A DNA stretch of 64,000 nucleotides, taken from contig NZ_JAAFYZ010000003.1 of the NCBI RefSeq assembly GCF_018274385.1, positions 62,001 through 126,000 on the forward strand. The letters are read 5' to 3'. Below the pieces are notes generated by a model. The model was not told the DNA's origin and made no database searches. It saw only the letters and a list, made by a program, of their open reading frames with translations. This document shows positions 1 through 64,000 of the stretch, piece by piece; the stretch's first letter is position 1, and every line of letters starts with the position of its first letter. The stretch comes from Catenulispora pinistramenti. Lineage in GTDB: Bacteria; Actinomycetota; Actinomycetes; Streptomycetales; Catenulisporaceae. Position numbers and translations under genes: made by a program.

Positions 1-1
1 C

Positions 2-379
2 GGCGAGGGCGTCATCCCCGAACACACGGTCCGCCTGGCCGACATCGCCACAGAAGGAACAGTCATCGGCTACGAATACGACTTCGGCGACGGCTGGGAA
101 CACACCGTCCTCATCGAAGCCGTGAGCTCCCCCGACTCGGCGATGCCCCACCTCCGCTGCATCGAAGGATCCAACGCCTGTCCGCCGGAAGACTGCGGAG
201 GCCCGTGGGGCTACCACGATCTCCGCGAGACCCTGGCCAACCCCGCCGCCGAAGAGCACCGGGAGATGCTGGACTGGCTCGGCATCGACAACGGATCCCA
301 GTTCGATGCGACCGCCTTCGACCTGAACGCGGCCAACCGCCGGATCACAGCAGACCAGCGCAGGCGAAGCACACACTGA
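2..379 (+). CDS. Plasmid pRiA4b ORF-3-like protein, C-terminal part (cut by window start)
   Basis: The reading frame is open from the first bases and ends at TGA 379. It shows the hallmark YEYDFGDGWEH stretch followed by a C.EGSNACPPEDCGGPWGY region and an EM..WLG tail, which are typical of the pRiA4b ORF-3/IS1096 TnpR-like family (PF07929). The family is common on actinobacterial mobile DNA, but its biochemical role is not settled. About 125 residues are visible and the N-terminus lies outside the window. A strong hairpin follows the stop directly, so this is the last gene of its transcript. Confidence 0.85.
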   Translation, partial: GEGVIPEHTVRLADIATEGTVIGYEYDFGDGWEHTVLIEAVSSPDSAMPHLRCIEGSNACPPEDCGGPWGYHDLRETLANPAAEEHREMLDWLGIDNGSQFDATAFDLNAANRRITADQRRRSTH

Positions 380-391
380 AACGAGTAACGC

Positions 392-431
392 AAAGCGGCC
401 CGTTTCGGAATCATCCGAAACGGGCCGCTTT
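392..431 (+). terminator. Strong rho-independent-type hairpin
   Basis: A perfect 18-bp inverted repeat (AAAGCGGCCCGTTTCGGA and its complement) is separated by the four-base loop ATCA. It starts with AAA and ends with TTT, so it can act in both directions. It lies 12 bases after the stop of the pRiA4b ORF-3-like gene. Confidence 0.9.
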
Positions 432-1013
432 GTAGTATTTGTGGAGCTTAGGGGATGTCAACCAGATGATTTAAACGAGGGTCTTGACCTGGCCATTGAC
501 GCTTGACGTGAGGCCCGCAGTCATGATCGGTTCGCGAATGGCTCGCGCATGGCGTCAAGGGGAACAGCGGCCACGCGACCTCCAGAGTGTGCTCGTCGGC
601 TGGTTCTACAAACTCAGCTGGCCGACCGGCCAACGAGGATCTACTGAACATCAAAGGGCGACGTTGCTATGGCGAGGCCGGCGTGGACAGGCCGCAGTCG
701 ATGGGTCGGGACCAGGGATGGGGCCGCGAGTACGTCGCTGATAATCAAAGGACTGATAGTCAGAGGTCTCCTAGTCTGGAGCGGGTGGTGACGACTGTTG
801 GAGCGACTGGGATTCTCTCGGCCTGAGGACTGGTTCCCGGCCGCAAACCTTCCTCGCGACTGTGATATAGATCACCTCATCGTTGGTGGCGCGCGGCAGC
901 AGTCCGCTGAGATTCTTGATCATCGCTCTGGTGGGCTGCCGGCTTGCCAGGATGCGTCGGCGGCTCATCATCGGGTTTGAGCCGCTTCCATTAACGAGTT
1001 CCGGGGAGATCTC
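432..1013. other. Intergenic region, no convincing gene; holds an IS630-like end
   Basis: Short frames here overlap one another on both strands and lack ribosome binding sites or recognisable products. The stretch holds one sequence (641-660) resembling the terminal repeat of the IS630-type element found at 31.7 kb. Its right end must contain the promoter and leader of the toxin gene: GGGGAG at 1003-1008 lies five bases before the GTG at 1014. Confidence 0.5.
641..660 (+). repeat. Solitary IS630-like terminal repeat
   Basis: The 20 bases CTACTGAACATCAAAGGGCG match the left end of the IS630-type element at 31741 (CTACTGACCTTCAAAGGGCG) at 18 of 20 positions. No transposase sequence continues from it, so it may be a relic end or a chance match. 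Confidence 0.4.
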
Positions 1014-4000
1014 GTGCATAAGCGTTTTCGGGTGGGGTTTTGTCATGCGCTCTTACGGCGACGGCGGGCGGTTTCAGTCCTCGTTTCCGGCGCCTTGGCC
1101 GGCTCGGCCCTTTCGATGCCGATGGCTTCTGCCTCGGCCTACTCTGCGGCGTCTATCAAGTCGGTTCCTCTTCCGGTCTACGCCGGTTCGTGGGATTTAC
1201 ACTCCCCATTGGGGGAGCGCGATCGGGAGGATGCCTGCCTGGCCGGGCAGCGGCTTCACGTGAGTGGTCCGGCGGTACAGAGCGTCGCAGCAGCCTTCTT
1301 GGTAGACATCCTAAAGTCGGACGACTTTGACCAGTCGGTCAAGGACGATGCCGCGCAGCAGGCCGCTTGGGACAGCTCGCAGGATTCGCTTCGATCGTCG
1401 GACCAGGCGATGTTGGCGAGGTTGCCGGTCCCGACCGCTCCAGGCCAAGCCCACGGCGACTCGTTGGTGATCGACTGGCCTGACGGCGCTGACGTCGCGT
1501 GGGCACAGATCCCCGACTACAACGGGCCGGTACGTACCTTCTTGGACCAGCGCGCAGCCAAGGAAGCGGATCCGACCTCCAGCTATCCCGACGTGGTGGT
1601 CCCAGCTGACCAGCCGGCCTTGGACAAGGCTAAGGCGATCGTGTCATCCAGCACGGACCCTTTGCTCACCGCCGCGGGCGGACTGCGGGACAAGATCGCC
1701 AATTCCTCAGGGGGGCACTACGCGACCGATGCCGCCGACATCGCCGAGTTCGTCACCATCGGCGGGTTCCCACAGAGCGCGCCGGATCCCAGTTCGCTGG
1801 AGTTCCGGACCGATGTCGAGGCGATCAAGGCGCGATGGGCTTCCTGCACCAGTTCCAACCCATGGGATCCGCGCCAGGTACTAGGCGGCGAGGTCCAGGT
1901 CGCTCAGGACGAGTGGGAAGATGAGCTGGAATCGCAGAAGAGCCAGCGTGATGACATCGTCAACGCCTCTATTGCGGCTGCTGCTGACCTGCAAAAGGCC
2001 AACGATGCGATGGCCGACGCGATGGCTCAGGCCTACATCGCCCAGCGGATCACGGTCATCGAACGCTACATCGGAGCGCATTCCACTCCGGGGCCACCAC
2101 CGACGCATACGATCTGCACCTGGTCCACATGCTCGCCTGATGCTGTGGACTGGGTGGCCCCGATCGCCAATCGGACGTGCGATGGGAACCATCAGTCCTG
2201 GTGCGATCTGATCCCGACGATGAACGCCGATATGGACGCCATCGGCAGGGCGATGTTCGGTGATCTGAGCACGGCCAACAGTGCGCAAGCTGACGCCGTG
2301 GCGAAGGCGGACCAGGTCAGCGCTGATGAAGCGACCGCAGGCGACATTGCCAAGGCGAACAACACTCCGTACGGCCGGGGCCTTGCCTATGCGTTGCAGT
2401 CGGCCCAGGTCACCAAGGCCAGCGCTGCGGCTGCCACGGCCGCGGGGCAGGCAGGTCTGAGCGCTTGGGACGCCGCAAAGGCTGGCGCGAGCGATGCGAT
2501 GACGCTGTGGGCGTTGTCGGACACCCGGGCCCACGCTGTCCAGGCGCAGTTCTCGAGGGCGGAGGCTGAGGAAGCGGCTGCTCAGGCGCATGCTGCTGCT
2601 GGCGCTGCGGCTGCGCAGGCCACTGCTGCCGCAGCTAGTGCCACGGCCGTGCACACCGACCGGGTCACCGCCGAGGCTGCCTTGTCCGCTGCCCAGGCCA
2701 AGGCCGCAGTGGCCAAGGCTAAGCGGACTGATGCCGACACCCAGGCCGCCACTGCTGCCTCTGCCCGGGGTGACGCTGCCTACCAGCAGAGCGCTGCGGC
2801 TCAGGCCGAGGCGACCGCGCGTACCCAACAGGACATCGCAACGAAGGCCCATCAGGATGCCGACACCGCAGCGGCCCAGGCAGCGGACAAGCAGAAGACT
2901 GCCGATGCCGCCGAGCAGAAGGCGGCTGATGATCGGTACGCCGCACAGCAGGCGCAAGCGGCTGATGACGCTGCCAAGGCCAAAGCAGCCGCCTTCGACG
3001 CGCAAGCCCAGGCTCTAGCTGGTTCGGCCGCTGCCGCGATGGCAAAGTCCTCGGCAGACCAAGCAGACACTGACGCATCAACTGCCTCCAATGCCGCAGC
3101 CACCGCTCAAAGTGCCGCTGACGCCTCCACTACCGCTGCTCAGGCTGCCCGTGCGGACGCGACTCGGGCAGCCGGGGCTGCGGCGAAGGCGAAATCCGAT
3201 GCCTCCGCTGCCGATGCTGCCGCAGCCGGATCCCGCTCTGCCGCCGCGAACGCACATGCCGCCGCCGCCGACGCGATCAAGAACGCCGCAGCAGCAGCGA
3301 ACAACGTGGCCCAAGCAACCACCGATGCCACGGCAGCCGAAAACGATGCCGCCACAGCACTCAACCAGGCCGGAGAAGCCGCCAGGGACGCAGACGCAGC
3401 GCTGGCCACAGCGAACAAGGCCGCCGGCTATGCGGCCGCTTCCGCCGACTATGCGACCAGCGCCCGCGACGCAACACATGCAGTCGCGGTCTCAGCTGGC
3501 CAAGCAGTCTTCTACGGCACGCCATATCAGCGCTCCGACGCCACCGCCGGCCTAGCGGTTCTGGTCGCCAACAACGCAACGAGCTTGTCTGCACGACAAG
3601 ACGCGGCAGCTGCGGCAGCCGCAGCCGATGCCGCTCGGGCAGCAACTGACGCCCACAACCTGGCGACCCAAGCCAGTGCCGATGCCAAGGCCGCCGCGAC
3701 AGCTGCCGATAGCGCGGCCAGCGATGCGTTGTCCGCTCAGAACTCACTGGTCGCCACTCGGGCATCAGCCAGTGCCGCATCAGCTGATGCCGCAGCCACC
3801 CAAACTGCGGACAAGGCCGCAGCTGCTGCTGCCGCGGCCGCAACCAGCGATGCTTCAGCAGCAGGCAGGGATGCCAGCTCCGCCGCCGCAGACGCGACCG
3901 CCGCTGCGAACTCCGCTAGCGCCGCCGAGAAAGACGCGGCCGGTGCACACGCCGCTGCCGACGACGCGTCCGCCCAGGCAACCGCTGCTCAGGCAGCAGC

Positions 4001-5537
4001 CAAAGCAGCACAGGACTCAGCCACCGCGGCTGCTACAGCTGCCGCCAACGCCGCCGCCGACGCTGCGGCAGCCGAGAAGGCGGCGGAGGACGCCGAGGCC
4101 CGAGTCCGGGCTGAAAACCAGGCCGCCGAAAGCGTTCTAGATACCAGGTACGGCAGTGATCAGGCTGCTGCTGACCAGCAGGCCGCCGCCGACCTACTCT
4201 CTGAGATTCCGCCGGACCGGTTGGCGGCCTTGCGCGCCGACATTCAGATGTACATGAGGGAGAGTCCGAACGACTGGAACGATCCAACTTCCAATGCCAA
4301 CAAGGCTCTGATGGTCCGGGTCAGATGGGCTATCGAAGGCAACCTGAGCCTGACAGAGATATGGGATGCCGAAAAGGGCCAAGCTGTCGGGCTGTTGGTC
4401 AGCACGGTTGGCCTGGCACTATGCCCCGAATCTGCTGGAGCTACCTGTCTGGCAGCGGTCGGAGCTATATCGGGCGCAGCCGCCGCTTGCGTTGAGGACT
4501 GTTCAGACGTCAAAAACGTAGCATTGCAAGCAGTTGTCTCGGCGGCCTTGATGGCCGGAAGCGGAAAAGCCGCCGATATTCTGGCATCGACGATTGCCAA
4601 AAGGATCACAGACGACGAGGTGGCAGCCTTCGTCTCAGCATGTGTCAAACCGCACAGCTTCGCCGCTGGCACCGGGGTCCGTATGGCCGACGGGACAGTG
4701 GAGCCGATCCAGGACATTCGTGTCGGCGACGAGATCTCAAACGCAACTCCGGGCGCCGCTGAAACAGAGCAGCACCGGGTCGAGCAGGTCCACACGACCT
4801 TCACCGATACAGACTTTACAGATCTGACCGTCCAGACCCCTGACGGCGAAGACACAGTCACCGGTACCCAAAACCACCCGTACTACGACCTGAACGCCGA
4901 AGCCTTTATCGACGCGAGCAAGCTTGGCATCGGAGACAAGCTGCAGTCGACGTCCGGTGCGGCCGTGACCGTGCTGAATGTTCGCAACTACATCAGCTCG
5001 ATGGTCACCTATGACCTCACCATCGAGGGACTGCACACCTATTACGTAGTAGCTGGCACGACGTCTGTCCTCGTGCATAATGATTCATGCCGGGACGGTA
5101 TTCTCGCAAAACTTCCCGCCCGCCCTGGGAACAACGGACCGACTGTCGGAATTGCAGTCACCGACGGGGGCGTCGAACTCCCGATGGTGGATAGCTCGAA
5201 GTCCGGTGACCCTTCCTACCCCGCGCTGGCGCGTCGGGTCAGCGATCGGCTCCGGCAGTGGAACCTCCTGCAAGGTGCAGCCGTTTCGGCGCGCGCTTAC
5301 GATGTCGAGCAGACTGTCGCTGCGATGATGCTCAACGATGACGGTACGACCGCGATCAAGAGCGTCAATCTGGTGATCAATAACGCCACCGGGCCCTGTA
5401 TGGTCGAACTTGGTTGTAATATGGCTCTGCCGTATATTCTCAACGATGACCAGACTATATTCCTCCATTGGAAGGACGCTACTGGTAAATGGCGTACCGA
5501 GCCGTACAGGGGCCTGAACAAGACGAAGAAGGGTTAA
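1014..5537 (+). CDS. Secreted polymorphic toxin: Ala-rich coiled coil + HINT + DddA-like deaminase
   Basis: This 1507-residue protein starts at GTG 1014, with GGGGAG five bases upstream. Residues 1-45 form a signal peptide (RRRR, then a hydrophobic stretch, then Ala-rich). Residues about 420-1070 are an extreme Ala/Asp/Gln-rich coiled coil. A hydrophobic segment follows at about 1125-1175. A HINT (Hedgehog/intein) self-cleaving domain runs from C1210 (CVKPHSFAAGTGV) to LVHN ending at residue 1356. The last 150 residues match the SCP1.201/DddA-like cytidine deaminase family (PF14428): an NGPTVGIAV start, then DVEQ, then PC(5)C and an L-P-x-x-L motif. The catalytic Glu (E1432) and both Cys (C1462, C1468) are present, but the first zinc ligand, normally His, is Asp1430. 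By family knowledge the tip is released by HINT cleavage and deaminates nucleic acid in a rival cell. The immunity gene follows two bases later. Confidence 0.88.
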   Translation: MHKRFRVGFCHALLRRRRAVSVLVSGALAGSALSMPMASASAYSAASIKSVPLPVYAGSWDLHSPLGERDREDACLAGQRLHVSGPAVQSVAAAFLVDILKSDDFDQSVKDDAAQQAAWDSSQDSLRSSDQAMLARLPVPTAPGQAHGDSLVIDWPDGADVAWAQIPDYNGPVRTFLDQRAAKEADPTSSYPDVVVPADQPALDKAKAIVSSSTDPLLTAAGGLRDKIANSSGGHYATDAADIAEFVTIGGFPQSAPDPSSLEFRTDVEAIKARWASCTSSNPWDPRQVLGGEVQVAQDEWEDELESQKSQRDDIVNASIAAAADLQKANDAMADAMAQAYIAQRITVIERYIGAHSTPGPPPTHTICTWSTCSPDAVDWVAPIANRTCDGNHQSWCDLIPTMNADMDAIGRAMFGDLSTANSAQADAVAKADQVSADEATAGDIAKANNTPYGRGLAYALQSAQVTKASAAAATAAGQAGLSAWDAAKAGASDAMTLWALSDTRAHAVQAQFSRAEAEEAAAQAHAAAGAAAAQATAAAASATAVHTDRVTAEAALSAAQAKAAVAKAKRTDADTQAATAASARGDAAYQQSAAAQAEATARTQQDIATKAHQDADTAAAQAADKQKTADAAEQKAADDRYAAQQAQAADDAAKAKAAAFDAQAQALAGSAAAAMAKSSADQADTDASTASNAAATAQSAADASTTAAQAARADATRAAGAAAKAKSDASAADAAAAGSRSAAANAHAAAADAIKNAAAAANNVAQATTDATAAENDAATALNQAGEAARDADAALATANKAAGYAAASADYATSARDATHAVAVSAGQAVFYGTPYQRSDATAGLAVLVANNATSLSARQDAAAAAAAADAARAATDAHNLATQASADAKAAATAADSAASDALSAQNSLVATRASASAASADAAATQTADKAAAAAAAAATSDASAAGRDASSAAADATAAANSASAAEKDAAGAHAAADDASAQATAAQAAAKAAQDSATAAATAAANAAADAAAAEKAAEDAEARVRAENQAAESVLDTRYGSDQAAADQQAAADLLSEIPPDRLAALRADIQMYMRESPNDWNDPTSNANKALMVRVRWAIEGNLSLTEIWDAEKGQAVGLLVSTVGLALCPESAGATCLAAVGAISGAAAACVEDCSDVKNVALQAVVSAALMAGSGKAADILASTIAKRITDDEVAAFVSACVKPHSFAAGTGVRMADGTVEPIQDIRVGDEISNATPGAAETEQHRVEQVHTTFTDTDFTDLTVQTPDGEDTVTGTQNHPYYDLNAEAFIDASKLGIGDKLQSTSGAAVTVLNVRNYISSMVTYDLTIEGLHTYYVVAGTTSVLVHNDSCRDGILAKLPARPGNNGPTVGIAVTDGGVELPMVDSSKSGDPSYPALARRVSDRLRQWNLLQGAAVSARAYDVEQTVAAMMLNDDGTTAIKSVNLVINNATGPCMVELGCNMALPYILNDDQTIFLHWKDATGKWRTEPYRGLNKTKKG

Positions 5538-5539
5538 AG

Positions 5540-5974
5540 GTGTCGTATCCTATCGAGGCCATGTTCCTGAATGAGCATGCCGGTAATCGTGTGCTCATTG
5601 AGGACGCGGATGGGGTAGACCGGCTTATTGACGCGTTGCTGGCTAATCCTGCAAGCCACGCCATGGCGCAGGTCTTCTCAACCGCACGTGAGCGCCTGTC
5701 ATCAGGTATGTTCGACCACGAGTTGATGGTGGGCGTGAACGCGGAACGTTCAGTCGGCATTCTTGCTTTCATGGATGGGGACGCGGGCAACATCGTTACC
5801 GACAACGGGGCGCCCAGTCTCGACAGCGTGTGGTATTCCATCACCGGGCACTCGACTGAGTACCCTGGCGGAACGGAAATCCCAGTCGACGATCTTCGGC
5901 GAGCGGTCAAGGAATTTCTTTCATCTGGCGGCAAGATTCCAACTTCCGTGCAATGGAAGCCGGAAGCGTGGTGA
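5540..5974 (+). CDS. Imm1-family immunity protein
   Basis: This 144-residue cytoplasmic protein starts at GTG 5540, with AAGAAGGG six bases before it and only two bases after the toxin stop. A longer start at 5489 would overlap the toxin and lacks such a site. Its C-terminal half carries the Imm1 signature: a Gly/Asp-rich strand (VGILAFMDGDAGN), a TEYPGGTEIPVDD segment, then AVKEFLSSGG and an aromatic W near the end. Imm1 proteins are the usual partners of SCP1.201-type deaminase toxins, so the pairing supports the toxin call. It should bind the toxin tip and protect the producer and its kin. Confidence 0.85.
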   Translation: MSYPIEAMFLNEHAGNRVLIEDADGVDRLIDALLANPASHAMAQVFSTARERLSSGMFDHELMVGVNAERSVGILAFMDGDAGNIVTDNGAPSLDSVWYSITGHSTEYPGGTEIPVDDLRRAVKEFLSSGGKIPTSVQWKPEAW

Positions 5975-6011
5975 GTGGGCGGCGTGCGTAACGCCACGTA
6001 GCGGTATCTGG

Positions 6012-6036
6012 CGACCATCACGTGGTGTGATGGTCG
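6012..6036 (+). terminator. Hairpin after the toxin/immunity pair
   Basis: CGACCATCAC and GTGATGGTCG form a perfect 10-bp stem around the loop GTGGT, about 40 bases after the immunity gene stop. No T-run follows, as is common in GC-rich actinomycetes. Confidence 0.55.
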
Positions 6037-6404
6037 TCAGAATTGGATGCACGTTCGGCTCGAGGGCTTAGTGCAGAACCATCGCTAGGATATTCAAGTT
6101 CGAAGGTCCAGTGGTATTGGTGCACGTATAGGGAGTAGGGCTAATGCCTTGGGTCTCAGGGGGGTAACTAAAAAGTTCTCTACGGACTGTGTTCTGCCCA
6201 GTTGCCAATTGCTTTAGCGTCAGTAGCGGGACCTCTCGCACGTCTGCGGTTCCCGTGCTCGTAGCCGGCGAGGCTTGGATATCGTCGTGCTGGCTCGGCG
6301 TAGATCGGGTCGCGGTTTTCGTCTGTGAAATGGCACATTGGAGATTGGCCGACCCGGGTTTTCTAGCGCCCGGGCGCCGGTGGAGGCCGAGCTGTTGTTG
6401 TGGA
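6037..6404. other. Intergenic region between convergent genes, no gene seen
   Basis: Frames in this stretch are shadows without ribosome binding sites or family features. It separates the plus-strand immunity gene from the minus-strand GHKL-Shedu gene and is less GC-rich than its surroundings around 6080-6200. Confidence 0.45.
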
Positions 6405-8414
6405 TCAGTCGTCGTTCGCGGTGGGCGCCTGCGGCAGGGCTGCGTCAGCATCCGATGTGCGCTGGGCCGGGACCTGGTTGGCTCGGGAACGGAGGATATC
6501 GGGGACGCCGTCCGCGGGGGACTGGAGCAGGTAGTCCAGAGCGTGCATCTCGCTCGACTCGTATTCCAAGGCCTTCTGGTAGAAGCGAAGGCGCCGTTGG
6601 CACTCCTCGATAACCTCGCCCCAGGTGCGGGCCCAGATCCTGACGCCGCCTTGGCTCCAGCCGCATCCGGGAGGGAGGTGGTCCTGATGTACCTGGTTGT
6701 GCAGTCGGCGGTCGATCTTCGTGGCGACGAGCCAGAAGTCCCACGTCACGTCTGAGGATGCGAAACGGTCATCGGAGGTGACGGCGTCCGCGTACCCGGT
6801 CACTTGGTTCCACTCCGTTATGCCAGCCTCCACCGATGGGCGTTTGAGCTCGACGATCAGGTGATGGCGTCGGTTGAGGAGGTAGCCGGCTCGGGACAGC
6901 ATGAGATCGATGCGTGTCACTCGGCCGTCCGCGTCGCGTACCGGTTGTTGCGTGGCGGGTGGTCGTCCGAGGAGTGCCAGGTGCCGTTTGAGGACTTCGG
7001 TCAGGCTCCGATCGCTGGCGTGGAGCGCGTACTCCTCACCGAACACCCATGGCTCGCCCTCAAGGAGCTCGTGTAGCTCGGAGCGTTCGAGCACGGTGCG
7101 CCTGGCCTCAGGATCAAGGACCATCTGTTCCAGGGCGGCGATGAAGTCCAGCCGGTTGGTAATCGTCGTGGAGGCACGGATGATGCTGGAGAGCCGGGTG
7201 CGGTTGAGGAGCCGTATCAGGTCGCTGCGTTCGGCGTCGCCGAGGGCGAAGAGCTCGCTGATGGCCGGCCGCAGAAACTCCGGATCCGCGGCCAGGGCGT
7301 GCCGCAGCAGACCAAGCGCGACCTTCTTGGGGCTGCGAGCCTTCGGGAGCTTTTCGGCGACCGTGGACGCGACGGCGTCGAACATCTCGCGCTCGCGCTC
7401 CTCGATCGAATTCGCCGGAGGTCCCGAATAGGGATACACCTCCAGCACCTTCCACCCCTCGACGAGTTCGGTCTGGCGCTCGGCCGCCCGGTCGCGAAAG
7501 TGCTCCCTGATCCGATCCCGGGCGGCCTCAACGAGTCGGGCCTCGACCGATTCGATGTTGGTCTCGATAAGGAGCAGGTCGTTGGGGTCGTCGCCGAAAG
7601 CCGGCCACGTGAGGTACGCGGTGAAGTCGTAGCCCCGGGCCTGGACCCGCACCGGCACGGTAGCTTGCGGGATGCCGCGGTCGTCGCAGAGGTGGAGTTC
7701 GCGTCTGTTGATCTTCTTATTCCACTCGATGATGCGCAGCCGGGCGGGAACATCCGCTCCTTCGACCGTTACGTCGAACTCGTACGATCCGGCTTGGATC
7801 GTCGAAGGGTTGAGGACTTCGTCGAGGAAGGAGACCTCTACATCGGTATACATTTCCAGGTACAGCGCCAGTTTTGCGGTGAGATGGTGGAAGGCCCGCG
7901 GTTCGGTGAGCTTCGACAGACTGGTTCCGCCGCCGGTTGCCTCGAACGTGGTCCCCAGGGGCAGCCCGGCGGAGACCGGCGCCGGCTGGCTGATCTCGAA
8001 ATCACAGATCGCGTCCCGTGAGGACTCGATCCGGGTAGTAGCCGGGCCTTCCACGCCTTCGCCCACTGTCGCCCAGCTGATGTGCCGGCCCAGAGCGAAT
8101 GCCCGCAGACGGCCGTGACCGGCCTTCCCGTGCAGGAACCGGCCGCTTCGACTGACCCGCTGCTTCGCCTTCCACGAGCCGCCCAGCCCTTGGAACCAGG
8201 TCAGGCACTCCTCGTTACCCATTCCGTGACCGTCGTCAACCACACGGACGACCTCGATCCCGCCGAGGTCGTTGAGCTCCGCCTCGACAGCCACGTGGTG
8301 CGCGTCCGCGTCGAGGCCGTTCCAGATCAGCTCCTCGACCGCGCCAATCGGCTCATCCATGCGTGCGAGCTTGGCCACGTGATCATCCTGCACATTCAGC
8401 CGGACGCGCGTCAT
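6405..8414 (-). CDS. GHKL ATPase fused to Shedu-like (DUF4263) nuclease, putative anti-phage protein
   Basis: This is a 669-residue protein. The N-terminus is a GHKL/Hsp90-type ATPase: N-box EELIWNGLDAD at 27-37, DDGHGM at 60-65, GKAGHG at 96-101 and GTTFE at 154-158. A long linker (about 200-440) includes a helical region. The C-terminal domain (about 446-600) resembles Shedu/SduA-C: LLEGEPWVFGEEY, the acidic residue D503 in RIDLMLSR, and E522-L-K524 in IVELKRPS, giving a D...ExK nuclease core. A YAxAV helix and a WDFWLVA strand follow. Shedu proteins are known anti-phage nucleases with variable N-terminal sensor domains, and here the sensor would be ATP-dependent. The gene stands alone. A poly-G ribosome binding site lies just before the ATG. 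Its role in defence is inferred from the family. Confidence 0.8.
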   Translation of the reverse strand: MTRVRLNVQDDHVAKLARMDEPIGAVEELIWNGLDADAHHVAVEAELNDLGGIEVVRVVDDGHGMGNEECLTWFQGLGGSWKAKQRVSRSGRFLHGKAGHGRLRAFALGRHISWATVGEGVEGPATTRIESSRDAICDFEISQPAPVSAGLPLGTTFEATGGGTSLSKLTEPRAFHHLTAKLALYLEMYTDVEVSFLDEVLNPSTIQAGSYEFDVTVEGADVPARLRIIEWNKKINRRELHLCDDRGIPQATVPVRVQARGYDFTAYLTWPAFGDDPNDLLLIETNIESVEARLVEAARDRIREHFRDRAAERQTELVEGWKVLEVYPYSGPPANSIEEREREMFDAVASTVAEKLPKARSPKKVALGLLRHALAADPEFLRPAISELFALGDAERSDLIRLLNRTRLSSIIRASTTITNRLDFIAALEQMVLDPEARRTVLERSELHELLEGEPWVFGEEYALHASDRSLTEVLKRHLALLGRPPATQQPVRDADGRVTRIDLMLSRAGYLLNRRHHLIVELKRPSVEAGITEWNQVTGYADAVTSDDRFASSDVTWDFWLVATKIDRRLHNQVHQDHLPPGCGWSQGGVRIWARTWGEVIEECQRRLRFYQKALEYESSEMHALDYLLQSPADGVPDILRSRANQVPAQRTSDADAALPQAPTANDD

Positions 8415-8672
8415 GTCTTGCCCCCCATCAAGTCAGACTCCTGATGCACCAGTCGACAACAGTCAGCGTACTCAGCGCGACCGACATGACCAGGGCTGAT
8501 AACGGGGACGTCACGCCTGAGCGGTGGGCATTCTCGAGCCTCATTCTGTTAGGTAGTGATTCCGGCATCAATCTTTTTCTGAGGCTTCGCAATATTCTGA
8601 GTGTCTAACCCGGACTCGTGCCATGGATGGGATGAAATAGCCCTCTGTGGGTTGACGAATAAGGGGTCAGAG

Positions 8673-9215
8673 ATGCATTTAGCCACCAAGATGCTGGTCG
8701 CGCACGTGGGGGTTGTCGGGGTACTGGTTTGTGGTTGCTCAGCTGAATCGACGTCCTCAGAGTCGAAGTCCGCCACCTCCTCCACCGCGTCCGCGACTCC
8801 TCAGATCTCCGTGGCATCAGCGGTGTTGGCTGCATATTCAGGTATGTGGGCTGACTACCAAAAGGATCTGCTGACGGCGGACTGGCGGAATCCGGTTTCG
8901 GTGAATCACGCTACCGGCGCAGCGCTCATGGATCTTGAGAACGCGCTCGCGGTAGACGGGCACAACGGCTGGATCGGTAAAGGCGCGCCGGTGCTGAACC
9001 CGGTGGTCCAGCGCGTGTCGGGCACCGGCGGGAACGCCACTGCCGAAGTCGTCGACTGTGTCGATCTGTCGCACGCGCTGGTGTACGTGGCCGCGACCGG
9101 CGCGTTAAAGGACTCGACTCCCGGTGGCCGGCACCTTGTCGACGCCGGGCTGGTCATGAAGAGCGGCCAGTGGAAGGTCTCAACGCTGGCCGCCGGCAAG
9201 GTGGGATCGTGCTGA
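8673..9215 (+). CDS. Putative lipoprotein, first gene of the Tad pilus operon
   Basis: This 180-residue protein starts at ATG 8673, preceded by AAGGGGTCAG. The earlier GTG at 8601 would put 24 polar residues before the signal peptide. The signal sequence ends in a lipobox (LVCGC) and is followed by a Ser/Thr-rich linker, as expected for an actinobacterial lipoprotein. The mature part (about 50-180) contains LAAYSGMWADYQKDLLTADW and a Gly-rich C-terminal strand region. I do not recognise its family. Its stop overlaps the start of the next gene by seven bases, which ties it to the pilus operon. A surface role in pilus assembly or anchoring is plausible but inferred. Confidence 0.7.
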   Translation: MHLATKMLVAHVGVVGVLVCGCSAESTSSESKSATSSTASATPQISVASAVLAAYSGMWADYQKDLLTADWRNPVSVNHATGAALMDLENALAVDGHNGWIGKGAPVLNPVVQRVSGTGGNATAEVVDCVDLSHALVYVAATGALKDSTPGGRHLVDAGLVMKSGQWKVSTLAAGKVGSC

Positions 9216-10117
9216 CTCGTTTCGGCACGGCGTGTGCCACGTTGGCGTACGTGCTCGGCGGCGGTACCGTCGCGGCTGCGGACGACATCCTCCCTCCCGT
9301 TTCGAAGACCGTCTCCACGGACACGAAGTGTCAGCAGACCTCGGCTCCGACGTGTTCAGCGCAGTTGGTCGTGACGCAGAACAAGCAGCCTGTGGCCTCA
9401 CCACCCGTCAGTGGGCCTCCGTCGTCGCCGCCTCCGCCGCCAACCTGCTACTACAAGCCGGACTTCACGTACCCGACATCGCCGGCCGTCCAGGCTGATG
9501 GCGGTCCGGCACAGATGTCTGTCCAGGAGCAGGTGTGTCCGAAAGGTGCGGGGCAGCCTGGGACACCGCTCTCGTTCACGCCGGTGTCACCGGCAGCGCC
9601 AGCGGCGCCCGTCCCGGATATCCCTGCCCTGGTGGACCAGGCATCCAAGGCAATGAAGCTCCCCGCACCGCAGGCGACTTTGTCACCGGACGCTGCGTCT
9701 GCGGAGTTCGTCGGCGTCCCGCTTTGGGCGTGGACTCCGGCGTCGGAGTGGACGGCGAAGTCAGTTTCGGTGTCGGCGGGCGGGGTCTCGTTGACGATGA
9801 CGGCGACGCCAGCGCTCTCCGCCTGGTCCATGGGCGACGGCGGATCCGTGACGTGCAGCGGTGCGGGGACTCCCTACCCCGCAGCACGCGAGGCGAAGCC
9901 GCCGGAGCGGTCCCCGGACTGCGGGTACACGTATTCCGCTCCGTCGTCTTCGGCGCCCGGCGGCTACTTCCCGGTGTCGGTGACGACGCACTGGAAGGTG
10001 GCCTGGGCCACCACGACGGGCCTAACCGGCACCGAACCGGATCTCACCACCACCTCCTCCTCTCTGCGACTGCGGGTCTCAGAGATCCAGGCGCTGGTCA
10101 CCCGCGTCCAGCCCTGA
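9209..10117 (+). CDS. Secreted Pro/Ser-rich protein of the Tad operon
   Basis: This 302-residue protein starts at GTG 9209, with AGGTGG at 9199-9204 and a seven-base overlap with the lipoprotein gene. A signal peptide (LTRFGTACATLAYVLGGG) is followed by a Pro-rich segment (SPPPPPTCYYKP) and an Ala/Pro linker. A C-terminal beta-rich domain of about 150 residues contains VGVPLWAWTPASEW, a Cys pair and an ALVTRVQP end. Similar proteins sit beside actinobacterial tad genes, but no function is known to me. It is probably an exported envelope or pilus-associated protein. Confidence 0.7.
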   Translation: MLTRFGTACATLAYVLGGGTVAAADDILPPVSKTVSTDTKCQQTSAPTCSAQLVVTQNKQPVASPPVSGPPSSPPPPPTCYYKPDFTYPTSPAVQADGGPAQMSVQEQVCPKGAGQPGTPLSFTPVSPAAPAAPVPDIPALVDQASKAMKLPAPQATLSPDAASAEFVGVPLWAWTPASEWTAKSVSVSAGGVSLTMTATPALSAWSMGDGGSVTCSGAGTPYPAAREAKPPERSPDCGYTYSAPSSSAPGGYFPVSVTTHWKVAWATTTGLTGTEPDLTTTSSSLRLRVSEIQALVTRVQP

Positions 10118-10175
10118 ACATCGTCGCTCCGCTTCTCCCATCACCTGTCTTCTCTCGTACAGAGGTCGTGTTGTC

Positions 10176-10844
10176 GTGTCGCGTCTCAGAACGCCTTCGC
10201 GTGCTTCGGTGCGCGTACCTTCGGCCAGATCGCCGAAGGACGCAGTCCGTGCCGTCTCCTCCAGCCATCGACGGCGCGTGCCCTATGCGGTAGCGGGGTC
10301 GATGCTGGTCGTCGGCGCCGTCGTGATCGGCGCTATCGCGTTCGTCAAAGTCGGCGGCCGGGTGCCGGTGCTGGTGGTTGCTGCTCCTGTGCAGGTCGGC
10401 CAGGTGATTACTGCTGACGATGTGAAGGTCGTGGACATTGCTCCCGGGACCCTGGCGCAGGTGATGCTCGCCGATGACGAGGATCGGGTCGTCGGTCAGC
10501 CGGCGGCCGTGCCTTTGGTCGCGGGTGAAGTCCTGACCCAGCAGTTGGTCGGGACTGCGGCGTATCCTCCTGCCGGCTATGGCGTAGCTACCGCCCAGCT
10601 GAAGGCGGGGGCGTTGTCGCCGCATCTGGTCGTCGGCGCACACGTCGAAGTGGTGGCTCCAGCTTCGGCAGCCGGTACACCGGCGCAGGTGGTGGCGAAT
10701 TCGGCGGTGGTGACGGATGTATCCGCACCTTCCGATGCAGGTGACGTCGTGGTGAGTGTCCTCGCGGACCAGGACTCGGCGAAGGCGGTCAGTTCAGCTA
10801 CACCAGAGTCGCTGTCTCTGGTCCTTCTGCCGGTTGGAGGCTGA
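10176..10844 (+). CDS. SAF-domain protein, CpaB/RcpC-like
   Basis: This 222-residue protein has an Arg-rich cytoplasmic N-terminus and one membrane helix at about 37-58 (YAVAGSMLVVGAVVIGAIAF). A SAF domain follows at about 64-130 (VPVLVVAAPVQVGQVITADD...) and a second beta segment carries GAHVEVVAP. CpaB/RcpC proteins line the outer passage of Tad pili in Gram-negative bacteria. In actinobacteria the SAF protein presumably guides the pilus through the wall. It lies four bases before the CpaE-like ATPase gene. Confidence 0.78.
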   Translation: MSRLRTPSRASVRVPSARSPKDAVRAVSSSHRRRVPYAVAGSMLVVGAVVIGAIAFVKVGGRVPVLVVAAPVQVGQVITADDVKVVDIAPGTLAQVMLADDEDRVVGQPAAVPLVAGEVLTQQLVGTAAYPPAGYGVATAQLKAGALSPHLVVGAHVEVVAPASAAGTPAQVVANSAVVTDVSAPSDAGDVVVSVLADQDSAKAVSSATPESLSLVLLPVGG

Positions 10845-10847
10845 GCC

Positions 10848-11597
10848 ATGCTGATCGGCCTGTGCTCGTTGAAGTCCTCGCCCGGTGTCACAACGACAAC
10901 CCTGGCGCTGGCCGGATGCTGGCCGGCGCATCTGGCCCCGCCGACCGTCATTGAGCTGGACGCGCGCGGGGGCGATATCGCGTGGCGGTACGGGTTTGCG
11001 GCCGACCCGGGACTGCGGTCGTTGGCGGCCGCGGCCCGGTTGGACCCGGAGCCGTCCATGCTGCCCGGCCATGCCCGGCCAGTCGGCGGGTCAATGGTGC
11101 TGACCGTGACCGCGCCAGCCGAGCGTGAGCCGGCGCGGCAGGCCGTCGCCGCGCTGATGCCGCTGCTAAGACTTCTGCGCGACTCACCCGAGACGGTGCT
11201 GTTGGACCTGGGCGAGATCGACCCCCGTGATACCGGAACCGCGGACTTGCTCGCAGGGCTGGCGTCGCTGCTCGTCGTCTCCCGGGCCGTGCCCGAGCAG
11301 GTGGCCCGGGTTGCTGAGGCAGCTGCGGACCTGCGTCTGACGAACTCGAACACCCGAGTGCTTTACATCGGTGACCTTCGAGACCGAGATGCCGAGCGCC
11401 TTGTGGACCTGCCGTCGGCGGGAGTGTTGCCACTGATCGATCCGGGCGCCTCGACGTTTGCCCGACTCGTCAGTCGACGCTCGCGCAAGGCCTTCGGATC
11501 GGTCGTGGTGCGGGTGGCCGAAGGGCTGGCCGCTCTGACGAAGCAACCCGGCTCTGACCCGTTGGTGTCCCCTGACTTGTCGGAGGCACTTCGGTGA
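10848..11597 (+). CDS. CpaE/TadZ-like MinD-family ATPase
   Basis: This is a 249-residue protein. The N-terminus carries a deviant Walker A-like loop, SLKSSPGVTTTTLA, as in ParA/MinD proteins. An LDARGGDIAWRYGF segment follows, in the place of the usual D-x-D switch, and then LLDLGEIDPRD. Such proteins localise the Tad machine to one cell site. The loop has Ser-Pro-Gly-Val-Thr where MinD has a KGG(V/T) motif, so ATP hydrolysis may be weak. Its stop overlaps the TadA start by four bases. Confidence 0.78.
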   Translation: MLIGLCSLKSSPGVTTTTLALAGCWPAHLAPPTVIELDARGGDIAWRYGFAADPGLRSLAAAARLDPEPSMLPGHARPVGGSMVLTVTAPAEREPARQAVAALMPLLRLLRDSPETVLLDLGEIDPRDTGTADLLAGLASLLVVSRAVPEQVARVAEAAADLRLTNSNTRVLYIGDLRDRDAERLVDLPSAGVLPLIDPGASTFARLVSRRSRKAFGSVVVRVAEGLAALTKQPGSDPLVSPDLSEALR

Positions 11598-12964
11598 GTA
11601 TCGATGTCGTGTCGGTCCCGTTCATCCCGGTACAGGCGTTGCCGCACGGGTCTGACTTCCCGAATGCAGACACCCTGGTGAAGACGGTCACGACCAGAAT
11701 GACCGTTCAGATCCGAGCCGAGGAGTCGGCCACCGGCCGGATGGTCGACGCCGATCGGCGGGACGAGATCGTTGAAGCGATCCTCGCTGAAGAGCTCGAA
11801 GCGATCGCTCACGCCGAGTTGTCCGCCGGCCGGCCGATGCCCACTGCGCAGGCCGAGGCGGACTTGGCCCGTCGTGCCCGCGACCACCTGTTCGGGCTCG
11901 GCGGTCTCCAGCCCTATCTGGATCTGCCCGACGTCGAGAACATCAACATCGTGGGGCACGACAAGGTGTTCCTGCGGTTGACCGGCAACCGTCGGGTCCG
12001 CGGGGAATGGCCTGTCGCCGCCAGCGATGACGAGCTGATCGACCTGATCCGGATGATCGCCGTACGGTCCGGGGAGGATGAGCGGCGGTTCGATCGCGGC
12101 TCGCCGATCGTCGATGCCCAGTTGTCGGACGGCTCACGGATCAACGGCGTCGCGTGGGTGTCCCGGCGGCCGACGCTCAGCGTCCGGATCCACCGCCACC
12201 CCAAAGCGACGATGGCCACGATGCTCGGCCTCGGAGTCTTCGACGAAGGACTGGCCGGCTTCTTGTCCGCGGCGGTGAAGGCCCGCCTGAACATCCTGAT
12301 CGCCGGCGGGCCCGGGACCGGCAAGACCACGCTCCTGCGTGCGCTGGCGTCACAGATCAGCCCTGCCGAATCGCTGATCACGATCGAGGACAACCGCGAA
12401 CTGAACCTTGATGCCGACGAGGAAGCGCATCCCGAGGTGCGGTCCTTCCAGTCCCGCCCCGGCAACATCGAGGGCGAGGGCGAGATCAGCTTGGCCGTGC
12501 TGACCCGGGCCGCGCTGCGGCAGGCTCCCGACCGCGTGATCGTCGGGGAGGTCCGGGGCGAAGAGGTCGTCCAGATGTTCAAGGCGATGTCCCAGGGCTC
12601 GGACGGATCGATGGCGACGATCCACGCCTCCGATTCGCGCGAGGTGTTCGTGAAGCTCGCGACCTATGCCGCCGAGGCGCCGTCCAGGCCCGGGGTGGCG
12701 GAGGTGAATCTGTACATCGCGTCCGCGGTGGACTTGATCGTGCAGCTCGACTACGCAGCTGACGGCGTCACCCGCGTGGTCTCCTCGGTTCGTGAGGTCA
12801 ACGGCGCTGACGGCGACCAGCTGGTCACCAACGAGGTGTTCGCCCCCGACGATGACCATCGGGCTCGTGCGACTGGTGCGATCTCAGAGAAGCGGGCCAG
12901 GAAGCTGGAGGCAGCGGGGCTCGATCCAGACGTTCTGATGGCGTCCGGTTCGAGGGCGTGGTGA
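11594..12964 (+). CDS. tadA: TadA/CpaF secretion ATPase
   Basis: This 456-residue hexameric ATPase powers Tad/Flp pilus assembly on the cytoplasmic side of the membrane. Visible features are the N-terminal region LGGLQPYLDLPDVENINIVG and a Walker A, AGGPGTGKTTLL, near residue 240. Also present are the Asp box (TIEDNRELNL), the Walker B region (VGEVRGEE) near 318, and the His box GSMATIHA. The GTG start gives a four-base overlap with the CpaE-like gene. Length and motifs are normal for the family. Confidence 0.93.
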   Translation: MSIDVVSVPFIPVQALPHGSDFPNADTLVKTVTTRMTVQIRAEESATGRMVDADRRDEIVEAILAEELEAIAHAELSAGRPMPTAQAEADLARRARDHLFGLGGLQPYLDLPDVENINIVGHDKVFLRLTGNRRVRGEWPVAASDDELIDLIRMIAVRSGEDERRFDRGSPIVDAQLSDGSRINGVAWVSRRPTLSVRIHRHPKATMATMLGLGVFDEGLAGFLSAAVKARLNILIAGGPGTGKTTLLRALASQISPAESLITIEDNRELNLDADEEAHPEVRSFQSRPGNIEGEGEISLAVLTRAALRQAPDRVIVGEVRGEEVVQMFKAMSQGSDGSMATIHASDSREVFVKLATYAAEAPSRPGVAEVNLYIASAVDLIVQLDYAADGVTRVVSSVREVNGADGDQLVTNEVFAPDDDHRARATGAISEKRARKLEAAGLDPDVLMASGSRAW

Positions 12965-12968
12965 CCTG

Positions 12969-13841
12969 ATGGACAACGTGACGCTCTTCCTTACGGTGGT
13001 CGGCGGTCTTCTCACGCTGGTCGCCGGCGCGGCTCTGCTGATCCTCGCGTTCCGTCCGCCCTCGCAGAGCCAGGCGGTGGCGGCCTGGGTCGCGCGGTTG
13101 GATCCGCGGCCGGTATTCGCGCAGCGCCGCAAGTTGTCGGTCTCGATCGCCGTGGGTCTGGCCATCGGCATGCTTTCAGGGTGGCCGGTGGCCGCTGCCG
13201 CCGCGGGGTTGGCGGTGTGGTTCTCGCCGGTGGTGTTGGGTCACGACGTGGGCGAGACCGAACGGACCGCCCGCGTGGAGGCGATCGCGGTGTGGGCCGA
13301 GATGCTTCGGGACGTGCTGTCGTCGGCGGCCGGCTTGGAGCAAGCGGTCCTCGCTTCGACGACCGTGGCCCCTGAGGCGATTGCCGAACCGCTGGCCGCC
13401 CTGGGCTCCGACCTTCGCGCCCGGCGGCCCTTCCCCGACACGATGCGGGCTCTGGCCGCCCAGCTCGGCGACCCGATCGCCGACCAGGTGATCGTGTCCC
13501 TGATCCACGCCCAGAAGCACCAGGCGAAGAATCTGGCCGAGCTACTGGGCGAGCTGGCTGCCGCCGCGCGAGCGCAGGTGAGTCTCGCCGTGCGGGTGCA
13601 CGCGGAGCGCGCGAAACACCGGACGTCACAGCGGGCCATCACTGTGATCTTCACGGTGATGGCGGTGGGGCTGTGCGTCTTCTACCCGCAGTTTCTGCGG
13701 CCCTACGACACCGTCGGCGGGCAGGCCGTGATGGCCGTCGTGGTCGGCATGTTCGCGGGTGCGTTGTGCTGGGCCCAGATCATCCTGCGCCCCAAACCGG
13801 TACCGCGACTTCTCGATCCGAACGGGCGGGTGGAGGCTTAG
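12969..13841 (+). CDS. tadB: TadB-like inner-membrane platform protein
   Basis: This 290-residue protein has membrane helices at about 7-27 and 56-85 and a pair near 220-270. Between them is a cytoplasmic T2SS-F type domain containing EMLRDVLSSAAGLEQAV and an alpha-helical AKNLAELLGELAAAAR. It is one of two GspF-like subunits that form the membrane platform on which TadA acts. It starts four bases after the tadA stop and abuts the tadC gene with no gap. Confidence 0.85.
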   Translation: MDNVTLFLTVVGGLLTLVAGAALLILAFRPPSQSQAVAAWVARLDPRPVFAQRRKLSVSIAVGLAIGMLSGWPVAAAAAGLAVWFSPVVLGHDVGETERTARVEAIAVWAEMLRDVLSSAAGLEQAVLASTTVAPEAIAEPLAALGSDLRARRPFPDTMRALAAQLGDPIADQVIVSLIHAQKHQAKNLAELLGELAAAARAQVSLAVRVHAERAKHRTSQRAITVIFTVMAVGLCVFYPQFLRPYDTVGGQAVMAVVVGMFAGALCWAQIILRPKPVPRLLDPNGRVEA

Positions 13842-14735
13842 ATGCTCTTGTTGGTGATCGCTGCGGCTGCCGGCGGTGTCGGCTTGTGGCTTCTGCTCGT
13901 CGGCTTGGTGCCGCCGCGGCTGAGCCTTGCTGAGCAGATGGCCCGCGTCCCCACGTCTGCTGTGCCGAGCCGAGTCGGTGCGGACGCCCCGGAGGCGTCG
14001 TTCACGTCGCGACTCGGTGGCCGGGTGGCGGCTGTTCTCTCGCGTTCAGGGCTGCCCGGTGCGGGAACGCGGGCCAACCTCGTGCTGCTGGACAGGGAAG
14101 TGCTGCCGTTCCTGACCCAGAAGGCCGGGTGCGCGGCGCTTGGCGTGATGTTGCCCATGGCCTCGTTCACCGCCCTCAGCATCGTCGGCGTAGAGCTTCC
14201 GATGACCGTTCTCCTTCTGGCCGCCGGCGTCTTGGCCGGCGTGCTGTTCTTCGTTCCCGACCTCGCGCTGGGTTCCGAGGTCGAGGAATTCCGGGCGGCC
14301 GGGCGGATGGCGGTCCGCACGTTCCTGGACCAGGCCGCCACGACTCTCGCCGGCGGTGCCGGAATCGAGCAGGCGCTGATCGCTGCCGCCGATGGCCACG
14401 GCCCGGTCTTCCGGGCGATCCACGACGCGATCACCGACGCGCGTGCGGCCCGCGAGCCGGCCTGGCCGCACCTCGACGAGCTCGGCAAACGGCTGGGCAT
14501 CCGGGAGCTGAGCGAGCTGGCTGCCGCCTGCACCTTGGCCGGCGCCGAGGGCGCGAAGGTCAAATCATCGATCACCGCGAAGGCCCGCTCGATGCGGGAG
14601 AAGGAGTTTGCCGCGCAGACCGAGGCTGTCGAAGCAGCCAGTGAGCGCCTGGCGATGCCCGGCGGCCTTCTGGGGATGTCATTCGTCTGCTTCCTGACGT
14701 ACGCCGCGTTGGCGGCGGCGTCGAAGCAGATCTGA
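13842..14735 (+). CDS. tadC: TadC-like inner-membrane platform protein
   Basis: This is a 297-residue T2SS-F family protein. It has an N-terminal helix at 1-22, a helical pair at about 92-142, a cytoplasmic four-helix domain with FLDQAATTLAGGAGIEQAL, and a C-terminal helix (LLGMSFVCFLTYAALAAA). It pairs with the preceding TadB to form the platform. The start codon follows the tadB stop directly, which implies translational coupling. Confidence 0.85.
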   Translation: MLLLVIAAAAGGVGLWLLLVGLVPPRLSLAEQMARVPTSAVPSRVGADAPEASFTSRLGGRVAAVLSRSGLPGAGTRANLVLLDREVLPFLTQKAGCAALGVMLPMASFTALSIVGVELPMTVLLLAAGVLAGVLFFVPDLALGSEVEEFRAAGRMAVRTFLDQAATTLAGGAGIEQALIAAADGHGPVFRAIHDAITDARAAREPAWPHLDELGKRLGIRELSELAAACTLAGAEGAKVKSSITAKARSMREKEFAAQTEAVEAASERLAMPGGLLGMSFVCFLTYAALAAASKQI

Positions 14736-14810
14736 GGGGCGGGGTTATCCACACCATGTTGAAAACCGGGCTGCCTCGCAGCTCAGCGCCATCAGAAAGA
14801 GGTACTGCTC

Positions 14811-14996
14811 ATGGAACGCATGTTGAAGTATGCCCTCGGCCGGCTGTCGACCGTCGCCAAGCGGTTGCGCGAGGACAGAGGGGCGATCACGGTGGAAGCA
14901 GTGCTTTGGACTTTCGTAGTCTCGACCATGGCCCTGACCGTCGGTGCGATCATCTACCAGTTGGTTCTCACGAAAGCGCACTCCCTGCATTTCTGA
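14811..14996 (+). CDS. Small Tad pilin-like protein
   Basis: This 61-residue protein has a short basic N-terminal region ending in EDRG, then AITVEAVLWTFVVSTMALTV as a single hydrophobic helix with Glu at position 5 after the Gly. That layout matches class III (Flp/TadE-type) prepilins cut after Gly. AGAGG lies upstream of the ATG. It is the best candidate for the major pilus subunit because it is tiny and sits between tadC and the TadE-like genes. No prepilin peptidase gene is visible in this operon. Confidence 0.75.
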   Translation: MERMLKYALGRLSTVAKRLREDRGAITVEAVLWTFVVSTMALTVGAIIYQLVLTKAHSLHF

Positions 14997-15397
14997 AACG
15001 AGTCCTCGCCGGAGCCGGTAACGACCGGGGCTTCAGCTCGGTCCAGATGACGATCTGCATGCCGCTGGTGGTTTTCGTCCTGCTGCTGATCATCCAGGCC
15101 GGGGCGTACTACCACGCGCGGCAAGTCGCGAAGGTGGCCGTCGATCGGGCCGTGGCGGTGGCCCGTACCGAGCACGGAACAGCCGGATTCGGGCAGGCCC
15201 AGGCCGAGCACGTGCTGACGGTCGTCGGCGACGGTTCTCTGAGCGATGCCCGCGTGCGCGTCACGCGGGCATCGGGCGAGGTCACCGTGGCCCTGCACGC
15301 GGACGCCCCGCACTTCGTGCCGTTCTGGCCGGGTACGGTCGATGTCGTTTCGAGCGGGCCGGTAGAAGCCTTCGACGAAGGCGGGCGCCGTGGCTGA
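14993..15397 (+). CDS. TadE-like minor pilin
   Basis: About 134 residues with the pattern NDRGFSSVQMTICMPLVVF, a hydrophobic helix, then AKVAVDRAVAVART and a beta-rich tail. This is typical of TadE-like pseudopilins with an RG cleavage site. The start is uncertain: a CTG at 14993 would overlap the pilin stop by four bases. The only in-frame ATG near the helix (15047) would remove the processing site. The true protein therefore probably begins near 14993. Confidence 0.65.
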   Translation: MKRVLAGAGNDRGFSSVQMTICMPLVVFVLLLIIQAGAYYHARQVAKVAVDRAVAVARTEHGTAGFGQAQAEHVLTVVGDGSLSDARVRVTRASGEVTVALHADAPHFVPFWPGTVDVVSSGPVEAFDEGGRRG

Positions 15398-15854
15398 GGT
15401 CCCGGTCCTGCCGCGGCGTCGGCGTCTTGGCGGGGCTGATGATGGCTTCGCTGTGCTGGAAACCGTCATCGTCACGCCGATTCTCATCCTGGTTCTGCTC
15501 GTGGCTGTCGCGGCGGGCCGCCTGGAATCCGCGCGGCTCGACGTCGACACCGCGGCCGGGGCCGCCGCCCGCGCGGCCTCGTTGGCGCGAAGTCCGGCCG
15601 CAGCGGCCGCGGCGGCCGGCGCTGAGGCCGCCCGTTCGCTCAGTGCCGCCGGTGTGTCCTGCCCCCACCCACGGGTCGGCGTGGACACCTCGGCGTTCCG
15701 CCCCGGTGGCGTGGTCAGAGTCACGGTGACGTGCCGTGCCGAACTCGGCGACCTGGTCGGTATGGGGTTCCTCCCGCTCGACACCGGCATCACCAAGTCG
15801 TCGGCGTCCCCTATCGATCGATACCGCCAGGCAGCGGCCGGAGGCTCGCGATGA
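15390..15854 (+). CDS. TadE-family pilus assembly protein
   Basis: This 154-residue protein starts at GTG 15390 and overlaps the previous gene by eight bases. It has DDGFAVLETVIVTPILILVL, that is, a cleavable GF and a Glu-containing hydrophobic helix. An Ala-rich helix then leads to a C-terminal beta domain containing one Cys pair (VSCPHP...VTCRAEL). It resembles TadE proteins that act as minor pilins or assembly factors. Confidence 0.72.
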   Translation: MAEVPVLPRRRRLGGADDGFAVLETVIVTPILILVLLVAVAAGRLESARLDVDTAAGAAARAASLARSPAAAAAAAGAEAARSLSAAGVSCPHPRVGVDTSAFRPGGVVRVTVTCRAELGDLVGMGFLPLDTGITKSSASPIDRYRQAAAGGSR

Positions 15855-16276
15855 CCGTGTTCGTCACGCTGCTCGTCGGGGTGCTGATAATGGTGATCGG
15901 CCTGGTGACCGACGGCGGGGGAGCACTCGCCGCTCGCGCCGACGCCCTTGACGAGGCCATGTCCGCCGCGCGTACCGCTTCGCAGGCCATCGACATCGAC
16001 GCACTGCATCATGATCACATGATCGTGCTCGACGATGCGGCGGCGAGAAGCGGCGCAGCTGCCTACATGGCCGCCACCGGCGACCACGCGGTGATCAGCA
16101 TCAACCAGGTAGGGGACCCGGGGCGCGGGAGCGGCATCGGTGGCGATGCCGAACCGGAGGTGACGGTGACCGTCACCCGGACTGTGCACACCCAGTTCCT
16201 TTGGGCGGTCGGGATCGGCACTTTCGCCATGACCGCCAGCGCCACCGTGTCTCCTGAGCCTGGGAGGCTCCCGTGA
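15851..16276 (+). CDS. TadG-like / Rv3660c-region type pilus protein
   Basis: This 141-residue protein starts at ATG 15851, giving a four-base overlap. Its N-terminal helix (VFVTLLVGVLIMVIGLVTDGGGALAARA) is typical of the Flp pilus assembly TadE/G-like family (PF13400). A helix and an extracellular segment ending at VSPEPG follow. It overlaps the next gene by four bases. Confidence 0.68.
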   Translation: MTVFVTLLVGVLIMVIGLVTDGGGALAARADALDEAMSAARTASQAIDIDALHHDHMIVLDDAAARSGAAAYMAATGDHAVISINQVGDPGRGSGIGGDAEPEVTVTVTRTVHTQFLWAVGIGTFAMTASATVSPEPGRLP

Positions 16277-19110
16277 ACCTGATTGCTCGGCTCACCAAGG
16301 CGGTTCTCGCCCTGGGGCTCACCATCGGGCTGTCCTGCGGCGTCCCGTGGGCACTGCTGACCTACGTCGGAAATCCCATTCCGAAGCACGTCCCGGGTGT
16401 CCACGAGGCCGTGAACGCCCTGCCCGCCCGGTTCGACGTCCACGTCTTCATCGAGCTCGCCGTCTATCTGCTGTGGGCGTGCTGGGCTGTGTTCGTCGCG
16501 CAGCTGCTGGTACAGATCCCGGGCACGATCGTCGACATCGTCCGGGTTCTGCGGCGACGCGAACCGCTGCGGCGGCACGTCGCCACCGGCCCGGGGGCCG
16601 CGTTCGCCAGCGGCTTGATCGCCGCGTTCACCATCGCGCTGCTCGCGCCACGCGCGGCGGACGGCGCTGCCGCCGCGGCGAAGGCAACCGGCTATGTCCT
16701 CAGTCCCTCGGCCAGGACCGCCTCTGTCGCGCCGGCTGTTCCCGGGGCCCGGCTTGCGAGCGAGGAGGATGTCCACGTCGTTCGATCCGGCGACACGCTG
16801 TGGGACATCGCGAAGCTGCACCTCGGTGACCCGGAGCGCTGGCACGACATCTACCGTTTGAACGCCGGCCGGACCCAACCTGACGGTGGTGCGTTGTCCG
16901 ATCCGCAGATGATTCTTCCGGGCTGGCGATTGCGGCTTCCGGACAACGTCGTGGCTCCCACCTCACGGGGAGCCGGGTCCGTGGAGTCCGCGACGGGGCC
17001 CGGTAGCGCCGGCGCCGTGCCGACGGCCGTACCGGTTGTGGTTCCGCCTTCAGCATCCGGCAGCGTTCCCACGCCCACGCCTACCCCGACGCCGACGCCA
17101 GCCTCGGCGTCGGCCTCGATGCGAGCGGCGCCCTCGATTCCCAGACAGCGAGTCGCGCCACGCGATCGTGCGGCCGTCCATCTGCCTGGCGGTGGCGTGG
17201 TCCCCGTCAGCCTCGCGTCCGGTGTCGCCGCCGCGCTCGCCTTGGCGCGCCTTCGTGCGCGTGCCAGAACACGCATCCAGCCCGTCGACGTTCCCGCGGA
17301 TCCTGACTCGCTCGCGCCGCTGGTTGCGCCTGTGCAAGCCGAGCTGCTGCGTGCGCACCACGCGACGTTGTGTGCCCCGGGTAAGGGCCTGTTCCAGGAC
17401 GATGAGGACTTCGGAGACGACCCGCTTGTCGACGACGAGCCGCCCAGCGTCGAGCCACAGCCCGATTCCGGCGGGCAAGAAGCGGCGTGGTCGCTGAAGC
17501 CTGAGCCCGGCGAGCCTGGCGGCGTGCCGCATTTCGCGCCTTGCCTACGATCCGTGTTGGACGCCACCGACGCCCCCGAGGACGTTCATGTGGCGGTGCG
17601 CGAAGACACGCCGGTTTCCCTGGCCGACGTCACGACAGCCGGCCTCGGCCTGGCTGGCGACGGTGCCGCCGATGCCGCACGATCTCTCCTGGCGTGTGCG
17701 CTGGCCGCCGGCGGGCCGAGGGCCATCGACCAGGCCGTCGAAGTCCACACCACGGCGCAGGCGCTGTCGCAGCTACTCGGTCCCGGCGTCCCGCCGCCCG
17801 ATTCTGCGCGGTTGAGGGTGTTCGACGCCTTGGCCGAGCTGCTAGACGATGCTCGGCGCGAGCAGTCTGCCCGGTCGGCAGAGGTTGCCGAGTACGGGCA
17901 GGCGACTGCCGGCGACGTCCGCCGATACGACAACGTCGACCCCTTCCACCCGCGCATCCTCCTGGTCCACCTCGAAGCCGCCGAACGCCACCGGCTGGAG
18001 GCGGTCGCGAAGGCCGGGGCCAGGGTCGATACCCATCTGGTGCTGCTGGGCCCCTGGGCCGCGGGCACCACCGCCACGATCGACTCCAGCCGCGCCCTGA
18101 CCGCGACCGGTCCCGATGCCGAGCGGCTGCATGGTTCTTCAGCGTTCGGTCTCGCGATGGACGAGATGGAGCAGATCCTCGCGGCGATGGACGCAGCCGC
18201 GGTGGTGTCGCCCGCCGTCGAGCCGTTCACCGATACGGCAGAAGACGGCGAACCGACGACCGTGGAGCTGCTGGAGGACGGTGACGCCGCGCCGGCTACG
18301 ACGGCGCCAGCCGCGCCCCCGGTCGTGGCCCGAGCTCAGCCTGAAGAAGGCGTTCTCCTGCTGAACGTCATCGGTCCCTTCACCGCGGAGATGGACGGCC
18401 GTGACGTCACCGGCTGTTTCAACCCCAGCCACCGGACGCTTCTCCTCTACCTAGCGCTCCGGGAGCGCCCGGTCCGGAGAACCGAGATCATCGAAGCGCT
18501 GTGGACGGACGACGACGCCGACGGCAAGAACGTCGAAAAGAAGCGCCGGACGCGCTTCGACACCCGGCTGTACCAGACCAAGAAGGCTCTGGCGGACGCC
18601 GCCGGCCACGACGGCGACTTCATCACGTCGGACCGGGCCTCCGGCTTCATCTCCCTCAACAGAGCCCTCATCCTCACCGACCTCACCTGCTTCGAGCAGC
18701 TCATCACCCGAGCTTCCCGCACCGCCGACGACGCGCAGAAGGCCGCGCATCTCGAAGCAGCATGCGCGCTGTACCGCGGCCCGCTGGACGAGAGCATCCG
18801 CGGTGACTGGCTCCTGGAACACCGCGAAGACCGGCTACGCCGCTACCGCGATGCCGCCGGCGACCTCGCCCGCATCGTCGGCAGAACTGACCCCGACCGC
18901 GGACTCGCCATCCTCAACCAGCTGCTTGAACACGACCTCTTCAACGAGGATCTTTATCGCCGGATCATGCGTGGCCAGGCCCGCCTGGGCCGGCACGATG
19001 CGGTGCGGCGGACTTTCAACCTGTTGGAGACCCGGTTCGAGGCAGTCGAGCTTGTGGTCGACCCCTCGACGCGGACACTCGTGCAGGCTCTGACTCGGAA
19101 GGCCAGCTAG
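16273..19110 (+). CDS. Membrane LysM protein with C-terminal BTAD domain
   Basis: This 945-residue protein closes the pilus operon. Membrane helices lie at about 8-30, 57-80 and 108-127. A LysM domain (167-223: VHVVRSGDTLWDIAK...LPGWRLRLP) should bind peptidoglycan. Then come a Pro/Thr linker (PTPTPTPTPA), a long helical middle part (about 290-610), and a bacterial transcriptional activator (BTAD) domain with an OmpR-like winged helix at about 690-945 (LYLALRERPVRRTEIIEALW...). No DNA target is visible. The architecture is common next to actinobacterial tad genes. It may couple wall binding to scaffolding or regulation, but that is inference. Confidence 0.8.
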   Translation: MNLIARLTKAVLALGLTIGLSCGVPWALLTYVGNPIPKHVPGVHEAVNALPARFDVHVFIELAVYLLWACWAVFVAQLLVQIPGTIVDIVRVLRRREPLRRHVATGPGAAFASGLIAAFTIALLAPRAADGAAAAAKATGYVLSPSARTASVAPAVPGARLASEEDVHVVRSGDTLWDIAKLHLGDPERWHDIYRLNAGRTQPDGGALSDPQMILPGWRLRLPDNVVAPTSRGAGSVESATGPGSAGAVPTAVPVVVPPSASGSVPTPTPTPTPTPASASASMRAAPSIPRQRVAPRDRAAVHLPGGGVVPVSLASGVAAALALARLRARARTRIQPVDVPADPDSLAPLVAPVQAELLRAHHATLCAPGKGLFQDDEDFGDDPLVDDEPPSVEPQPDSGGQEAAWSLKPEPGEPGGVPHFAPCLRSVLDATDAPEDVHVAVREDTPVSLADVTTAGLGLAGDGAADAARSLLACALAAGGPRAIDQAVEVHTTAQALSQLLGPGVPPPDSARLRVFDALAELLDDARREQSARSAEVAEYGQATAGDVRRYDNVDPFHPRILLVHLEAAERHRLEAVAKAGARVDTHLVLLGPWAAGTTATIDSSRALTATGPDAERLHGSSAFGLAMDEMEQILAAMDAAAVVSPAVEPFTDTAEDGEPTTVELLEDGDAAPATTAPAAPPVVARAQPEEGVLLLNVIGPFTAEMDGRDVTGCFNPSHRTLLLYLALRERPVRRTEIIEALWTDDDADGKNVEKKRRTRFDTRLYQTKKALADAAGHDGDFITSDRASGFISLNRALILTDLTCFEQLITRASRTADDAQKAAHLEAACALYRGPLDESIRGDWLLEHREDRLRRYRDAAGDLARIVGRTDPDRGLAILNQLLEHDLFNEDLYRRIMRGQARLGRHDAVRRTFNLLETRFEAVELVVDPSTRTLVQALTRKAS

Positions 19111-19237
19111 GTTGTTGCTCAGTGTCGTCGGTTACAAGATTGCTTGGCCCTTCGCCTGTATTGGGCGCAGACGAGAAGCGTGTGGGGGTAGCATCGATAC
19201 AGGACTCTGATATCCTCTTGAGGGGAGGAGAGTGGGC

Positions 19238-19963
19238 GTGACTCAGTACTTTATATTTACTGACTTGCCTAAGCGGTCGCATACCCTCTCCATCTTTAGG
19301 ATCACGGATCCCGATTCTGGAAAATCTGTGTATCTGGGGACCGAGCTAGAAGCATCACGCTTGGCGGTCGAACGGGAAGAAGAGCGCATCGCCAGATGGC
19401 TCGGCGGACCGAAATCCGCTGGTGCTGCGCCGGGACCCTCGGAATATCTGCGTCGGCTTCGTGTGCGGCCCTTGGACGCCTGGTCCGCTGGGTCTGCCCA
19501 GTCTCACGAGGAGACGTTTCGGGCGCAGGGCGTTGTGGCTCCCCCGCGCGGGTTCCATGCGGTGCCCTATCTGCGCAGTCACGGCCAGCCTGTGAAGCTA
19601 TCGCTCGACGATGCTGAGAGCGTAATCGTCGAGTGTTTCCTGGCTGTAGGGCGGGCGGAGTGTGCACTCAGCCTGCCTCAGCGGGCCGGCTATTCAGCCG
19701 TGCGCGATCGGTGGCAGCGACTTGCCCGGCGCCTCCTGCTCGCCGACACCGTCGGTCGGCGACTCTACCGGGCCGTCACACGGGCTCGAAGAGCGCTGCA
19801 AGCGGCGTTGCGTCCGCGATGGTCACGCCCAAATCAACCTCCGCCCTCTCGGATCATCGCCCAGTTCCGTACGGCCTTGGTGGGTACCTTGACGCGCACG
19901 GCCCCTCCACTCGCCTGCTTGGCGAGCGGGGTGGCACCCGGCCAGCCGTCCCAGTTCTGCTGA
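19238..19963 (+). CDS. Hypothetical protein
   Basis: This is a 241-residue unknown. GGGGAGGAG at 19222-19230 favours GTG 19238 over GTG 19232. The N-terminus (TQYFIFTDLPKRSHTLSIF) looks like a beta-rich fold, then a helix with EREEERIARWLGG. The C-terminal half is basic (Arg-rich, WQRLARRLLL...). I recognise no family. It follows the pilus operon after 127 bases, so it may be separately expressed. Confidence 0.5.
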   Translation: MTQYFIFTDLPKRSHTLSIFRITDPDSGKSVYLGTELEASRLAVEREEERIARWLGGPKSAGAAPGPSEYLRRLRVRPLDAWSAGSAQSHEETFRAQGVVAPPRGFHAVPYLRSHGQPVKLSLDDAESVIVECFLAVGRAECALSLPQRAGYSAVRDRWQRLARRLLLADTVGRRLYRAVTRARRALQAALRPRWSRPNQPPPSRIIAQFRTALVGTLTRTAPPLACLASGVAPGQPSQFC

Positions 19964-20033
19964 CTGTTCAGCCAGCGGCAGGCGCCATCGTGCGCTCCCG
20001 GCCGGGGTCCCTCTAGGCTCCCGGAGCTGTCCC

Positions 20034-20210
20034 ATGCCTCCAATTGCTCGACGTACGCCAGCATGTACGTGCACGAATAAGCTTCCAGCCCTGGCGATCC
20101 ACGTCGGTGGGTTTCACCTCGTTCTCGAGCGGTTCCCCCGCCGGGTGCTCGGGTTCGTGGCCGGCCTCGCCACCACGGCCTCGACCCTCTACGCGATCTT
20201 TGGCAGGTGA
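20034..20210 (+). CDS. Small hypothetical membrane peptide
   Basis: A 58-residue frame from ATG 20034 (CCGGAG about eight bases upstream) to TGA 20210. The C-terminal half (FHLVLERFPRRVLGFVAG) reads as an amphipathic-to-hydrophobic helix. The N-terminus is Arg/Thr/Cys-rich. No family is recognised, and no neighbour explains it. Confidence 0.3.
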   Translation: MPPIARRTPACTCTNKLPALAIHVGGFHLVLERFPRRVLGFVAGLATTASTLYAIFGR

Positions 20211-20415
20211 TTAATGGGAGCGCTGGGGAGCATGTCCAACGTGGCATGCGCAGGCTCTAGAACTCCATTCTGTCAAGGATTTGTCACTCATCGCGGCGAT
20301 TCTTGCCAGTTGGCACCCCAGAAACAGACCACCACGCTTCACATCGGTCCCGGATAGAGCGTCTATGGAATGGCTGCCGCCGATCGCGGTACACCCATCG
20401 ACGAAGGGCCCAGAT

Positions 20416-21132
20416 GTGACTGACACCAACCCCGCCCCGACCCTCTCGACCGCAGCCCGCTCGGTGGCGGTCGCGCTGTCCGGAGCTGCCGAGGTGACCG
20501 TGGGGGCGCTCAGCGAATCGGCAGGCGTGAGCAAGTCGACCGCCAGCAAGACCCTAGTGATGTTGGAACAAGCCGGCGCCGCGACGCGGCTCGTTCGGGA
20601 GACCGGCGGATTCCGCGAATCTGACTTGTGGTCGCCTCTGCCCGAGCTGGGCCCGTTGCTGTTCGCCGCGAGCACAGGCGATGGTTACGGTCACGCGAGC
20701 CGCGTTCTGTCGTCGCATGCCGCTGACGACGCGGGGTCGAGCGATGGTTCCGGGGCCGTCGGATCTGATGTGCAGGAGGCGGTGCCTCAGCGTGACGGGG
20801 AGTCGACGGACTCTGCGGATGTTGACGAACACCCAGCGCGGGAGGCTGGCGAACCAGCGGTTCCGTCTGCGCCAGCGACAGAGCACAAGCCTGTCGGTTC
20901 TCCGCCGAGGCTGGCACGTGGCGGGTTGGAAGACCTGGTGGCAGCGGTACTGGCTGCTCATCCCGAGCTCGACTACACCCCGGTGATGGTCAGCCATCTG
21001 CTCTCCGGCCGTTCGTCCGGGGCCATCGCCAACGCACTTGAGCGCCAGGTGGCGGCCGGCACCGCCGTCAGGACGTGTGAGGCGCCGAAGAGGTACCGAC
21101 ATGCTGTCGCCGGCCTTGCTGATGTGCGGTAG
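20416..21132 (+). CDS. Double winged-helix regulator
   Basis: This 238-residue protein starts at GTG 20416 with GAAGGG eight bases upstream. Residues about 10-75 form a MarR-like winged helix (TVGALSESAGVSKSTASKTL...LEQAGAATR). A disordered acidic linker follows, and a second winged helix lies at about 175-235 (VSHLLSGRSSGAIANALERQ). The second domain closely resembles the N-terminal domain of the MoxR-like ATPase at 40.2-41.6 kb. It is probably a transcription regulator, with targets unknown. Confidence 0.6.
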   Translation: MTDTNPAPTLSTAARSVAVALSGAAEVTVGALSESAGVSKSTASKTLVMLEQAGAATRLVRETGGFRESDLWSPLPELGPLLFAASTGDGYGHASRVLSSHAADDAGSSDGSGAVGSDVQEAVPQRDGESTDSADVDEHPAREAGEPAVPSAPATEHKPVGSPPRLARGGLEDLVAAVLAAHPELDYTPVMVSHLLSGRSSGAIANALERQVAAGTAVRTCEAPKRYRHAVAGLADVR

Positions 21133-21140
21133 CGGGGGTC

Positions 21141-21719
21141 GTGATGACGTGCTCCCCGCTGTCCGACCCGCCGCCGATTCCGGTATCGGGCGGCTCGGCA
21201 TGGCCGAGTCCCAAGCTGCCCCCTCCGTCCGCGCGACAGCGTGAGCGGCGTCCGGGATCGACGCCCATTTCACAGCCGGCTGTCATCAAACGACCCCGTC
21301 TTCTGGCTGCGAGGGCTCAGTACTTCGCCGCCACGGCGAGCGCGGCCGGCTGGGCCCGGCGCCGTGTCGCCGACACGCTGCTGCGTTGGGGGGCTCCCGA
21401 ACTCGTCGATGACGCTGTTCTTGTCGCGTCCGAACTGGTTACCAACGCCTTCACACACGCGGCCATGCTTGAAGGTGCTCCAACATGTCGTCTGGTCCTC
21501 AAGCTGTTCGTCGATCGGCTGGCGGTAGAGGTATGGGATCCGGCGTCGGCGTCGGCCGTGGAGGTTCGGCAACGTGCTGTCGATGCAGAGACTGAATCGG
21601 GACGCGGGCTCGAAATCGTTGCTGAGCTTTGTGGAGGTCGGCCGCTGGTCTTTGCGGAACCGGGCCATGGGAAGACCGTGGTCGCCGTAATACCGCGGCA
21701 GCGGCCTTCTCAGACCTGA
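21141..21719 (+). CDS. RsbW-like ATP-binding regulator (HATPase_c_2)
   Basis: This is a 192-residue protein (or 191 from ATG 21144). The N-terminal 50 residues are Pro/Ser-rich. An anti-sigma-factor type ATPase follows, with N-box ASELVTNAFTHA, a W-D/A segment and SGRGLEIVAEL. Actinomycetes carry many such proteins, which act as serine kinases on anti-anti-sigma factors. No sigma factor or antagonist lies next to it. It follows the preceding regulator after eight bases, so they may be co-transcribed. Confidence 0.75.
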   Translation: MMTCSPLSDPPPIPVSGGSAWPSPKLPPPSARQRERRPGSTPISQPAVIKRPRLLAARAQYFAATASAAGWARRRVADTLLRWGAPELVDDAVLVASELVTNAFTHAAMLEGAPTCRLVLKLFVDRLAVEVWDPASASAVEVRQRAVDAETESGRGLEIVAELCGGRPLVFAEPGHGKTVVAVIPRQRPSQT

Positions 21720-21763
21720 ATATTGTGCGGTGGTTGTCACGGCGGTGAGGGCTGAAAGAACAC

Positions 21764-21797
21764 GTGAGGTAGGGCATCGCACGATGCTCTGCCTCAC
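21764..21797. terminator. Bidirectional hairpin between convergent genes
   Basis: GTGAGGTAGGGCATCG pairs with CGATGCTCTGCCTCAC over 16 positions, two of them G-U pairs, with a tiny loop. It lies between the stop of the RsbW-like gene and the stop of the minus-strand P-loop ATPase gene. Confidence 0.7.
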
Positions 21798-21809
21798 GGT
21801 GCGCAGAGT

Positions 21810-23357
21810 CTAACGGAAACGCGTGTCTCCGGAAATATCGTTTCCCTGGACCACCACGCCCACATTATGCCCTGTCACTATATTGATCACCTCGAGACGG
21901 CGAGCATTGGTGGCGTTGAGATACGGGCGGAAGCAGGGGTGAATTATGAACTCTGTTTCCGTGGGCCGGATTCCCGACTGTGCACCGTTGGCGTAAATGA
22001 TCGTGCCGCCCCTCCGCACCCCAAGAAATCCCACACCGTGCAAGATGTCAATGATGATATCAGGGTCGAAGATGTCAGCGCTTGCAGGGAATTTATCCGA
22101 CAAGGTGGCTCTGAATGGCGCGAAGCGCTCTGCTATTCCAAGCCGGGTAAGCTCGAAGCCCGAATTTTCGAAGACGATCAACACCTCCCTCAAAAAAGGC
22201 AGGGTCATCCTGTACTCTCGGGCTAGGTCGAGCACCTTCCAGTGTGAGAACGGGAGCGTCGCCTCGATGACATCCTGTTCTGTGATCTGGGCGTTTCCGT
22301 TTGCGTGTGCCTTGTCCCTGCAAAGGTTGAGGAACTGAATGGCGTCTCTCGGCCTGGGAAGGACGCGCGAGAACAGGTAGCGGGGAGTGTCCTCGCCGGC
22401 GACGGCATGAGGGAATATCGTGCCCCACATTTCGGTATCCGTGACGGGGTGCCCCAGAGAGGCCTCCGCCCTCCTCAGGGCGAGCTGCCGCAGGAGGCCG
22501 TCCGTCCAGTCGATCCGGACCTCATCGCTGTGAAACTTATCGGCCTCGCTGAACTCAAGTGCGTCGTAAATGTCGGTACGCAGGAAGTTGATACAGCGGA
22601 GCGATCGACCGTATGTCAAGGCTGTGTGCTTCCCGGCGAGGAGCAGGCCGACAATCATGGCATCGCTCTCGCGATCGTTCTTCCAGATCTGCTCCAATTG
22701 GTCGACAATGATCAGTAGCGGTGGGTGTGCGTTCTGGCACTTCAGGTCCGAGAAGGCGTGCTGCACGGCAGATTCGATGATCTCCAGCTGCTTGGTGGGT
22801 GAAATATGAAGCTCCACCTTGTTTGCGCCGATCGCGACCTTTACTCCGAATGCCTCAAGCGAAATCGACGTACCGAGCATGCGGCTTGCTCGTGCTACGC
22901 GCTCATGCAGAGAACCGTCGTCGACTTCTCCATTGTCGCGAAGAAACCGTTTAAGTGCTTTGGCGGATGCAGGCACGTGCTTCGGGTGGTCTGCTTGCAG
23001 GTGATCGACAAGGAAGCGAGCGGCTTGCAAAGCGAATATAAACCGCCAGATCAAGGCCTTCGAGCCTTCGTCGGTCAGGCCATCCACGGCAAAACGGTTG
23101 AACTCCTCGCCCACCGCTTCGTCCGGCGTGATCAAAACGGTGGACCCGGGCCGATAGCCCTGCGCCGCCAAATGCATGCATATGGCGCTCTTCCCTGACC
23201 CCTTCCTGCCGATGATCAGGGTTTTGCGGCCCGATAGTGCTTCGTCGTATGCAATCGTTGGCAGGAAGCTCACGCTCAGCAACCCATCGGCGATATCGTG
23301 TTCAGCGTCATCGCGGCCGAAGAACAGCCGCGAGACGACGTCGATCTGTTCGCTCAT
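21810..23357 (-). CDS. P-loop ATPase (Sll1717-like)
   Basis: This 515-residue protein starts at ATG 23357, just after a GGGGGG ribosome site. A GTG twelve bases upstream would include that site in the gene. Walker A is GRKGSGKSA at 50-58. Walker B is LLIIVDQLEQIW, followed by a sensor-like FLRTDIYDALEF. This order matches the Sll1717 family of P-loop ATPases, which are related to STAND/KAP-type NTPases. Function is unknown; relatives often lie in defence or stress loci. It is convergent with the RsbW-like gene and divergent from the HAD gene. Confidence 0.7.
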   Translation of the reverse strand: MSEQIDVVSRLFFGRDDAEHDIADGLLSVSFLPTIAYDEALSGRKTLIIGRKGSGKSAICMHLAAQGYRPGSTVLITPDEAVGEEFNRFAVDGLTDEGSKALIWRFIFALQAARFLVDHLQADHPKHVPASAKALKRFLRDNGEVDDGSLHERVARASRMLGTSISLEAFGVKVAIGANKVELHISPTKQLEIIESAVQHAFSDLKCQNAHPPLLIIVDQLEQIWKNDRESDAMIVGLLLAGKHTALTYGRSLRCINFLRTDIYDALEFSEADKFHSDEVRIDWTDGLLRQLALRRAEASLGHPVTDTEMWGTIFPHAVAGEDTPRYLFSRVLPRPRDAIQFLNLCRDKAHANGNAQITEQDVIEATLPFSHWKVLDLAREYRMTLPFLREVLIVFENSGFELTRLGIAERFAPFRATLSDKFPASADIFDPDIIIDILHGVGFLGVRRGGTIIYANGAQSGIRPTETEFIIHPCFRPYLNATNARRLEVINIVTGHNVGVVVQGNDISGDTRFR

Positions 23358-23552
23358 CGAACCCCCCACATCATCGCCCTAGACTGCTGAAAGCATCGTA
23401 GCGTCGTGTAGTGATGACCGTCGGTAGTTCGTCTGCCTGGCCTCTCCGGCTGGCTGGCGCCCGCACCGACCTGCCATTGACGGGGTGGGGGCGCGACGCA
23501 TGGGCTTGCAGTCCTCTGCCGGGGAGATCGTCCTCCGCGTACGCTGTGAGGC

Positions 23553-24176
23553 ATGAGCGTGCGAAGGTTCAAAGGCCTCATCTTCGACTTCTTCGGCGTC
23601 CTGACCTCGAACATGGTCGAGGTCATCGAGTGTTTCGAGGACCGGGAGCAGATCCCGCGCGGGACGTTCCTGCGGGCCTGGGCCGATCCCCGCGGCAAGG
23701 AGCTGTTCACCCGCCTGGAGCTCGGCGAGATCAGTCAGACTGACTGGAACCAGGGCTATGCCACGTTGATGGGCGTCGCTCCGGATGGTTTAATGTCCCG
23801 CTATCTCTATGACGCATTCCCGGCTCACGAGACGCTGAAGTTCGCGCGACAAGCCCGATCGGCCGGCTACAAGACCGCCGTGTTGTCTAACTCTCTGGGG
23901 CGCACCCCCTACGATCCATATGCGGGTTTCGATCTGCGGGGGATCTTTGACGAAGTAGTGCTGTCCGAGGATCACGGAATGCGCAAACCAGATCCTGCGG
24001 TCTTCCACCTGCTCCTGGATAAGCTCGACGTACGGGCCGAGGAGTGCGTCTTTGTAGACGACTCCGAAGAGAATCTTCAAGCGGCTGTCGAGTTGGGCAT
24101 GACAATCGTGTATGCGGCCGACGAAAGGAAGCTGGCGTCGCGGCTGCGAACGCTGCTGGAACTACCCGTCCTGTAG
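23553..24176 (+). CDS. HAD-family hydrolase
   Basis: This is a 207-residue protein with all HAD motifs: I FDFFGVL, II VLSNSLG, III RKPDPAVF and IV FVDDSEENL. Motif I has Asp followed by Phe-Phe-Gly, as in the epoxide hydrolase N-domain/phosphatase-like subgroup. The helical cap between motifs I and II is short, as in subfamily I. The substrate is unknown. Its 3' end overlaps the convergent regulator gene by 15 bases, which suggests long association with the next locus. Confidence 0.85.
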   Translation: MSVRRFKGLIFDFFGVLTSNMVEVIECFEDREQIPRGTFLRAWADPRGKELFTRLELGEISQTDWNQGYATLMGVAPDGLMSRYLYDAFPAHETLKFARQARSAGYKTAVLSNSLGRTPYDPYAGFDLRGIFDEVVLSEDHGMRKPDPAVFHLLLDKLDVRAEECVFVDDSEENLQAAVELGMTIVYAADERKLASRLRTLLELPVL

Positions 24177-25451
24177 GAACGCCCGCACGGTGGGATGACC
24201 GCGGTGCTCGCCAAGCTGGCGGCGCAGCCTGGCAAGGGTCGAGGACGAACGTGCCGATTCCACCGAGCCGAGACATTTGCCGGCGTGGCGCGCCTGGTCG
24301 ACTGCGGCGTCCAAATCGTGGAGGGCCAGGTGTGCTTCAGCGGCGCGGGCGAGATAGATCGCGTGGCCCTTCGGGTACTGCACCTCTTCGGGGGACTCGG
24401 CCCGGACCGCCGTGTTGAAGCAGTGCACTGCATGTGCGGGATCGCCCAGCTCCAATGCCGAGGAGCCGGCGATCATCTCGATTTCGCCGCGCGTGACCCA
24501 GTACAAGTACTCCGGGTCTTCGTCTGAAGGCCCAAGGTCAAGCAGGTCTCTGGCGGTCGTGAGGGCCTGGGCGCAGCGCCGCCGGTCGCCCGCTTTCGAA
24601 AGGGCGCGAGCCTTTCGCGCCGCGAGCATTGCCCGCATGCGGGGTGTGGCTCGATGGCGAGTTGTCTCTTCCGCGGTTTCCAAGAGCTTCACGGCGTCGT
24701 TCGGATCGCCTTCGGTGTAGTGCTGAATGGCCATGAAGGACATTGAGTACGCACCGGTCAAGACGTCATTTGCCTCTGCTGAGGATCGCAGTGCCATGTG
24801 ATAGTACTGCTCTGCTGCGGCGTGACGCTTGTTGTCGAACAAATTCCACGCCACCTGCCGTGAGGCTTCTGCCGCCAGGGAATATGCGCGGCTCTCGGTG
24901 GTCGCTTCCAGTCCTCCGGCCTCGAGAAGACGGGCTAGCAGAGCTAGCTCATTGCGGGCCATACGGGCCATCTCGCCGCTATCGAATTCGTCGTCGAGAT
25001 GCCGCAGGTATTCGAGGCGTTCTTCGATGTGGCCGACCAGTTTTGGCACGTCATCCGGTGCCGTGTCGCTTACTTCAACCGGTCTGACCTGCTTGGTGAG
25101 GGCGTCCGACCAGTGACCGACCACTGCGGTCAGGGCTGTGCCAGATGTGACGATGAAACTCCGACGGTCCACACCGCCTCCTGTTGCCATATCCGCCAGG
25201 ATCGTCAGTGCCTCCTGGCGGTTCCATGGTGCCTCTTGCCTTCTCGGGCCGTCGACCGCGTTGCTGAATTCGCCGCCGGTCGCCAGGACCCGATCGTAGG
25301 CTCTGGCGACATCGCTGGTGAGCGGTTTGGTCCCGTTCTCGACGTTGCGCAGGTAACTCTCGGCGTACCCCGCCTCTCGCGCGAACGCGGCGAACGTCAG
25401 CCCGGACCGGCGCCGTGCCGCCCGCAAATCGTCTCGAAGCTCGTCCGCCAT
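24162..25451 (-). CDS. HTH regulator with TPR-like C-terminus (RRNPP-type layout)
   Basis: This 429-residue protein starts at ATG 25451. An XRE/Cro helix-turn-helix occupies about 8-60 (LTFAAFAREAGYAESYLRNVENG), followed by about 350 residues of helical hairpins (for example YSLAAEASRQVAWNLFDN), consistent with tetratricopeptide repeats. This layout is that of actinobacterial HTH-TPR regulators and of RRNPP peptide receptors. It is divergent from a 44-residue peptide gene and its modifying enzymes, and tandem repeats lie in the shared promoter region. It probably controls that operon. Peptide sensing is a hypothesis. Confidence 0.75.
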   Translation of the reverse strand: MADELRDDLRAARRRSGLTFAAFAREAGYAESYLRNVENGTKPLTSDVARAYDRVLATGGEFSNAVDGPRRQEAPWNRQEALTILADMATGGGVDRRSFIVTSGTALTAVVGHWSDALTKQVRPVEVSDTAPDDVPKLVGHIEERLEYLRHLDDEFDSGEMARMARNELALLARLLEAGGLEATTESRAYSLAAEASRQVAWNLFDNKRHAAAEQYYHMALRSSAEANDVLTGAYSMSFMAIQHYTEGDPNDAVKLLETAEETTRHRATPRMRAMLAARKARALSKAGDRRRCAQALTTARDLLDLGPSDEDPEYLYWVTRGEIEMIAGSSALELGDPAHAVHCFNTAVRAESPEEVQYPKGHAIYLARAAEAHLALHDLDAAVDQARHAGKCLGSVESARSSSTLARLRRQLGEHRGHPTVRAFLQDG

Positions 25452-25474
25452 GATGCCGCCCTTGTCAGAAAAGG

Positions 25475-25497
25475 GATCGCCTAGGGATCGGTCTAGG
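25475..25497. promoter_or_regulatory. Tandem operator candidate in divergent promoter region
   Basis: Two adjoining direct repeats, GATCGCCTAGG (25475-25485) and GATCGGTCTAGG (25486-25497), also form an inverted CCTAG...CTAGG pair. They lie 24 bases upstream of the HTH-TPR gene start and about 85 bases upstream of the peptide gene. They are the best visible binding site for that regulator. Confidence 0.4.
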
Positions 25498-25580
25498 TCA
25501 TTGTTCCTCGTCCGGTGACGCGGTGTGCTCATTCCGGCGCAGATAGCGTCGGAGTGTTGAGACTGCCACAGGAGGACACC

Positions 25581-25715
25581 GTGGACCAGACCACCATTGA
25601 CGAACTGTTCGACGGGCCGCTCGTCACCGCGGTCCCGAGCGGGACGCTCGTGGAGAAGTCGCCGGGCGACGGCGACGGCGAGGACAAGGGCGACTATTGC
25701 AGCGTGCAGCGCTGA
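25581..25715 (+). CDS. 44-residue candidate precursor peptide
   Basis: The ORF starts at GTG 25581 with an excellent AGGAGG site (25570-25575) five bases upstream. It encodes an acidic leader-like first half (MDQTTIDELFDGPLVTAV), a middle SGTLVEKSP, then a Gly/Asp/Glu cluster (GDGDGEDKGDYC) and a C-terminal SVQR. It has no signal peptide. It begins the operon with the asparagine-synthetase-like gene 92 bases downstream. In lasso peptides a cyclase of that fold joins a peptide N-terminus to an Asp/Glu side chain, and the acidic cluster could serve. The usual Thr before a lasso core, and the B1/B2 genes, are missing. Identity as a RiPP precursor is inferred. Confidence 0.6.
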   Translation: MDQTTIDELFDGPLVTAVPSGTLVEKSPGDGDGEDKGDYCSVQR

Positions 25716-25807
25716 TCCACTGACTGCCGCGTCCGGGCTGGCGCACTTCTCGTGCGCTCCGCGGGCCCGGGCGCGGCTTCCCCCACCGCCAACGCGCAAG
25801 GAACCCC

Positions 25808-27262
25808 ATGTTCAGTTTCGATATCTCGACGGTGACGGACGGCTCCGTCACCTGGAGCCGTGACGGAGACGCGTGGGTCGGCCCGGCCGGCTGGGTGCGG
25901 CCCTTCGAACATCCGGCGTTGCAGGCGACAGCGGTCGCGGACGGCGCCAGTCTGTGTCTGACAGTCGCTGAACGGTGTGAGAAGCCAGACTTCGTGCGCT
26001 TGCACGTCGATGGTTCCACGGTTGCCGTGGAGGCGGGACCGCTTGGTCGTGCCCCTGTCTACGTCCGGTACCGGAGCAATCGATTGGCGGGCGGCTGGCG
26101 TCTCAGTGACCTGATGGAGGGCTTGTCGGTCGGCGCCGTGAACGGCCGAGAGCTGACGAGGCAGCTGACTCGCCGCCATCGCTACACGGCCGACACCGTC
26201 TTCGACGGCGTCCTGCGTCTGACGGAGCGCGCTCGAATCAGCGTCGGCGCATCGGGCTTGCGGGTCCAGTACCCGGAGCCCGTCGAACGCCCGATCACGC
26301 GGCGTGCCCTGAAGCCCGGGATCGATCCGGTGGCGGTTCTCGGCGAATTGCTGGGCCGGCATGTGGAAGAGCGGCCCGTGGACGGGGTCGAGTTGTCGGG
26401 CGGGGCCGACTCGGCGCTCGTGGCCGCCGAGGTCGTCCGAGCGTCCGGTCGTCGAATGCAGAGCTTTGGGCTGGTCATGCCTGGTGAGCAAGGCCTCGCC
26501 CAAGCGAATCGTCGTGCTGGGATCGTTGAGGGGCTGAAGCTCGCGGACAACTCGATCCTCGCGGCGGCGTATCCGCCGTTCGGAGCCGGTCGGCGCTGTG
26601 GGTTGCACGACCCGGCCAGCTCGTATTACTGCGAGGCCTTCGACGCGCTTGCCGCCGTGGCCGGCACCCTTGGCGTGCGTGTTATGGCGACGGGTTTCGG
26701 CGGCGACGAATTGATGGCTTGTCCCGCCGAAGCGCAGCCGACGCCAACCGAAGAGGTATTGCCTGCCTGGCTCAGTGTCAAAGCACGTACGGAGGCGCGG
26801 GAGCTGGACGACGACTTGGCGCCTTCAGCGCATCTGTGCACGCCGACCCTGATGGCGGTTGCCTCACATGCCCCTGGCCTGCTCGCTGCCGGCATCTGGC
26901 CGGTCGCCCCGTTTGCGGACCCCGCGCTGACCCGGTTCTGCCAGCAGCTTCCTGAGGACCTGGTAGTCGGCAAGCGCCTGCTGCGGCATCGCCTGGCCCA
27001 GTACATCCCCAAGCGGATCGCCCACAAGCCATCTCCGGAGACGTTCCGCCCTGTGATGCAGATCGGGATGCGACGATTTGGCCTCCGGCTCCTCGGCGAC
27101 TACCTCAAACGCGGCATGCTGCTGGCGGACCTCGGCTTCGTCGAGCCCTCGGAGCTTCAGGCGGCGGTCCATGCCGCGAGTGCCGGTTCGACGGTTGATT
27201 CCCGGTTGGCAGATGTCCTGCGTCTGGAGCACGGACTTCGTCAGGCGTGGGGTCAGCTGTGA
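25808..27262 (+). CDS. Asparagine-synthetase-like enzyme (lasso cyclase-like fold)
   Basis: This is a 484-residue protein. The C-terminal synthetase domain has the PP-loop motif LSGGADSAL at 196-204 and TGFGGDELM at 294-302, so it should adenylate a carboxylate with ATP. The N-terminal domain corresponds to the glutaminase fold but begins MFSFDIS, with no Cys at position 2, so it cannot release ammonia from glutamine. The same loss occurs in lasso peptide cyclases and beta-lactam synthetases, which make amide bonds with an internal amine. It lies directly downstream of a short acidic peptide gene and overlaps a methyltransferase gene by four bases. The likely substrate is that peptide (inference). 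Confidence 0.82.
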   Translation: MFSFDISTVTDGSVTWSRDGDAWVGPAGWVRPFEHPALQATAVADGASLCLTVAERCEKPDFVRLHVDGSTVAVEAGPLGRAPVYVRYRSNRLAGGWRLSDLMEGLSVGAVNGRELTRQLTRRHRYTADTVFDGVLRLTERARISVGASGLRVQYPEPVERPITRRALKPGIDPVAVLGELLGRHVEERPVDGVELSGGADSALVAAEVVRASGRRMQSFGLVMPGEQGLAQANRRAGIVEGLKLADNSILAAAYPPFGAGRRCGLHDPASSYYCEAFDALAAVAGTLGVRVMATGFGGDELMACPAEAQPTPTEEVLPAWLSVKARTEARELDDDLAPSAHLCTPTLMAVASHAPGLLAAGIWPVAPFADPALTRFCQQLPEDLVVGKRLLRHRLAQYIPKRIAHKPSPETFRPVMQIGMRRFGLRLLGDYLKRGMLLADLGFVEPSELQAAVHAASAGSTVDSRLADVLRLEHGLRQAWGQL

Positions 27263-28020
27263 CAAACTCTCCCAAAATGGAACATCTGAAAGAGGCGTCG
27301 CTGCTCTACCGGGAGCCGGCGCTGTATGCGCAGATGACTGACGCCGACGCTATCGACAGGGCCGCTGCCATCATCGCTCTAGCCGCCGTTCACGGTCCGT
27401 CCGGTGCCAAATCCGTGCTGGACCTGGGCTGCGGCACCGGCGCGGTCCTGGAACAGCTGGCTTGCACGTACTCCGATCAGGCAGGCGTCGACCTGCTGCC
27501 CGGAATGATCGACATCGCGAAGAAGCATCGCCCGGAGCTGGACCTGCGCGTTGGTGATATGCGTACGGTGCGTCTAGGCCGGTCCTTCGACGTTGTGATC
27601 TGCGTTGGCAATGCCCTGGCATACCTAATCGAGCCCGAGGACGTCCAGGCAGCCTTCGCCACCTTTGCCGAGCACTGCGTTCCCGGGGGCCTGTTGATCA
27701 TCCAGACACCCACCGTTTATCCCCCACTGGACAGGAACCGGAACGCGAAGGCGGAGGTGTCCGGACGGCATGCGGGCGTCGTGATCAGGTACACCCGGGA
27801 TCCAAGGGACGAGACATTCACCATGACTCGTCACTGGAACTTCGAGGACGGTGAGCGCACAACAGACGTGGTCCGTCGACGTGTCCTGTCCATCGAGGAG
27901 CAAGCGGTGTTCGCCAACTCGGTCGGCTTCACCCACGTCTGGCGGAGTACTAGGGACGGCGTAACTGTCTTCCACCGCGAAGGCGTGGGTGGTCCGGGGA
28001 CGGGAGCTGCTAGTGGCTGA
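27259..28020 (+). CDS. Class I SAM-dependent methyltransferase
   Basis: This 253-residue protein starts at GTG 27259, overlapping the synthetase stop by four bases. Motif I is VLDLGCGTGAVL. An acidic post-I residue (AGVDLLPGM), motif II/III regions (FDVVICVGNALAYL) and a post-III GGLLIIQTP follow. This is a small-molecule/peptide O- or N-methyltransferase type. Strict coupling with the synthetase suggests it acts on the same product. Confidence 0.85.
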   Translation: MTNSPKMEHLKEASLLYREPALYAQMTDADAIDRAAAIIALAAVHGPSGAKSVLDLGCGTGAVLEQLACTYSDQAGVDLLPGMIDIAKKHRPELDLRVGDMRTVRLGRSFDVVICVGNALAYLIEPEDVQAAFATFAEHCVPGGLLIIQTPTVYPPLDRNRNAKAEVSGRHAGVVIRYTRDPRDETFTMTRHWNFEDGERTTDVVRRRVLSIEEQAVFANSVGFTHVWRSTRDGVTVFHREGVGGPGTGAASG

Positions 28021-28309
28021 GACGCCGAAAGACTCTGTCCTCCTGTCCCTCGCGAAGGAGGGCTACAGCGGGAGCTACGGCGTCTTGCTGCTGGTGGCAG
28101 TGCTGATGGGTACGAACCCTGATGAACTGAGGCCTGAATCGGACGCGGAGCGGGACGAGTGGTCCGGGCACCTTCAGGGACTGCGCTCGGCGCTGACGTG
28201 CGTTGCGATACACGAGGCGAAGCTCGAACCCGGCGATGCGGCGGCCGTGGTGCAGCGGCACATAGAGGACGCAGCTCAGGTCATGGGCCGATCCCGCGGA
28301 TCGAGGTGA
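28013..28309 (+). CDS. Small hypothetical protein of the peptide locus
   Basis: This 98-residue protein starts at GTG 28013, overlapping the methyltransferase stop by eight bases, with CGGGAG upstream. It has a hydrophobic stretch, YGVLLLVAVLMGTNPDEL, then charged helices (DEWSGHLQGL...). No family is recognised. Overlap with the enzymes makes it part of the same operon. Confidence 0.6.
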   Translation: MAETPKDSVLLSLAKEGYSGSYGVLLLVAVLMGTNPDELRPESDAERDEWSGHLQGLRSALTCVAIHEAKLEPGDAAAVVQRHIEDAAQVMGRSRGSR

Positions 28310-28318
28310 GGCGCTGTG

Positions 28319-28741
28319 ATGCGCGGGTCTCTGACCTGTCCAGGACACGCCGAGCACCTGTCGGACGTGCGCAAGTTCATCCTCAAGGTCCTCGGTGACG
28401 TGCCCGGCGTTGATGTCGCTGAACTGGTGGCGTCGGAGCTGGCGGGCAACGCGATCGTCCACTCGGCGAGTGGTGGGCCGGGTGGGTCCTTCACGCTGCA
28501 TGTGGAGGTGCTGGCCGACCGCTGGCTGATACGCGTGGACGATGCCGGCGGGGTGACCGAGCCGCGGGTCCGCTGCGCCGACTCCGGGAAGGACGAGTCC
28601 GGCCGCGGGCTGGCGCTGGTGTCCGCGGTGTCGCTGGAGTGGGGTGTGGTCGGCGGCTGTGACGCGCGCTCGGTGTGGGCGGCCGTCCCGATTCCGGTGC
28701 GTCCGCAATCGGAGTTGAGTCTTGCTTCTTTGGCGACCTGA
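28319..28741 (+). CDS. RsbW-like ATP-binding regulator (HATPase_c_2)
   Basis: This 140-residue protein starts at ATG 28319 (or GTG 28316). Its N-box VASELAGNAIVHSA, G1 box VDDAGG and SGRGLALVSAVS are those of anti-sigma-factor ATPases. It is the last gene of the peptide operon, ten bases after the preceding gene. Its stop is followed by half of a hairpin split by a transposon at 28759. Confidence 0.75.
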   Translation: MRGSLTCPGHAEHLSDVRKFILKVLGDVPGVDVAELVASELAGNAIVHSASGGPGGSFTLHVEVLADRWLIRVDDAGGVTEPRVRCADSGKDESGRGLALVSAVSLEWGVVGGCDARSVWAAVPIPVRPQSELSLASLAT

Positions 28742-28749
28742 GTTGAAGG
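28742..28749. terminator. Left half of a terminator split by the transposon
   Basis: GTTGAAGG here and CCTTCAAC at 32843-32850 would form an 8-bp stem between two convergent genes if the 28759-32839 element and one TA copy were removed. The present DNA separates the halves by 4.1 kb. Confidence 0.45.
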
Positions 28750-28758
28750 CGCCGACAC

Positions 28759-29128
28759 CTACTGAGGTTCAAAGGGTGATGTCGTCAGGGTGAGTCCGGT
28801 GCCGGCTTGGGCGATGTCGATGAGCCAGGATCGGTACTGGATCGCGCGTAGTTCCTGGCGGATGGTGGCGATGGGGTGTTCCGGGTCGGCGAACGCGGTG
28901 TTGGCCAGGTTCCGGCGGATCAGCGGCCAGATGCCCTCGATCGGGTTCAGTTGTGGTGCGCAGGCTGGCAGTTGGTAGATGGTCAGCCAGTCGCGAGCGG
29001 CGATGTACTGCTTCATCCCGGCGGTCAGGTGGGTGTTCAGGTTGTCCCAGACGAGCATGATCGGGCCGCCGAGCTGGGTATGTGCCACGCCGATTAGATC
29101 CTGGTAGCCGGTCCGGGCGAAGCTTTTG
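28759..29128 (-). pseudogene. IS630-family transposase, 3' fragment
   Basis: The minus strand encodes the DDE C-terminus: LVWDNLNTHLT with the second Asp, then PAPQLNPIEG-type QLPACAPQLNPIEGIW with the catalytic Glu. The fragment stops at the shared edge near 29128. The first catalytic Asp and the DNA-binding part are absent. The bases beyond, to 29253, remain open but are unrelated. Confidence 0.8.
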
Positions 29129-29277
29129 TAGGAGTGCAACAGCTCGGTCATGCCTGCTGTCAGTCCTTGTCCATACAATCCGTTTGGAGTGGTTGTACCT
29201 TGCCTCCGAATTGCTACCAGGGGGTGAGGCGCAAACTGCTGCCCAAGGAGCAAACCAGCTGATACGGGAGCACACGG

Positions 29278-30237
29278 GTGCGCAAGTCAGTCGAATTTGA
29301 GCAGCTGCTCGCCAAGATCGTGAAAGAGCTTGAGCCTGAGGCGGTCGTCACCTGGGACGATCACATCACGGGCAGGCTGTCCGGGCGCAAGCGCCAGATC
29401 GACGTGTCCATCAGCCGCGAGGAACCAGCCTTCCTCGGCATTATCGACGCGAAGGACTACAAGAGGCCGGCGAGTATCGAGCGCATCGACGCCCTCACCG
29501 GCGTCATGCGAGACGTTGGTGCCAACTACGGCGCGCTCGCGTGCAGTGGTGGCTTCGCCGAGTCGATTCACACCTACGCCCGCAACTGCGGTATCTCGCT
29601 GTTCAACGTCCACGACGCCGAGTCGGTCAACTGGTCGCTGGAGCTCAAGATCCCGATCCTCTGGTACGAGCTGATGCCGGTGGTCGGGATCGGCGGCAAG
29701 CCGTACCTTGAAGCTGGCGACAGTATCGTTACCGGCGATCCCCGCGGCATCCAAGTCACCGCTGATGGTGGGAAGACACTTATTGATCCAATGTCGACCT
29801 TCGAGCGGTACTGGAACGGTCCGACAGCCAATCGAGCCCCGGGGATGCGCCATCACCTAACCTCTGATAGGCCCGTCGAGGCGGTTGTGACTGACGCTGC
29901 GGGCAACAGGCAGTTGCGGGACCTCATGGACTACGCGATTGTCTACACGGTCCAGCCAACGGCCTGGCTGGGTAAGTTCCAGCCGGCTGAGTGCCGGGGA
30001 CTCGTTGACGTCCTCGATGAGCAGGCGTTCAACGTCTCTCACCTGCCAGACGCGGCCATCCCGATGCAACGTGATGACAGCTGGGAGATCCTTGAGGAGC
30101 CAGACAAGTTCGCCGTGACCGCGCGCGGGACGGCAGTGGTCTGTACAGCACCAGTACTCATTAGCGATCCCAAGATCACGTCACTCCGCATGACGCACCT
30201 TGAGTCGGGGATGACTGAGTGGTTCTCGCAGAGCTGA
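29278..30237 (+). CDS. Mrr-like restriction endonuclease domain protein
   Basis: This 319-residue protein starts at GTG 29278 with GGGAG upstream. The N-terminal 130 residues show a PD-(D/E)xK nuclease core: E near 18-21, RQIDVSI with D42, and IIDAKDYK with D57 and K59. Helices with DVGANYGALACSGGF follow, typical of Mrr_cat domains. The C-terminal half (about 150-319) is beta-rich and unrecognised. By family it may cleave foreign or modified DNA, cytoplasmically. It is carried with a VRR-NUC gene inside the composite element, so a mobile defence role is plausible. Confidence 0.72.
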   Translation: MRKSVEFEQLLAKIVKELEPEAVVTWDDHITGRLSGRKRQIDVSISREEPAFLGIIDAKDYKRPASIERIDALTGVMRDVGANYGALACSGGFAESIHTYARNCGISLFNVHDAESVNWSLELKIPILWYELMPVVGIGGKPYLEAGDSIVTGDPRGIQVTADGGKTLIDPMSTFERYWNGPTANRAPGMRHHLTSDRPVEAVVTDAAGNRQLRDLMDYAIVYTVQPTAWLGKFQPAECRGLVDVLDEQAFNVSHLPDAAIPMQRDDSWEILEEPDKFAVTARGTAVVCTAPVLISDPKITSLRMTHLESGMTEWFSQS

Positions 30238-30400
30238 TGACCAAGTTGGTTTCTCGTCTTCGCGTAAAGCCGTCGCGAACGGAAAACCCATGTTGTGATG
30301 TCTGACCTGCATGGGACAGTGTGATGTGACCGGGCAGAGCCCTCGACTCGGCGACGTGGTTGCGCAGTAGCAGAACGTTAAGAATGTAAGGGCTGTGATA

Positions 30401-31702
30401 ATGGAAGATGCGTCGCCGAATACATGTGAGCATCGTGAGGTCGAGCTTCTCAGCCCCTGGGAGCTCATCCGCAAGTACACCTGCGTAGCCTGCGGGGGAG
30501 TCTTGACCTGCTCGTGTGATGCAGTCCTGGCAACGCGCGTTCTGCGGCACCAGGCTTTGACGGGGACCGACAGCTACAGCGCGGCAAGGGTGGCTGTGAC
30601 GCATCCACTGACCCCGAACGTGTGTGACGACTGTCGCGGCCTACCACCCAAGCCCTTCCCGCGATCTGAGCAGCGCGGGGCTACGACGAAGATCCATCGC
30701 TACTACTGGCGAGAGCTCTGGACTGAAAGTCACCTGCGGTTTCTCCAGTGGTGCGATGACGAAGGTATCTCGACCGTGGACGATGCCGGCAAGTCGCTGG
30801 TGCTGTGGCTTGAGCATCAGCAGCACAAGGATCAGATGAAACAGATCGAGCGCGAAGTTCTCGCCGAGATCAAGCAGTTGCACGCGACACACCCGAAGTA
30901 CGTCTATGACGAGCCGTCTGATGCTGACGTTCTGAAGGCTAATGGTGTCCGCGTCACGGATGCCAAAGCTGCCTATCTGACGCCGACCCGCGATCGAGTG
31001 CTGGTACTCCCGCTGGGTGTCACGGACCAGACTCAAGCCCAGTCTGTAGAGGAGTTCGTAGCGACTCGACTTCGGGCGGATGGTCGCGAGGTCATGTTCT
31101 GTGAGTCTCTGCCATTCCAGGCGCTCTACGGCTGCCTCATGTATCTGTGGGTCCAGGACCCTGCTGACCCGCTGATTCGGCCAGCAGGCGTCAGCCGCGA
31201 AGGCCAGGGTGGCACCGATGGCCAGCTCATCTGGACACTGCTTCCAGCGGACTACGGCCGGCAGGCGCACGCCGATCGGCGTCAGGCCGAGCTCGAAGCG
31301 CATCTCGACTTCATTGGTAGCACGACGGATGACCTCTTGTGGGCGTTCGATTACTGGCTTGAGTACTCCCGGCCGCTGCGGCAGTACCTGTGGGCCTACA
31401 GCGCGGAGGACGAACAACGGGCGCGGACCATCATTGGCGTGCTCGGCGTGGAGCGAGTGAAGACCATCCTGCGTTGGCTGGCGGAGTCGTATTGGGATCG
31501 CTACGTGGGCTGGCCCGACCTTCTGACTTGGCATGAGACGCCCGACGGGCCACGCGGCGTGCTGTTCGTTGAGGTCAAGTCCAGCTCCGACCGGCTCAGT
31601 GACGATCAAAAGACCTGGATCGAAGGTAACCGTGAGACGCTCGGGTTCGACTTCGAGATCGTGAAGGTCAACCGTACCCTGAGGATGCAAGTGACCGAGT
31701 AG
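30401..31702 (+). CDS. VRR-NUC domain protein with N-terminal zinc cysteines
   Basis: This 433-residue protein starts at ATG 30401, eight bases after AAGGG; the GTG at 30395 is too close. The N-terminus has several Cys pairs (TCVACGG, CSCD, CDDC), suggesting zinc binding. The C-terminal part (about 369-412) has the VRR-NUC pattern VGWPDLLTW with Asp and FVEVKSSSDRLSDDQKTW with E-x-K, as in FAN1-like and phage VRR-NUC nucleases. The middle is helical and unrecognised. It is encoded after the Mrr-like gene with about 160 bases between. Confidence 0.75.
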   Translation: MEDASPNTCEHREVELLSPWELIRKYTCVACGGVLTCSCDAVLATRVLRHQALTGTDSYSAARVAVTHPLTPNVCDDCRGLPPKPFPRSEQRGATTKIHRYYWRELWTESHLRFLQWCDDEGISTVDDAGKSLVLWLEHQQHKDQMKQIEREVLAEIKQLHATHPKYVYDEPSDADVLKANGVRVTDAKAAYLTPTRDRVLVLPLGVTDQTQAQSVEEFVATRLRADGREVMFCESLPFQALYGCLMYLWVQDPADPLIRPAGVSREGQGGTDGQLIWTLLPADYGRQAHADRRQAELEAHLDFIGSTTDDLLWAFDYWLEYSRPLRQYLWAYSAEDEQRARTIIGVLGVERVKTILRWLAESYWDRYVGWPDLLTWHETPDGPRGVLFVEVKSSSDRLSDDQKTWIEGNRETLGFDFEIVKVNRTLRMQVTE

Positions 31703-31740
31703 CTTCGGGAGGGGAATGGTTGGCTGTCTAGGCTTACCGC

Positions 31741-32839
31741 CTACTGACCTTCAAAGGGCGTTGTTGTAGAGGACTGACAGCGGTCGGTTAAAGCGGTACG
31801 TCTGACGTGTGCGATATCCGCAAGGAGGTGGGCTGACCGCGGAGCGTCAGGCGTTCCGTGAGCAGATCCGGATACAGGCGGCCGGGCGGTTCGCCGCCGA
31901 TGAGGACAGCGCTGCTGTGGCCAAGGCGCTTCGGGTGCGCTCTGTGCAGCGTTGGCGGGCAGCCTGGGAGACCGGCGGTGAGGCGGCGTTGGTATCCAAA
32001 GCGTCGCCGAACCATCCGCAGCTGTCCGAGGCGCAGTTCGCGATGTTGGGGGCCGAGTTGGAGCGGGGTCCTGCCGCGCGCAGCTGGCCGGATCAGAAAT
32101 GGATGCCTGGCAGGATCACAACGGTGACCGGGCGTCGATTCCACACGTCCTACACCGTTGCCGGCGTCTACTACTGCCGTGCCGCCACGGCTGATCGACG
32201 AGGCTCCGATCACCGGCTGGATGCGGGAGATGTAGCCGGACGTGGAAACACCCGGGCGGCGTCCGCGGCCTGGTTGGTCTTCGAAGGCGAAGCCGGGTGC
32301 TCGATGACGCCGCCGCCCGCACCTGGTCCCGCCGCGGCCACACCCCAATCACCCGAGTGCGCGGACGCTCACGTCGCCGCCTGTCAGTGGCGGCACTGGT
32401 CTGCTACAAACCCGGTCAACGCTCCCGGCTCGTCTACCGCCCGGCACCGGACCGTCGTACCGACGGCCGCAAAAGCTTCGCCTGGACCGGCTACCAGGAT
32501 CTAGTCAGCGTGGTACATACCCAGCTCGGCGGCCCGATCGTGCTCGTCTGGGACAACCTGAACACCCACCTGACCGCCGGGATGAAGCAGTACATCGCCG
32601 CTCGCGACTGGTTGACCATCTACCAACTGCCAGCCTGCGCACCACAACTGAACCCGATCGAGGGCATCTGGCCGCTGATCCGCCGGAACCTGGCCAACAC
32701 CGCGTTCGCCGACCCGGAACACCCGATCGCCACCATCCGCCAGGAACTACGCGCGATCCAGTACCGATCCTGGCTCATCGACATCGCCCAAGCCGGCACC
32801 GGACTCATCCTGACGACATCACCCTTTGAACCTCAGTAG
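31741..32839 (+). mobile_element. IS630-type insertion sequence, decayed
   Basis: Left end CTACTGACCTTCAAAGGGCG and right end complement CTACTGAGGTTCAAAGGG form imperfect terminal repeats, with TA inside each edge. Length is about 1.1 kb, normal for IS630. The right 370 bp also serve as the right arm of the composite unit. Confidence 0.8.
31809..32839 (+). pseudogene. IS630-family transposase with frameshifts
   Basis: The N-terminal helix-turn-helix part (FAADEDSAAVAKALRVRSVQ) reads in one frame to about 32160. A FEGEAG segment with the expected first acidic residue lies near 32280-32300. The DDE remainder, from about 32310 to the stop at 32839, is in another frame (RTWSRRGHTP...LVWDNLNTHLT...QLNPIEGIW). 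A third frame with an internal stop covers 32200-32260. Several shifts mean it is inactive unless trans-complemented. Confidence 0.8.
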
Positions 32840-33942
32840 AGCCCTTCAACCGACCTGCGGATGATTTCTGCGTCCTCCGGATACGAGACCTCGAAGCTTT
32901 CCCAATAGGATGCCGCCTCGTCGCGTACTTCTTGGCTCTCTTTTGAGAGATCCGCCTCAGCTATCGGGCCCATGAACCGAACTAGATGAGGCGGCAAATG
33001 CGCCATGAGGTGGTCCTCTGCCTCGGACGCTCTTATTTTGGCTCGGGCGATCTCGTGGTCTTCCGCGGTAAAGCTGAGAAGGTACGGAACCATTAGCGTG
33101 CGGGCTATAGGAATGTCTGGACCGATCTCGGCGAGTCCGGGTAACGACATGCCGCCTGGCTGGAGTGCCTGCCCCATTCGGGTTTGAGCCGCAGCGTATC
33201 GATAGGCGCCGTCAACGATCTCCCGTGCTGCTATGAAGTCATCGACCGATGCGGAGTGTACGGCCTCGGTCATGCGATCTAAGCTGCTGGAGGCCATCTT
33301 CTCGGCGGCCCGGTCAAAATCCTGACCGTCGTTGAATCCCGCCACGGTCAGGGCTTCACCGACTCCTTCACTGCTTGGGACCTCGCCGGCGAAGACGGCC
33401 GTCAGCAGTGTGCTGAGGGCACCGTCGAGGTACTGCTGTCCCGATGTCTTCTCCCCAGCAGGGGACGACTTCGTCATTTTGCGTGCCCGCTGTCGCCACG
33501 GTGCCAGAACCGTCCCGGCGACATGTTGAGCCAAGACCCGGGCGGCGGCATCTGCTATATCGGCGGCGACGTGGACTTCAGGCATCTGCTTTACTGCTAT
33601 TTCGGTAAGGCGACGTTTGAGCCAGGTCAGGAAGTGGGAGTACGAATCCTTCAGTTTTTCGAGGCGGACCGGGTACCCGTCGGCGAACAGTGCAATCGGT
33701 CCTTCAACTAGCTTGATGCCTGAACGCATCAGAGTCGCGACCGCCATGACTTGATCTACATAGCCGTCCGGGTTCGTGCTTCGCGACCCAGGTACACCGG
33801 CAACGTGCACGTGGTCGCGTGCTGGCAGGCAGCCGGCCTGTCGCCAGCGCTCCAGCTTGCGGGCGGTCACACCCGTCTCACCGCGCTCGCGGCAGGCGAC
33901 GATCGTCTCCTGGTCAGCAACGGACGTCCTGCGGTCGGTCAT
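32833..33942 (-). CDS. Hypothetical protein; stop codon supplied by transposon end
   Basis: This is a 369-residue unknown. The N-terminal region TARKLERWRQAGCLP resembles a MerR-like helix-turn-helix, and most of the rest is helical. The reading frame ends ...EGL then Tyr-TGA, where Tyr and TGA come from the IS630-type terminus (TACTGA). Without the element, the frame would read ...EGL then TAG. The protein is therefore nearly full length, with one extra residue. It is convergent with the RsbW-like gene now 4 kb away. Confidence 0.65.
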   Translation of the reverse strand: MTDRRTSVADQETIVACRERGETGVTARKLERWRQAGCLPARDHVHVAGVPGSRSTNPDGYVDQVMAVATLMRSGIKLVEGPIALFADGYPVRLEKLKDSYSHFLTWLKRRLTEIAVKQMPEVHVAADIADAAARVLAQHVAGTVLAPWRQRARKMTKSSPAGEKTSGQQYLDGALSTLLTAVFAGEVPSSEGVGEALTVAGFNDGQDFDRAAEKMASSSLDRMTEAVHSASVDDFIAAREIVDGAYRYAAAQTRMGQALQPGGMSLPGLAEIGPDIPIARTLMVPYLLSFTAEDHEIARAKIRASEAEDHLMAHLPPHLVRFMGPIAEADLSKESQEVRDEAASYWESFEVSYPEDAEIIRRSVEGLY

Positions 33943-34055
33943 AACCGCAGGCTAGGGCACCTACCCGTGATCATGAAGCCTTGAGGTGCTGCTGATTTGC
34001 CAATCTTGTCTGGAACGGCGGCGCCGGGCCGCCCGGCTGGGAAGGGAGGTGCACG

Positions 34056-34160
34056 ATGGACACGATTCATGACCTGATCATGTTGATGCTGTCGCTGTGG
34101 GGCGTGGTCAGCGCGGCTATGGCGAGCATGAAATATGCGCGTCGGCTCGGTGTGATCTGA
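34056..34160 (+). CDS. 34-residue membrane peptide
   Basis: ATG 34056 follows a near-perfect GGGAGG site by six bases. The product is one hydrophobic helix (DLIMLMLSLWGVVSAAMASM) with a basic tail KYARRLGVI. It lies between two minus-strand genes, divergent from the upstream one. Small Spd-like membrane peptides occur on actinomycete plasmids, but no homology is claimed. Confidence 0.55.
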   Translation: MDTIHDLIMLMLSLWGVVSAAMASMKYARRLGVI

Positions 34161-34254
34161 GCTCATGAGCTCTGGCTCCTCGTAGCATCAACGCGATGCT
34201 TCGGGGAGCCATCGAGGACGTCCGGCGCCTGCTTCCTGCCGCTGATCGGAGCGT

Positions 34255-35049
34255 CTAGGTGTCTGCCTCGATGGCGGCACGGATGCGCTTCACCGAGCTG
34301 ATCGACGGCGGCCGTGTCCCGGCGGGAAGGTGGCCCGAAGTACTCAGCCGCCGAACCTCCGCGGCCAAGGCCGCCTGGAATTCGCGGCCGGCCGGTCGCC
34401 GACCGAGCTGAGCGCTCAGGTCGGCGAAGACTCCCCGCCCATGAGCGACCCAGTCTGGGCGGCCGGTCTGGATGACTTCTTGGGCGAGATGTCCCGCCAG
34501 CGGAGGCTCAGCCGCTGCTTCAGTGGCCGCGGTGTGGGCGAGGGCACCCTCGCCCGGCTCGGTGGCCGGCTGACCGACGGGCGTCGCTTCGGTGCGTTCG
34601 TCTTCCGCAGCTCGGTCGTGACGCCGGGTCAGAAGGCTTTGAAGGTTCAGTAGACGCTCCACGATCAGGGGCGGGAGGCTCGCGACGGCGACCAGCAGAA
34701 GATCACGCGTGAGCGGGTCGACCAGACGGCCGGCCCGCTTCAGGAAGTGATCGAGGGCGTTGCAGGTCAGGCTCATTCCGAAGGCCAGGCGCGCGTTGCG
34801 CAGCACCGGCTTCTGGCCGGGGTGCTCTGCGGGGAGGTTGTAGGCGACGGCGAGTGCGGTGAAGGCGTAGATGTCGAGGGCGGCTGGCAGCAGCCATGCG
34901 CTGGCCGGGCCGAGGTCGAGTTGGCCGCCGAGGTGGTAGAGGGTGTCGGCGCTGATCGCCGCTGCGGCGAGTTCGGCGATGGTGCCGCCGATGCGCGCCA
35001 TGCGGACGGCGCTGACGGGGGTGATGTGGTCCTGGTGCCGGTCGGCCAT
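34255..35049 (-). CDS. DUF2637/Spd-like membrane protein
   Basis: This is a 264-residue protein. Four hydrophobic segments fill about 15-140 (GGTIAELAAAAISADTLYHL, LLPAALDIYAFTALAVAYNL, LAFGMSLTCNALDHFL, LLLVAVASLPPLIVERLL), and a soluble C-terminal part with a helix-turn-helix-like LSAQLGRRPAGREFQ follows. The membrane half matches DUF2637, common on actinomycete conjugative plasmids and linked to plasmid spread. It is the last gene of the minus-strand cargo region. Confidence 0.75.
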   Translation of the reverse strand: MADRHQDHITPVSAVRMARIGGTIAELAAAAISADTLYHLGGQLDLGPASAWLLPAALDIYAFTALAVAYNLPAEHPGQKPVLRNARLAFGMSLTCNALDHFLKRAGRLVDPLTRDLLLVAVASLPPLIVERLLNLQSLLTRRHDRAAEDERTEATPVGQPATEPGEGALAHTAATEAAAEPPLAGHLAQEVIQTGRPDWVAHGRGVFADLSAQLGRRPAGREFQAALAAEVRRLSTSGHLPAGTRPPSISSVKRIRAAIEADT

Positions 35050-35086
35050 GATGCCTCCGAAGGCGGTCCGTCGTGGGCATGGCGAA

Positions 35087-35121
35087 GTGCGGCCGGCCGC
35101 TCATTGAGCGGCCGGCCGCAC
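35087..35121 (-). terminator. Perfect 17-bp hairpin
   Basis: GTGCGGCCGGCCGCTCA and its complement are separated by one base, giving a long GC-rich hairpin between the ParB-like gene end (35275) and the DUF2637 gene start (35049). Confidence 0.6.
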
Positions 35122-35220
35122 AGGGTTCTGCTGTTGGGCTGATCGTGGGCGGTAGGGGAGCGAGCCGGCGCTCAGGGGTCTGGTCGCGGACTCGATCGCT
35201 CGGTGCGGTGAGCGGCAGTC

Positions 35221-35255
35221 CCGGTGTGGGCGGCCACCGGGGTCGCCCACACCGG
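35221..35255 (-). terminator. 12-bp hairpin after ParB-like gene
   Basis: CCGGTGTGGGCG and CGCCCACACCGG enclose an 11-base loop. It lies 20 bases after the stop of the minus-strand ParB-like gene. Confidence 0.6.
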
Positions 35256-35274
35256 GTGTTCTCGGCCCATCCGC

Positions 35275-35742
35275 CTAAGTGGTTGGGCGGATGACAGTGA
35301 TCGCGGCGGTCTCAGCTTCCGTGAGCACGAGGGCGGGCAACTGGTCGTACCCCTCGACGAACGCCCGGTACAGCCGGTGTGAGCCGTCGATGATCAGCAA
35401 GGTGTCTTCTGCCCTGGTAGATCCGGTCGCGATGGTGGCCAGGATCAGCGGGCGCGCGAGGTTGGTGGACATCGCGTGTGCGCGATCGAAGAGAGGCCCG
35501 AGCGTCATGGGCGCGAACGGGTTATCGTCCATGCCGTACATGCGCGCCCAGGAAGGGACGTCGATCGGTACGGTGCGGCGGCGGGATGTTCTCAATACCT
35601 GGAAAGCGTGTTCGATATCGAAAAGGGTGTCTCCGACTTGTCCGTATTGCTGTTCGTGTCTTGGTACCGGCCGGGAGCCTGGCTGCCTCGGCGACTTCAA
35701 CGACGCCGGCGGCTTCGTCCGGTGCTTCTTTTTCTTCGGCAT
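35275..35742 (-). CDS. ParB/Srx-like small protein
   Basis: This 155-residue protein has a basic N-terminus (MPKKKKHRTKPP). The C-terminal 90 residues contain LILATIATG, LLIIDGSHRLYRAFVEGYDQLPALV, which resembles the ParB-like nuclease-fold pattern (DG.HR..A....G...IPA.V). There is no HTH domain, so it is not a full partition protein. The substrate is unknown. It belongs to the minus-strand cargo operon. Confidence 0.6.
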   Translation of the reverse strand: MPKKKKHRTKPPASLKSPRQPGSRPVPRHEQQYGQVGDTLFDIEHAFQVLRTSRRRTVPIDVPSWARMYGMDDNPFAPMTLGPLFDRAHAMSTNLARPLILATIATGSTRAEDTLLIIDGSHRLYRAFVEGYDQLPALVLTEAETAAITVIRPTT

Positions 35743-35764
35743 GTGGCGCTCGCTGACTCGTGAT

Positions 35765-36001
35765 TCAGCGACCGCGTCGCGCGACGGCGGTGATGTGCGC
35801 TTGGACCACGGCGAGGATGAACGCGGCGTCGGCTTCGGTGATGCCGATCGGCACGGACAGGCACGCGACCCGGCCGTCGTTCAGGTTGAAGTTCACGCAG
35901 GCGTCGGGAGGGAGGACGGGGCCGGAGCTTGGCAGAGGTCCGCGCGGAATCTGGCTCGGGCCGACGTTCGTCGTGCGTGAGTCGGGGGCGGTGGTAGGCA
36001 T
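35765..36001 (-). CDS. Small hypothetical protein
   Basis: This 78-residue protein starts at ATG 36001 with a strong AAAGGAG site. It has a Pro-rich N-terminus, then CVNFNLNDGRVACLSVPIG, a beta segment, and a C-terminal helix. No family is recognised. It lies 22 bases before the ParB-like gene and 33 bases after the preceding one. Confidence 0.55.
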   Translation of the reverse strand: MPTTAPDSRTTNVGPSQIPRGPLPSSGPVLPPDACVNFNLNDGRVACLSVPIGITEADAAFILAVVQAHITAVARRGR

Positions 36002-36034
36002 TTGGGCTTCTCCTTTGTGCGGGGGCGGGGGCTT

Positions 36035-36340
36035 CTAGGGCTCGTCTGTGGGGCCGTCGAGTTCTGCGATGAGCCATCCACGGCCCAGGCGCGCCATCAG
36101 GACCGCGCCAAGCTGCCGGGCCTGCTGCTTGGGGATGCGGCTGGCTTGGATCGCCGAAGAGTAGGCGTCGACTGCGGCCCGCAGGTCGCGCTTGACGCCG
36201 CGTCGATGGCCTGGGTCCGCTGTGAGCCGCCCCGAGTGATGCCAGACTCCGCGTGCTGCCTCGACAACGGCTTCGTTGTTCGCGAGTTGGGCGAGAATCG
36301 CCTCGTCGGCGGCGCTCTGGTCGGTCGCCTTGTCGCTCAC
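36035..36340 (-). CDS. Small hypothetical helical protein
   Basis: This 101-residue protein starts at GTG 36340, giving the usual four-base overlap with the upstream gene. A longer frame runs upstream but would lie antisense-shifted over two better-supported genes. The sequence is helical (AADEAILAQLANNEAVVEAA). No family is recognised. Confidence 0.6.
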   Translation of the reverse strand: MSDKATDQSAADEAILAQLANNEAVVEAARGVWHHSGRLTADPGHRRGVKRDLRAAVDAYSSAIQASRIPKQQARQLGAVLMARLGRGWLIAELDGPTDEP

Positions 36341-36912
36341 GGCGTCGCCCCCGGCACAGGATCGGCATTGATCAGCGGAATGAGGACGGCAGCCGGAGCC
36401 TCGCTGGTCGCCTGCAACAGCGCCGCAGCGGTGTGGATCACCCAGCCGCCGTGCTGGGCGCGGCACGCTGCGAGCCAAACGGCCTCGGCTCGGTGGTCCG
36501 GGCTGGTCCAGCACGCGATTCCGGACAGGGCTTGGGCCAGCCGACCTCGGTCGCACCGCATCCCGCAGGATTCCAGCGCTCTCCCAACCGCGCGTCGCTC
36601 TGTGCCACCGCCGCCGCGAGCGGCTTCCGGTGCCTCCAACGCGCTGGCGACGACGTCCGCCGATGGCGCGTGGTGGATCACCAACCGCCAGGGGGCGGCG
36701 GCGCCGTATCGGCAGGGCAGGCCCACCGCTGTGAGCTCTGAGAGCGGGGAGCCCAGGTCGGCGCTCATCCGTACCCTGATCCGATGTTCTGGATCCGACA
36801 GGCTCCAGGCCGAACCGGGCTTGGAGGCGACGGCGATCGAAGCCGCATGCCAGCCGGCTGCTAGCAAAGCCTCGCCGACTTGGCGCTGAAGGTGGAAGGG
36901 GGGCGGGCTCAT
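36337..36912 (-). CDS. Hypothetical protein
   Basis: This 191-residue protein starts at ATG 36912, overlapping the upstream stop by four bases. It contains PWRLVIHHAPSADVVASAL and a tail with AQHGGWVIHTAAALL. It lacks signal or membrane segments. It resembles its upstream neighbours in composition and style, so the set may share an origin. Function is unknown. Confidence 0.65.
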   Translation of the reverse strand: MSPPPFHLQRQVGEALLAAGWHAASIAVASKPGSAWSLSDPEHRIRVRMSADLGSPLSELTAVGLPCRYGAAAPWRLVIHHAPSADVVASALEAPEAARGGGGTERRAVGRALESCGMRCDRGRLAQALSGIACWTSPDHRAEAVWLAACRAQHGGWVIHTAAALLQATSEAPAAVLIPLINADPVPGATP

Positions 36913-37601
36913 TTCCCTTCCTCCGATTCCGCCCCGGGGCGCTTGGGCATGATCCGGCTGGGAAAGAGCCGAGCGCTCGGCAACGCCAGCGCGAAGGCGG
37001 AGATGACGGAGCCTGGGGTGTGCGCCGTGGCATCGCACGTAACCCCCAGCCCTGCGACGAGCCATCCTCCCGCGTCTCCGTGGTCGCCGTGCTCCGCGCA
37101 GCGTTCACAGCTGGGAGTGAAGGTCGGCATGTGGAAGGACGCGACGACGGCACCGTCCGGACGGGTGTAGGTCGCGACGCGTGGCCGACTGACCTTGCTG
37201 GTGTGCGGGCGAACGGCGGTCCACCCCGCGACCTCGAACGCGCCGAGCTCCGGCGCACTGTCACCTGCGGCCAAGGCTGCTGCCAGGATGGCTTCGGCCG
37301 GTGGGTCGTAGGCGGTCAGGCGCCAGGACGGGCGGGCGCCGATCGCATGGCCGCCGCGGGTCGGAAAGGTGCGGGGTCGGGGTGCGCCTGCGATTTCCAC
37401 GATTTGGCCGCGCTGCATGCCCAGAGACAGAACCAGCAGCTTCACGTATCCCCGTGTGTACCGGGTGACGGCGTGGGCGCCGGGGTGGTCGTCGCAGGAT
37501 TCGGGTCGCTTGCTGAAGCCATGCGTGGCCAGACCTGAGCCGATGGTCTCGGCCCTGGCTCTCTGTACGGAGAGTGAGGCGTGATGTTGGGTGATACGCA
37601 T
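36909..37601 (-). CDS. Hypothetical protein with Cys pair
   Basis: This 230-residue protein starts at ATG 37601. The frame stays open 198 codons further upstream, but that part overlaps the gene at 37706-38308 and has no site of its own. The visible sequence includes WRLTAYDPPAEAILAAAL and a CxxC-type TPSCERCAEHGD. Its upstream gap holds a hairpin. Function is unknown. Confidence 0.65.
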   Translation of the reverse strand: MRITQHHASLSVQRARAETIGSGLATHGFSKRPESCDDHPGAHAVTRYTRGYVKLLVLSLGMQRGQIVEIAGAPRPRTFPTRGGHAIGARPSWRLTAYDPPAEAILAAALAAGDSAPELGAFEVAGWTAVRPHTSKVSRPRVATYTRPDGAVVASFHMPTFTPSCERCAEHGDHGDAGGWLVAGLGVTCDATAHTPGSVISAFALALPSARLFPSRIMPKRPGAESEEGK

Positions 37602-37660
37602 TGTCAAAGCCCTTGTTCGAATAAAGCTTGGTACGCCGCGATTCGGCGAGGTTGTGTGAC

Positions 37661-37695
37661 CCGGCGGGCGCGGGAGCCACCTGCGCGCCCGCCGG
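37661..37695 (-). terminator. 12-bp hairpin between cargo genes
   Basis: CCGGCGGGCGCG and CGCGCCCGCCGG enclose 11 bases. It lies ten bases after the stop of the minus-strand gene ending at 37706 and could act as a terminator or attenuator. Confidence 0.6.
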
Positions 37696-37705
37696 GAGTC
37701 TGGAG

Positions 37706-38308
37706 TCAGGGCACGAACACATCGCCGAGGGCGATGGCGGCCAGGACGGCTGGAGGCGTATAGGCCGATGTGACGTACTGGGTCCGGCGGGGTGTGTGCC
37801 GAGTCGGCGGGCGGGAAACCAGCCAAGCGCCGGGGACGTCGTTTTTGGTTGAGAACCGGACGGCGTTGCGTTGTCCGTCCAGCGAGGTCCACGCGTATTT
37901 CACGGTCCCGTGCTGGTGCCCGACCTCCGCGCGGTGCCAACCCTCTGCCGCGAGGAGATCTGCCAGGGGCGTCCACAGGCCCTCGGTCTCGTCGCGGGCG
38001 GCGTCGGTTGCTGCCGCGACGACGAACGGGTCGGGATTGTCGGCGGCCACATACCACGGGACATCGGTCCCGCTGCTCGACAAATGCACGGTGATCCCGT
38101 GCAGGATGTTGGTTGCGACCATGAGAGTGGGCCGGATGCTCCGGCGTCGGAATTCGGTTGTCGGGCTGACACCTACCTGGTCGAAGCGCTCCCAACCGGA
38201 CGGCAGTAGTTCCTTGGACAGCACGGCAAGGAAGGCGGCGCGGCCGTCGGCCGTCGTTGAGCCGTCCGCCTTAGCGGTGTGGGCGGAAGTGAGACGGCGC
38301 GGGCTCAT
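37706..38308 (-). CDS. Hypothetical protein
   Basis: This 200-residue protein overlaps the VWA gene stop by four bases. It contains WERFDQVGVSPTTEFRRRSI, WYVAADNPDPFVVAAATDAA and a repeated-looking TPPAVLAAIALGDVF tail. The tail PxAVLAAI.LGD resembles the P.EAILAAALAAGD segment of the following gene. No family is recognised. Coupling with the VWA gene suggests a shared pathway. Confidence 0.7.
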   Translation of the reverse strand: MSPRRLTSAHTAKADGSTTADGRAAFLAVLSKELLPSGWERFDQVGVSPTTEFRRRSIRPTLMVATNILHGITVHLSSSGTDVPWYVAADNPDPFVVAAATDAARDETEGLWTPLADLLAAEGWHRAEVGHQHGTVKYAWTSLDGQRNAVRFSTKNDVPGAWLVSRPPTRHTPRRTQYVTSAYTPPAVLAAIALGDVFVP

Positions 38309-40101
38309 CGCGCCACGGCCAGGGCTTTGACGGCGGCGTGGCCGATCATGGCAATCGACTTCGTGGGGTCGGCGACGGTGACTTCCGCCGCACCCCGCAG
38401 GATCGTGGAGCTGCCGGTGAGCGTCAGCCAGAGGACGGCACAGCCGGAGCTGATCAGGTGGGCGACACGTTGAGCACCATCACGGCGTTCGTTGTCGTAG
38501 AACTTGCCATCGGAGACGACGACGATGAGCCGCGCAGTGCCGGGGTGCGACAGCCCGAGGCCGGCGTCGAGGACATCGATGGCTTCGCAGAATCGCTCGT
38601 CACCCCCTCCTGTGCGAAAGACCGAAACTGCGGCGGGTGCCTTGTTCGGTGTGGTGAGGGCCTTGACCCGCCCACTGCCGAACGTGACTGCGGCGGCCAG
38701 CGAGGCGGGGTCGGCGGCGGTCACGGCTGTGGCGATGACCCATGCCGCAGACGCGAGCGGCTTTTCAGCACAGCTCATGGAACCGGAGTTGTCGACGGCG
38801 ATCCCCACGCGCAGCGGAGGATGTTCGACCACGCGGCGCACAACAGCGGTGAACGGTTTAGCAGTGGGGATCGCTCCGGCGGCGCGCTGCGCGTCGCGGA
38901 CCAGCGCGCCACGCATACGCAGCCTGCCGGGAGGCAGCTCACTCGATACCAGAGTGGTGCTGCGGTTTCGCCAGGCGGCGGCGCGAAGTTGCTTGGCCAG
39001 TGTGGCTGCCGCTCCGCGCTCCTGCGGCGTCGGAGTTCGGGTCGGGATAGCGGAGCGGTCTTGACCGAAGAAGATCTTCTTGGCCGCACGTGCGCCCTTG
39101 ATCGTGCGGACATGGTCGATCGCCGCGTCCTGCGCTTCCCTGGCTTCCCTTGCGGTCCTCGCGGCGACATCTGAGCCGACCCGGCTCGCGACCTCTGCTG
39201 CCGCCTTGGCGATCGCCTCACCAATGAGCTCACCACTTGTGTCGGTCGCGGTATCCCCGCCGTTGGAGGGGCCTCCCGAGGAGCCTGCACCGGTGCCTTC
39301 GGCGTGGAACGGGGATTCCGCGTCCGGTTCGTGGCCCGTAGCCTCGCACCAAAGGGAGCCGAGATCGAGCATCGCCTCACGTTCGTGGTCGTCCAGCATG
39401 TGCGCCCGGCGCCAGATGTTCTCGAGGCCAGTGAGCACGTCATGACCGAGAGCCCTCTCTGCGGCGGCGCGCAAGGGCTCTGTCTCCTCGCGAGTGAGGA
39501 CACCGGCGTCGACTCGCGCAAGCACCAGGGCAGCGGCACGACCCGCGATTGCGCGACCGGTCACCTCCCGCGCCGACAATTCAGGCCAGACGATGTTCAT
39601 CGTTCCGGCCCGAAGCCATAGGCGGTCTTGAGGTCGGTCTGTAAGGTGTGCGGCCTCGATCCGGGATTCCTCCAGAAGCATTGCCGCATCGACGGCGTTG
39701 CTCGGAGTGGCCGGTACATCAGCGGGGGTCCAGGTCGAGTGTTCGGCGTGTGCCGCCTCGTGTACCAGCGCGCCCCATGCGTTTGGATAGCGATAGCGGT
39801 CGGAGGGCAGATGCGCGCGGATCGATTCGGGATCCAAACAGTCGAAGCAGTGGCGGTCAACTTCTACGGTCGCCTTCGCGGGCGCGAACATGGCCGGGGC
39901 GCCGACAGCTGTGACCGGGACGGCCTTGACGATCAAATCGTCGCGGTTGGCGATATCACAGACCGCGTCGGTGAGATCTGCGGAGACCGCCAGCCAAGCC
40001 TGCTCCGCAATGACTTGGTCGTCGGTTCTCGGGGCCGGGGGTTCCGGTGCGGTCGGCGCGTCGGCCGCGTCGCCGTAGTGGATGTGTGGGGTGCCGGTCA
40101 T
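38305..40101 (-). CDS. VWA-domain protein with HExxH-like metallopeptidase segment
   Basis: This 598-residue protein starts at ATG 40101, and earlier frame codons overlap the hairpin and MoxR gene end. A HEAAHAEH segment at 114-121 with LLEESRIE downstream suggests a zinc metallopeptidase-type domain. An acidic, Gly/Ser-rich linker follows. A VWA domain starts near 437 with the MIDAS motif DNSGSMS and ends with LIVVVSDGKFYDN. MoxR ATPases work with VWA proteins to load metals or remodel targets. Here the metallopeptidase-like part may be the effector. It is downstream of the MoxR gene. Confidence 0.8.
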   Translation of the reverse strand: MTGTPHIHYGDAADAPTAPEPPAPRTDDQVIAEQAWLAVSADLTDAVCDIANRDDLIVKAVPVTAVGAPAMFAPAKATVEVDRHCFDCLDPESIRAHLPSDRYRYPNAWGALVHEAAHAEHSTWTPADVPATPSNAVDAAMLLEESRIEAAHLTDRPQDRLWLRAGTMNIVWPELSAREVTGRAIAGRAAALVLARVDAGVLTREETEPLRAAAERALGHDVLTGLENIWRRAHMLDDHEREAMLDLGSLWCEATGHEPDAESPFHAEGTGAGSSGGPSNGGDTATDTSGELIGEAIAKAAAEVASRVGSDVAARTAREAREAQDAAIDHVRTIKGARAAKKIFFGQDRSAIPTRTPTPQERGAAATLAKQLRAAAWRNRSTTLVSSELPPGRLRMRGALVRDAQRAAGAIPTAKPFTAVVRRVVEHPPLRVGIAVDNSGSMSCAEKPLASAAWVIATAVTAADPASLAAAVTFGSGRVKALTTPNKAPAAVSVFRTGGGDERFCEAIDVLDAGLGLSHPGTARLIVVVSDGKFYDNERRDGAQRVAHLISSGCAVLWLTLTGSSTILRGAAEVTVADPTKSIAMIGHAAVKALAVAR

Positions 40102-40154
40102 CGTTCGGGTTCCCTGTTCTGTGTGGTTCGGGTTGATAGGTTCGCTGGTGGCGG

Positions 40155-40179
40155 CCGGGCGCAATTTGGGTGCGCCCGG
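40155..40179 (-). terminator. Hairpin between the MoxR-like and VWA genes
   Basis: CCGGGCGCA and TGCGCCCGG enclose the 7-base loop ATTTGGG, 18 bases after the MoxR-like stop on the minus strand. It may lower expression of the VWA gene relative to the ATPase. Confidence 0.5.
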
Positions 40180-40196
40180 TCCGCCGCATGCTGGAG

Positions 40197-41564
40197 TCAG
40201 AGCCGCTTGCCGAGGGCCAGGGAAGCGACTTCGCGACCGAGGGCGGTCGTCACGGCCTCCGCGACGGCTTCGCGGTCCTCGACCGGCGCGATGCCGATGA
40301 GGTTGGCGAATGCGACTTCGTCGCCCAGCACCTCGGCGATGGTGCGGAACCCCAGTAGTTCCCGGAGATTCGGACACCAGGAGACGTCACCGGTTCCGAC
40401 TCGCCTTCGGAGGTTCTTCGCGACCGTGATCGCCTTGGGATGGATGCCGAGGTCCTTGGCGAGGTCGAGGTCTGAGGACACCTCGACTTGGAAGCAGAAC
40501 CTCGACGAGAGGGCTTCGGTGAGTACGGCACCGTGAGCACCAGGGTTATGGCCCGCGATCACGTAGAAACCGGGTGCGGCTGTCACGGCTTCGTTCTTGT
40601 GAGCCTTGATGTAGATCTCGCGACGGCCGTCCAGCGCGGGGTACAGCACGGCCAGAACGTTGGCCGGGATGAGTGTCGCGTCGTCGATCAGCAGCGCGCG
40701 GCCTTCCCGCATCGCGACGACCAGCGGACCATGAACGAACTCGTACGTCCCATCAGGGTTTTGCGTGTATTCGCCCACCAGGTCGGCCACGGTGGTGTCG
40801 TTGTCCCCGGCAACGGTGATCAGGTCGGTGAACGCCGCCTCGACCATCGAGGTCTTGCCGGTGCCGGGCGGGCCATAGAGCAGGGCTGCGACCCCGGCGT
40901 CGCGCAGGCGGCGCAGTACTTCTACATCGCGGTGTCCGCCGAGGTCACGGGGGTGATAGGCCTGGCCGTTGGGTCGGATCACCGGTCCCGCGTCGCTTGG
41001 GGCGGTCTCCGGCTGGGCTGTTTCCAGCGATGCCACTGGTTTGGGGTCGCGCTTGCGGCCGGCCTGCTTCTCCGCTGCGGTGACCGTGGCGACTGGTGCC
41101 GAAGTACTGGCGGGCGTGCCGCTGGGCTTACCGGCGGGCGTGCCGGTGGTTGCCGCGCTGGTCGTCGGCGCCGGGGCGGGGGCGTCGGTGACCGCCGCCG
41201 GTGCCGGAACCGGGGTCTGGCTGGCCGCCGTAGGCGTCGCCTTCGGCGCTGTGACCGGGACCGTGAACCGCGCTGCGGACGCGGTGGTGTCGGTCGCGCG
41301 GAACCGGCGGGGTTTCTCGCAGGTCAGGCGGGCATGTCCGGCTGCGGCCAGGGCCATCAGCGCGTTGCCCACCGCACCGCCGGAGGCGTCCAGCGTCTTG
41401 GCGACCTGCGTCACGGTGTGCTCATCGTGCGGTGCCGCCGCGAGATGAGCGGCGGCGGCCGCACGCAACTGGCCTCGTACGGCTTTGTCCTTACCGGTTT
41501 TGGTCTTACCGGTCTTGGCTTTACCGGCTTTGGTCTTGCCAGCCGGAACCGACTTGTTGGTCAT
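40197..41564 (-). CDS. MoxR-like AAA+ ATPase with N-terminal winged helix
   Basis: This is a 455-residue protein. A Lys/Thr-rich tail (residues 1-30) leads to a winged helix (about 35-90: VTQVAKTLDASGGAVGNAL). A Pro/Ala/Thr linker follows to about 200, then an AAA+ domain: Walker A LLYGPPGTGKTSM, Walker B ALLIDDATLIP, sensor VIAGHNPGAHGA and an Arg-finger region SSRF. The DATLI/NPGAHG pattern is that of MoxR/CbbQ/NorQ ATPases. The winged helix is nearly shared with the regulator at 20.4 kb, so this ATPase may bind DNA. Confidence 0.85.
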   Translation of the reverse strand: MTNKSVPAGKTKAGKAKTGKTKTGKDKAVRGQLRAAAAAHLAAAPHDEHTVTQVAKTLDASGGAVGNALMALAAAGHARLTCEKPRRFRATDTTASAARFTVPVTAPKATPTAASQTPVPAPAAVTDAPAPAPTTSAATTGTPAGKPSGTPASTSAPVATVTAAEKQAGRKRDPKPVASLETAQPETAPSDAGPVIRPNGQAYHPRDLGGHRDVEVLRRLRDAGVAALLYGPPGTGKTSMVEAAFTDLITVAGDNDTTVADLVGEYTQNPDGTYEFVHGPLVVAMREGRALLIDDATLIPANVLAVLYPALDGRREIYIKAHKNEAVTAAPGFYVIAGHNPGAHGAVLTEALSSRFCFQVEVSSDLDLAKDLGIHPKAITVAKNLRRRVGTGDVSWCPNLRELLGFRTIAEVLGDEVAFANLIGIAPVEDREAVAEAVTTALGREVASLALGKRL

Positions 41565-41605
41565 GGTGGGGTGGCTCCCGATTTCGATGGTTGAGAGGGT
41601 GGCGG

Positions 41606-41995
41606 TCAGCGCGCGGCGCGGTTCGGTACGCGGGCGGTGGTCGCAGCGATCGCGGCGGCGCAGACCACGGACGCGGGCACGTTCGCGGCGAACGTCGCGG
41701 CGAACACGCGGGCATGAATCCGGCTGATCGGCCCGTGTTCGGCCACCGGGAGGTCACGTGCGTCCGGATAGACCGCGAGTTCGGTGATCAGAGCAGCGGG
41801 ACGGCGGTGGTCCTCGATCCATTCCAGAACCGCGACCAGCTGTCCGTGCTCGGTGATCGCGTGATGCATGACGCGCGGCGGCTCGGCGCCGAAGTCGTAC
41901 GTGCCCGGGAGTTCGCGGGTGGTGAATCCGGCAGCTGACAACAACGCGGCCAGTCGGTTCGGGTCGAGGACGGGGATGTTCTGGTCGGGGGTCAT
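41606..41995 (-). CDS. Hypothetical protein
   Basis: This 129-residue protein starts at ATG 41995. It contains LAALLSAAGFTTRELPGTYDF, a beta strand with VLEWIEDH, and VYPDARDLPVAEHGP. The second half is Ala-rich. It lies 41 bases before the MoxR-like gene. No family is recognised. Confidence 0.6.
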   Translation of the reverse strand: MTPDQNIPVLDPNRLAALLSAAGFTTRELPGTYDFGAEPPRVMHHAITEHGQLVAVLEWIEDHRRPAALITELAVYPDARDLPVAEHGPISRIHARVFAATFAANVPASVVCAAAIAATTARVPNRAAR

Positions 41996-42064
41996 GGGGT
42001 ATCTCCTCAAGATCGGGGTGGGGATTGGTGTCGCGCGGTTCGGTTTCGGCCGACTGCGGAGGGT

Positions 42065-42169
42065 TCAGCCGAACGGCATCACGCCGTTCTGGTTCGGGAA
42101 CTCGATGACCGTGGCCGTGTCGCCCTGGGTACCGATGGCGCCCTGCGGGGCGGGCGTGATTTCGGGCAT
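42065..42169 (-). CDS. 34-residue hypothetical peptide
   Basis: ATG 42169 follows a GGAG site (minus strand, in CTCC at 42178-42181) by eight to ten bases. The product is MPEITPAPQG..., a polar, Gly/Gln-rich peptide ending in NQNGVMPFG. The frame stays open upstream to another ATG. It sits in a minus-strand series of small genes, and its role is unknown. Confidence 0.4.
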   Translation of the reverse strand: MPEITPAPQGAIGTQGDTATVIEFPNQNGVMPFG

Positions 42170-42336
42170 GGCGGTGCTCCTACTCGGGGAAAGCGGGCGG
42201 AGTAGCCGCAATTTGGGCATGGCTCCGCCCCGGGAACGGGATCGGGGGTTTTGAGCGAGAGGTGGCCGCCGCGCACGGACGGAAGGGCGTCCGGCGGCCG
42301 GTTCAGGTGCGGCGGATCGTCAGCCGCGCGGGCCGG

Positions 42337-42561
42337 TCAGCGCGAGTTGCGCGGAGCGGGGACGAACGGGGAGGACCAGACCCGGGGGAGGCGTGCGAGA
42401 TTCGACATGGCGGCATCCAGTTCGGTGAACCGTGCGGCCATGGTCTGAGCACGGTAGGCGTGCGGGCAGTTTCCGCCGCAGCACGGTGCCGGGGATTTCG
42501 CGGCCCGCGTGGCGTTCGCCGACAACTCACGGAGCTGCGAGATAATGAGGTCAAGGCTCAT
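42337..42561 (-). CDS. 74-residue Cys-containing hypothetical protein
   Basis: ATG 42561 follows AAGGAG by about seven bases. The protein is helical (LDLIISQLRELSANATRAA), with a CCGGNCPHAY segment that could bind a metal, and a C-terminal helix FTELDAAMSNLARL. It is likely the first of the cargo operon downstream of the hairpin at 42615. No family is recognised. Confidence 0.55.
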   Translation of the reverse strand: MSLDLIISQLRELSANATRAAKSPAPCCGGNCPHAYRAQTMAARFTELDAAMSNLARLPRVWSSPFVPAPRNSR

Positions 42562-42614
42562 GACGTACTCCTTGCTGACTTCAGACGGTTGCTGGGTGTG
42601 GTCGGTGCCGGTTT

Positions 42615-42644
42615 CCGGCGGCGGGGGCGCAACCCCGCCGCCGG
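42615..42644 (-). terminator. 12-bp GC hairpin
   Basis: CCGGCGGCGGGG and CCCCGCCGCCGG enclose GCGCAA. It lies between the NlpC/P60 gene and the first small cargo gene on the minus strand. Confidence 0.6.
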
Positions 42645-42963
42645 GCTTTGCTTACTGGACTGGCCAGGCGGGCCGGTCGTCATGGTGGGGCGCGAATGAC
42701 GTGCTCCCGTTCTTCTCGATCTGAATCGGTGCGGTTCGTGATGTCCGTTCCGCCCTCACTTCTTGATGTACCCAACAATATCTTGATCAATGCGTGAGGC
42801 AAAGCTCAAAACGCCCATTTATTCACCCATTTGGACTACGAGTTTCCGGCCTAATAACTGTAACGCGATTATAAATGCCAATTGGTGTCTGGTTATGTCT
42901 GGGAGGTGTTCTGGAGAGCGGGGTGCGGGAGGGGCCGGTGTCTCGCGGAACGCGGAGCGTCGA

Positions 42964-43004
42964 GAGCCTGCCGGCCCGGTCGGGTAGAGCGGGCCGGCAG
43001 GCTC
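42964..43004 (-). terminator. 15-bp hairpin downstream of the conjugation operon
   Basis: GAGCCTGCCGGCCCG and CGGGCCGGCAGGCTC enclose an 11-base loop. On the minus strand it lies about 200 bases after the NlpC/P60 gene stop and could end the conjugation transcript. Confidence 0.65.
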
Positions 43005-43158
43005 GGTAGAGGTCGCGATCGCGGGTCGGCCGATGGCGGCGGACAGCTGGGAAGAGATCGTGGAAAGCGCGATCGTCGGAGCGCGGCAGGCCTCCTGAAA
43101 AGCCGATCTGACCTGGTGATTCAGGAGAGCGTTCGAGGTTGGAGTGCGTATCGGGCGG

Positions 43159-43188
43159 TGTACCGGCCGATGTACCGGTCCGTGTACC
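43159..43188. repeat. Three 12-bp iteron-like repeats
   Basis: TGTACC occurs at 43159, 43171 and 43183, each followed by GG/TG-rich bases, giving an exact 12-base period. They are palindromic-ended (GTAC) and lie just after the NlpC/P60 stop. Confidence 0.45.
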
Positions 43189-43209
43189 TGCGGGCGCAAC
43201 GGGGAGTGC

Positions 43210-43803
43210 TCAGCGAGCCGCCGTGGGACGCGAAGCCGCGAAGAGGTCGTCCGCGGCGAGTGGATCGAAGCGCACTGTTTCGTGCGGCGCGGGTGCGTTG
43301 AGTACGACGGCGGTTCCGCGGACAACGCCCATGAAGATCGCTACGTGATGCGCGAACGAAGGACTTCCGTAAAAGACGAGATCTCCAGGAAGAAGACTTT
43401 TCAGATCGACTTTTACGCCTTCTGAATATTGATCTGTGGCGACTCTGGGAATCTCTACGCCGGCACTGCGATACGCCGCCTGCGTAAGCCCCGAACAATC
43501 ATATCCCGGGACCCCGGTGCCACCCCAGACGTACGGTTTACCGATCTGGGCGGCGGCGAACGCGATGGCGTTCGCGGCGGCTGGCGAGGGGGCGGCGTGC
43601 TCGGCGAACGCGATCAGGTGAACGTAGTCGTCAGCCGACCAGATACGTGAGGTGTTCACCGGGCCGTCGACCACCGTGTGCCATACCTGGTTGAGCGGAC
43701 TGGTGACCGCCGCCGTCACCGCCGAGGCGGCAGCGGCGACGAGGACGATCAGGAACAAGAAGAAGGCCGCGGCACACGATGCGGCACGTCCGGATGCTGT
43801 CAA
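43210..43803 (-). CDS. NlpC/P60 cell-wall hydrolase of the conjugation system
   Basis: This 197-residue protein starts at TTG 43803, with GAAGGG six bases before it. The longer frame upstream lies antisense-shifted over the previous gene. A membrane anchor occupies about 10-35 (AAAFFLFLIVLVAAAASAV). The NlpC/P60 domain has the catalytic Cys in YDCSGLT and a His in SFAHHVAIF. PGDLVFYG is the typical strand. Such peptidases open peptidoglycan for conjugative transfer. It is the last gene of the transfer operon. Confidence 0.85.
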   Translation of the reverse strand: MTASGRAASCAAAFFLFLIVLVAAAASAVTAAVTSPLNQVWHTVVDGPVNTSRIWSADDYVHLIAFAEHAAPSPAAANAIAFAAAQIGKPYVWGGTGVPGYDCSGLTQAAYRSAGVEIPRVATDQYSEGVKVDLKSLLPGDLVFYGSPSFAHHVAIFMGVVRGTAVVLNAPAPHETVRFDPLAADDLFAASRPTAAR

Positions 43804-43829
43804 GACGGACCCTTCGAGTCGGTCGGACG

Positions 43830-44654
43830 TCAGAGCGCATGCGGCTGGTGGGGAACCCCGAGATGAGCACAGGCAGCCGCACCGAGCTCGGCCAGGGTCA
43901 GCCGACGGTCGGCGAACACCGGTCGCCACACAGAGCCGGCGACGTCGGCCTGTTCCGGATCGCCGGCTGCGGTGGCGAACGGGACCTCGGCGTTCGCGGC
44001 GCCCAAAGCCTGGTGGACGTGTTGTTCGCGGCGGGCGTTGGGCAGCCAGAACAGCACGGGGCAGCAGGTGTCGGCGGTATGCATCAGATCGTCGTAGCCG
44101 TTGAGCTTGGCCACCAGCCGGTGCAGGGGCTCGCTCCCGGTGTCGTACTCGAAGAAGAACTCGCACCACTGCTCACCCACCCGCCAGCGGGCGAAGCCGT
44201 CGGGCCGTACCCGGGCGGGGAACAGGGCGGCGGTCGTCCACTCCGAACGCCACTCTTCGAGCGCGGCGCCGCGGATTCGTCGGCTACGTGCGATGAGTTG
44301 GCAGAAGAACTCGTTGACGCCTCGGAGGTGCCCGAGGTCCGGCCGGAGCGCGGCTGCGGTGGCGGCCTGTGTCTTGCCGGCCGGCGGCATCGCGGACCGG
44401 CTGACGCCGAGGAGCTTCAGCGCCTTCGCGGTCGCGACGCAGTGGAGCACCGAGTCTCCACCCGGAGGACGGAAGGTCTCGATCAACTCGGCCTCGCGTA
44501 GGATACCGATCCGGAGCCGGGCCTTGCTGGAATGGTTGAAGAAGGCCGTGGTCAGCTGGCTGCTGGTGAGAACGCGGTGCTCAGCGATGAGCCGGAGCAT
44601 GCGGGCGTCGCGGGCGGTGATCCGGTCCGCCGCGCCGGAGGACGTCGTCGTCAC
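43830..44654 (-). CDS. Replication-relaxation family protein
   Basis: This 274-residue protein has an N-terminal winged helix (RDARMLRLIAEHRVLTSSQL, TAFFNHSSKARLRIGIL) and a nuclease-like C-terminal half with RPDGFARW and EFFFEYDTGSEPLHRL. These match the replication-relaxation family (PF13814), found in actinobacterial conjugative elements and thought to be relaxase- or replication-related. Its start overlaps the VirD4-like stop by four bases. Confidence 0.85.
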   Translation of the reverse strand: MTTTSSGAADRITARDARMLRLIAEHRVLTSSQLTTAFFNHSSKARLRIGILREAELIETFRPPGGDSVLHCVATAKALKLLGVSRSAMPPAGKTQAATAAALRPDLGHLRGVNEFFCQLIARSRRIRGAALEEWRSEWTTAALFPARVRPDGFARWRVGEQWCEFFFEYDTGSEPLHRLVAKLNGYDDLMHTADTCCPVLFWLPNARREQHVHQALGAANAEVPFATAAGDPEQADVAGSVWRPVFADRRLTLAELGAAACAHLGVPHQPHAL

Positions 44655-47158
44655 TGGTGGTCTCCTGGCAGAAGGCGCTCGATCGCGGCGTGACGGGCGG
44701 TGGTGCTGGCCCGACTGTTCAGCCGACTCCGTTCGGCAAGCTCTGGTTCAGACGGTGGGAGAGGTCGGGTACGCAGGGTGAAAGCCGGCATGGCGGCGCC
44801 GTCGACGTTCAGCCGCGCAGCCGCCTGATAGCCGGCGAGATGGGAAAGATCGTGCTCGGAGAGCATCGGAGCGGTGTGCGTCGCCAGTGTCCGCGCGTCC
44901 TCCGGGGAGCAGGTGAAGAACACCTTGTTGCGGGTGTTCGCACTGATGCCCTCTCGAAGGTCGCTCGGCATCTGCGCGAGGTTCTGATGGGCGAGGGCCA
45001 GAGAGAGCCGGTAGCCACGGGCCTCGGCGAGCATGTCCTCCAGCGGGATCGGCAGGTTCAGGAAGTTGTGTGCCTCGTCGAGGTAGAGGCCGGAGTCGAT
45101 GCGTGCGCCCTCGGCCGACTTCGCGCGGGCGGAGGCGGCCTGCCAGGTCGCGGCGACGATGAACGAGCCCAGCAACCGGGCGGTCTCCTCGCCGAGCATG
45201 CCCTTGGGCAGCCGGACCAGCAGGATCCCACCGTCGAGCACTTCGCGCAGATCGATGGTGGAGGCCGGCTGCGAGACGGTCGTGTGGACGAAATCCCGCA
45301 GCAGGAACGCTCGCAGCTTGTTCAGCAGCGGTGCGACGACGGCCGCCCGCCCCGCCTCCGACAACTTGTCGTAGCCGTCCCAGAACCCGTGCAGAACGGA
45401 GTAGGAGTCCGGGAGCCTGGACAGCGTCCGACGTCGCACCACGTTGTTCGTGAGCAGGTCGGGTACGTCGGCCAGCGTGGGCGTCTTGACCTTGGCCATC
45501 ACCTTGGCGTCGGCCGTCGCGAGCAGAGTCAGCAGCGCGGCACGGAGAACATCGTCGGTGCGAGGACCCCAGTGTGCTGCGTAGATCCGATGGAAGATCC
45601 CGACCAGGTTGTCCACCAGAAGTTCCTGGTCGTCCCCGGCGGCGAGCACGTTCAGGGTCGCACGCGGCCCGGGCTCGGACGGATCGATGAGCGCCAGGCG
45701 GCGGCTGGTCGCTGCGGGGAGGCGTCCTAGCAGGTCGGTGACGAGATCTCCCTTGGGATCGATGACGACGACCCCGCGGCCAGCGGTGATGTCGTCCAGG
45801 ATCATCCGCCCCATCAGGGTCGACTTACCGCTGCCGGTCGCGCCGAGGATGTGCGTGTGCTGACGGGCGTCGGCGATCTTCAGCCCGATCGGGCGGGCGG
45901 GTCCGGTGTCGGCGTCGCCCATCAGCTTCACCTCGCTCCCGACGGCCGCGACGGCGGGAGGCGGAGCGATCGACCGCGCGCCGGCCCGGGCGACACCGAG
46001 CGCGAACGGGTCGAGCGGTAGGTGCGCGAGGGCGGCCAGCTCGGCGACCGAAAGCAGGTTGCCACGGCCGAACGCTCGGGCTGCGGCCGTGGCCACCGGC
46101 TTGGCCAGGCGCTTGCGGGCCCACCAGTTCCGCTCAGCGAAGACTCCGAACGTCGCCGCAATAGCGTCGGCCACGCCTCGTACCCGAGCCCGAAGTTCCC
46201 TCGGCGACTCCGTCTGGACTGTGGACGCGACGGCATAGCGGACTTCCGTCTCCCACATAGAGCCGGTCATTTTGCCCACGGCCGAACGCAGATCGGCGGC
46301 GGCGGCCGGATCCATCCGACTGACCAGCGGCCACGCACCGTTGCGGTGGACGAGGGTGACCTCGTCGAGCGCTGAAAGAGCGAGGGCACGGCCGTTCGAC
46401 CGGCGATGTCCTGAGGCTTTGTACCGCAGGTGAGCCATCTGATGCCTGGCACTGCGCAGGCGCCGGCCCGTGGTGGGGCGTGCCAGGACCTGGACCGTGG
46501 CGTACTCGTCGCTGTGCAGTCCGGCCCCGGCCCCGAGCAGTGCGCGCAGCGGGTCCGAGTCGAACTTGGCGTGGAGCGGAAGCACCTCGGACTTCGCCAG
46601 GCGCAGCCGGCCTCCGGTGGACGCGATCGCGGTGTGCGGCAGCGGTGCCCGGGGCGTCGTCATAACGGTGGTCCGGGCACCAGGCCAGGCCGACTCGACA
46701 GCGGCCTCGACAACGCCAGGCGGGATCACGCCGGGGACCCAGATCCCGACCCGGGCGCCGGAGACGTCGAAGCAGAACTCGAAGACCAGGTGTGGCTGGC
46801 CGTCGACCATGCGTCGCCAGGCCGGCCGTAGGAGCGCGTGCAGGTGCGACCAGAACGCCGCGGCGGAGTCGGCGGCGACTGCGGGAGGCATCTGGATTTC
46901 GATCAGCCGTGCCCCGTCGGCCAGGAGCCGGTGCTGCCGGGCCCGCAGTACGAGGCGCATGCCGGCCACCGCGCCGAGGACGGCGATCGAGCCGGAGGCG
47001 TCGAACGCCCAGTTGCCGAGCGCGCTGTAGGGTAGTCCGCCAGCGAACCCGGACAGGACGGCATACGGATCTTCGAGCAGGCGGATCAGCAGCCCCGGCT
47101 GGGGTGACGGCGTCGTGGCTGCGGTCGCCTCTTCCGCAGTGCGCAGCAGCGTCAGCAT
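44651..47158 (-). CDS. VirD4/TraD-like type IV coupling ATPase
   Basis: This 835-residue protein has N-terminal membrane segments near 35-65. A Walker A (LGATGSGKSTLMG) sits near 430 with VVIDPKGDLV after it, and Walker B is LYLDEAHNFLN. LAHQNLAQMP and a C-terminal RTRPLPP follow. It should bring DNA to the transfer channel. Its start abuts the VirB4-like gene stop with no gap. Confidence 0.88.
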   Translation of the reverse strand: MLTLLRTAEEATAATTPSPQPGLLIRLLEDPYAVLSGFAGGLPYSALGNWAFDASGSIAVLGAVAGMRLVLRARQHRLLADGARLIEIQMPPAVAADSAAAFWSHLHALLRPAWRRMVDGQPHLVFEFCFDVSGARVGIWVPGVIPPGVVEAAVESAWPGARTTVMTTPRAPLPHTAIASTGGRLRLAKSEVLPLHAKFDSDPLRALLGAGAGLHSDEYATVQVLARPTTGRRLRSARHQMAHLRYKASGHRRSNGRALALSALDEVTLVHRNGAWPLVSRMDPAAAADLRSAVGKMTGSMWETEVRYAVASTVQTESPRELRARVRGVADAIAATFGVFAERNWWARKRLAKPVATAAARAFGRGNLLSVAELAALAHLPLDPFALGVARAGARSIAPPPAVAAVGSEVKLMGDADTGPARPIGLKIADARQHTHILGATGSGKSTLMGRMILDDITAGRGVVVIDPKGDLVTDLLGRLPAATSRRLALIDPSEPGPRATLNVLAAGDDQELLVDNLVGIFHRIYAAHWGPRTDDVLRAALLTLLATADAKVMAKVKTPTLADVPDLLTNNVVRRRTLSRLPDSYSVLHGFWDGYDKLSEAGRAAVVAPLLNKLRAFLLRDFVHTTVSQPASTIDLREVLDGGILLVRLPKGMLGEETARLLGSFIVAATWQAASARAKSAEGARIDSGLYLDEAHNFLNLPIPLEDMLAEARGYRLSLALAHQNLAQMPSDLREGISANTRNKVFFTCSPEDARTLATHTAPMLSEHDLSHLAGYQAAARLNVDGAAMPAFTLRTRPLPPSEPELAERSRLNSRASTTARHAAIERLLPGDHQ

Positions 47159-48982
47159 TCAGAAGTCTCCGTCCTCGGGGCTCGGATTCCGGGGGTTCTT
47201 GGCGGCGTCCATCCGCGCGAGCTCGGCGGGATCGGTGGTCGCGAGTACGTGCTCGTCAGCCGAGGCGACCGCGGAGAACGCGGCTCGGCTCGCGCCGATG
47301 GTGATCAGCCCGCAGCCGCGGTCGGCGGCCAGGAGATAGGCGCGCTCGCCGGCCGATAGTCCGAACGCCGCGTCGATGGACTCGACGGCCTGCGGTGCCT
47401 GACGGAGCAGGATCTGGATGGCGGCGTTGGCCACGACTGCTTGGCCGAGCTCGGAGCCGAGCAGGTCCGCTGCGTCCTGGGTGATGACGGCCAGGGCGGC
47501 CCAGTACTTTCGCGCCGCCTTTCCCATTCGGAACAGGAACCGGGCACCGGCGGGCTCCTTCATCAGCAGCCAGGCCTCGTCCACGACGACGAGCCGGCGT
47601 TGGCGCTGCGGTGACGTCACCTGACGCCAGATCGCGTCCAGGACCAGTAGCGTGCCGATGGCTTTCAGCTCCTCAGGGAGGTGCTTCAGCGCGTACACCA
47701 CCAGGTGCCCCTCCGCGGCGGTGCTGGTCGGGCCGTTGAAGAGTCCTGCGAACGAGCCCGTGGTGTGTGGTGCGAGGCGACCGGCGAGTGACTTGGCCTC
47801 CGGCCCGCCGTCCGCGGCCAGGGCGTTGGCGACGTCGATGAGGGTTGGGGCTGCGCGGCTGTGAGTCCGGACGTCATCGGTGATCCCGGCTTGGGCGTAG
47901 GCCGCCAGGATCGCGGTGTCCAGAACGGCGCGTTCGCTCGCCGTGAGCTCGCTGCCCAGAAGCACCGAGACGACCGTGTGGCCGAACAGGGCCCTGCGTC
48001 GAACCGCATCGCCGGATGGCTCTGAAGGCAGGTCGAAGGGGTTGATCCTGGTCCCGGGCACGCCGAGTTCGATGATCGTCCCGCCGACCGCCTCGGCCAG
48101 ACGCACGTACTCCTGCTCGGGGTCAACGACCATCACCTGTACGCCCGAGTAGAGGGAGCGGAGGATGTCGAGCTTGGTCAGGTAGGACTTCCCGGCTCCG
48201 GACCGGGCCAGGACCACCGAGTTGTAGTTGTCCAACGCCCACCGGTCGAAGCACACCAAGCCGGCCCCGGTGCCGTTGACGCCGAGCAGTACCGGGGTCG
48301 TCGAATCGGCGACTTGGGCGAGCTGATCGCTGGTGAAGGGAAAGCAGGCCGCCAGGGCGTCGGTGTCGAACGTCCGCCGGATCCGCAGCCCGTCCAGGCC
48401 CAACGGCAGCGTCGTGGTCCACCCCTGGACGGTGCGATAGGTGGCGGGGACCAACCGCAGCAGCATGCCGTCGGCCATCGACTTCACCGCTGAGACGGTC
48501 TCGGCCAGAGCCTCGTCACCGTCGGCGAAGACGGTCAGGTAGATCCCGACGGTGAACAGGCGCCCCTCGCCGCAGGCGAGTCGGTAGGCGAGTTCGCGGG
48601 CGTCCGCCGCCGTGGACTCGGTGAGCGGATCGTCGAGTCTTCCTCGTTCGGCGCTGAGACGGCGGCCGGATTCCAGCCGGGCCCGCTGCTTGCGCAGCCT
48701 GTCCGCGGCCACGGTGGCCGGCACCGGTTCGACGTGGATCGCGACGTCGATGCGTGCGGGGTAGGAGAGCAGGGGTTCCAGCCAGCCGTTGCCGACCTCG
48801 GCCGGGTAGTCGGCGACCGCGAAGCTGGCGGCGTGGGTCGACTCGCCGATCGCGAGGGTTTTCGAGCCGACGGTGAGGCTGGATGGCCCCAGGCCCAGGG
48901 TGTCGCGGCGCGATGCCTTCACGGTCGACGCGAGTGGCAGGATCGATGCGGCGTCGCCGACGAGAGCTGTCAGAGATCTCAT
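47159..48982 (-). CDS. VirB4-like conjugation ATPase
   Basis: This is a 607-residue protein. The N-terminal half is a CagE/VirB4-type domain (VHVEPVPATVAADRLRKQRA region). The ATPase half has Walker A VLARSGAGKSYLTK, VVDPEQEYVRLA and Walker B LVVVDEAWLLM, then VITQDAADLL. It powers assembly of the type IV secretion channel at the membrane. It follows the PrgI-like gene by 12 bases. Confidence 0.88.
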   Translation of the reverse strand: MRSLTALVGDAASILPLASTVKASRRDTLGLGPSSLTVGSKTLAIGESTHAASFAVADYPAEVGNGWLEPLLSYPARIDVAIHVEPVPATVAADRLRKQRARLESGRRLSAERGRLDDPLTESTAADARELAYRLACGEGRLFTVGIYLTVFADGDEALAETVSAVKSMADGMLLRLVPATYRTVQGWTTTLPLGLDGLRIRRTFDTDALAACFPFTSDQLAQVADSTTPVLLGVNGTGAGLVCFDRWALDNYNSVVLARSGAGKSYLTKLDILRSLYSGVQVMVVDPEQEYVRLAEAVGGTIIELGVPGTRINPFDLPSEPSGDAVRRRALFGHTVVSVLLGSELTASERAVLDTAILAAYAQAGITDDVRTHSRAAPTLIDVANALAADGGPEAKSLAGRLAPHTTGSFAGLFNGPTSTAAEGHLVVYALKHLPEELKAIGTLLVLDAIWRQVTSPQRQRRLVVVDEAWLLMKEPAGARFLFRMGKAARKYWAALAVITQDAADLLGSELGQAVVANAAIQILLRQAPQAVESIDAAFGLSAGERAYLLAADRGCGLITIGASRAAFSAVASADEHVLATTDPAELARMDAAKNPRNPSPEDGDF

Positions 48983-48994
48983 GGCCAGGCCTCC

Positions 48995-49879
48995 TTAGCT
49001 GTTGGCGTCGGGGTCCAGGGCGGCGGCCAGCACGGTCGCCGCCGAGGTGGGATCGAGCGGTGTGACGTCGACTTCGGCGGCTGACAGCGCCGGAACGGCG
49101 CCGCTGATCCGTTGTTGGGCGCGGGGAATGCGTGTGCGGTCCGGTTCCCGGGCTGTGATCAGGAGGGAGCGATGCAGTACGTCGCGGGTGTCGCCGATCT
49201 GGTCCAGGAACTCGGCGTGGCTGAGAGCTGCGGACTCCAGCAACGGATGTGGCAAGGTCCCCGCTGATTCGCGGAGGACCCGGGCCTCGGCGCTCAGGTC
49301 GGTCGGGGTCGTGCGCGATGTGATCTGTACCGGGCCGGTCAGGCTGTTCAGCCAGCGTGCGAAGCCTGCGACGAGTAGTTCCTGCTCTGCCGGGGTCCGG
49401 AGGGTGAAGTTCACGGCCGACGCGGTGGCCAGCACGGCGGCTCCATCGGAGCCGAGATCCACGGCGCCGCTCGGATCCACGCTCTGGGCCGGCAGATTCA
49501 GCGAGGACGGACTCGCCGTTTGTTGCGTTCGCAGCGCGGCCCGCAGGAACTGGGGGTGTTCGCCTACTCCTTCGGGCGCCATGACGCGTCGTCTTGACGA
49601 CATCCCTTGCTTCACAGCTGCCAGCAGCAGTCGGTCGACGCTAATTCCGTCGCGCTCGGCTGAGACTGCGATCCCGAGCAGCAGGAGGAACAGGGCGGCC
49701 GGGGCGGCGAACATCACAGGCGGCACCGTGTTGCGCAGACCGAGCCAGGCCAACCATTCCCCGACGGCCGTCGCCCCAAGGATCACGGCTTGTCGTGCAG
49801 TCGCCCCGAACAAGATTTTGTCCGGACGAGATACATCCTGGGGGATCTTCACTGTGCTGGAGTAGTGGTCGCTGGTCAT
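48995..49879 (-). CDS. PrgI/SCO6880-like T4SS membrane protein
   Basis: This 294-residue protein has a PrgI-like N-terminus (STVKIPQDVSRPDKILFGATARQ) and two membrane helices at about 30-75. A cytoplasmic part contains DRLLLAAVKQG and a long segment (NFTLRTPAEQELLVAGFARW). It occupies the VirB3-like position next to VirB4 and probably helps anchor it. Confidence 0.8.
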   Translation of the reverse strand: MTSDHYSSTVKIPQDVSRPDKILFGATARQAVILGATAVGEWLAWLGLRNTVPPVMFAAPAALFLLLLGIAVSAERDGISVDRLLLAAVKQGMSSRRRVMAPEGVGEHPQFLRAALRTQQTASPSSLNLPAQSVDPSGAVDLGSDGAAVLATASAVNFTLRTPAEQELLVAGFARWLNSLTGPVQITSRTTPTDLSAEARVLRESAGTLPHPLLESAALSHAEFLDQIGDTRDVLHRSLLITAREPDRTRIPRAQQRISGAVPALSAAEVDVTPLDPTSAATVLAAALDPDANS

Positions 49880-49884
49880 GTGTA

Positions 49885-51630
49885 TCAGCCCCTTTCTTCG
49901 GGAGCGGTGGTGCCGCGGCGGCGGCGCGGTTTGTCAGGGACTGGGGGAAGGAAGACCGGGGCGAGGGGCAACACGGCTGGCGGGTTCGGTGCCCGCTTGC
50001 GCGGCGACGGGTTCGGGAAGGCAGGCTCGTGCCTTAGGGCCGCGCCCGGCCGTGGTTCGGGCCTGGTCGGAACAGGCCGCGCAGGAGCCGCGCCGGGCTC
50101 CTTCTCGACCGGGCCGAACAAGCCGTACTGGCGCCCCCGGGGCGGCGGCGGTGCGCTCAGATGCTGCTCTTGGAGACGGTCGAGCCGGGTGGACCGGCCG
50201 GGTGGCAGGGCCAGTGGCTTGCGAACCGGTCCCAGCGGGGTGGTCGGCGCCGGTCCATGCGGTCGGGCGCTGCGGGGCGCCCCGGTCGTCGCTGCGGTGG
50301 GTTCGTCGGGAACCACGGCTGCCGTCACGGTGACCGTCTCGGGTGCCGGCTGCCAACCTCCGATGCCGCCGCTGCCCGGCCCGGGGTAGGGTCCGCGCGC
50401 GGGAACGAGAGCCGATCCGGGCGTCGGCGGTCCGGGTCGGTGGTGGTTGTTCGAGGTGCCGTTGGCTCGCGGGGGTGCCGGACGCCGGGCGAAGTGGTCG
50501 CGGGCCAGAGCGAACCCGCGGTACAGCAGGTAGGACTTCACCAGGCGTCCGGCCAGGGTCGCGCCGAGGGGCCGGCGTCCCAGAACGATCCTCGTCACCC
50601 AGATCGGGATCTTGATGAGGACGAACACGAGTACCAGGGCCAACAGCAAATCGACGAGACCGCCGCCGGATGGAAGTCCGAGGATGATGTCGGCGTTTGG
50701 GTCGAAGAACACCTGGCAGCAGGTCACCAGCACGAGGGCTTGGCAGGCCTGGGTCGCGAGGCAGCCGATGATGGCCCGCCACCAGAGCTTGGCCAGGGGG
50801 TCGGTCTGGGGCAGGGCGTGGCAGGCGAGCGCGAGAGGGGATCCGGCGGTGAGAACGAGCAGGATCGCGGCGCGGAGGACACACGTCACCAGCAGCGCCA
50901 CGCCCATGGCCGCGATGGCGCCGCCGATGAGGACAGGGAACAGCTGGGTCACTGCGGACGGCTGGAAGATCTTGTCGACCACCATCGAGGTGAGTCGCGT
51001 ATCGATCCCTTCGGCGGATAACTGGCCGTTCATCAACCCCGCGGCCAGGGCGTTTCCCAACGAGACCGACTGGCTGATCGCCCACAACGACGCGTTGGAG
51101 GCGATTATCCCGATGAGCAGGCGCGGCGCGATTTCCTTGATCGAGTGCCGGGTCTGTACCGTCTCGTGGCCCATCACGATGACGGCGGCGGCCAGGACGA
51201 ACAGGATGTAGATCGTGTTGGCCATGATCAGCACGCCGGTCCAGATCTGGGCGATCCGGCCGTTGGACACATCGGGGCTCGACAGGAGCGTCGACCCGAT
51301 CAGCTTCAGGACAGGTTGAAGCGCCGACTTCACCAGGTTGCCGAGCCAGGTGTCGATCGCCTTCTCGATCTGCCCCGGGACGTCCCACCACGACGGGTCC
51401 GACCCGCCGGCCGGCGCGAGACCCGGGCCGACAGCCGGGGGCGGGGACATCTGGCCGCCGCCGATCAAGGGGCCGTAGATCCCCGGCGGCACCGGCTGCG
51501 GCGGGGGACTGCTCGGGTTTCCGGGCACTGCCGGGGCGGCGGCTGCCGCCCCGGCAGCGAAGACGACCAAGGCTGCTGCCACGCCGGCCAGGAGCAGCAC
51601 CCGGCGGGCGTGGCAGCTGCGGCGGTGCAT
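49885..51630 (-). CDS. VirB6/TrbL-like membrane channel protein
   Basis: This 581-residue protein has a signal peptide (about 1-33) and Pro-rich periplasmic start. At least six membrane helices follow between about 130 and 370 (for example TGVLIMANTIYILFVLAAAV, GGAIAAMGVALLVTCVL, LLLALVLVFVLIKIPIWV). The C-terminal tail is long, Pro/Arg-rich and probably cytoplasmic. Position and topology match VirB6/TrbL, the polytopic channel subunit. Confidence 0.8.
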   Translation of the reverse strand: MHRRSCHARRVLLLAGVAAALVVFAAGAAAAAPAVPGNPSSPPPQPVPPGIYGPLIGGGQMSPPPAVGPGLAPAGGSDPSWWDVPGQIEKAIDTWLGNLVKSALQPVLKLIGSTLLSSPDVSNGRIAQIWTGVLIMANTIYILFVLAAAVIVMGHETVQTRHSIKEIAPRLLIGIIASNASLWAISQSVSLGNALAAGLMNGQLSAEGIDTRLTSMVVDKIFQPSAVTQLFPVLIGGAIAAMGVALLVTCVLRAAILLVLTAGSPLALACHALPQTDPLAKLWWRAIIGCLATQACQALVLVTCCQVFFDPNADIILGLPSGGGLVDLLLALVLVFVLIKIPIWVTRIVLGRRPLGATLAGRLVKSYLLYRGFALARDHFARRPAPPRANGTSNNHHRPGPPTPGSALVPARGPYPGPGSGGIGGWQPAPETVTVTAAVVPDEPTAATTGAPRSARPHGPAPTTPLGPVRKPLALPPGRSTRLDRLQEQHLSAPPPPRGRQYGLFGPVEKEPGAAPARPVPTRPEPRPGAALRHEPAFPNPSPRKRAPNPPAVLPLAPVFLPPVPDKPRRRRGTTAPEERG

Positions 51631-51633
51631 GTC

Positions 51634-51993
51634 TCAGCCCCCGCCGACGATCGACTTCAGGGCATCGACCAGGACCGGGGCCAACACCGCCAGGGCATAA
51701 CCGATGGCCGCCGACCTCAGCGCGTGCTTGGCCCGCTCGACCTCACCGGGGTCCCCGGCGGCGATCAGGTACTTGACCCCGCCGATCGTCAGGAACGTCG
51801 TTGCCAGGCCGACCAGCAGGTTGACCAACCAGGTGCGGACACCCTCGATCACCTGTTGCAGCGTCGGCCCCGGGGCGGTGGGGCCGCCGGCGGCGTGGAC
51901 GCGGGTCACGGCGAAGATCGCGAAAACGGCGGTGGCTGCCAGTAGCACGGCGGCCCGACGGCGATGGTCGTGTTGATTGGGGTCGTAGGTCAT
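51634..51993 (-). CDS. VirB2/TrbC-like pilin or membrane subunit
   Basis: This 119-residue protein starts at ATG 51993. A signal-like helix (AAVLLAATAVFAIFAVTRVHA) and two further helices (WLVNLLVGLATTFLTIGGVKYLIAAG and ALRSAAIGYALAVLAPVLV) are typical of TrbC/VirB2-like proteins. The frame runs open far upstream, but that part overlaps the sigma-like gene in antisense phase. It lies three bases before the VirB6-like gene. Confidence 0.78.
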   Translation of the reverse strand: MTYDPNQHDHRRRAAVLLAATAVFAIFAVTRVHAAGGPTAPGPTLQQVIEGVRTWLVNLLVGLATTFLTIGGVKYLIAAGDPGEVERAKHALRSAAIGYALAVLAPVLVDALKSIVGGG

Positions 51994-52091
51994 CGTGCGC
52001 AGCCCTTTGGTTCGTGGAATCGGCGATACCTCGTCCACAAAGGCCGCGGGCCGACGCACAGTCGGGGTCTGGGAAACTCCTCTGACCCCGC

Positions 52092-52877
52092 TCACGCCCG
52101 GCCCCGGGACTGCACGAGAGCTGACTTCGACGGCACCGGCCGGCCCTGCAACCAGGCGACCAGCCGAGCCTCGGCCCGCTGCCGTCGGATCTTCACGGCG
52201 TTCGGCGTCACGCCCAGCATCTCGGCAGCCTCGGCCAGCCCGACCCCCTCCAACCGGGTCATGCCGATCAGATCGGCGTCGGCCGCGGACAGGACGCCTT
52301 CCCGTTCGGCACGGACCAGGACCAGGTCTTCGTGTCCGAACGGCATCCGCGGCGGCTCGGACTGGAACGCCGAGGCGTGGCGGACGAAGTCGATCTCGGA
52401 TGCCACGGTGCGCTCGGCGGCGCGGAAAGCTGCCCAGCGGAGCCGGGGGAGGATGCCCGGGCGGCTGATGTCGATCGTGGCCAGGTGGTCCAGGAAGGCG
52501 GTGACGACTTCGCCGTCCAGGTCTTCGACGGGACCGTCGAAGCTGCGGGCGAAGGAGGCGGCGATCGTCTTCAGCGCCGGCATCGCCATTGCGACGGCGA
52601 CGACGGTCCAGGCCCCGGCCATTTCGCGCGAGCGGCGGACCAACTCGGCCCACACGGTGTCGCGCGCGGCCATGGGAGTGGACTTGGACAGCAGGGTCTT
52701 CCGGAGTTCGGTGACGGTCACCTCGTCGCGGCCCGCCGGTGCTGCGGTCAGGAGGAAGGAGGCGGGAAACGCCAGCGGCGCGTCGTCGGCGCACAAGGTG
52801 AGAAACGCGGATTCGACGGCGTGCAGCGGCGACGTGGAGAGGGCGGACGAGGCTGAGGCGGCGATGTCGATCTTCAT
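52092..52877 (-). CDS. Sigma-70 region 4-like regulator
   Basis: This is a 261-residue protein. Residues about 215-245 (GVGLAEAAEMLGVTPNAVKI) are a sigma-type helix-turn-helix. The preceding DADLIGMTRLEG resembles sigma region 4 entry. The N-terminal half is helical, without a clear region 2. It is likely the regulator of the transfer operon it precedes, 98 bases upstream of the VirB2-like gene. Confidence 0.72.
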   Translation of the reverse strand: MKIDIAASASSALSTSPLHAVESAFLTLCADDAPLAFPASFLLTAAPAGRDEVTVTELRKTLLSKSTPMAARDTVWAELVRRSREMAGAWTVVAVAMAMPALKTIAASFARSFDGPVEDLDGEVVTAFLDHLATIDISRPGILPRLRWAAFRAAERTVASEIDFVRHASAFQSEPPRMPFGHEDLVLVRAEREGVLSAADADLIGMTRLEGVGLAEAAEMLGVTPNAVKIRRQRAEARLVAWLQGRPVPSKSALVQSRGRA

Positions 52878-53233
52878 CGGTGGCTCCCGAAAGCTGGGGG
52901 TGAACGTGTTGCTTTCGGGTTCGCGGGGTGCCTGACACGGTGCTGAAGGGGCGCTGTCCGACGCCTTGCTCGCTCCTGAAACGAGGCGTCGGGCTGTATC
53001 TGAACGACCTGAACGAAGGGTTTCGGCGCACCGGCTAATAGAGTGTTGACCTGCTAGTTCAGCAGCTGATCAGGATCCAGACAGGGCGGCAGACCGGTGT
53101 CACTAGGCGATCCGCAGCCGCCCCGCCCCGGTATCCAGCTGCTGCTCGCGCTCCGGCACGAACTCACCGATCGTTCCGTTTGCGGCGGTTCTGTATCCGG
53201 TGACCGTTGTTGAGATTGATCGTTGTTCCGTCT
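52878..53233. other. Intergenic region between the transfer operon and the recombinase module
   Basis: No gene is visible. It holds the divergent promoters and short inverted repeats such as CTGCTAGTTCAGCAG near 53052-53066. It is the natural place for an attachment or recombination site of the adjoining recombinase genes, but no core repeat could be confirmed. Confidence 0.4.
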
Positions 53234-54691
53234 ATGACGGAGATCGACAGCGGTGCGTGGTGCTGGCAGGTTCATCGGTACGACTTGTCGCGGCCGGGCG
53301 GTGAACTGATGGAGCTGGTCGCGAGGTTCGCGCCGGACCTGCCGTCGTGGATACGGGTCCGTGGAGTCGAGGATGGACAGCGGTTCGTCGTCGGCCCGAA
53401 CGGGCTGCCAGATCTCCGGATCAACGAGTGTCTGGGCTCGGCGAAGTGGCGCAACCTGGGCGAGCGGACCCGGGTGAGCTACACGTACTCGGTCGTCGTG
53501 TGGCTGAACTTCCTGATGGCACGGGGCGCGGACTGGTGGCAGGCCACGGAGGATGACGCCGAGGAGTTTGTGTTCTGGCGGATGACCGATCCGGCCAACG
53601 AGCGTCGGATCGCGGCGAACTCGTTCTCCCGCGACCTGGCGGGGCTGAAGAAGTTCTACGCCCGCATGGGCAAGATACACGGTGTTGCGGACCCGTTCGA
53701 GGACATCGAGGCTCCGCGGGCGGCTCGGCAGGAGAACGTGAAGTGGCTGGATCCGGCCGGCTATCGGCGCTGGCGGGACCTCGGGGTACGCGGGATGGGA
53801 CTTGACGGTTGCGTCGACGGCTGGTGGCGGGGCCGCAACGAGGAACGTGACGCGGCGTTCTGCGATGGCCTGTTCGGCACCGGCCTGCGTGTGTCGGAGT
53901 GGGCCAGCGTGGTGCTGCCGGAGCTACCACGGTTCGAACCGCGACGCGGCTACTACACGTGCTTGCTGGCCGACGCCTGCGCCAAGGGCGGCTACGGCCA
54001 TGCCTACTGGCTCCCGCAGGCACCGATGAAGGCGGCGCTGGGCTATGTCGAGGGGCCCCGGGCAGCGGCGGTGCGGCGAGCTCAGGCCGCTGGGCGCTAT
54101 GAGCGGCTTGACGGTCTGCGCGAGGTGAGCGTCGCCGGCCTGTCGTCGGTGACGATGACCGGCCCGCGCGGCGGCACGGTCAAGCGGGCCTGGAACGACG
54201 TTGGCCCGCGCACCCGGCTGCGGCTGTTCCGCCGGACCGAGACGGGGCTGGAGCCGCTGGCGCTGTGGTTGAACGAGGACGGGCTGCCGCGCGACGGCCG
54301 CGGTTGGCAGCACACGTTCGACGTCGCCAACGAGCGGATCGCCGCACTGGGGCTGACCAGCTTCTCGGCGACTGCGCACATACTGCGGCACAGCTGCGCG
54401 CTGAAGTGGTATTCGATCGGGAAGCTGGTGTTCACCAGCAAGCTCGGGCATCTGGACGAGCGGGAGCGGGCAGACTTCCGCGAGCAGTTCGGCGACACCT
54501 GGCACCTGGTACAGACCATGCTTGGCCACCGCAGTGTCGAGACCACCAAAAACACGTACCTGGAGCCGTTCCGGACGCTCGACGTTGAGATTCTTCTCGC
54601 ACACGCTGATGACTTCCCGATCGACCAGGTCATGGCCGCAGCGTTCGCCGATCATCCCCGAGTCCGCACCGATCCACTGGCGGCTGCCTAA
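53234..54691 (+). CDS. Tyrosine recombinase, first of three
   Basis: This 485-residue protein starts at ATG 53234. An N-terminal SAM-like DNA-binding region contains TYSVVVWLNFLMARG. The catalytic domain has FGTGLRVSEW (first Arg), AHILRHSCAL (HxxR), MLGHRSVETT and the TYLEPF tyrosine. It is therefore catalytically complete. The next recombinase gene begins immediately after its stop. Confidence 0.85.
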   Translation: MTEIDSGAWCWQVHRYDLSRPGGELMELVARFAPDLPSWIRVRGVEDGQRFVVGPNGLPDLRINECLGSAKWRNLGERTRVSYTYSVVVWLNFLMARGADWWQATEDDAEEFVFWRMTDPANERRIAANSFSRDLAGLKKFYARMGKIHGVADPFEDIEAPRAARQENVKWLDPAGYRRWRDLGVRGMGLDGCVDGWWRGRNEERDAAFCDGLFGTGLRVSEWASVVLPELPRFEPRRGYYTCLLADACAKGGYGHAYWLPQAPMKAALGYVEGPRAAAVRRAQAAGRYERLDGLREVSVAGLSSVTMTGPRGGTVKRAWNDVGPRTRLRLFRRTETGLEPLALWLNEDGLPRDGRGWQHTFDVANERIAALGLTSFSATAHILRHSCALKWYSIGKLVFTSKLGHLDERERADFREQFGDTWHLVQTMLGHRSVETTKNTYLEPFRTLDVEILLAHADDFPIDQVMAAAFADHPRVRTDPLAAA

Positions 54692-56581
54692 ATGCGCGGC
54701 CAGCCAGCTGCGCTTCCGATGGATCAGACAACCACGCACGGGTTGCTGGACGGTTCCAGTGGGATGGTGGTGCGCCGGTTCAGCCAGGACGGCACAGAAC
54801 ACCGCGACTTCGACTTCGGTAGCTTGCCCTGTTCGGAGGTTCTGCGCGAGGCGCTGATGAAGGCATTCTTGCGGCGCACAGCGCCGGGAACACGGGTGAC
54901 GAGTATGGCGGCGATGGGCCATGCCTTCCGCATCGCGCGGCAGTTCGCTGATTATCTCGCGGGTCTTCGTTGGCCTCCGCGTGAACCGTCGCAGCTGACC
55001 GCAGAGCACTTCGACAGCTTTTGCGCTGCCAGGTTGGCCGCTTCCCCAAAATCCATGCCCAACCAGGTCGGGGATCTGCGGCGCCTACTGGCCTGCATGG
55101 ATGGCATCAACACGACACTCACAGCGCGCATGGCCAGCGAACGACCCTCAAGGCTTGAGGCTGAGCCCAAGCACAGCTACAGTCGCGCGGAGTTCAAACG
55201 GATTGCCGATGCCGCCCGCGCAGATTTGCGGTCCGCGGCCAAGCGAATCCGGGGCAACCGCGAGGCTCTGCGACAGTTCCGAGAGCGGGAGTTGGCTCCC
55301 TCCGTGTGCGGCGATGCGGGCCTGCTTCGCAGGCTGGAGCTCCTGGACTACGTCGACCGTTTCGGAGACGTTCCCCGATACGCTGAGTCACCGCGCCCAA
55401 ACTGGCCTTCGCCGCCGCCGCTGTCGTGGGTCCAGAAGCACGGTTCCGCTCCGTTGGTGGTGTCCTGGCTGCACCTGACCATCGGGGAGGCAGCATCAGC
55501 AGCGGTGCTGCTGGCGGTGATGACCGGCGAGAACCCGGAGGTAATCGTCAAGGTTCCTGCGGCACATCACCGGCCCGACGGCTTCACCGGAACACCGGGG
55601 ACAGCGGTGGTCGACCTGCTCAAGCTGCGACGCGGACGGCGTGCCTGGATGACACTGGCGATGTCAGATGTCCCGGACTGGATCAGCATCCCCGACACTC
55701 CGGAGATTAACACGCGCGATGAGCTGCACACCGCGTTCGGGCTCTACGTCCTGCTGCACGAGCTGACCGCCGGGTCACGGGCACTCGTCGGTGGAGACAA
55801 GCTCCTGATCGGCTACCACAGAAGCGGTGGCAGCCACGGTCTTCGGCCGATAAATCCACACCATACTTCGCACCTCGTCCGCAACCAGGTCCGCAAGTGG
55901 GATCTGATCCGAGACGACCCCGACGACGGCCGGCCGGCCCCGCTGCTTCCAACCCTGGGCCGGCTGCGCCTGACCTACATCGAGCTGCACCAGCAGCCGG
56001 TCGCACACACTGAGCAGACCGCCGCGTCCACCTACCTGGGGCGCAACCGCGGAAACGTCACCGAATACCAGAAGATTGTGGCCGACGCCCTGGCTGAAGA
56101 GGCCGCAAAGGCTCATGCTCGACGAACGGTGGCGACGATGTCCGCGACGGACGTCGCGCGGGCGGCAACGGATCCGCAAGCTGTCGCCGCCCAACAGGGC
56201 CTGGATCCCGTGACGCTCCAGCGGATGCTGGCCGGCAAGCTGGATACGGTGCTAGCAGCCTGCACTGATTACCAAAACGGGCCGCACACGCCCGGTCAAC
56301 CCTGCCGCGCCTCGTTCATGCTCTGCTTGGAGTGCGAGTGCGCCAGAGCCCTTCCCCGCCACCTCGCGCTACAGGTCCTAGTACATGACAAGCTCGCGGC
56401 CCGCCGCGGGCAGATCGATGCGTTGCGCTGGGCTCAGCGCTTTGCCACGCCATACGCACGCCTGGTCAACCTGCTCGGCCAGCACGACTCTGCTGCGGTC
56501 GCTGACGCCCGAGCCCACGCCAGCCCGGCCGAACATGCCCTTGCCGATCGCTTCCTGAATCGAGAGTTGGACCTGCGATGA
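54692..56581 (+). CDS. Second protein of the recombinase trio, catalytic motifs not seen
   Basis: This 629-residue protein starts at ATG 54692 (ATG 54719 also possible). It has an N-terminal helical domain like a core-binding region and a long middle part with AVLLAVMTGENPEV. I cannot find an HxxR...Y set. The C-terminus has a Cys cluster (CRASFMLCLECECA), suggesting zinc binding, as seen in the middle members of three-recombinase modules. It overlaps the third gene by four bases. Confidence 0.75.
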   Translation: MRGQPAALPMDQTTTHGLLDGSSGMVVRRFSQDGTEHRDFDFGSLPCSEVLREALMKAFLRRTAPGTRVTSMAAMGHAFRIARQFADYLAGLRWPPREPSQLTAEHFDSFCAARLAASPKSMPNQVGDLRRLLACMDGINTTLTARMASERPSRLEAEPKHSYSRAEFKRIADAARADLRSAAKRIRGNREALRQFRERELAPSVCGDAGLLRRLELLDYVDRFGDVPRYAESPRPNWPSPPPLSWVQKHGSAPLVVSWLHLTIGEAASAAVLLAVMTGENPEVIVKVPAAHHRPDGFTGTPGTAVVDLLKLRRGRRAWMTLAMSDVPDWISIPDTPEINTRDELHTAFGLYVLLHELTAGSRALVGGDKLLIGYHRSGGSHGLRPINPHHTSHLVRNQVRKWDLIRDDPDDGRPAPLLPTLGRLRLTYIELHQQPVAHTEQTAASTYLGRNRGNVTEYQKIVADALAEEAAKAHARRTVATMSATDVARAATDPQAVAAQQGLDPVTLQRMLAGKLDTVLAACTDYQNGPHTPGQPCRASFMLCLECECARALPRHLALQVLVHDKLAARRGQIDALRWAQRFATPYARLVNLLGQHDSAAVADARAHASPAEHALADRFLNRELDLR

Positions 56582-58734
56582 CCGTCTCAACTGTCGCCAC
56601 CACGACCTTGTCCGCCGCCGGCGCACCGGGCATCGGCTCATGGCCCGGCCCGCGCACCGTGGTGCTGACGGACCGCCCCTTGGTCGGCGGGACCGATCCA
56701 GCCAGGCTGTCATGCTTCGCTGACGACTGGTGGGACCTCAATCCGGCAGTGTTCGAGCATCATCAGCGGTCCGCATCCCTGAACTTCGCGCTGATCCCGG
56801 CCGCGCTACGCCAAGATGCGAAGCTCTACATCTGGTTTCTGATCAACCGCGGGCGGGCGCTGCGTGGTGGGCAAGAGTCCCGACTCTCGATCCAGTCGAT
56901 CCGGACCCTGTTCACCTGCTACCTGCGATTCGTGCTGCAGTGGTTCGCCGATCATGGGGTGACCCGCCTAAACCAGGTCAGCCCCGACCTGCTCTGGGAC
57001 TACTTGCGCAGCTTGGAGGTCGAGAACGTTCCCTACGACCGCCGATACCGGCTGATCAACGAGGTTCGTCGGCTCTGGCAGCACCGGGACGTCCTGCCGG
57101 AGCACATGCAGCTACCGCAGGCCCCGCCATGGGGCGGCGAGGACAGCAGGGACCTGCTGGGCCGGACCCGCGGAGACAGGGAGAACCGCACCCGCCGGAT
57201 CGGTGAGGAAACCATGCAGATGCTGCTGGCCTGGGCCATGCGGTTCGTCGAGGATTTCTCCGACGACGTCCTGGCCGCCTGGAGTGACCACCAGCGCTGG
57301 CTTGCCCGCGGCGCCCACCTCCGACCGAGACGGGACGCTCGGGCGTCTCGCCACGAACCCGGGGCCTTGGCGCCGAAGATCCGCACCTACCTTGAAGACC
57401 TCCGACGCAGCGGCGGCTCGCTACCGGGTTATCGCGACGAGGGCGGGCAGTTGCAGATCCGGTGGGGCCACCTATCGCTGATGTTCGACTGCGCTTCCTC
57501 GCTGGAACACACCACGACCGGGGCGTTAATCCAGAACTCCGGCTTGCCCATCGGGGAGACGACCTGGCTGCCGACCCCCATTACCGGCATGCTTGACGGC
57601 CGACCCTGGCGCGATCCTGGGATCGAATACAAACAGGCCCACATGTTCGCCCGGTTGCTGAGTACAGCCTGCTTCGTCGTCGTCAGCTATCTGTCCGGCG
57701 CGAGGGTCGGTGAGGTGTTGAACCTGCGCCGGGGATGCGTGCGACACGACAAAGGCACAGGGCTCTGGCTTATGGATGGGCTCTACTTCAAGGGCGCCGA
57801 AGATGAACACGGCAACAAGATCCCCGAAGGGCAGCTCCGACCGGATCCTTGGGTGATCATCGAACCGGTAGTCAAAGCCGTGTCTGTCCTGGAACGGCTA
57901 CACACCAGCCCGTTGCTGTTCCCCAACCACCTCAAGCCGCACCTGACAAGGCAGGCGAACAGCCTGCGCCAAGGTCAGGCGCGAAGCGACCGGGTTATGG
58001 CCACCGACCTGGCGGCGTTCGTCGAATGGATCAACGCCGAGTGCTCCCGGCTGGGACGCCGCGACGCCATCCCTGATGACGGCAAGCCGTTGGCCCCTAT
58101 CCGGCTCCGCCGCACGCTTGCCTGGTTTATCCGCCGCCGCCCTCGCGGACTCATCGCTGCCTCGATCCAGTACGGCCACGCCCATGTCCGGATGACACAG
58201 GGCTACGCCGGCTCTTACGCATCCGGGTTCCCCGATGAATACGCGTTCGAGGACTACCTGTTCCGCTTGGACACCCTGGCGGAGGATGAAAAGTCACTTG
58301 TTGACGGCGAACGCGTCTCCGGACCAGCCGCTGACAACTACCGCTTCCGCGTCAGCGCAGCCAACAAAGAGTTCGCTGGCCGCGTCATCATCGGGGAACG
58401 CCGCGTCCGCGACCTCCTCGGCAACCCCCTGCTCCAGATCCATCATGGCGAGGGCATGACCTGCGTCTTCAATCCTGTCACCGCCGCCTGCCAAATCCGC
58501 GGCTCCGCCGATGACTCGATGGTCACGCCGGACATCGACGACTGCCGGCCCAAGTGCCCCAACATCGCCAGAACCGACCGCGACATCGCCTGGATCGAAC
58601 AGCGGGCCGCCGAAATAGAGGACATCGTTGCCGACCCGCTCGCGCCACCGATCCGTCACGCACGGGAGCGATCCGAACTCGACCGACTACTGAAGATCAT
58701 CGCTGGCCACGAGACAGACGGAGCATGCCGGTGA
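56578..58734 (+). CDS. Tyrosine recombinase-like protein, third of three
   Basis: This is a 718-residue protein. The catalytic region includes SYLSGARVGEVLNLRRG (Arg), PIRLRRTLAWF where HxxR is expected, QYGHAHVRMTQGY with the nucleophile-like Tyr, and a C-terminal segment with CVFNPVTAAC and CRPKCPN cysteines. The His of HxxR appears replaced by Arg. It overlaps both neighbours by four bases, so the module is one transcript. Confidence 0.8.
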   Translation: MTVSTVATTTLSAAGAPGIGSWPGPRTVVLTDRPLVGGTDPARLSCFADDWWDLNPAVFEHHQRSASLNFALIPAALRQDAKLYIWFLINRGRALRGGQESRLSIQSIRTLFTCYLRFVLQWFADHGVTRLNQVSPDLLWDYLRSLEVENVPYDRRYRLINEVRRLWQHRDVLPEHMQLPQAPPWGGEDSRDLLGRTRGDRENRTRRIGEETMQMLLAWAMRFVEDFSDDVLAAWSDHQRWLARGAHLRPRRDARASRHEPGALAPKIRTYLEDLRRSGGSLPGYRDEGGQLQIRWGHLSLMFDCASSLEHTTTGALIQNSGLPIGETTWLPTPITGMLDGRPWRDPGIEYKQAHMFARLLSTACFVVVSYLSGARVGEVLNLRRGCVRHDKGTGLWLMDGLYFKGAEDEHGNKIPEGQLRPDPWVIIEPVVKAVSVLERLHTSPLLFPNHLKPHLTRQANSLRQGQARSDRVMATDLAAFVEWINAECSRLGRRDAIPDDGKPLAPIRLRRTLAWFIRRRPRGLIAASIQYGHAHVRMTQGYAGSYASGFPDEYAFEDYLFRLDTLAEDEKSLVDGERVSGPAADNYRFRVSAANKEFAGRVIIGERRVRDLLGNPLLQIHHGEGMTCVFNPVTAACQIRGSADDSMVTPDIDDCRPKCPNIARTDRDIAWIEQRAAEIEDIVADPLAPPIRHARERSELDRLLKIIAGHETDGACR

Positions 58735-59165
58735 ACGCCATCTCAATCGAACGCGAATCCGATCCGGTCCGCAAAGCCATCCTGGCCGCGATGAACCGGC
58801 TGCTTCGGCACACCCCTCAGCGCTCGACCGGGCGCCTGAGCATCAGTCAGCTGGCGATTGAGGCGGGCGTCAAGCGCTGGGTCCTCACTCACCAGCACAC
58901 CGATCTCAAAGACCTGTTCCAGCAACAGGCCGGTCAGCAGGAAGCGCGCCGCTCCGCAGCCCTGCGATCCGCCGACGAATTCGAGCAGCTCAACAGGCGA
59001 CACGCCGAGCTCCAAGCCCACTGCCGATTCCTCCAAGACCGGCTCGACACATACGCCACCGCACTGAGCCTGCTCGCCGCAGAGAACGCCGCCCTTGCCG
59101 ATCGCAGCAACGACGCCGCCAAGGTCCAGATCCTGCCGCCCCGCCGGCCGTCGCACAGGCCCTAG
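58731..59165 (+). CDS. Coiled-coil partner of the recombinase trio (DUF6262-like)
   Basis: This 144-residue protein starts at GTG 58731, overlapping the recombinase stop by four bases with GGAG seven bases upstream; the ATG at 58725 is too close. A helix-turn-helix-like LSISQLAIEAGVKRWVLTHQH precedes a long helix (EEF..LNRRHAELQAH). Small proteins of this type end many three-recombinase modules. The role is probably DNA binding or recombinase assembly. Confidence 0.65.
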   Translation: MNAISIERESDPVRKAILAAMNRLLRHTPQRSTGRLSISQLAIEAGVKRWVLTHQHTDLKDLFQQQAGQQEARRSAALRSADEFEQLNRRHAELQAHCRFLQDRLDTYATALSLLAAENAALADRSNDAAKVQILPPRRPSHRP

Positions 59166-59262
59166 TCAAGGCGTTCTAGTGGGATCGAGCACGTCCTATC
59201 GGCGATACTGCGCCACTCTCAGCTCGTATATGGCCAGGCCTCTTGCTCAATACTCCGTTAGC

Positions 59263-59274
59263 CGATATATATCG
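59263..59274. promoter_or_regulatory. Palindromic PadR-type operator
   Basis: CGATATATATCG is a perfect 12-bp palindrome ending three bases before the PadR gene ATG. Such ATAT-cored palindromes are typical PadR sites, so the gene is probably self-repressed. No Shine-Dalgarno sequence is visible between it and the ATG. Confidence 0.6.
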
Positions 59275-59277
59275 ACC

Positions 59278-59646
59278 ATGAGCTCATCGAGTGGCAGGAC
59301 GGAGCAGACGTTCCAGATCCTGACGGCATTGGTCGACGAGCCGCTACACGGCTACGGGATCATTCAGGAAGTTGGCCGGCTCTCCGAGGGCCGGACGCAG
59401 CTTCGGGTCGGGACCCTATATGGCGCACTGGATCGGCTGACGACTGAAGGGCTTCTAGTTCTGGACCGTGAGGAGACTGTGTCCGGACGTCTGCGTCGGT
59501 ACTACCGGCTGACGGACGCAGGCGCGCAGGTCCTCGCGGTTGATGCCGAGCGAATGGCCGCTCAGGCCCAGGTGGCGCTGGGTAGGTTGCGGGCGCGAAG
59601 GGCCGGGGGCCACGGCCGGGGAGCTATCGCGGGAGGGGCGGTATGA
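59278..59646 (+). CDS. PadR-family transcriptional regulator
   Basis: This 122-residue protein starts at ATG 59278. A winged helix shows ILTALVDEPLHGYGIIQEV, LRVGTLYGALDRLTTEGLL and RRYYRLTDAGAQVL, the classic PadR pattern. The short C-terminal helix fits subfamily 2. It overlaps the next membrane-protein gene by four bases, which it probably represses. Confidence 0.88.
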   Translation: MSSSSGRTEQTFQILTALVDEPLHGYGIIQEVGRLSEGRTQLRVGTLYGALDRLTTEGLLVLDREETVSGRLRRYYRLTDAGAQVLAVDAERMAAQAQVALGRLRARRAGGHGRGAIAGGAV

Positions 59647-60623
59647 ACATTCTGGAATGGCGGTATCGACGGCTTCTGGCCTTGTTGCCCAGCGGATACC
59701 GGCAGCAGCGCGGTGAGGAGATGCTCGGCACGCTGTTGGACGGCGCCGCTCCAGGGCAGCAGCGGCCGCGGATCGATGAGGCGGCGAGCGTGGCCGTGCT
59801 GGCGCTGCGCGTTCGTACCGGCGCTACCGCTCCCGAGGCCGCGCTGACGTCTTCAGGGTTCGCGCTGCGGATGATGGCGTTGGCCGGCACGTTCTACTTC
59901 GCGGTCGGCGGCGTCGTCGCGGCGGCGATGTGGGGCACGCTACCGCTGTTCCGCAGAGACATCCTGCACGGCGACCTGAGTGATCACGGGTACTGGAGTT
60001 ACGTCGTCTACGCCCTGGTGGTCCCCGCCCTGTGGTTGGCGACGTTCATCCTCTTGCTCCAGGGGTCCAGGCGCACCGGTCGTGTCTTGGCTGTGTTGGC
60101 CTTCATCGGGACGATCATCACCGTGGTTCGCCAGCGCGACACGTCCGAAACAGCGGTCGTCGCCTCTATAACCGTCTTGGCCGTGCTGGCGTCCTTCATC
60201 AGGTCGGCTCCGCCGGTGAAGGGCCGCCGCTGGTGGGTCGGCACCCTGGCCCTGATCGGCACGACGGCGTGCGTCATGTTCGCAAAGCACGATGACGAAA
60301 GAATCGCGAACCTGGTCGAGATCACCGTCACAGCGGCGGTGCTCGCCATCGCAGTCCACGTCCAGAAGTCACCGGCCTGGCCGCTCGGGTTGTCGGCCCT
60401 TGGCTTGCCGTTCCTGGGCAACTGGGGATCCTCTGGCGGACTGAAGTGGATCATAAACAACTGGGGATACTTCTCCGGGCACTCCTTCCGACCCGCACTC
60501 GCGATCGAAGCCCTCTTCATCGCTGCGGCGATGTTCTCCGTGACACGGGTGATGGTCGGCGCGTGGTGGCCGAACCGCCTTGCCCCTCCCATCTCGGATA
60601 CTGAACCGCCCACGGCCGCCTAA
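59643..60623 (+). CDS. Membrane protein co-transcribed with PadR
   Basis: This 326-residue protein has a cytoplasmic N-terminus (MNILEWRYRRLLALLPSGYRQQRGEEML) typical of proteins paired with PadR regulators. Roughly seven to eight membrane helices follow, from about 75 to 310. No transport motif is visible. It probably helps the cell answer membrane stress or drugs, as many PadR-linked genes do (inference). Confidence 0.75.
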   Translation: MNILEWRYRRLLALLPSGYRQQRGEEMLGTLLDGAAPGQQRPRIDEAASVAVLALRVRTGATAPEAALTSSGFALRMMALAGTFYFAVGGVVAAAMWGTLPLFRRDILHGDLSDHGYWSYVVYALVVPALWLATFILLLQGSRRTGRVLAVLAFIGTIITVVRQRDTSETAVVASITVLAVLASFIRSAPPVKGRRWWVGTLALIGTTACVMFAKHDDERIANLVEITVTAAVLAIAVHVQKSPAWPLGLSALGLPFLGNWGSSGGLKWIINNWGYFSGHSFRPALAIEALFIAAAMFSVTRVMVGAWWPNRLAPPISDTEPPTAA

Positions 60624-60725
60624 CTAACTAGGGTTCGGAGACTGAAGGCGGCAGCAACAGTCATGTTGCTTAGCCTCCAGGCCACAGACGGATCTGACCA
60701 GCGCAAACGGAAGGACGGAAACGAT

Positions 60726-61448
60726 TCATTGGTCTGCTAGCACTGGCGAGAGAACGGAGGGGAGCCAGAGTTCGGCATCGCGTGGGCATCCATGGGTGGC
60801 CCGTCCGGAAGCGCTGATGGTGACTCGGCGCCCGCCGAGGTTGCCGGTTCCGTCCCCGAGACCGGTCCACTGGGGGTCCCGCACCGTCAGCGCGATATGC
60901 GCTGATTCCCACAGCCCAGTGACTACGAGCACACATCCGCGCTGCCTGTTTGAGGGACGGACGCCGTTGGTGATCCGGCGCAGCTGGGCGGCATTAGGCG
61001 AGCGGGGCGCATGGAGCAACACGAGGTCTACCGCTCCGGCGAGCACGGCGGTGGCGTCGGGCCAGCGCTCTCCGGGCTCGTCGAGCATCAGCACCTTGGA
61101 CAGGTCGGCGCCGAGGCCGGAGGCAGCGGCGATGCCGAAGTTCGGATAGCCGATCACCCCGACCCATGCGCCGCCGGCGGTGGCGCTGGCCACGAGTGAG
61201 AGCGTGAGGTAGGAGATGGCGCCGTTGCCGGCGAAGGTGCTGCCAGTCCGGGGCGGCGCGCTGACGATGGTGCCGCGGGCGAGGACACCGCCGGGGATCA
61301 GCGGGCGCAGGAGCGGGTGGAGGGGGATGTCGCCGCCGTCGGACGGTTCACGTCGTCGGACTTCGGGGGCGGTGCCGTTGTCGACCAGATGCTGCCGGAG
61401 GCGCGTGAGCTCGGCGTCGCGGTCCTGCCGGGGTAACGGGACAGCCAT
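60726..61448 (-). CDS. RecA/ImuA-like protein
   Basis: This 240-residue protein has the RecA-fold pattern with GGVLARGTIVSAPPRTGSTF in the place of a P-loop, then WVGVIGYPNFGIAAASGLG, MLDEPGERWPDAT and VDLVLLHAPRS. It resembles the actinobacterial RecA-like/ImuA protein that accompanies ImuB-DnaE2 mutagenesis genes. The loop lacks the canonical GKT, so ATP binding is doubtful. ImuB and DnaE2 are not in the window. Confidence 0.65.
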   Translation of the reverse strand: MAVPLPRQDRDAELTRLRQHLVDNGTAPEVRRREPSDGGDIPLHPLLRPLIPGGVLARGTIVSAPPRTGSTFAGNGAISYLTLSLVASATAGGAWVGVIGYPNFGIAAASGLGADLSKVLMLDEPGERWPDATAVLAGAVDLVLLHAPRSPNAAQLRRITNGVRPSNRQRGCVLVVTGLWESAHIALTVRDPQWTGLGDGTGNLGGRRVTISASGRATHGCPRDAELWLPSVLSPVLADQ

Positions 61449-61459
61449 GACCCAGGCGG

Positions 61460-61735
61460 TCAGGCAGCCGACGGGTACACGACGATCGTGGCCGACGACC
61501 TGAGGGTGGCGTGGGGCAGTCCGTTGCGGGTGAGGGTGGCGACAAGTTCCTCTCGCGGGCCGCTCCGGCGGAGCCCTTCGCCGTGTGCGGTGATCGTGCC
61601 GGCCCGCGGGTCGATCGTGACGGCGACACCGAGAGGGAGTCCGTAGGCGGCTTCGAGGCGGACGATCTCGTGGGTGATGGCGTCAGCGATGGGCTGGAGG
61701 GGTTCGGAGGTCACCGATGCAGGGTATTCGAACAA
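61460..61735 (-). CDS. Small hypothetical protein upstream of the RecA-like gene
   Basis: This 91-residue protein starts at ATG 61735. It has a helical N-terminus (PLQPIADAITHEIVRLEAAYG), then beta strands with VAVTIDPRAGTITAHG, and ends VVYPSAA. It lies 11 bases before the RecA-like gene and is probably in its operon. No family is recognised. Confidence 0.55.
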   Translation of the reverse strand: MFEYPASVTSEPLQPIADAITHEIVRLEAAYGLPLGVAVTIDPRAGTITAHGEGLRRSGPREELVATLTRNGLPHATLRSSATIVVYPSAA

Positions 61736-62543
61736 ATGTTCGCGGACAATGGAGCGAGCTACCCGTTCACTAGATCGGGTGACCTGTGACGTGACTCGGT
61801 ACTTGACACAGCCATCACTGCGGCAGCGGAAGTCACTACGACAGCGGGCATCACGACAGCGGAAGTCACTACGACCTTGGGCACTACGACAGCGGTCACT
61901 ACTGATGGGTTGGGGCCGTTAAAGGTGACGGCCTTGGCCCGCCGAGCAAGGATCCGCGCGCCCTTTCGGAGCGAGCGCTCTGGTGGCGTTTTGGCGGCGT
62001 GCCGGCTCCTCGGACCAGCTGTTGTTCCATCCCTGTGGCAGCCGCTTGCGCCATGGCAGTCCCGATGGCGGACACCCAGCTTTGATCGAACGGCTACCGC
62101 ACAGACCCATGGCCGGCGATGGCGCGCGGCGCCGGTCCGCAACCGCCTAGCCGTGCCGTCCTGTTCGCTGCCGGTGCCACTGCGAGCGCGGCCGAGGCGT
62201 AGGTGGCGGGTACCATGGCGCGTTCGTCTATCCATGTCAACGCCGCCCCAGTACCAGCAGTCAACGCGGCGGCCGCGAGCATTACAGCGGAGCACATCGA
62301 GCCTATGGGCGCGTCTCTGAGCTTGCGCACCCACGTCCCCTGCCTGCACCGCCTCGCCCGGAGGCGATCCTAGAGCTGATTGAGACCGGCCATGTGGTGT
62401 AGGGCCTTGATTCCCTCAGGCCGAGGACGATGGGTGACTGGTCAGGCCACGGACAAAGGGTCCTGGCGCGGGCGGCTCATGCTGACGGCTACGTCATGGG
62501 CTGAGACGGTGCGAAGGATTGCCTATGAATCCGCCGGAAGGTA
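61736..62543. other. Degenerate region with short tandem repeats
   Basis: No reliable gene is seen. It contains a 15-base tandem array at 61826-61908. A 78-residue minus-strand frame (62094-62330) starts like a membrane protein (CSAVMLAAAALTAGTGAALTW) but soon loses this pattern, so it may be a broken gene. The rest shows only overlapping shadows. Confidence 0.4.
61826..61908. repeat. Degenerate 15-bp tandem repeat
   Basis: The unit CACTACGACAGCGGn recurs five to six times with steps of 15, 18, 15 and 15 bases (ACGAC/ACT at 61838, 61853, 61871, 61886, 61901). It lies about 100 bases upstream of the small minus-strand gene ending its promoter region. Confidence 0.55.
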
Positions 62544-63149
62544 ATGACGGGGGCAACTGGCGCCCCCATGATGGATCCAGTGACCTGGGGTGGTTGGTGC
62601 GTAGCTCTGAGTGCGACCGAGGGGGCAGTCTATATGGGGTACCGATGGGGATGGATTCAAATCCGGTGGCGGTATCCGAAGTACGGGCGAGGCCCGTACT
62701 TCTACGCACATCAGGAGTCATTCGAGTCCCCACAGCTGGCCCGTTGGAGCCTGCAAGCCCATCTGGACCGCTACGACGTCGCTTCGGCTGAAGGTATCGG
62801 TGCGTCATGGCTGCGTACGGCACCGGACGCAGCTGTAGAGATCTTCGTGTTTTGCCCGCCGACTGCATGGATCGTGTTCTCCATCCCGGACGGTGTCTCC
62901 ATCGACCAGGCGGCCTATCTACACCGGCACCCCGGCTCGTGGATCTGGAACTACCTGCGCTCGGACGTTCAGCAGACCAACCAGATCTTCTGCAACTATC
63001 AGATCAACTCCGGCGCCAGCTCGACCTCCAACTACAGTGGCACTTCCAGCTCCACCTCCGCCTCTGGATGCCTACAAGCGCTTGTCTTCGCCTTAGGCAA
63101 TGGTGGTGTGCTCGCCAGCGCTTGGACACATAGCCGGTGGGGAATCTGA
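62544..63149 (+). CDS. Hypothetical protein
   Basis: This 201-residue protein starts at ATG 62544, with GGAAGG a few bases upstream (ATG 62571 is a second choice). It contains YRWGWIQIRWRYPKYGRGPYF, HQESFESPQLARWSLQAHLD and a Ser/Thr-rich segment GASSTSNYSGTSSSTSASG near the C-terminus. Aromatic-rich strands suggest a beta fold. No family is recognised. Confidence 0.45.
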   Translation: MTGATGAPMMDPVTWGGWCVALSATEGAVYMGYRWGWIQIRWRYPKYGRGPYFYAHQESFESPQLARWSLQAHLDRYDVASAEGIGASWLRTAPDAAVEIFVFCPPTAWIVFSIPDGVSIDQAAYLHRHPGSWIWNYLRSDVQQTNQIFCNYQINSGASSTSNYSGTSSSTSASGCLQALVFALGNGGVLASAWTHSRWGI

Positions 63150-63498
63150 CGCCCGCGCGGTGAGCTCGACTGTCGCCTGTACGACGTGTCTAACCGGAGG
63201 CGCGGGTCGCGAACCACAAGACTGGCACGCCGTTGACGGATGATGCGGACAGGGCTGCCGGAACCCTGTGGCAGGACTTGTGTCACGGCCGCGGCTCGAC
63301 AGGTGGAGCTGTGATGGCCTCGAGGCGAAGTAGTCCGGCCGTTCGAACAGCCCGGGCTGTCCGCAGCGCGAGCAGTCCGGCCCAAGCCCTGATCGGGGTC
63401 AACAGAGCAACGTAGACCCCGGTCCTGCACGCATCACCGGCCTTTGTCACCGAGCCGGCCCTCACCCGGAGGGCTGGGCGTGACGAAGGAGTCCCGGG
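63150..63498. other. Intergenic region, no gene supported
   Basis: The stretch holds a 60-residue minus-strand frame (63283-63465) rich in Ala/Arg but without a ribosome binding site. Its end carries the AAGGAG site (63485-63490) for the methyltransferase gene. Confidence 0.4.
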
Positions 63499-64000
63499 TT
63501 GAACGCCTCACCACTGGTCCCCGACAAACCGCCGCTGTCCGTGTGGGCTACCGCCCAGGACGGTCCGCGGGCCCAGCGCCGGGGCCGCTACCTGCAAGAG
63601 TCGGAAGCACATCCGGCGAAGATGTTCCCGGCGATCGCCGCCCACGCCATCGCCTGCTACACCCAGCCTGGCGACCTGGTCATCGACCCCATGTGCGGGA
63701 TCGGCACCACGCTGGTCGAGGCCATGCACCTGGACCGCATGGCCATCGGCGTGGAGTACGAGCAGCGCTGGGTCGACTTGGCGGTCCGGAACGTGGAACG
63801 TGCCGTCAACCGGGGCGCCGCGGGATACGGCACGGTCGTGCGCGGCGATGCCCGCGAGATCGAGCGGCTGGTCGGTGCCGATGCGCACGGCAAAGCCGCG
63901 CTCGTGCTGACCTCGCCGCCGTACGGGCCGGCGACACATGGCCACGTCAGAGCCTCCTTCGACGCTGACCAACCGGGTATCAGGAAGCGGAACCACCGCT
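63499..64000 (+). CDS. DNA methyltransferase (N4-cytosine/N6-adenine type), cut by window end
   Basis: The frame starts at TTG 63499 with AAGGAG eight bases upstream and is open to the window end (about 167 residues). The SAM-binding motif appears as VIDPMCGIGTTLVEA, followed by GVEYEQRWVDLA. The catalytic motif is LTSPPYGPATHG, a TSPPY box typical of beta-class N4-cytosine or N6-adenine methylases. A restriction partner could lie outside the window. Confidence 0.82.
   Translation, partial: MNASPLVPDKPPLSVWATAQDGPRAQRRGRYLQESEAHPAKMFPAIAAHAIACYTQPGDLVIDPMCGIGTTLVEAMHLDRMAIGVEYEQRWVDLAVRNVERAVNRGAAGYGTVVRGDAREIERLVGADAHGKAALVLTSPPYGPATHGHVRASFDADQPGIRKRNHR

What the first reader, a model, noticed from the sequence alone, without database searches (positions are those of the whole stretch)
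25452..28741. Compact RiPP-like locus: 44-residue peptide, glutaminase-dead asparagine synthetase, methyltransferase and divergent HTH-TPR regulator
The sequence shows a short acidic peptide ORF with a near-ideal AGGAGG site. It precedes a tightly coupled series: synthetase, methyltransferase, small protein and RsbW-like ATPase. The synthetase has the PP-loop (SGGADS) but lacks Cys2 for glutamine use, as lasso cyclases and beta-lactam synthetases do. Yet no leader-binding B1 protein, B2 protease, transporter or conserved lasso Thr is present. The peptide carries a GDGDGED cluster that could be an acyl acceptor set. A divergent HTH-TPR regulator suggests the product could be a signal. I infer a peptide-modification system outside the known lasso layout.
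Basis: partly seen in the sequence, partly recalled or inferred. Interest (0 to 1): 0.85.

Follow-up and report, generated by a model that had tools for sequence, protein, structure and literature searches.

The report
Precursor peptide with asparagine-synthetase-like cyclase
A short peptide gene and the enzyme gene beside it recur together in many soil bacteria, with one lysine and one aspartate always six residues apart, which suggests an uncharacterised family of ring-shaped peptides made by an unusual relative of lasso-peptide and beta-lactam enzymes.

Summary
A 44-residue ORF (25581-25715) precedes a PF00733 synthetase lacking Cys2 and a methyltransferase, with a divergent NsdA-family regulator. 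In 51 distinct precursors, Lys and Asp stand at i/i+6 in 51 of 51. ORFs with leader motif and Lys/Asp occur in 75 of 81 upstream windows, 0 of 81 reverse-strand windows and 1 of 2954 tiled windows. Tailoring follows core type: methyltransferase with 50 of 50 GD[HY]C cores, GNAT with 27 of 27 of the second type, neither with 4 of 4. The lasso leader protease is absent from 22 of 38 cassette genomes and unlinked in 16. The synthetases group apart from lasso-type cyclases; the fold is that of beta-lactam synthetase and AsnB. Best reading: the enzyme adenylates the Asp side chain and the Lys epsilon-amine attacks, giving a seven-residue side-chain macrolactam without a leader protease. The precursor-enzyme pair is well supported; the chemistry is inferred. 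The ATPase is not a core part.

The parts
24162..25451 (-). Divergent NsdA-family HTH-TPR regulator
   Evidence: NF053720 250.4 bits, cut-off 75; 82% identical regulator divergent to the cassette in L010; a regulator of the same sequence cluster at 29 of 31 type A loci with wide flanks
25532..25554 (.). Imperfect inverted repeat upstream of the precursor (candidate operator); perfect in L010 (TTCCGGCGC...GCGCCGGAA)
   Evidence: read from sequence by eye; function not tested, not looked for in other loci
25570..25575 (+). Shine-Dalgarno AGGAGG of the precursor
   Evidence: sequence
25581..25715 (+). Precursor peptide, 44 aa, GTG start; leader motif ELF with invariant Phe10
   Evidence: conserved across 51 distinct precursors; invariant columns in 18 diverse ones
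25656..25658 (+). Codon of invariant Lys26, proposed nucleophile
   Evidence: Lys-x5-Asp in 51 of 51 distinct precursors
25674..25676 (+). Codon of invariant Asp32 (i+6), proposed acyl acceptor
   Evidence: Lys-x5-Asp in 51 of 51 distinct precursors
25692..25694 (+). Codon of nearly invariant Asp38
   Evidence: A3 column, 90% or more
25726..25777 (+). Strong hairpin between precursor and synthetase (possible attenuator or processing hairpin)
   Evidence: spacer -48.8 kcal/mol; z -3.05, 1 of 100 shuffles as good, z -2.62 on a longer stretch; z below -2 in 18 of 23 loci tested
25808..27262 (+). Asparagine-synthetase-like ATP-dependent ligase without Cys2, proposed Asp-activating macrolactam cyclase
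   Evidence: PF00733; AlphaFold2 pLDDT 87.6; fold matches beta-lactam synthetase, TsnB9, carbapenam synthetase, AsnB
27259..28020 (+). Class I SAM methyltransferase, tailoring enzyme of type A cassettes
   Evidence: PF13649 64.2 bits; a relative follows the synthetase in 50 of 50 loci with GD[HY]C cores, the window included
28013..28309 (+). 98-aa small protein, unknown, overlapping the methyltransferase end; shared only with the closest locus
   Evidence: 67% identical copy in L010; no match in the other loci within the flanks held

Best explanation
This is a RiPP cassette of a family that I could not match to a described class. The short peptide is the precursor: a leader with an [LVFI]F motif and a core built on K-x-x-G-x-x-D. 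The asparagine-synthetase-like enzyme binds ATP, adenylates the side chain of the invariant Asp, and the epsilon-amine of the invariant Lys six residues earlier attacks it. This gives a seven-residue side-chain-to-side-chain macrolactam (-18 Da). Because the nucleophile is a side chain and not a freed N-terminus, the enzyme can act on the uncut precursor, which would explain why no lasso leader-recognition protein or protease is linked. A methyltransferase (this locus) or a GNAT acetyltransferase (the other large branch) then modifies the peptide. The hairpin after the precursor gene may keep precursor in excess over enzyme, and the divergent NsdA-family regulator probably controls the operon. 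Shown by computation: the precursor, its pairing with the synthetase, the invariant Lys/Asp spacing, the tailoring partition, the fold and motifs, and the lack of a linked protease of the lasso type. Inferred: adenylation of this Asp, the Lys attack, the substrates of the tailoring enzymes, and the roles of hairpin and regulator.
For: Lys-x5-Asp in 51 of 51 distinct precursors, KxxGxxD in 49 of 51; shuffled precursors average 0.875 of 51 for KxxGxxD. The precursors in that count were picked without using Lys or Asp, apart from two added by hand. The Phe-Lys distance ranges from 13 to 28 while Lys-Asp stays 6. In 81 upstream windows, 76 ORFs pass length, Shine-Dalgarno and [LVFI]F, and 75 of these also carry Lys-x5-Asp near the C-terminus; reverse strand 0 of 81 windows, tiled windows 1 of 2954. 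Invariant columns of 18 diverse precursors: Phe10, Lys26, Asp32. Synthetase columns G198, G199, D201, S202 and TGxGGDE are invariant in 24 of 24, K389 in 23 of 24. The closest solved relative by profile is beta-lactam synthetase 1jgt (E 1.4e-4), which also leads Foldseek (1mc1, E 6e-16); it forms an intramolecular amide (established knowledge). PF13471 absent from 22 of 38 cassette genomes and unlinked in the other 16. Tailoring partition 50 of 50, 27 of 27, and none in 4 of 4.
Against: No chemistry has been shown. A second acid is also fixed: at +4 after Asp32 in 21 and at +6 in 30 of 51 distinct precursors, so it could be the acceptor or a second one. Most type B cores have two adjacent lysines. 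The position matching the catalytic Tyr348 of beta-lactam synthetase is Phe, Leu, Ser, Thr or Gly here, so the catalytic base differs or the alignment is off there. One row (L047) has Glu at K389. Thirteen of 94 loci have no precursor found; eleven of these are partial synthetase matches, one lies at a contig edge and one has a run of N. L054 has a broken leader frame. No enzyme-peptide complex could be modelled. AlphaFold2 saw only 24 sequences.
Confidence: 0.55

Rival explanations
1. Non-canonical lasso-type peptide: an unlinked protease cuts just before Lys26, and the freed alpha-amine of that Lys closes a seven-residue ring on Asp32, perhaps threaded by the tail.
For: The ring would be seven residues, within the known lasso range (recalled). 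Lasso cyclases belong to the same superfamily; NF033561 is the best NCBIfam hit of the window synthetase (30.8 bits), although the general asparagine synthase model is level with it (30.2 bits). Lys acetylation occurs in the lasso peptides albusnodin and triculamin (passage of PMC13352647).
Against: PF13471 absent from 22 of 38 genomes and unlinked in 16. The family groups apart from the 12 NF033561-matching cyclases tested (SH-aLRT 97 and 99). Residues before Lys vary and no penultimate Thr is conserved. A first residue that uses only its alpha-amine need not always be Lys. Tails after Asp32 are only 7-9 residues in the Streptomyces and Kribbella type A cores.
Confidence: 0.13
2. The enzyme activates Asp32 for another outcome: aspartimide or isoaspartate formation, or amidation with free ammonia or a small amine; Lys26 only binds the active site.
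For: Asp32 is often followed by Gly, Asn, Ala or Thr; Gly and Asn favour succinimide formation (recalled). A methyltransferase is next to the enzyme in type A, and aspartimides in RiPPs involve PIMT-like methyltransferases (start of abstract of PMC13001092).
Against: The window methyltransferase matches Methyltransf_25/11 and, below cut-off, the daptide model, and no PIMT family. It is absent from types B and C, which share the same Lys/Asp pair. Invariant Lys at fixed spacing is left unexplained except as a binding residue.
Confidence: 0.15
3. The peptide is a carrier on which an amino acid or amine is attached to Asp by the synthetase, modified by methyl- or acetyltransferase, and released, as in carrier-peptide pathways such as pearlins.
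For: The core is highly conserved within each type while the leader varies more; amide-forming enzyme plus small tailoring enzyme; pearlins are built on a carrier peptide (title and start of abstract of PMC9303977).
Against: Attachment in pearlins is at the C-terminus by other enzymes (recalled). Here C-termini differ in length and sequence, and the conserved pair is internal.
Confidence: 0.1
4. Not a RiPP: the peptide is a regulatory upstream ORF or a signal for the HTH-TPR regulator, and the synthetase acts on a small molecule.
For: A divergent TPR regulator is usual at type A loci (29 of 31), and TPR regulators can sense peptides (recalled).
Against: Catenulispora type B loci pair similar precursors with a regulator of another sequence cluster while the Lys/Asp core stays. 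Core type tracks the tailoring enzyme, as expected of a substrate.
Confidence: 0.06

Closest known systems
Lasso peptide cyclases (C proteins; NF033561 albusnodin/ikarugamycin family, NF033535)
   Same: Same superfamily, no glutaminase Cys (recalled for lasso cyclases), short precursor gene next to the enzyme, proposed adenylation of an Asp side chain and amide closure
   Different: Scores far below both cut-offs (30.8 of 300; 14.4 of 525); family members 484-523 aa in the alignment used against about 600 for most of the cyclases compared; no linked B2, no PqqD match among the window neighbours; separate branch; nucleophile proposed to be the Lys epsilon-amine
Beta-lactam synthetase and carbapenam synthetase
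   Same: Beta-lactam synthetase is the best solved-structure relative by profile and Foldseek, both are level with TsnB9 and AsnB on VIA-align; similar length, intramolecular amide formation (recalled)
   Different: Small-molecule substrates (recalled); Tyr348-equivalent position not conserved here
Graspetides (microviridin and relatives)
   Same: Predicted product type: side-chain-to-side-chain amide; graspetides contain side-chain macrolactones or macrolactams (start of abstract of PMC13097080)
   Different: Those use ATP-grasp ligases (recalled); no ATP-grasp match among the nine window neighbours tested
Daptide-type RiPP methyltransferases
   Same: Class I SAM methyltransferase next to a precursor; NF041820 is the best NCBIfam hit of the window methyltransferase (58.9 bits)
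   Different: Below its cut-off of 175; the Streptomyces relative in L042 hits it more weakly (27.2 bits)

Membership tests
RiPP (general) | Short ribosomal precursor beside its modifying enzyme, conserved as a pair | tested here: met
   81 of 94 loci, three of them atypical; 75 of 81 upstream windows by automatic picking, controls 0 of 81 and 1 of 2954; purifying selection
RiPP (general) | Post-translational modification of the peptide | not testable with these tools
   needs expression and mass spectrometry
Lasso peptide cluster | Cyclase of the lasso family | tested here: not met
   NF033561 30.8 bits of 300, NF033535 14.4 of 525; apart from 12 NF033561-matching cyclases
Lasso peptide cluster | B2 leader protease (PF13471) in the cluster | tested here: not met
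   absent from 22 of 38 genomes; in the other 16 on another contig or more than 600 kb away (places); 38 of 44 cassette genomes were given; contig ends of drafts are a caveat
Lasso peptide cluster | B1/PqqD-like leader-binding protein | tested here: not met
   no PqqD match in nine window neighbours; in other loci only ten proteins were scanned, none matched
Lasso peptide cluster | Conserved penultimate leader Thr | tested here: not met
   no invariant or near-invariant Thr column in 18 diverse precursors
Lasso peptide cluster | Threaded topology | not testable with these tools
   needs NMR or ion mobility
Asparagine synthetase B | Cys2 for glutamine hydrolysis | tested here: not met
   residue 2 is Phe, Leu or Ile in 24 of 24
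Asparagine synthetase / beta-lactam synthetase superfamily | Two-domain fold and PP-loop SGGxDS | tested here: met
   VIA Z 22.6 to 20.1 over 368-439 residues for TsnB9, BLS, CPS, AsnB and human ASNS; motif in 24 of 24 with S197 replaced by Thr in 9
Beta-lactam synthetase | Catalytic Tyr348 (role recalled; placed by the profile alignment) | tested here: not met
   Phe, Leu, Ser, Thr or Gly in 24 rows
Graspetide | ATP-grasp ligase | tested here: not met
   no ATP-grasp match among nine window neighbours

The most novel reading that the evidence does not exclude
A separate RiPP class, spread through Actinomycetes, in which an asparagine-synthetase-fold enzyme makes a Lys-Asp side-chain macrolactam on an uncut precursor: the graspetide product type reached with the lasso/beta-lactam-synthetase fold, with methylated and acetylated branches.
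Probability: 0.5. Interest if true: 0.85.

Novelty: new variant of a known kind. Interest (0 to 1): 0.74.

Why it matters
If right, one fold known for tying a lasso after an N-terminus has been freed would also make side-chain rings without a leader protease, giving a simple two-gene macrocyclisation system. The cassette is not rare in the order (37 of 391 genomes sampled have a synthetase match, partial hits included), and six representative precursors match no NCBIfam or Pfam model, so a widespread peptide family may be going unannotated. The invariant Lys/Asp pair makes the chemistry directly testable.

Tried and rejected
Frame slip: I gave the peptide one base late, so one search tested nine window proteins in the right frame, not ten; the peptide was searched again in the right frame (no match). 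A genome-contig scan with the single synthetase found nothing; the five-row alignment A1 found 51 loci. One search took wrong frames for several lasso and AsnB reference proteins; redone. A phylum-wide scan with A2 gave only 2 of 396 genomes at 1e-30, the own included, with three candidates scored per genome, against 12 of 394 in the class. Ten paper searches were made. None of four peptide strings occurs in the held library, and the main text of the decRiPPter paper has no 'asparagine'. Papers seen: PMC7794033, PMC12710340 and PMC13352647 as passages; all others only as listings with the start of the abstract. Subscription journals are mostly not held, so 'not in print' is not claimed.

Considered and dropped: the RsbW-like ATPase as a part. 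It has 56-58% relatives upstream of Catenulispora type B cassettes (L011, L012) but does not follow the cassette in L010. Hairpin as proof of attenuation: 5 of 23 loci tested have z above -2 (L010, L039, L083, L084, L093), and L083 and L093 have no hairpin at all; a T-run was not sought. Searches (25 loci; 23 loci) took only loci chosen by me; L013 (spacer misplaced by the start estimate) and L043 were left out.

Rows dropped or added before counts: L054 (leader frame broken) was left out of the 51 distinct precursors; L037 and L038 were added by hand after automatic picking missed them; L047 (start not recognised), L054 and L099 (leader motif missing) were added by hand only for the tailoring count. 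Thirteen loci without a precursor: L063 (contig edge), L097 (run of N), and L033, L034, L066, L067, L072, L088, L089, L091, L100, L101, L102 (partial matches); they carry the methyltransferase (6) or GNAT (7). Eight of the 81 share their last 600 synthetase bases with another of them: seven are one locus held in two collections, and one (L042, L078) is two contigs of one strain; without them the partition is 43, 26 and 4. Type B was defined as the remainder after GD[HY]C and DQG-type cores. Synthetase matches in G035, G243 and G364 and the second one in G330 were not fetched and are not among the 94. PF13471 was searched in 38 of the 44 genomes with a match; G035, G194, G243, G372, G550 and G635 were not given. 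The lasso reference set is 12 NF033561 matches, of which four reach that model's cut-off; a PF13471 match within 1 kb is seen for three of them (L104, L108, L111).
Full report
What is there. The window lies in an 11.46 Mb genome of a genus that includes G005, a single contig of 10,467,782 bases (by recall Catenulispora acidiphila). The peptide ORF, the synthetase, the methyltransferase and the small protein lie in order on the plus strand behind a divergent NsdA-family HTH-TPR regulator. G005 carries the same cassette: HAD 85%, regulator 82%, synthetase 70%, methyltransferase 63% and small protein 67% identical. Its peptide reads MDLTIIDELFDGPLATAVPTQSQALAEKAPGDADGEDKGDHCSVQA. The RsbW-like ATPase does not follow the cassette there; a 42% relative over 74 residues lies upstream.

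Distribution. The synthetase matches in 5 of 14 genomes of the family, the own included, in 37 of 391 of the order at E 1e-10, partial hits included, and in 12 of 394 of the class at 1e-12, five of which were already in the order sample. A scan of the genome collection with alignment A1 gave 51 loci: 47 Streptomyces and one each of Kribbella, Catenulispora, Spongiactinospora and Actinomadura. With 27 loci, 11, four regions and the window, 94 loci were examined.

The precursor. Short ORFs upstream were first found with a loose K..G..[DE] motif. They were then picked with no use of Lys or Asp: 30-80 codons, a Shine-Dalgarno, an [LVFI]F pair in the first 70%. The picked set, less L054 and plus two added by hand, gives 78 precursors, 51 distinct, with 26 distinct cores. 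All 51 have Lys-x5-Asp and 49 have KxxGxxD; the two exceptions have Glu for Gly. Shuffling each precursor gives a mean of 0.875 of 51 for KxxGxxD. The Phe-Lys distance ranges from 13 to 28 while the Lys-Asp distance is fixed. As a position control, 81 upstream windows of near-full-length synthetases (a set of its own, not the 81 loci with a precursor) hold 76 ORFs with the leader motif, 75 of which carry Lys-x5-Asp near the C-terminus. The reverse strand of the same windows gives none, and 2954 tiled windows elsewhere in the loci give one. No such ORF was seen upstream of 12 NF033561-matching cyclases or of 3 other PF00733 genes of the own genome, their starts being estimated. pN/pS is 0.30 within type A, 0.40 within type B and 0.49 for window versus L010. 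No Pfam or NCBIfam model matches six representative precursors.

Three core types and their tailoring. Type A ends in GD[HY]C: the window, L010, Streptomyces DKMPGGGDNNGDHC and Kribbella RKAPGEYDANGDHC. Type B is mostly KKxSGSSDxxxTYDT. Type C is KPxxxxDQG or KAAETSDQG. A methyltransferase follows the synthetase in 50 of 50 type A loci, a GNAT acetyltransferase lies within about 700 bases downstream (in either orientation) in 27 of 27 type B loci, and neither is found in 4 of 4 type C loci; without repeated synthetases the counts are 43, 26 and 4. In type C locus L071 an ABC transporter gene lies downstream.

The enzyme. The 36 non-redundant synthetases of the family form one group (SH-aLRT 97) apart from 12 NF033561-matching cyclases (99), in a quick tree that warns of long branches and places one further PF00733 protein of the own genome (L003) next to the family on a long branch. 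The AlphaFold2 model has pLDDT 87.6 and pTM 0.88. Beta-lactam synthetase leads Foldseek (E 6e-16) and the profile search of solved structures (E 1.4e-4). On VIA-align, TsnB9 (Z 22.6, 439 residues, rmsd 4.3), beta-lactam synthetase (21.3), carbapenam synthetase (21.1) and AsnB (21.0) are close together. G198, G199, D201 and S202 of SGGxDS and the TGxGGDE motif are invariant in 24 of 24, K389 in 23 of 24, and residue 2 is never Cys.

Why not a lasso peptide. PF13471 is absent genome-wide from 22 of 38 cassette genomes examined (of 44 found), among them the five genomes of the window's genus that carry the synthetase, the own included. In the other 16 it is on another contig or more than 600 kb from the cassette (places), with the caveat that contigs of drafts may adjoin. 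In G015, G067 and G082 it sits beside a separate NF033561-matching cyclase. No PqqD-like protein matched among nine window neighbours. No conserved penultimate Thr is seen.

Mechanism. An amide-forming enzyme, one invariant amine side chain and one invariant carboxylate at constant spacing point to a Lys-Asp macrolactam. A side-chain nucleophile needs no leader cleavage, which fits the missing protease. This step is inference. A second acid is also always present, but its distance from Asp32 varies: +4 in 21 and +6 in 30 of 51 distinct precursors. The hairpin between precursor and synthetase (z below -2 in 18 of 23 loci, not in L010, L039, L083, L084 or L093) resembles the attenuators that keep precursor in excess (recalled). 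An inverted repeat upstream of the precursor, perfect in L010 and imperfect in the window, may be the regulator's operator.

Verdict. The cassette and the pairing of precursor and enzyme are well supported (my estimate 0.93). The Lys-Asp ring is the best single explanation (about 0.55). Whether it is described in journals not held here is unknown to me.

Noticed in passing
28759-29253 (-) and 32297-32839 (+): Two ORFs whose translations are nearly the same over their shared part (compared by eye), IS630-like transposase by recall, lie in inverted orientation around a Mrr-like nuclease gene and a VRR-NUC gene, just downstream of the cassette.
   Followed up: no
29278-30237 (+): Mrr_cat nuclease gene; a Mrr_cat gene also lies directly downstream of the Streptomyces cassette in L042 8211-9524.
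   Followed up: partly
28319-28741 (+): HATPase_c_2 protein with 56-58% relatives upstream of the type B cassettes of other Catenulispora (L011, L012), so this ATPase type recurs near both cassette types in the genus.
   Followed up: partly
L003 (G000:C2:33336-37019): A 428-aa PF00733 protein of the same genome is preceded by an in-frame stretch reading VAKKSKPGDGTEGCGVKGGGLYGAHF..., possibly a different peptide-enzyme pair; the automatic picking did not take it.
   Followed up: no
L010 6076-5999 (-): In G005 a 25-codon ORF (MSHVVRLDDIPLELGFFNHEFQMPQ, translated by eye) follows the small protein where the window has the ATPase.
   Followed up: no
L043 1201-3624 (-): A phage-type integrase and, by recall from its sequence, a replication-protein-like gene of an integrative element lie upstream of a Streptomyces type A cassette; nine loci have genes of that sequence cluster, so the cassette may travel with mobile elements.
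   Followed up: partly
L042 5262-5486 (+): A small conserved protein without Pfam match lies between regulator and precursor; its cluster (C3) has members in 23 loci.
   Followed up: partly
L029 and L059 precursor: The leader holds an in-frame repeat (GDLITGDLITGDLITG) that lengthens the Phe-Lys distance without touching the core.
   Followed up: no
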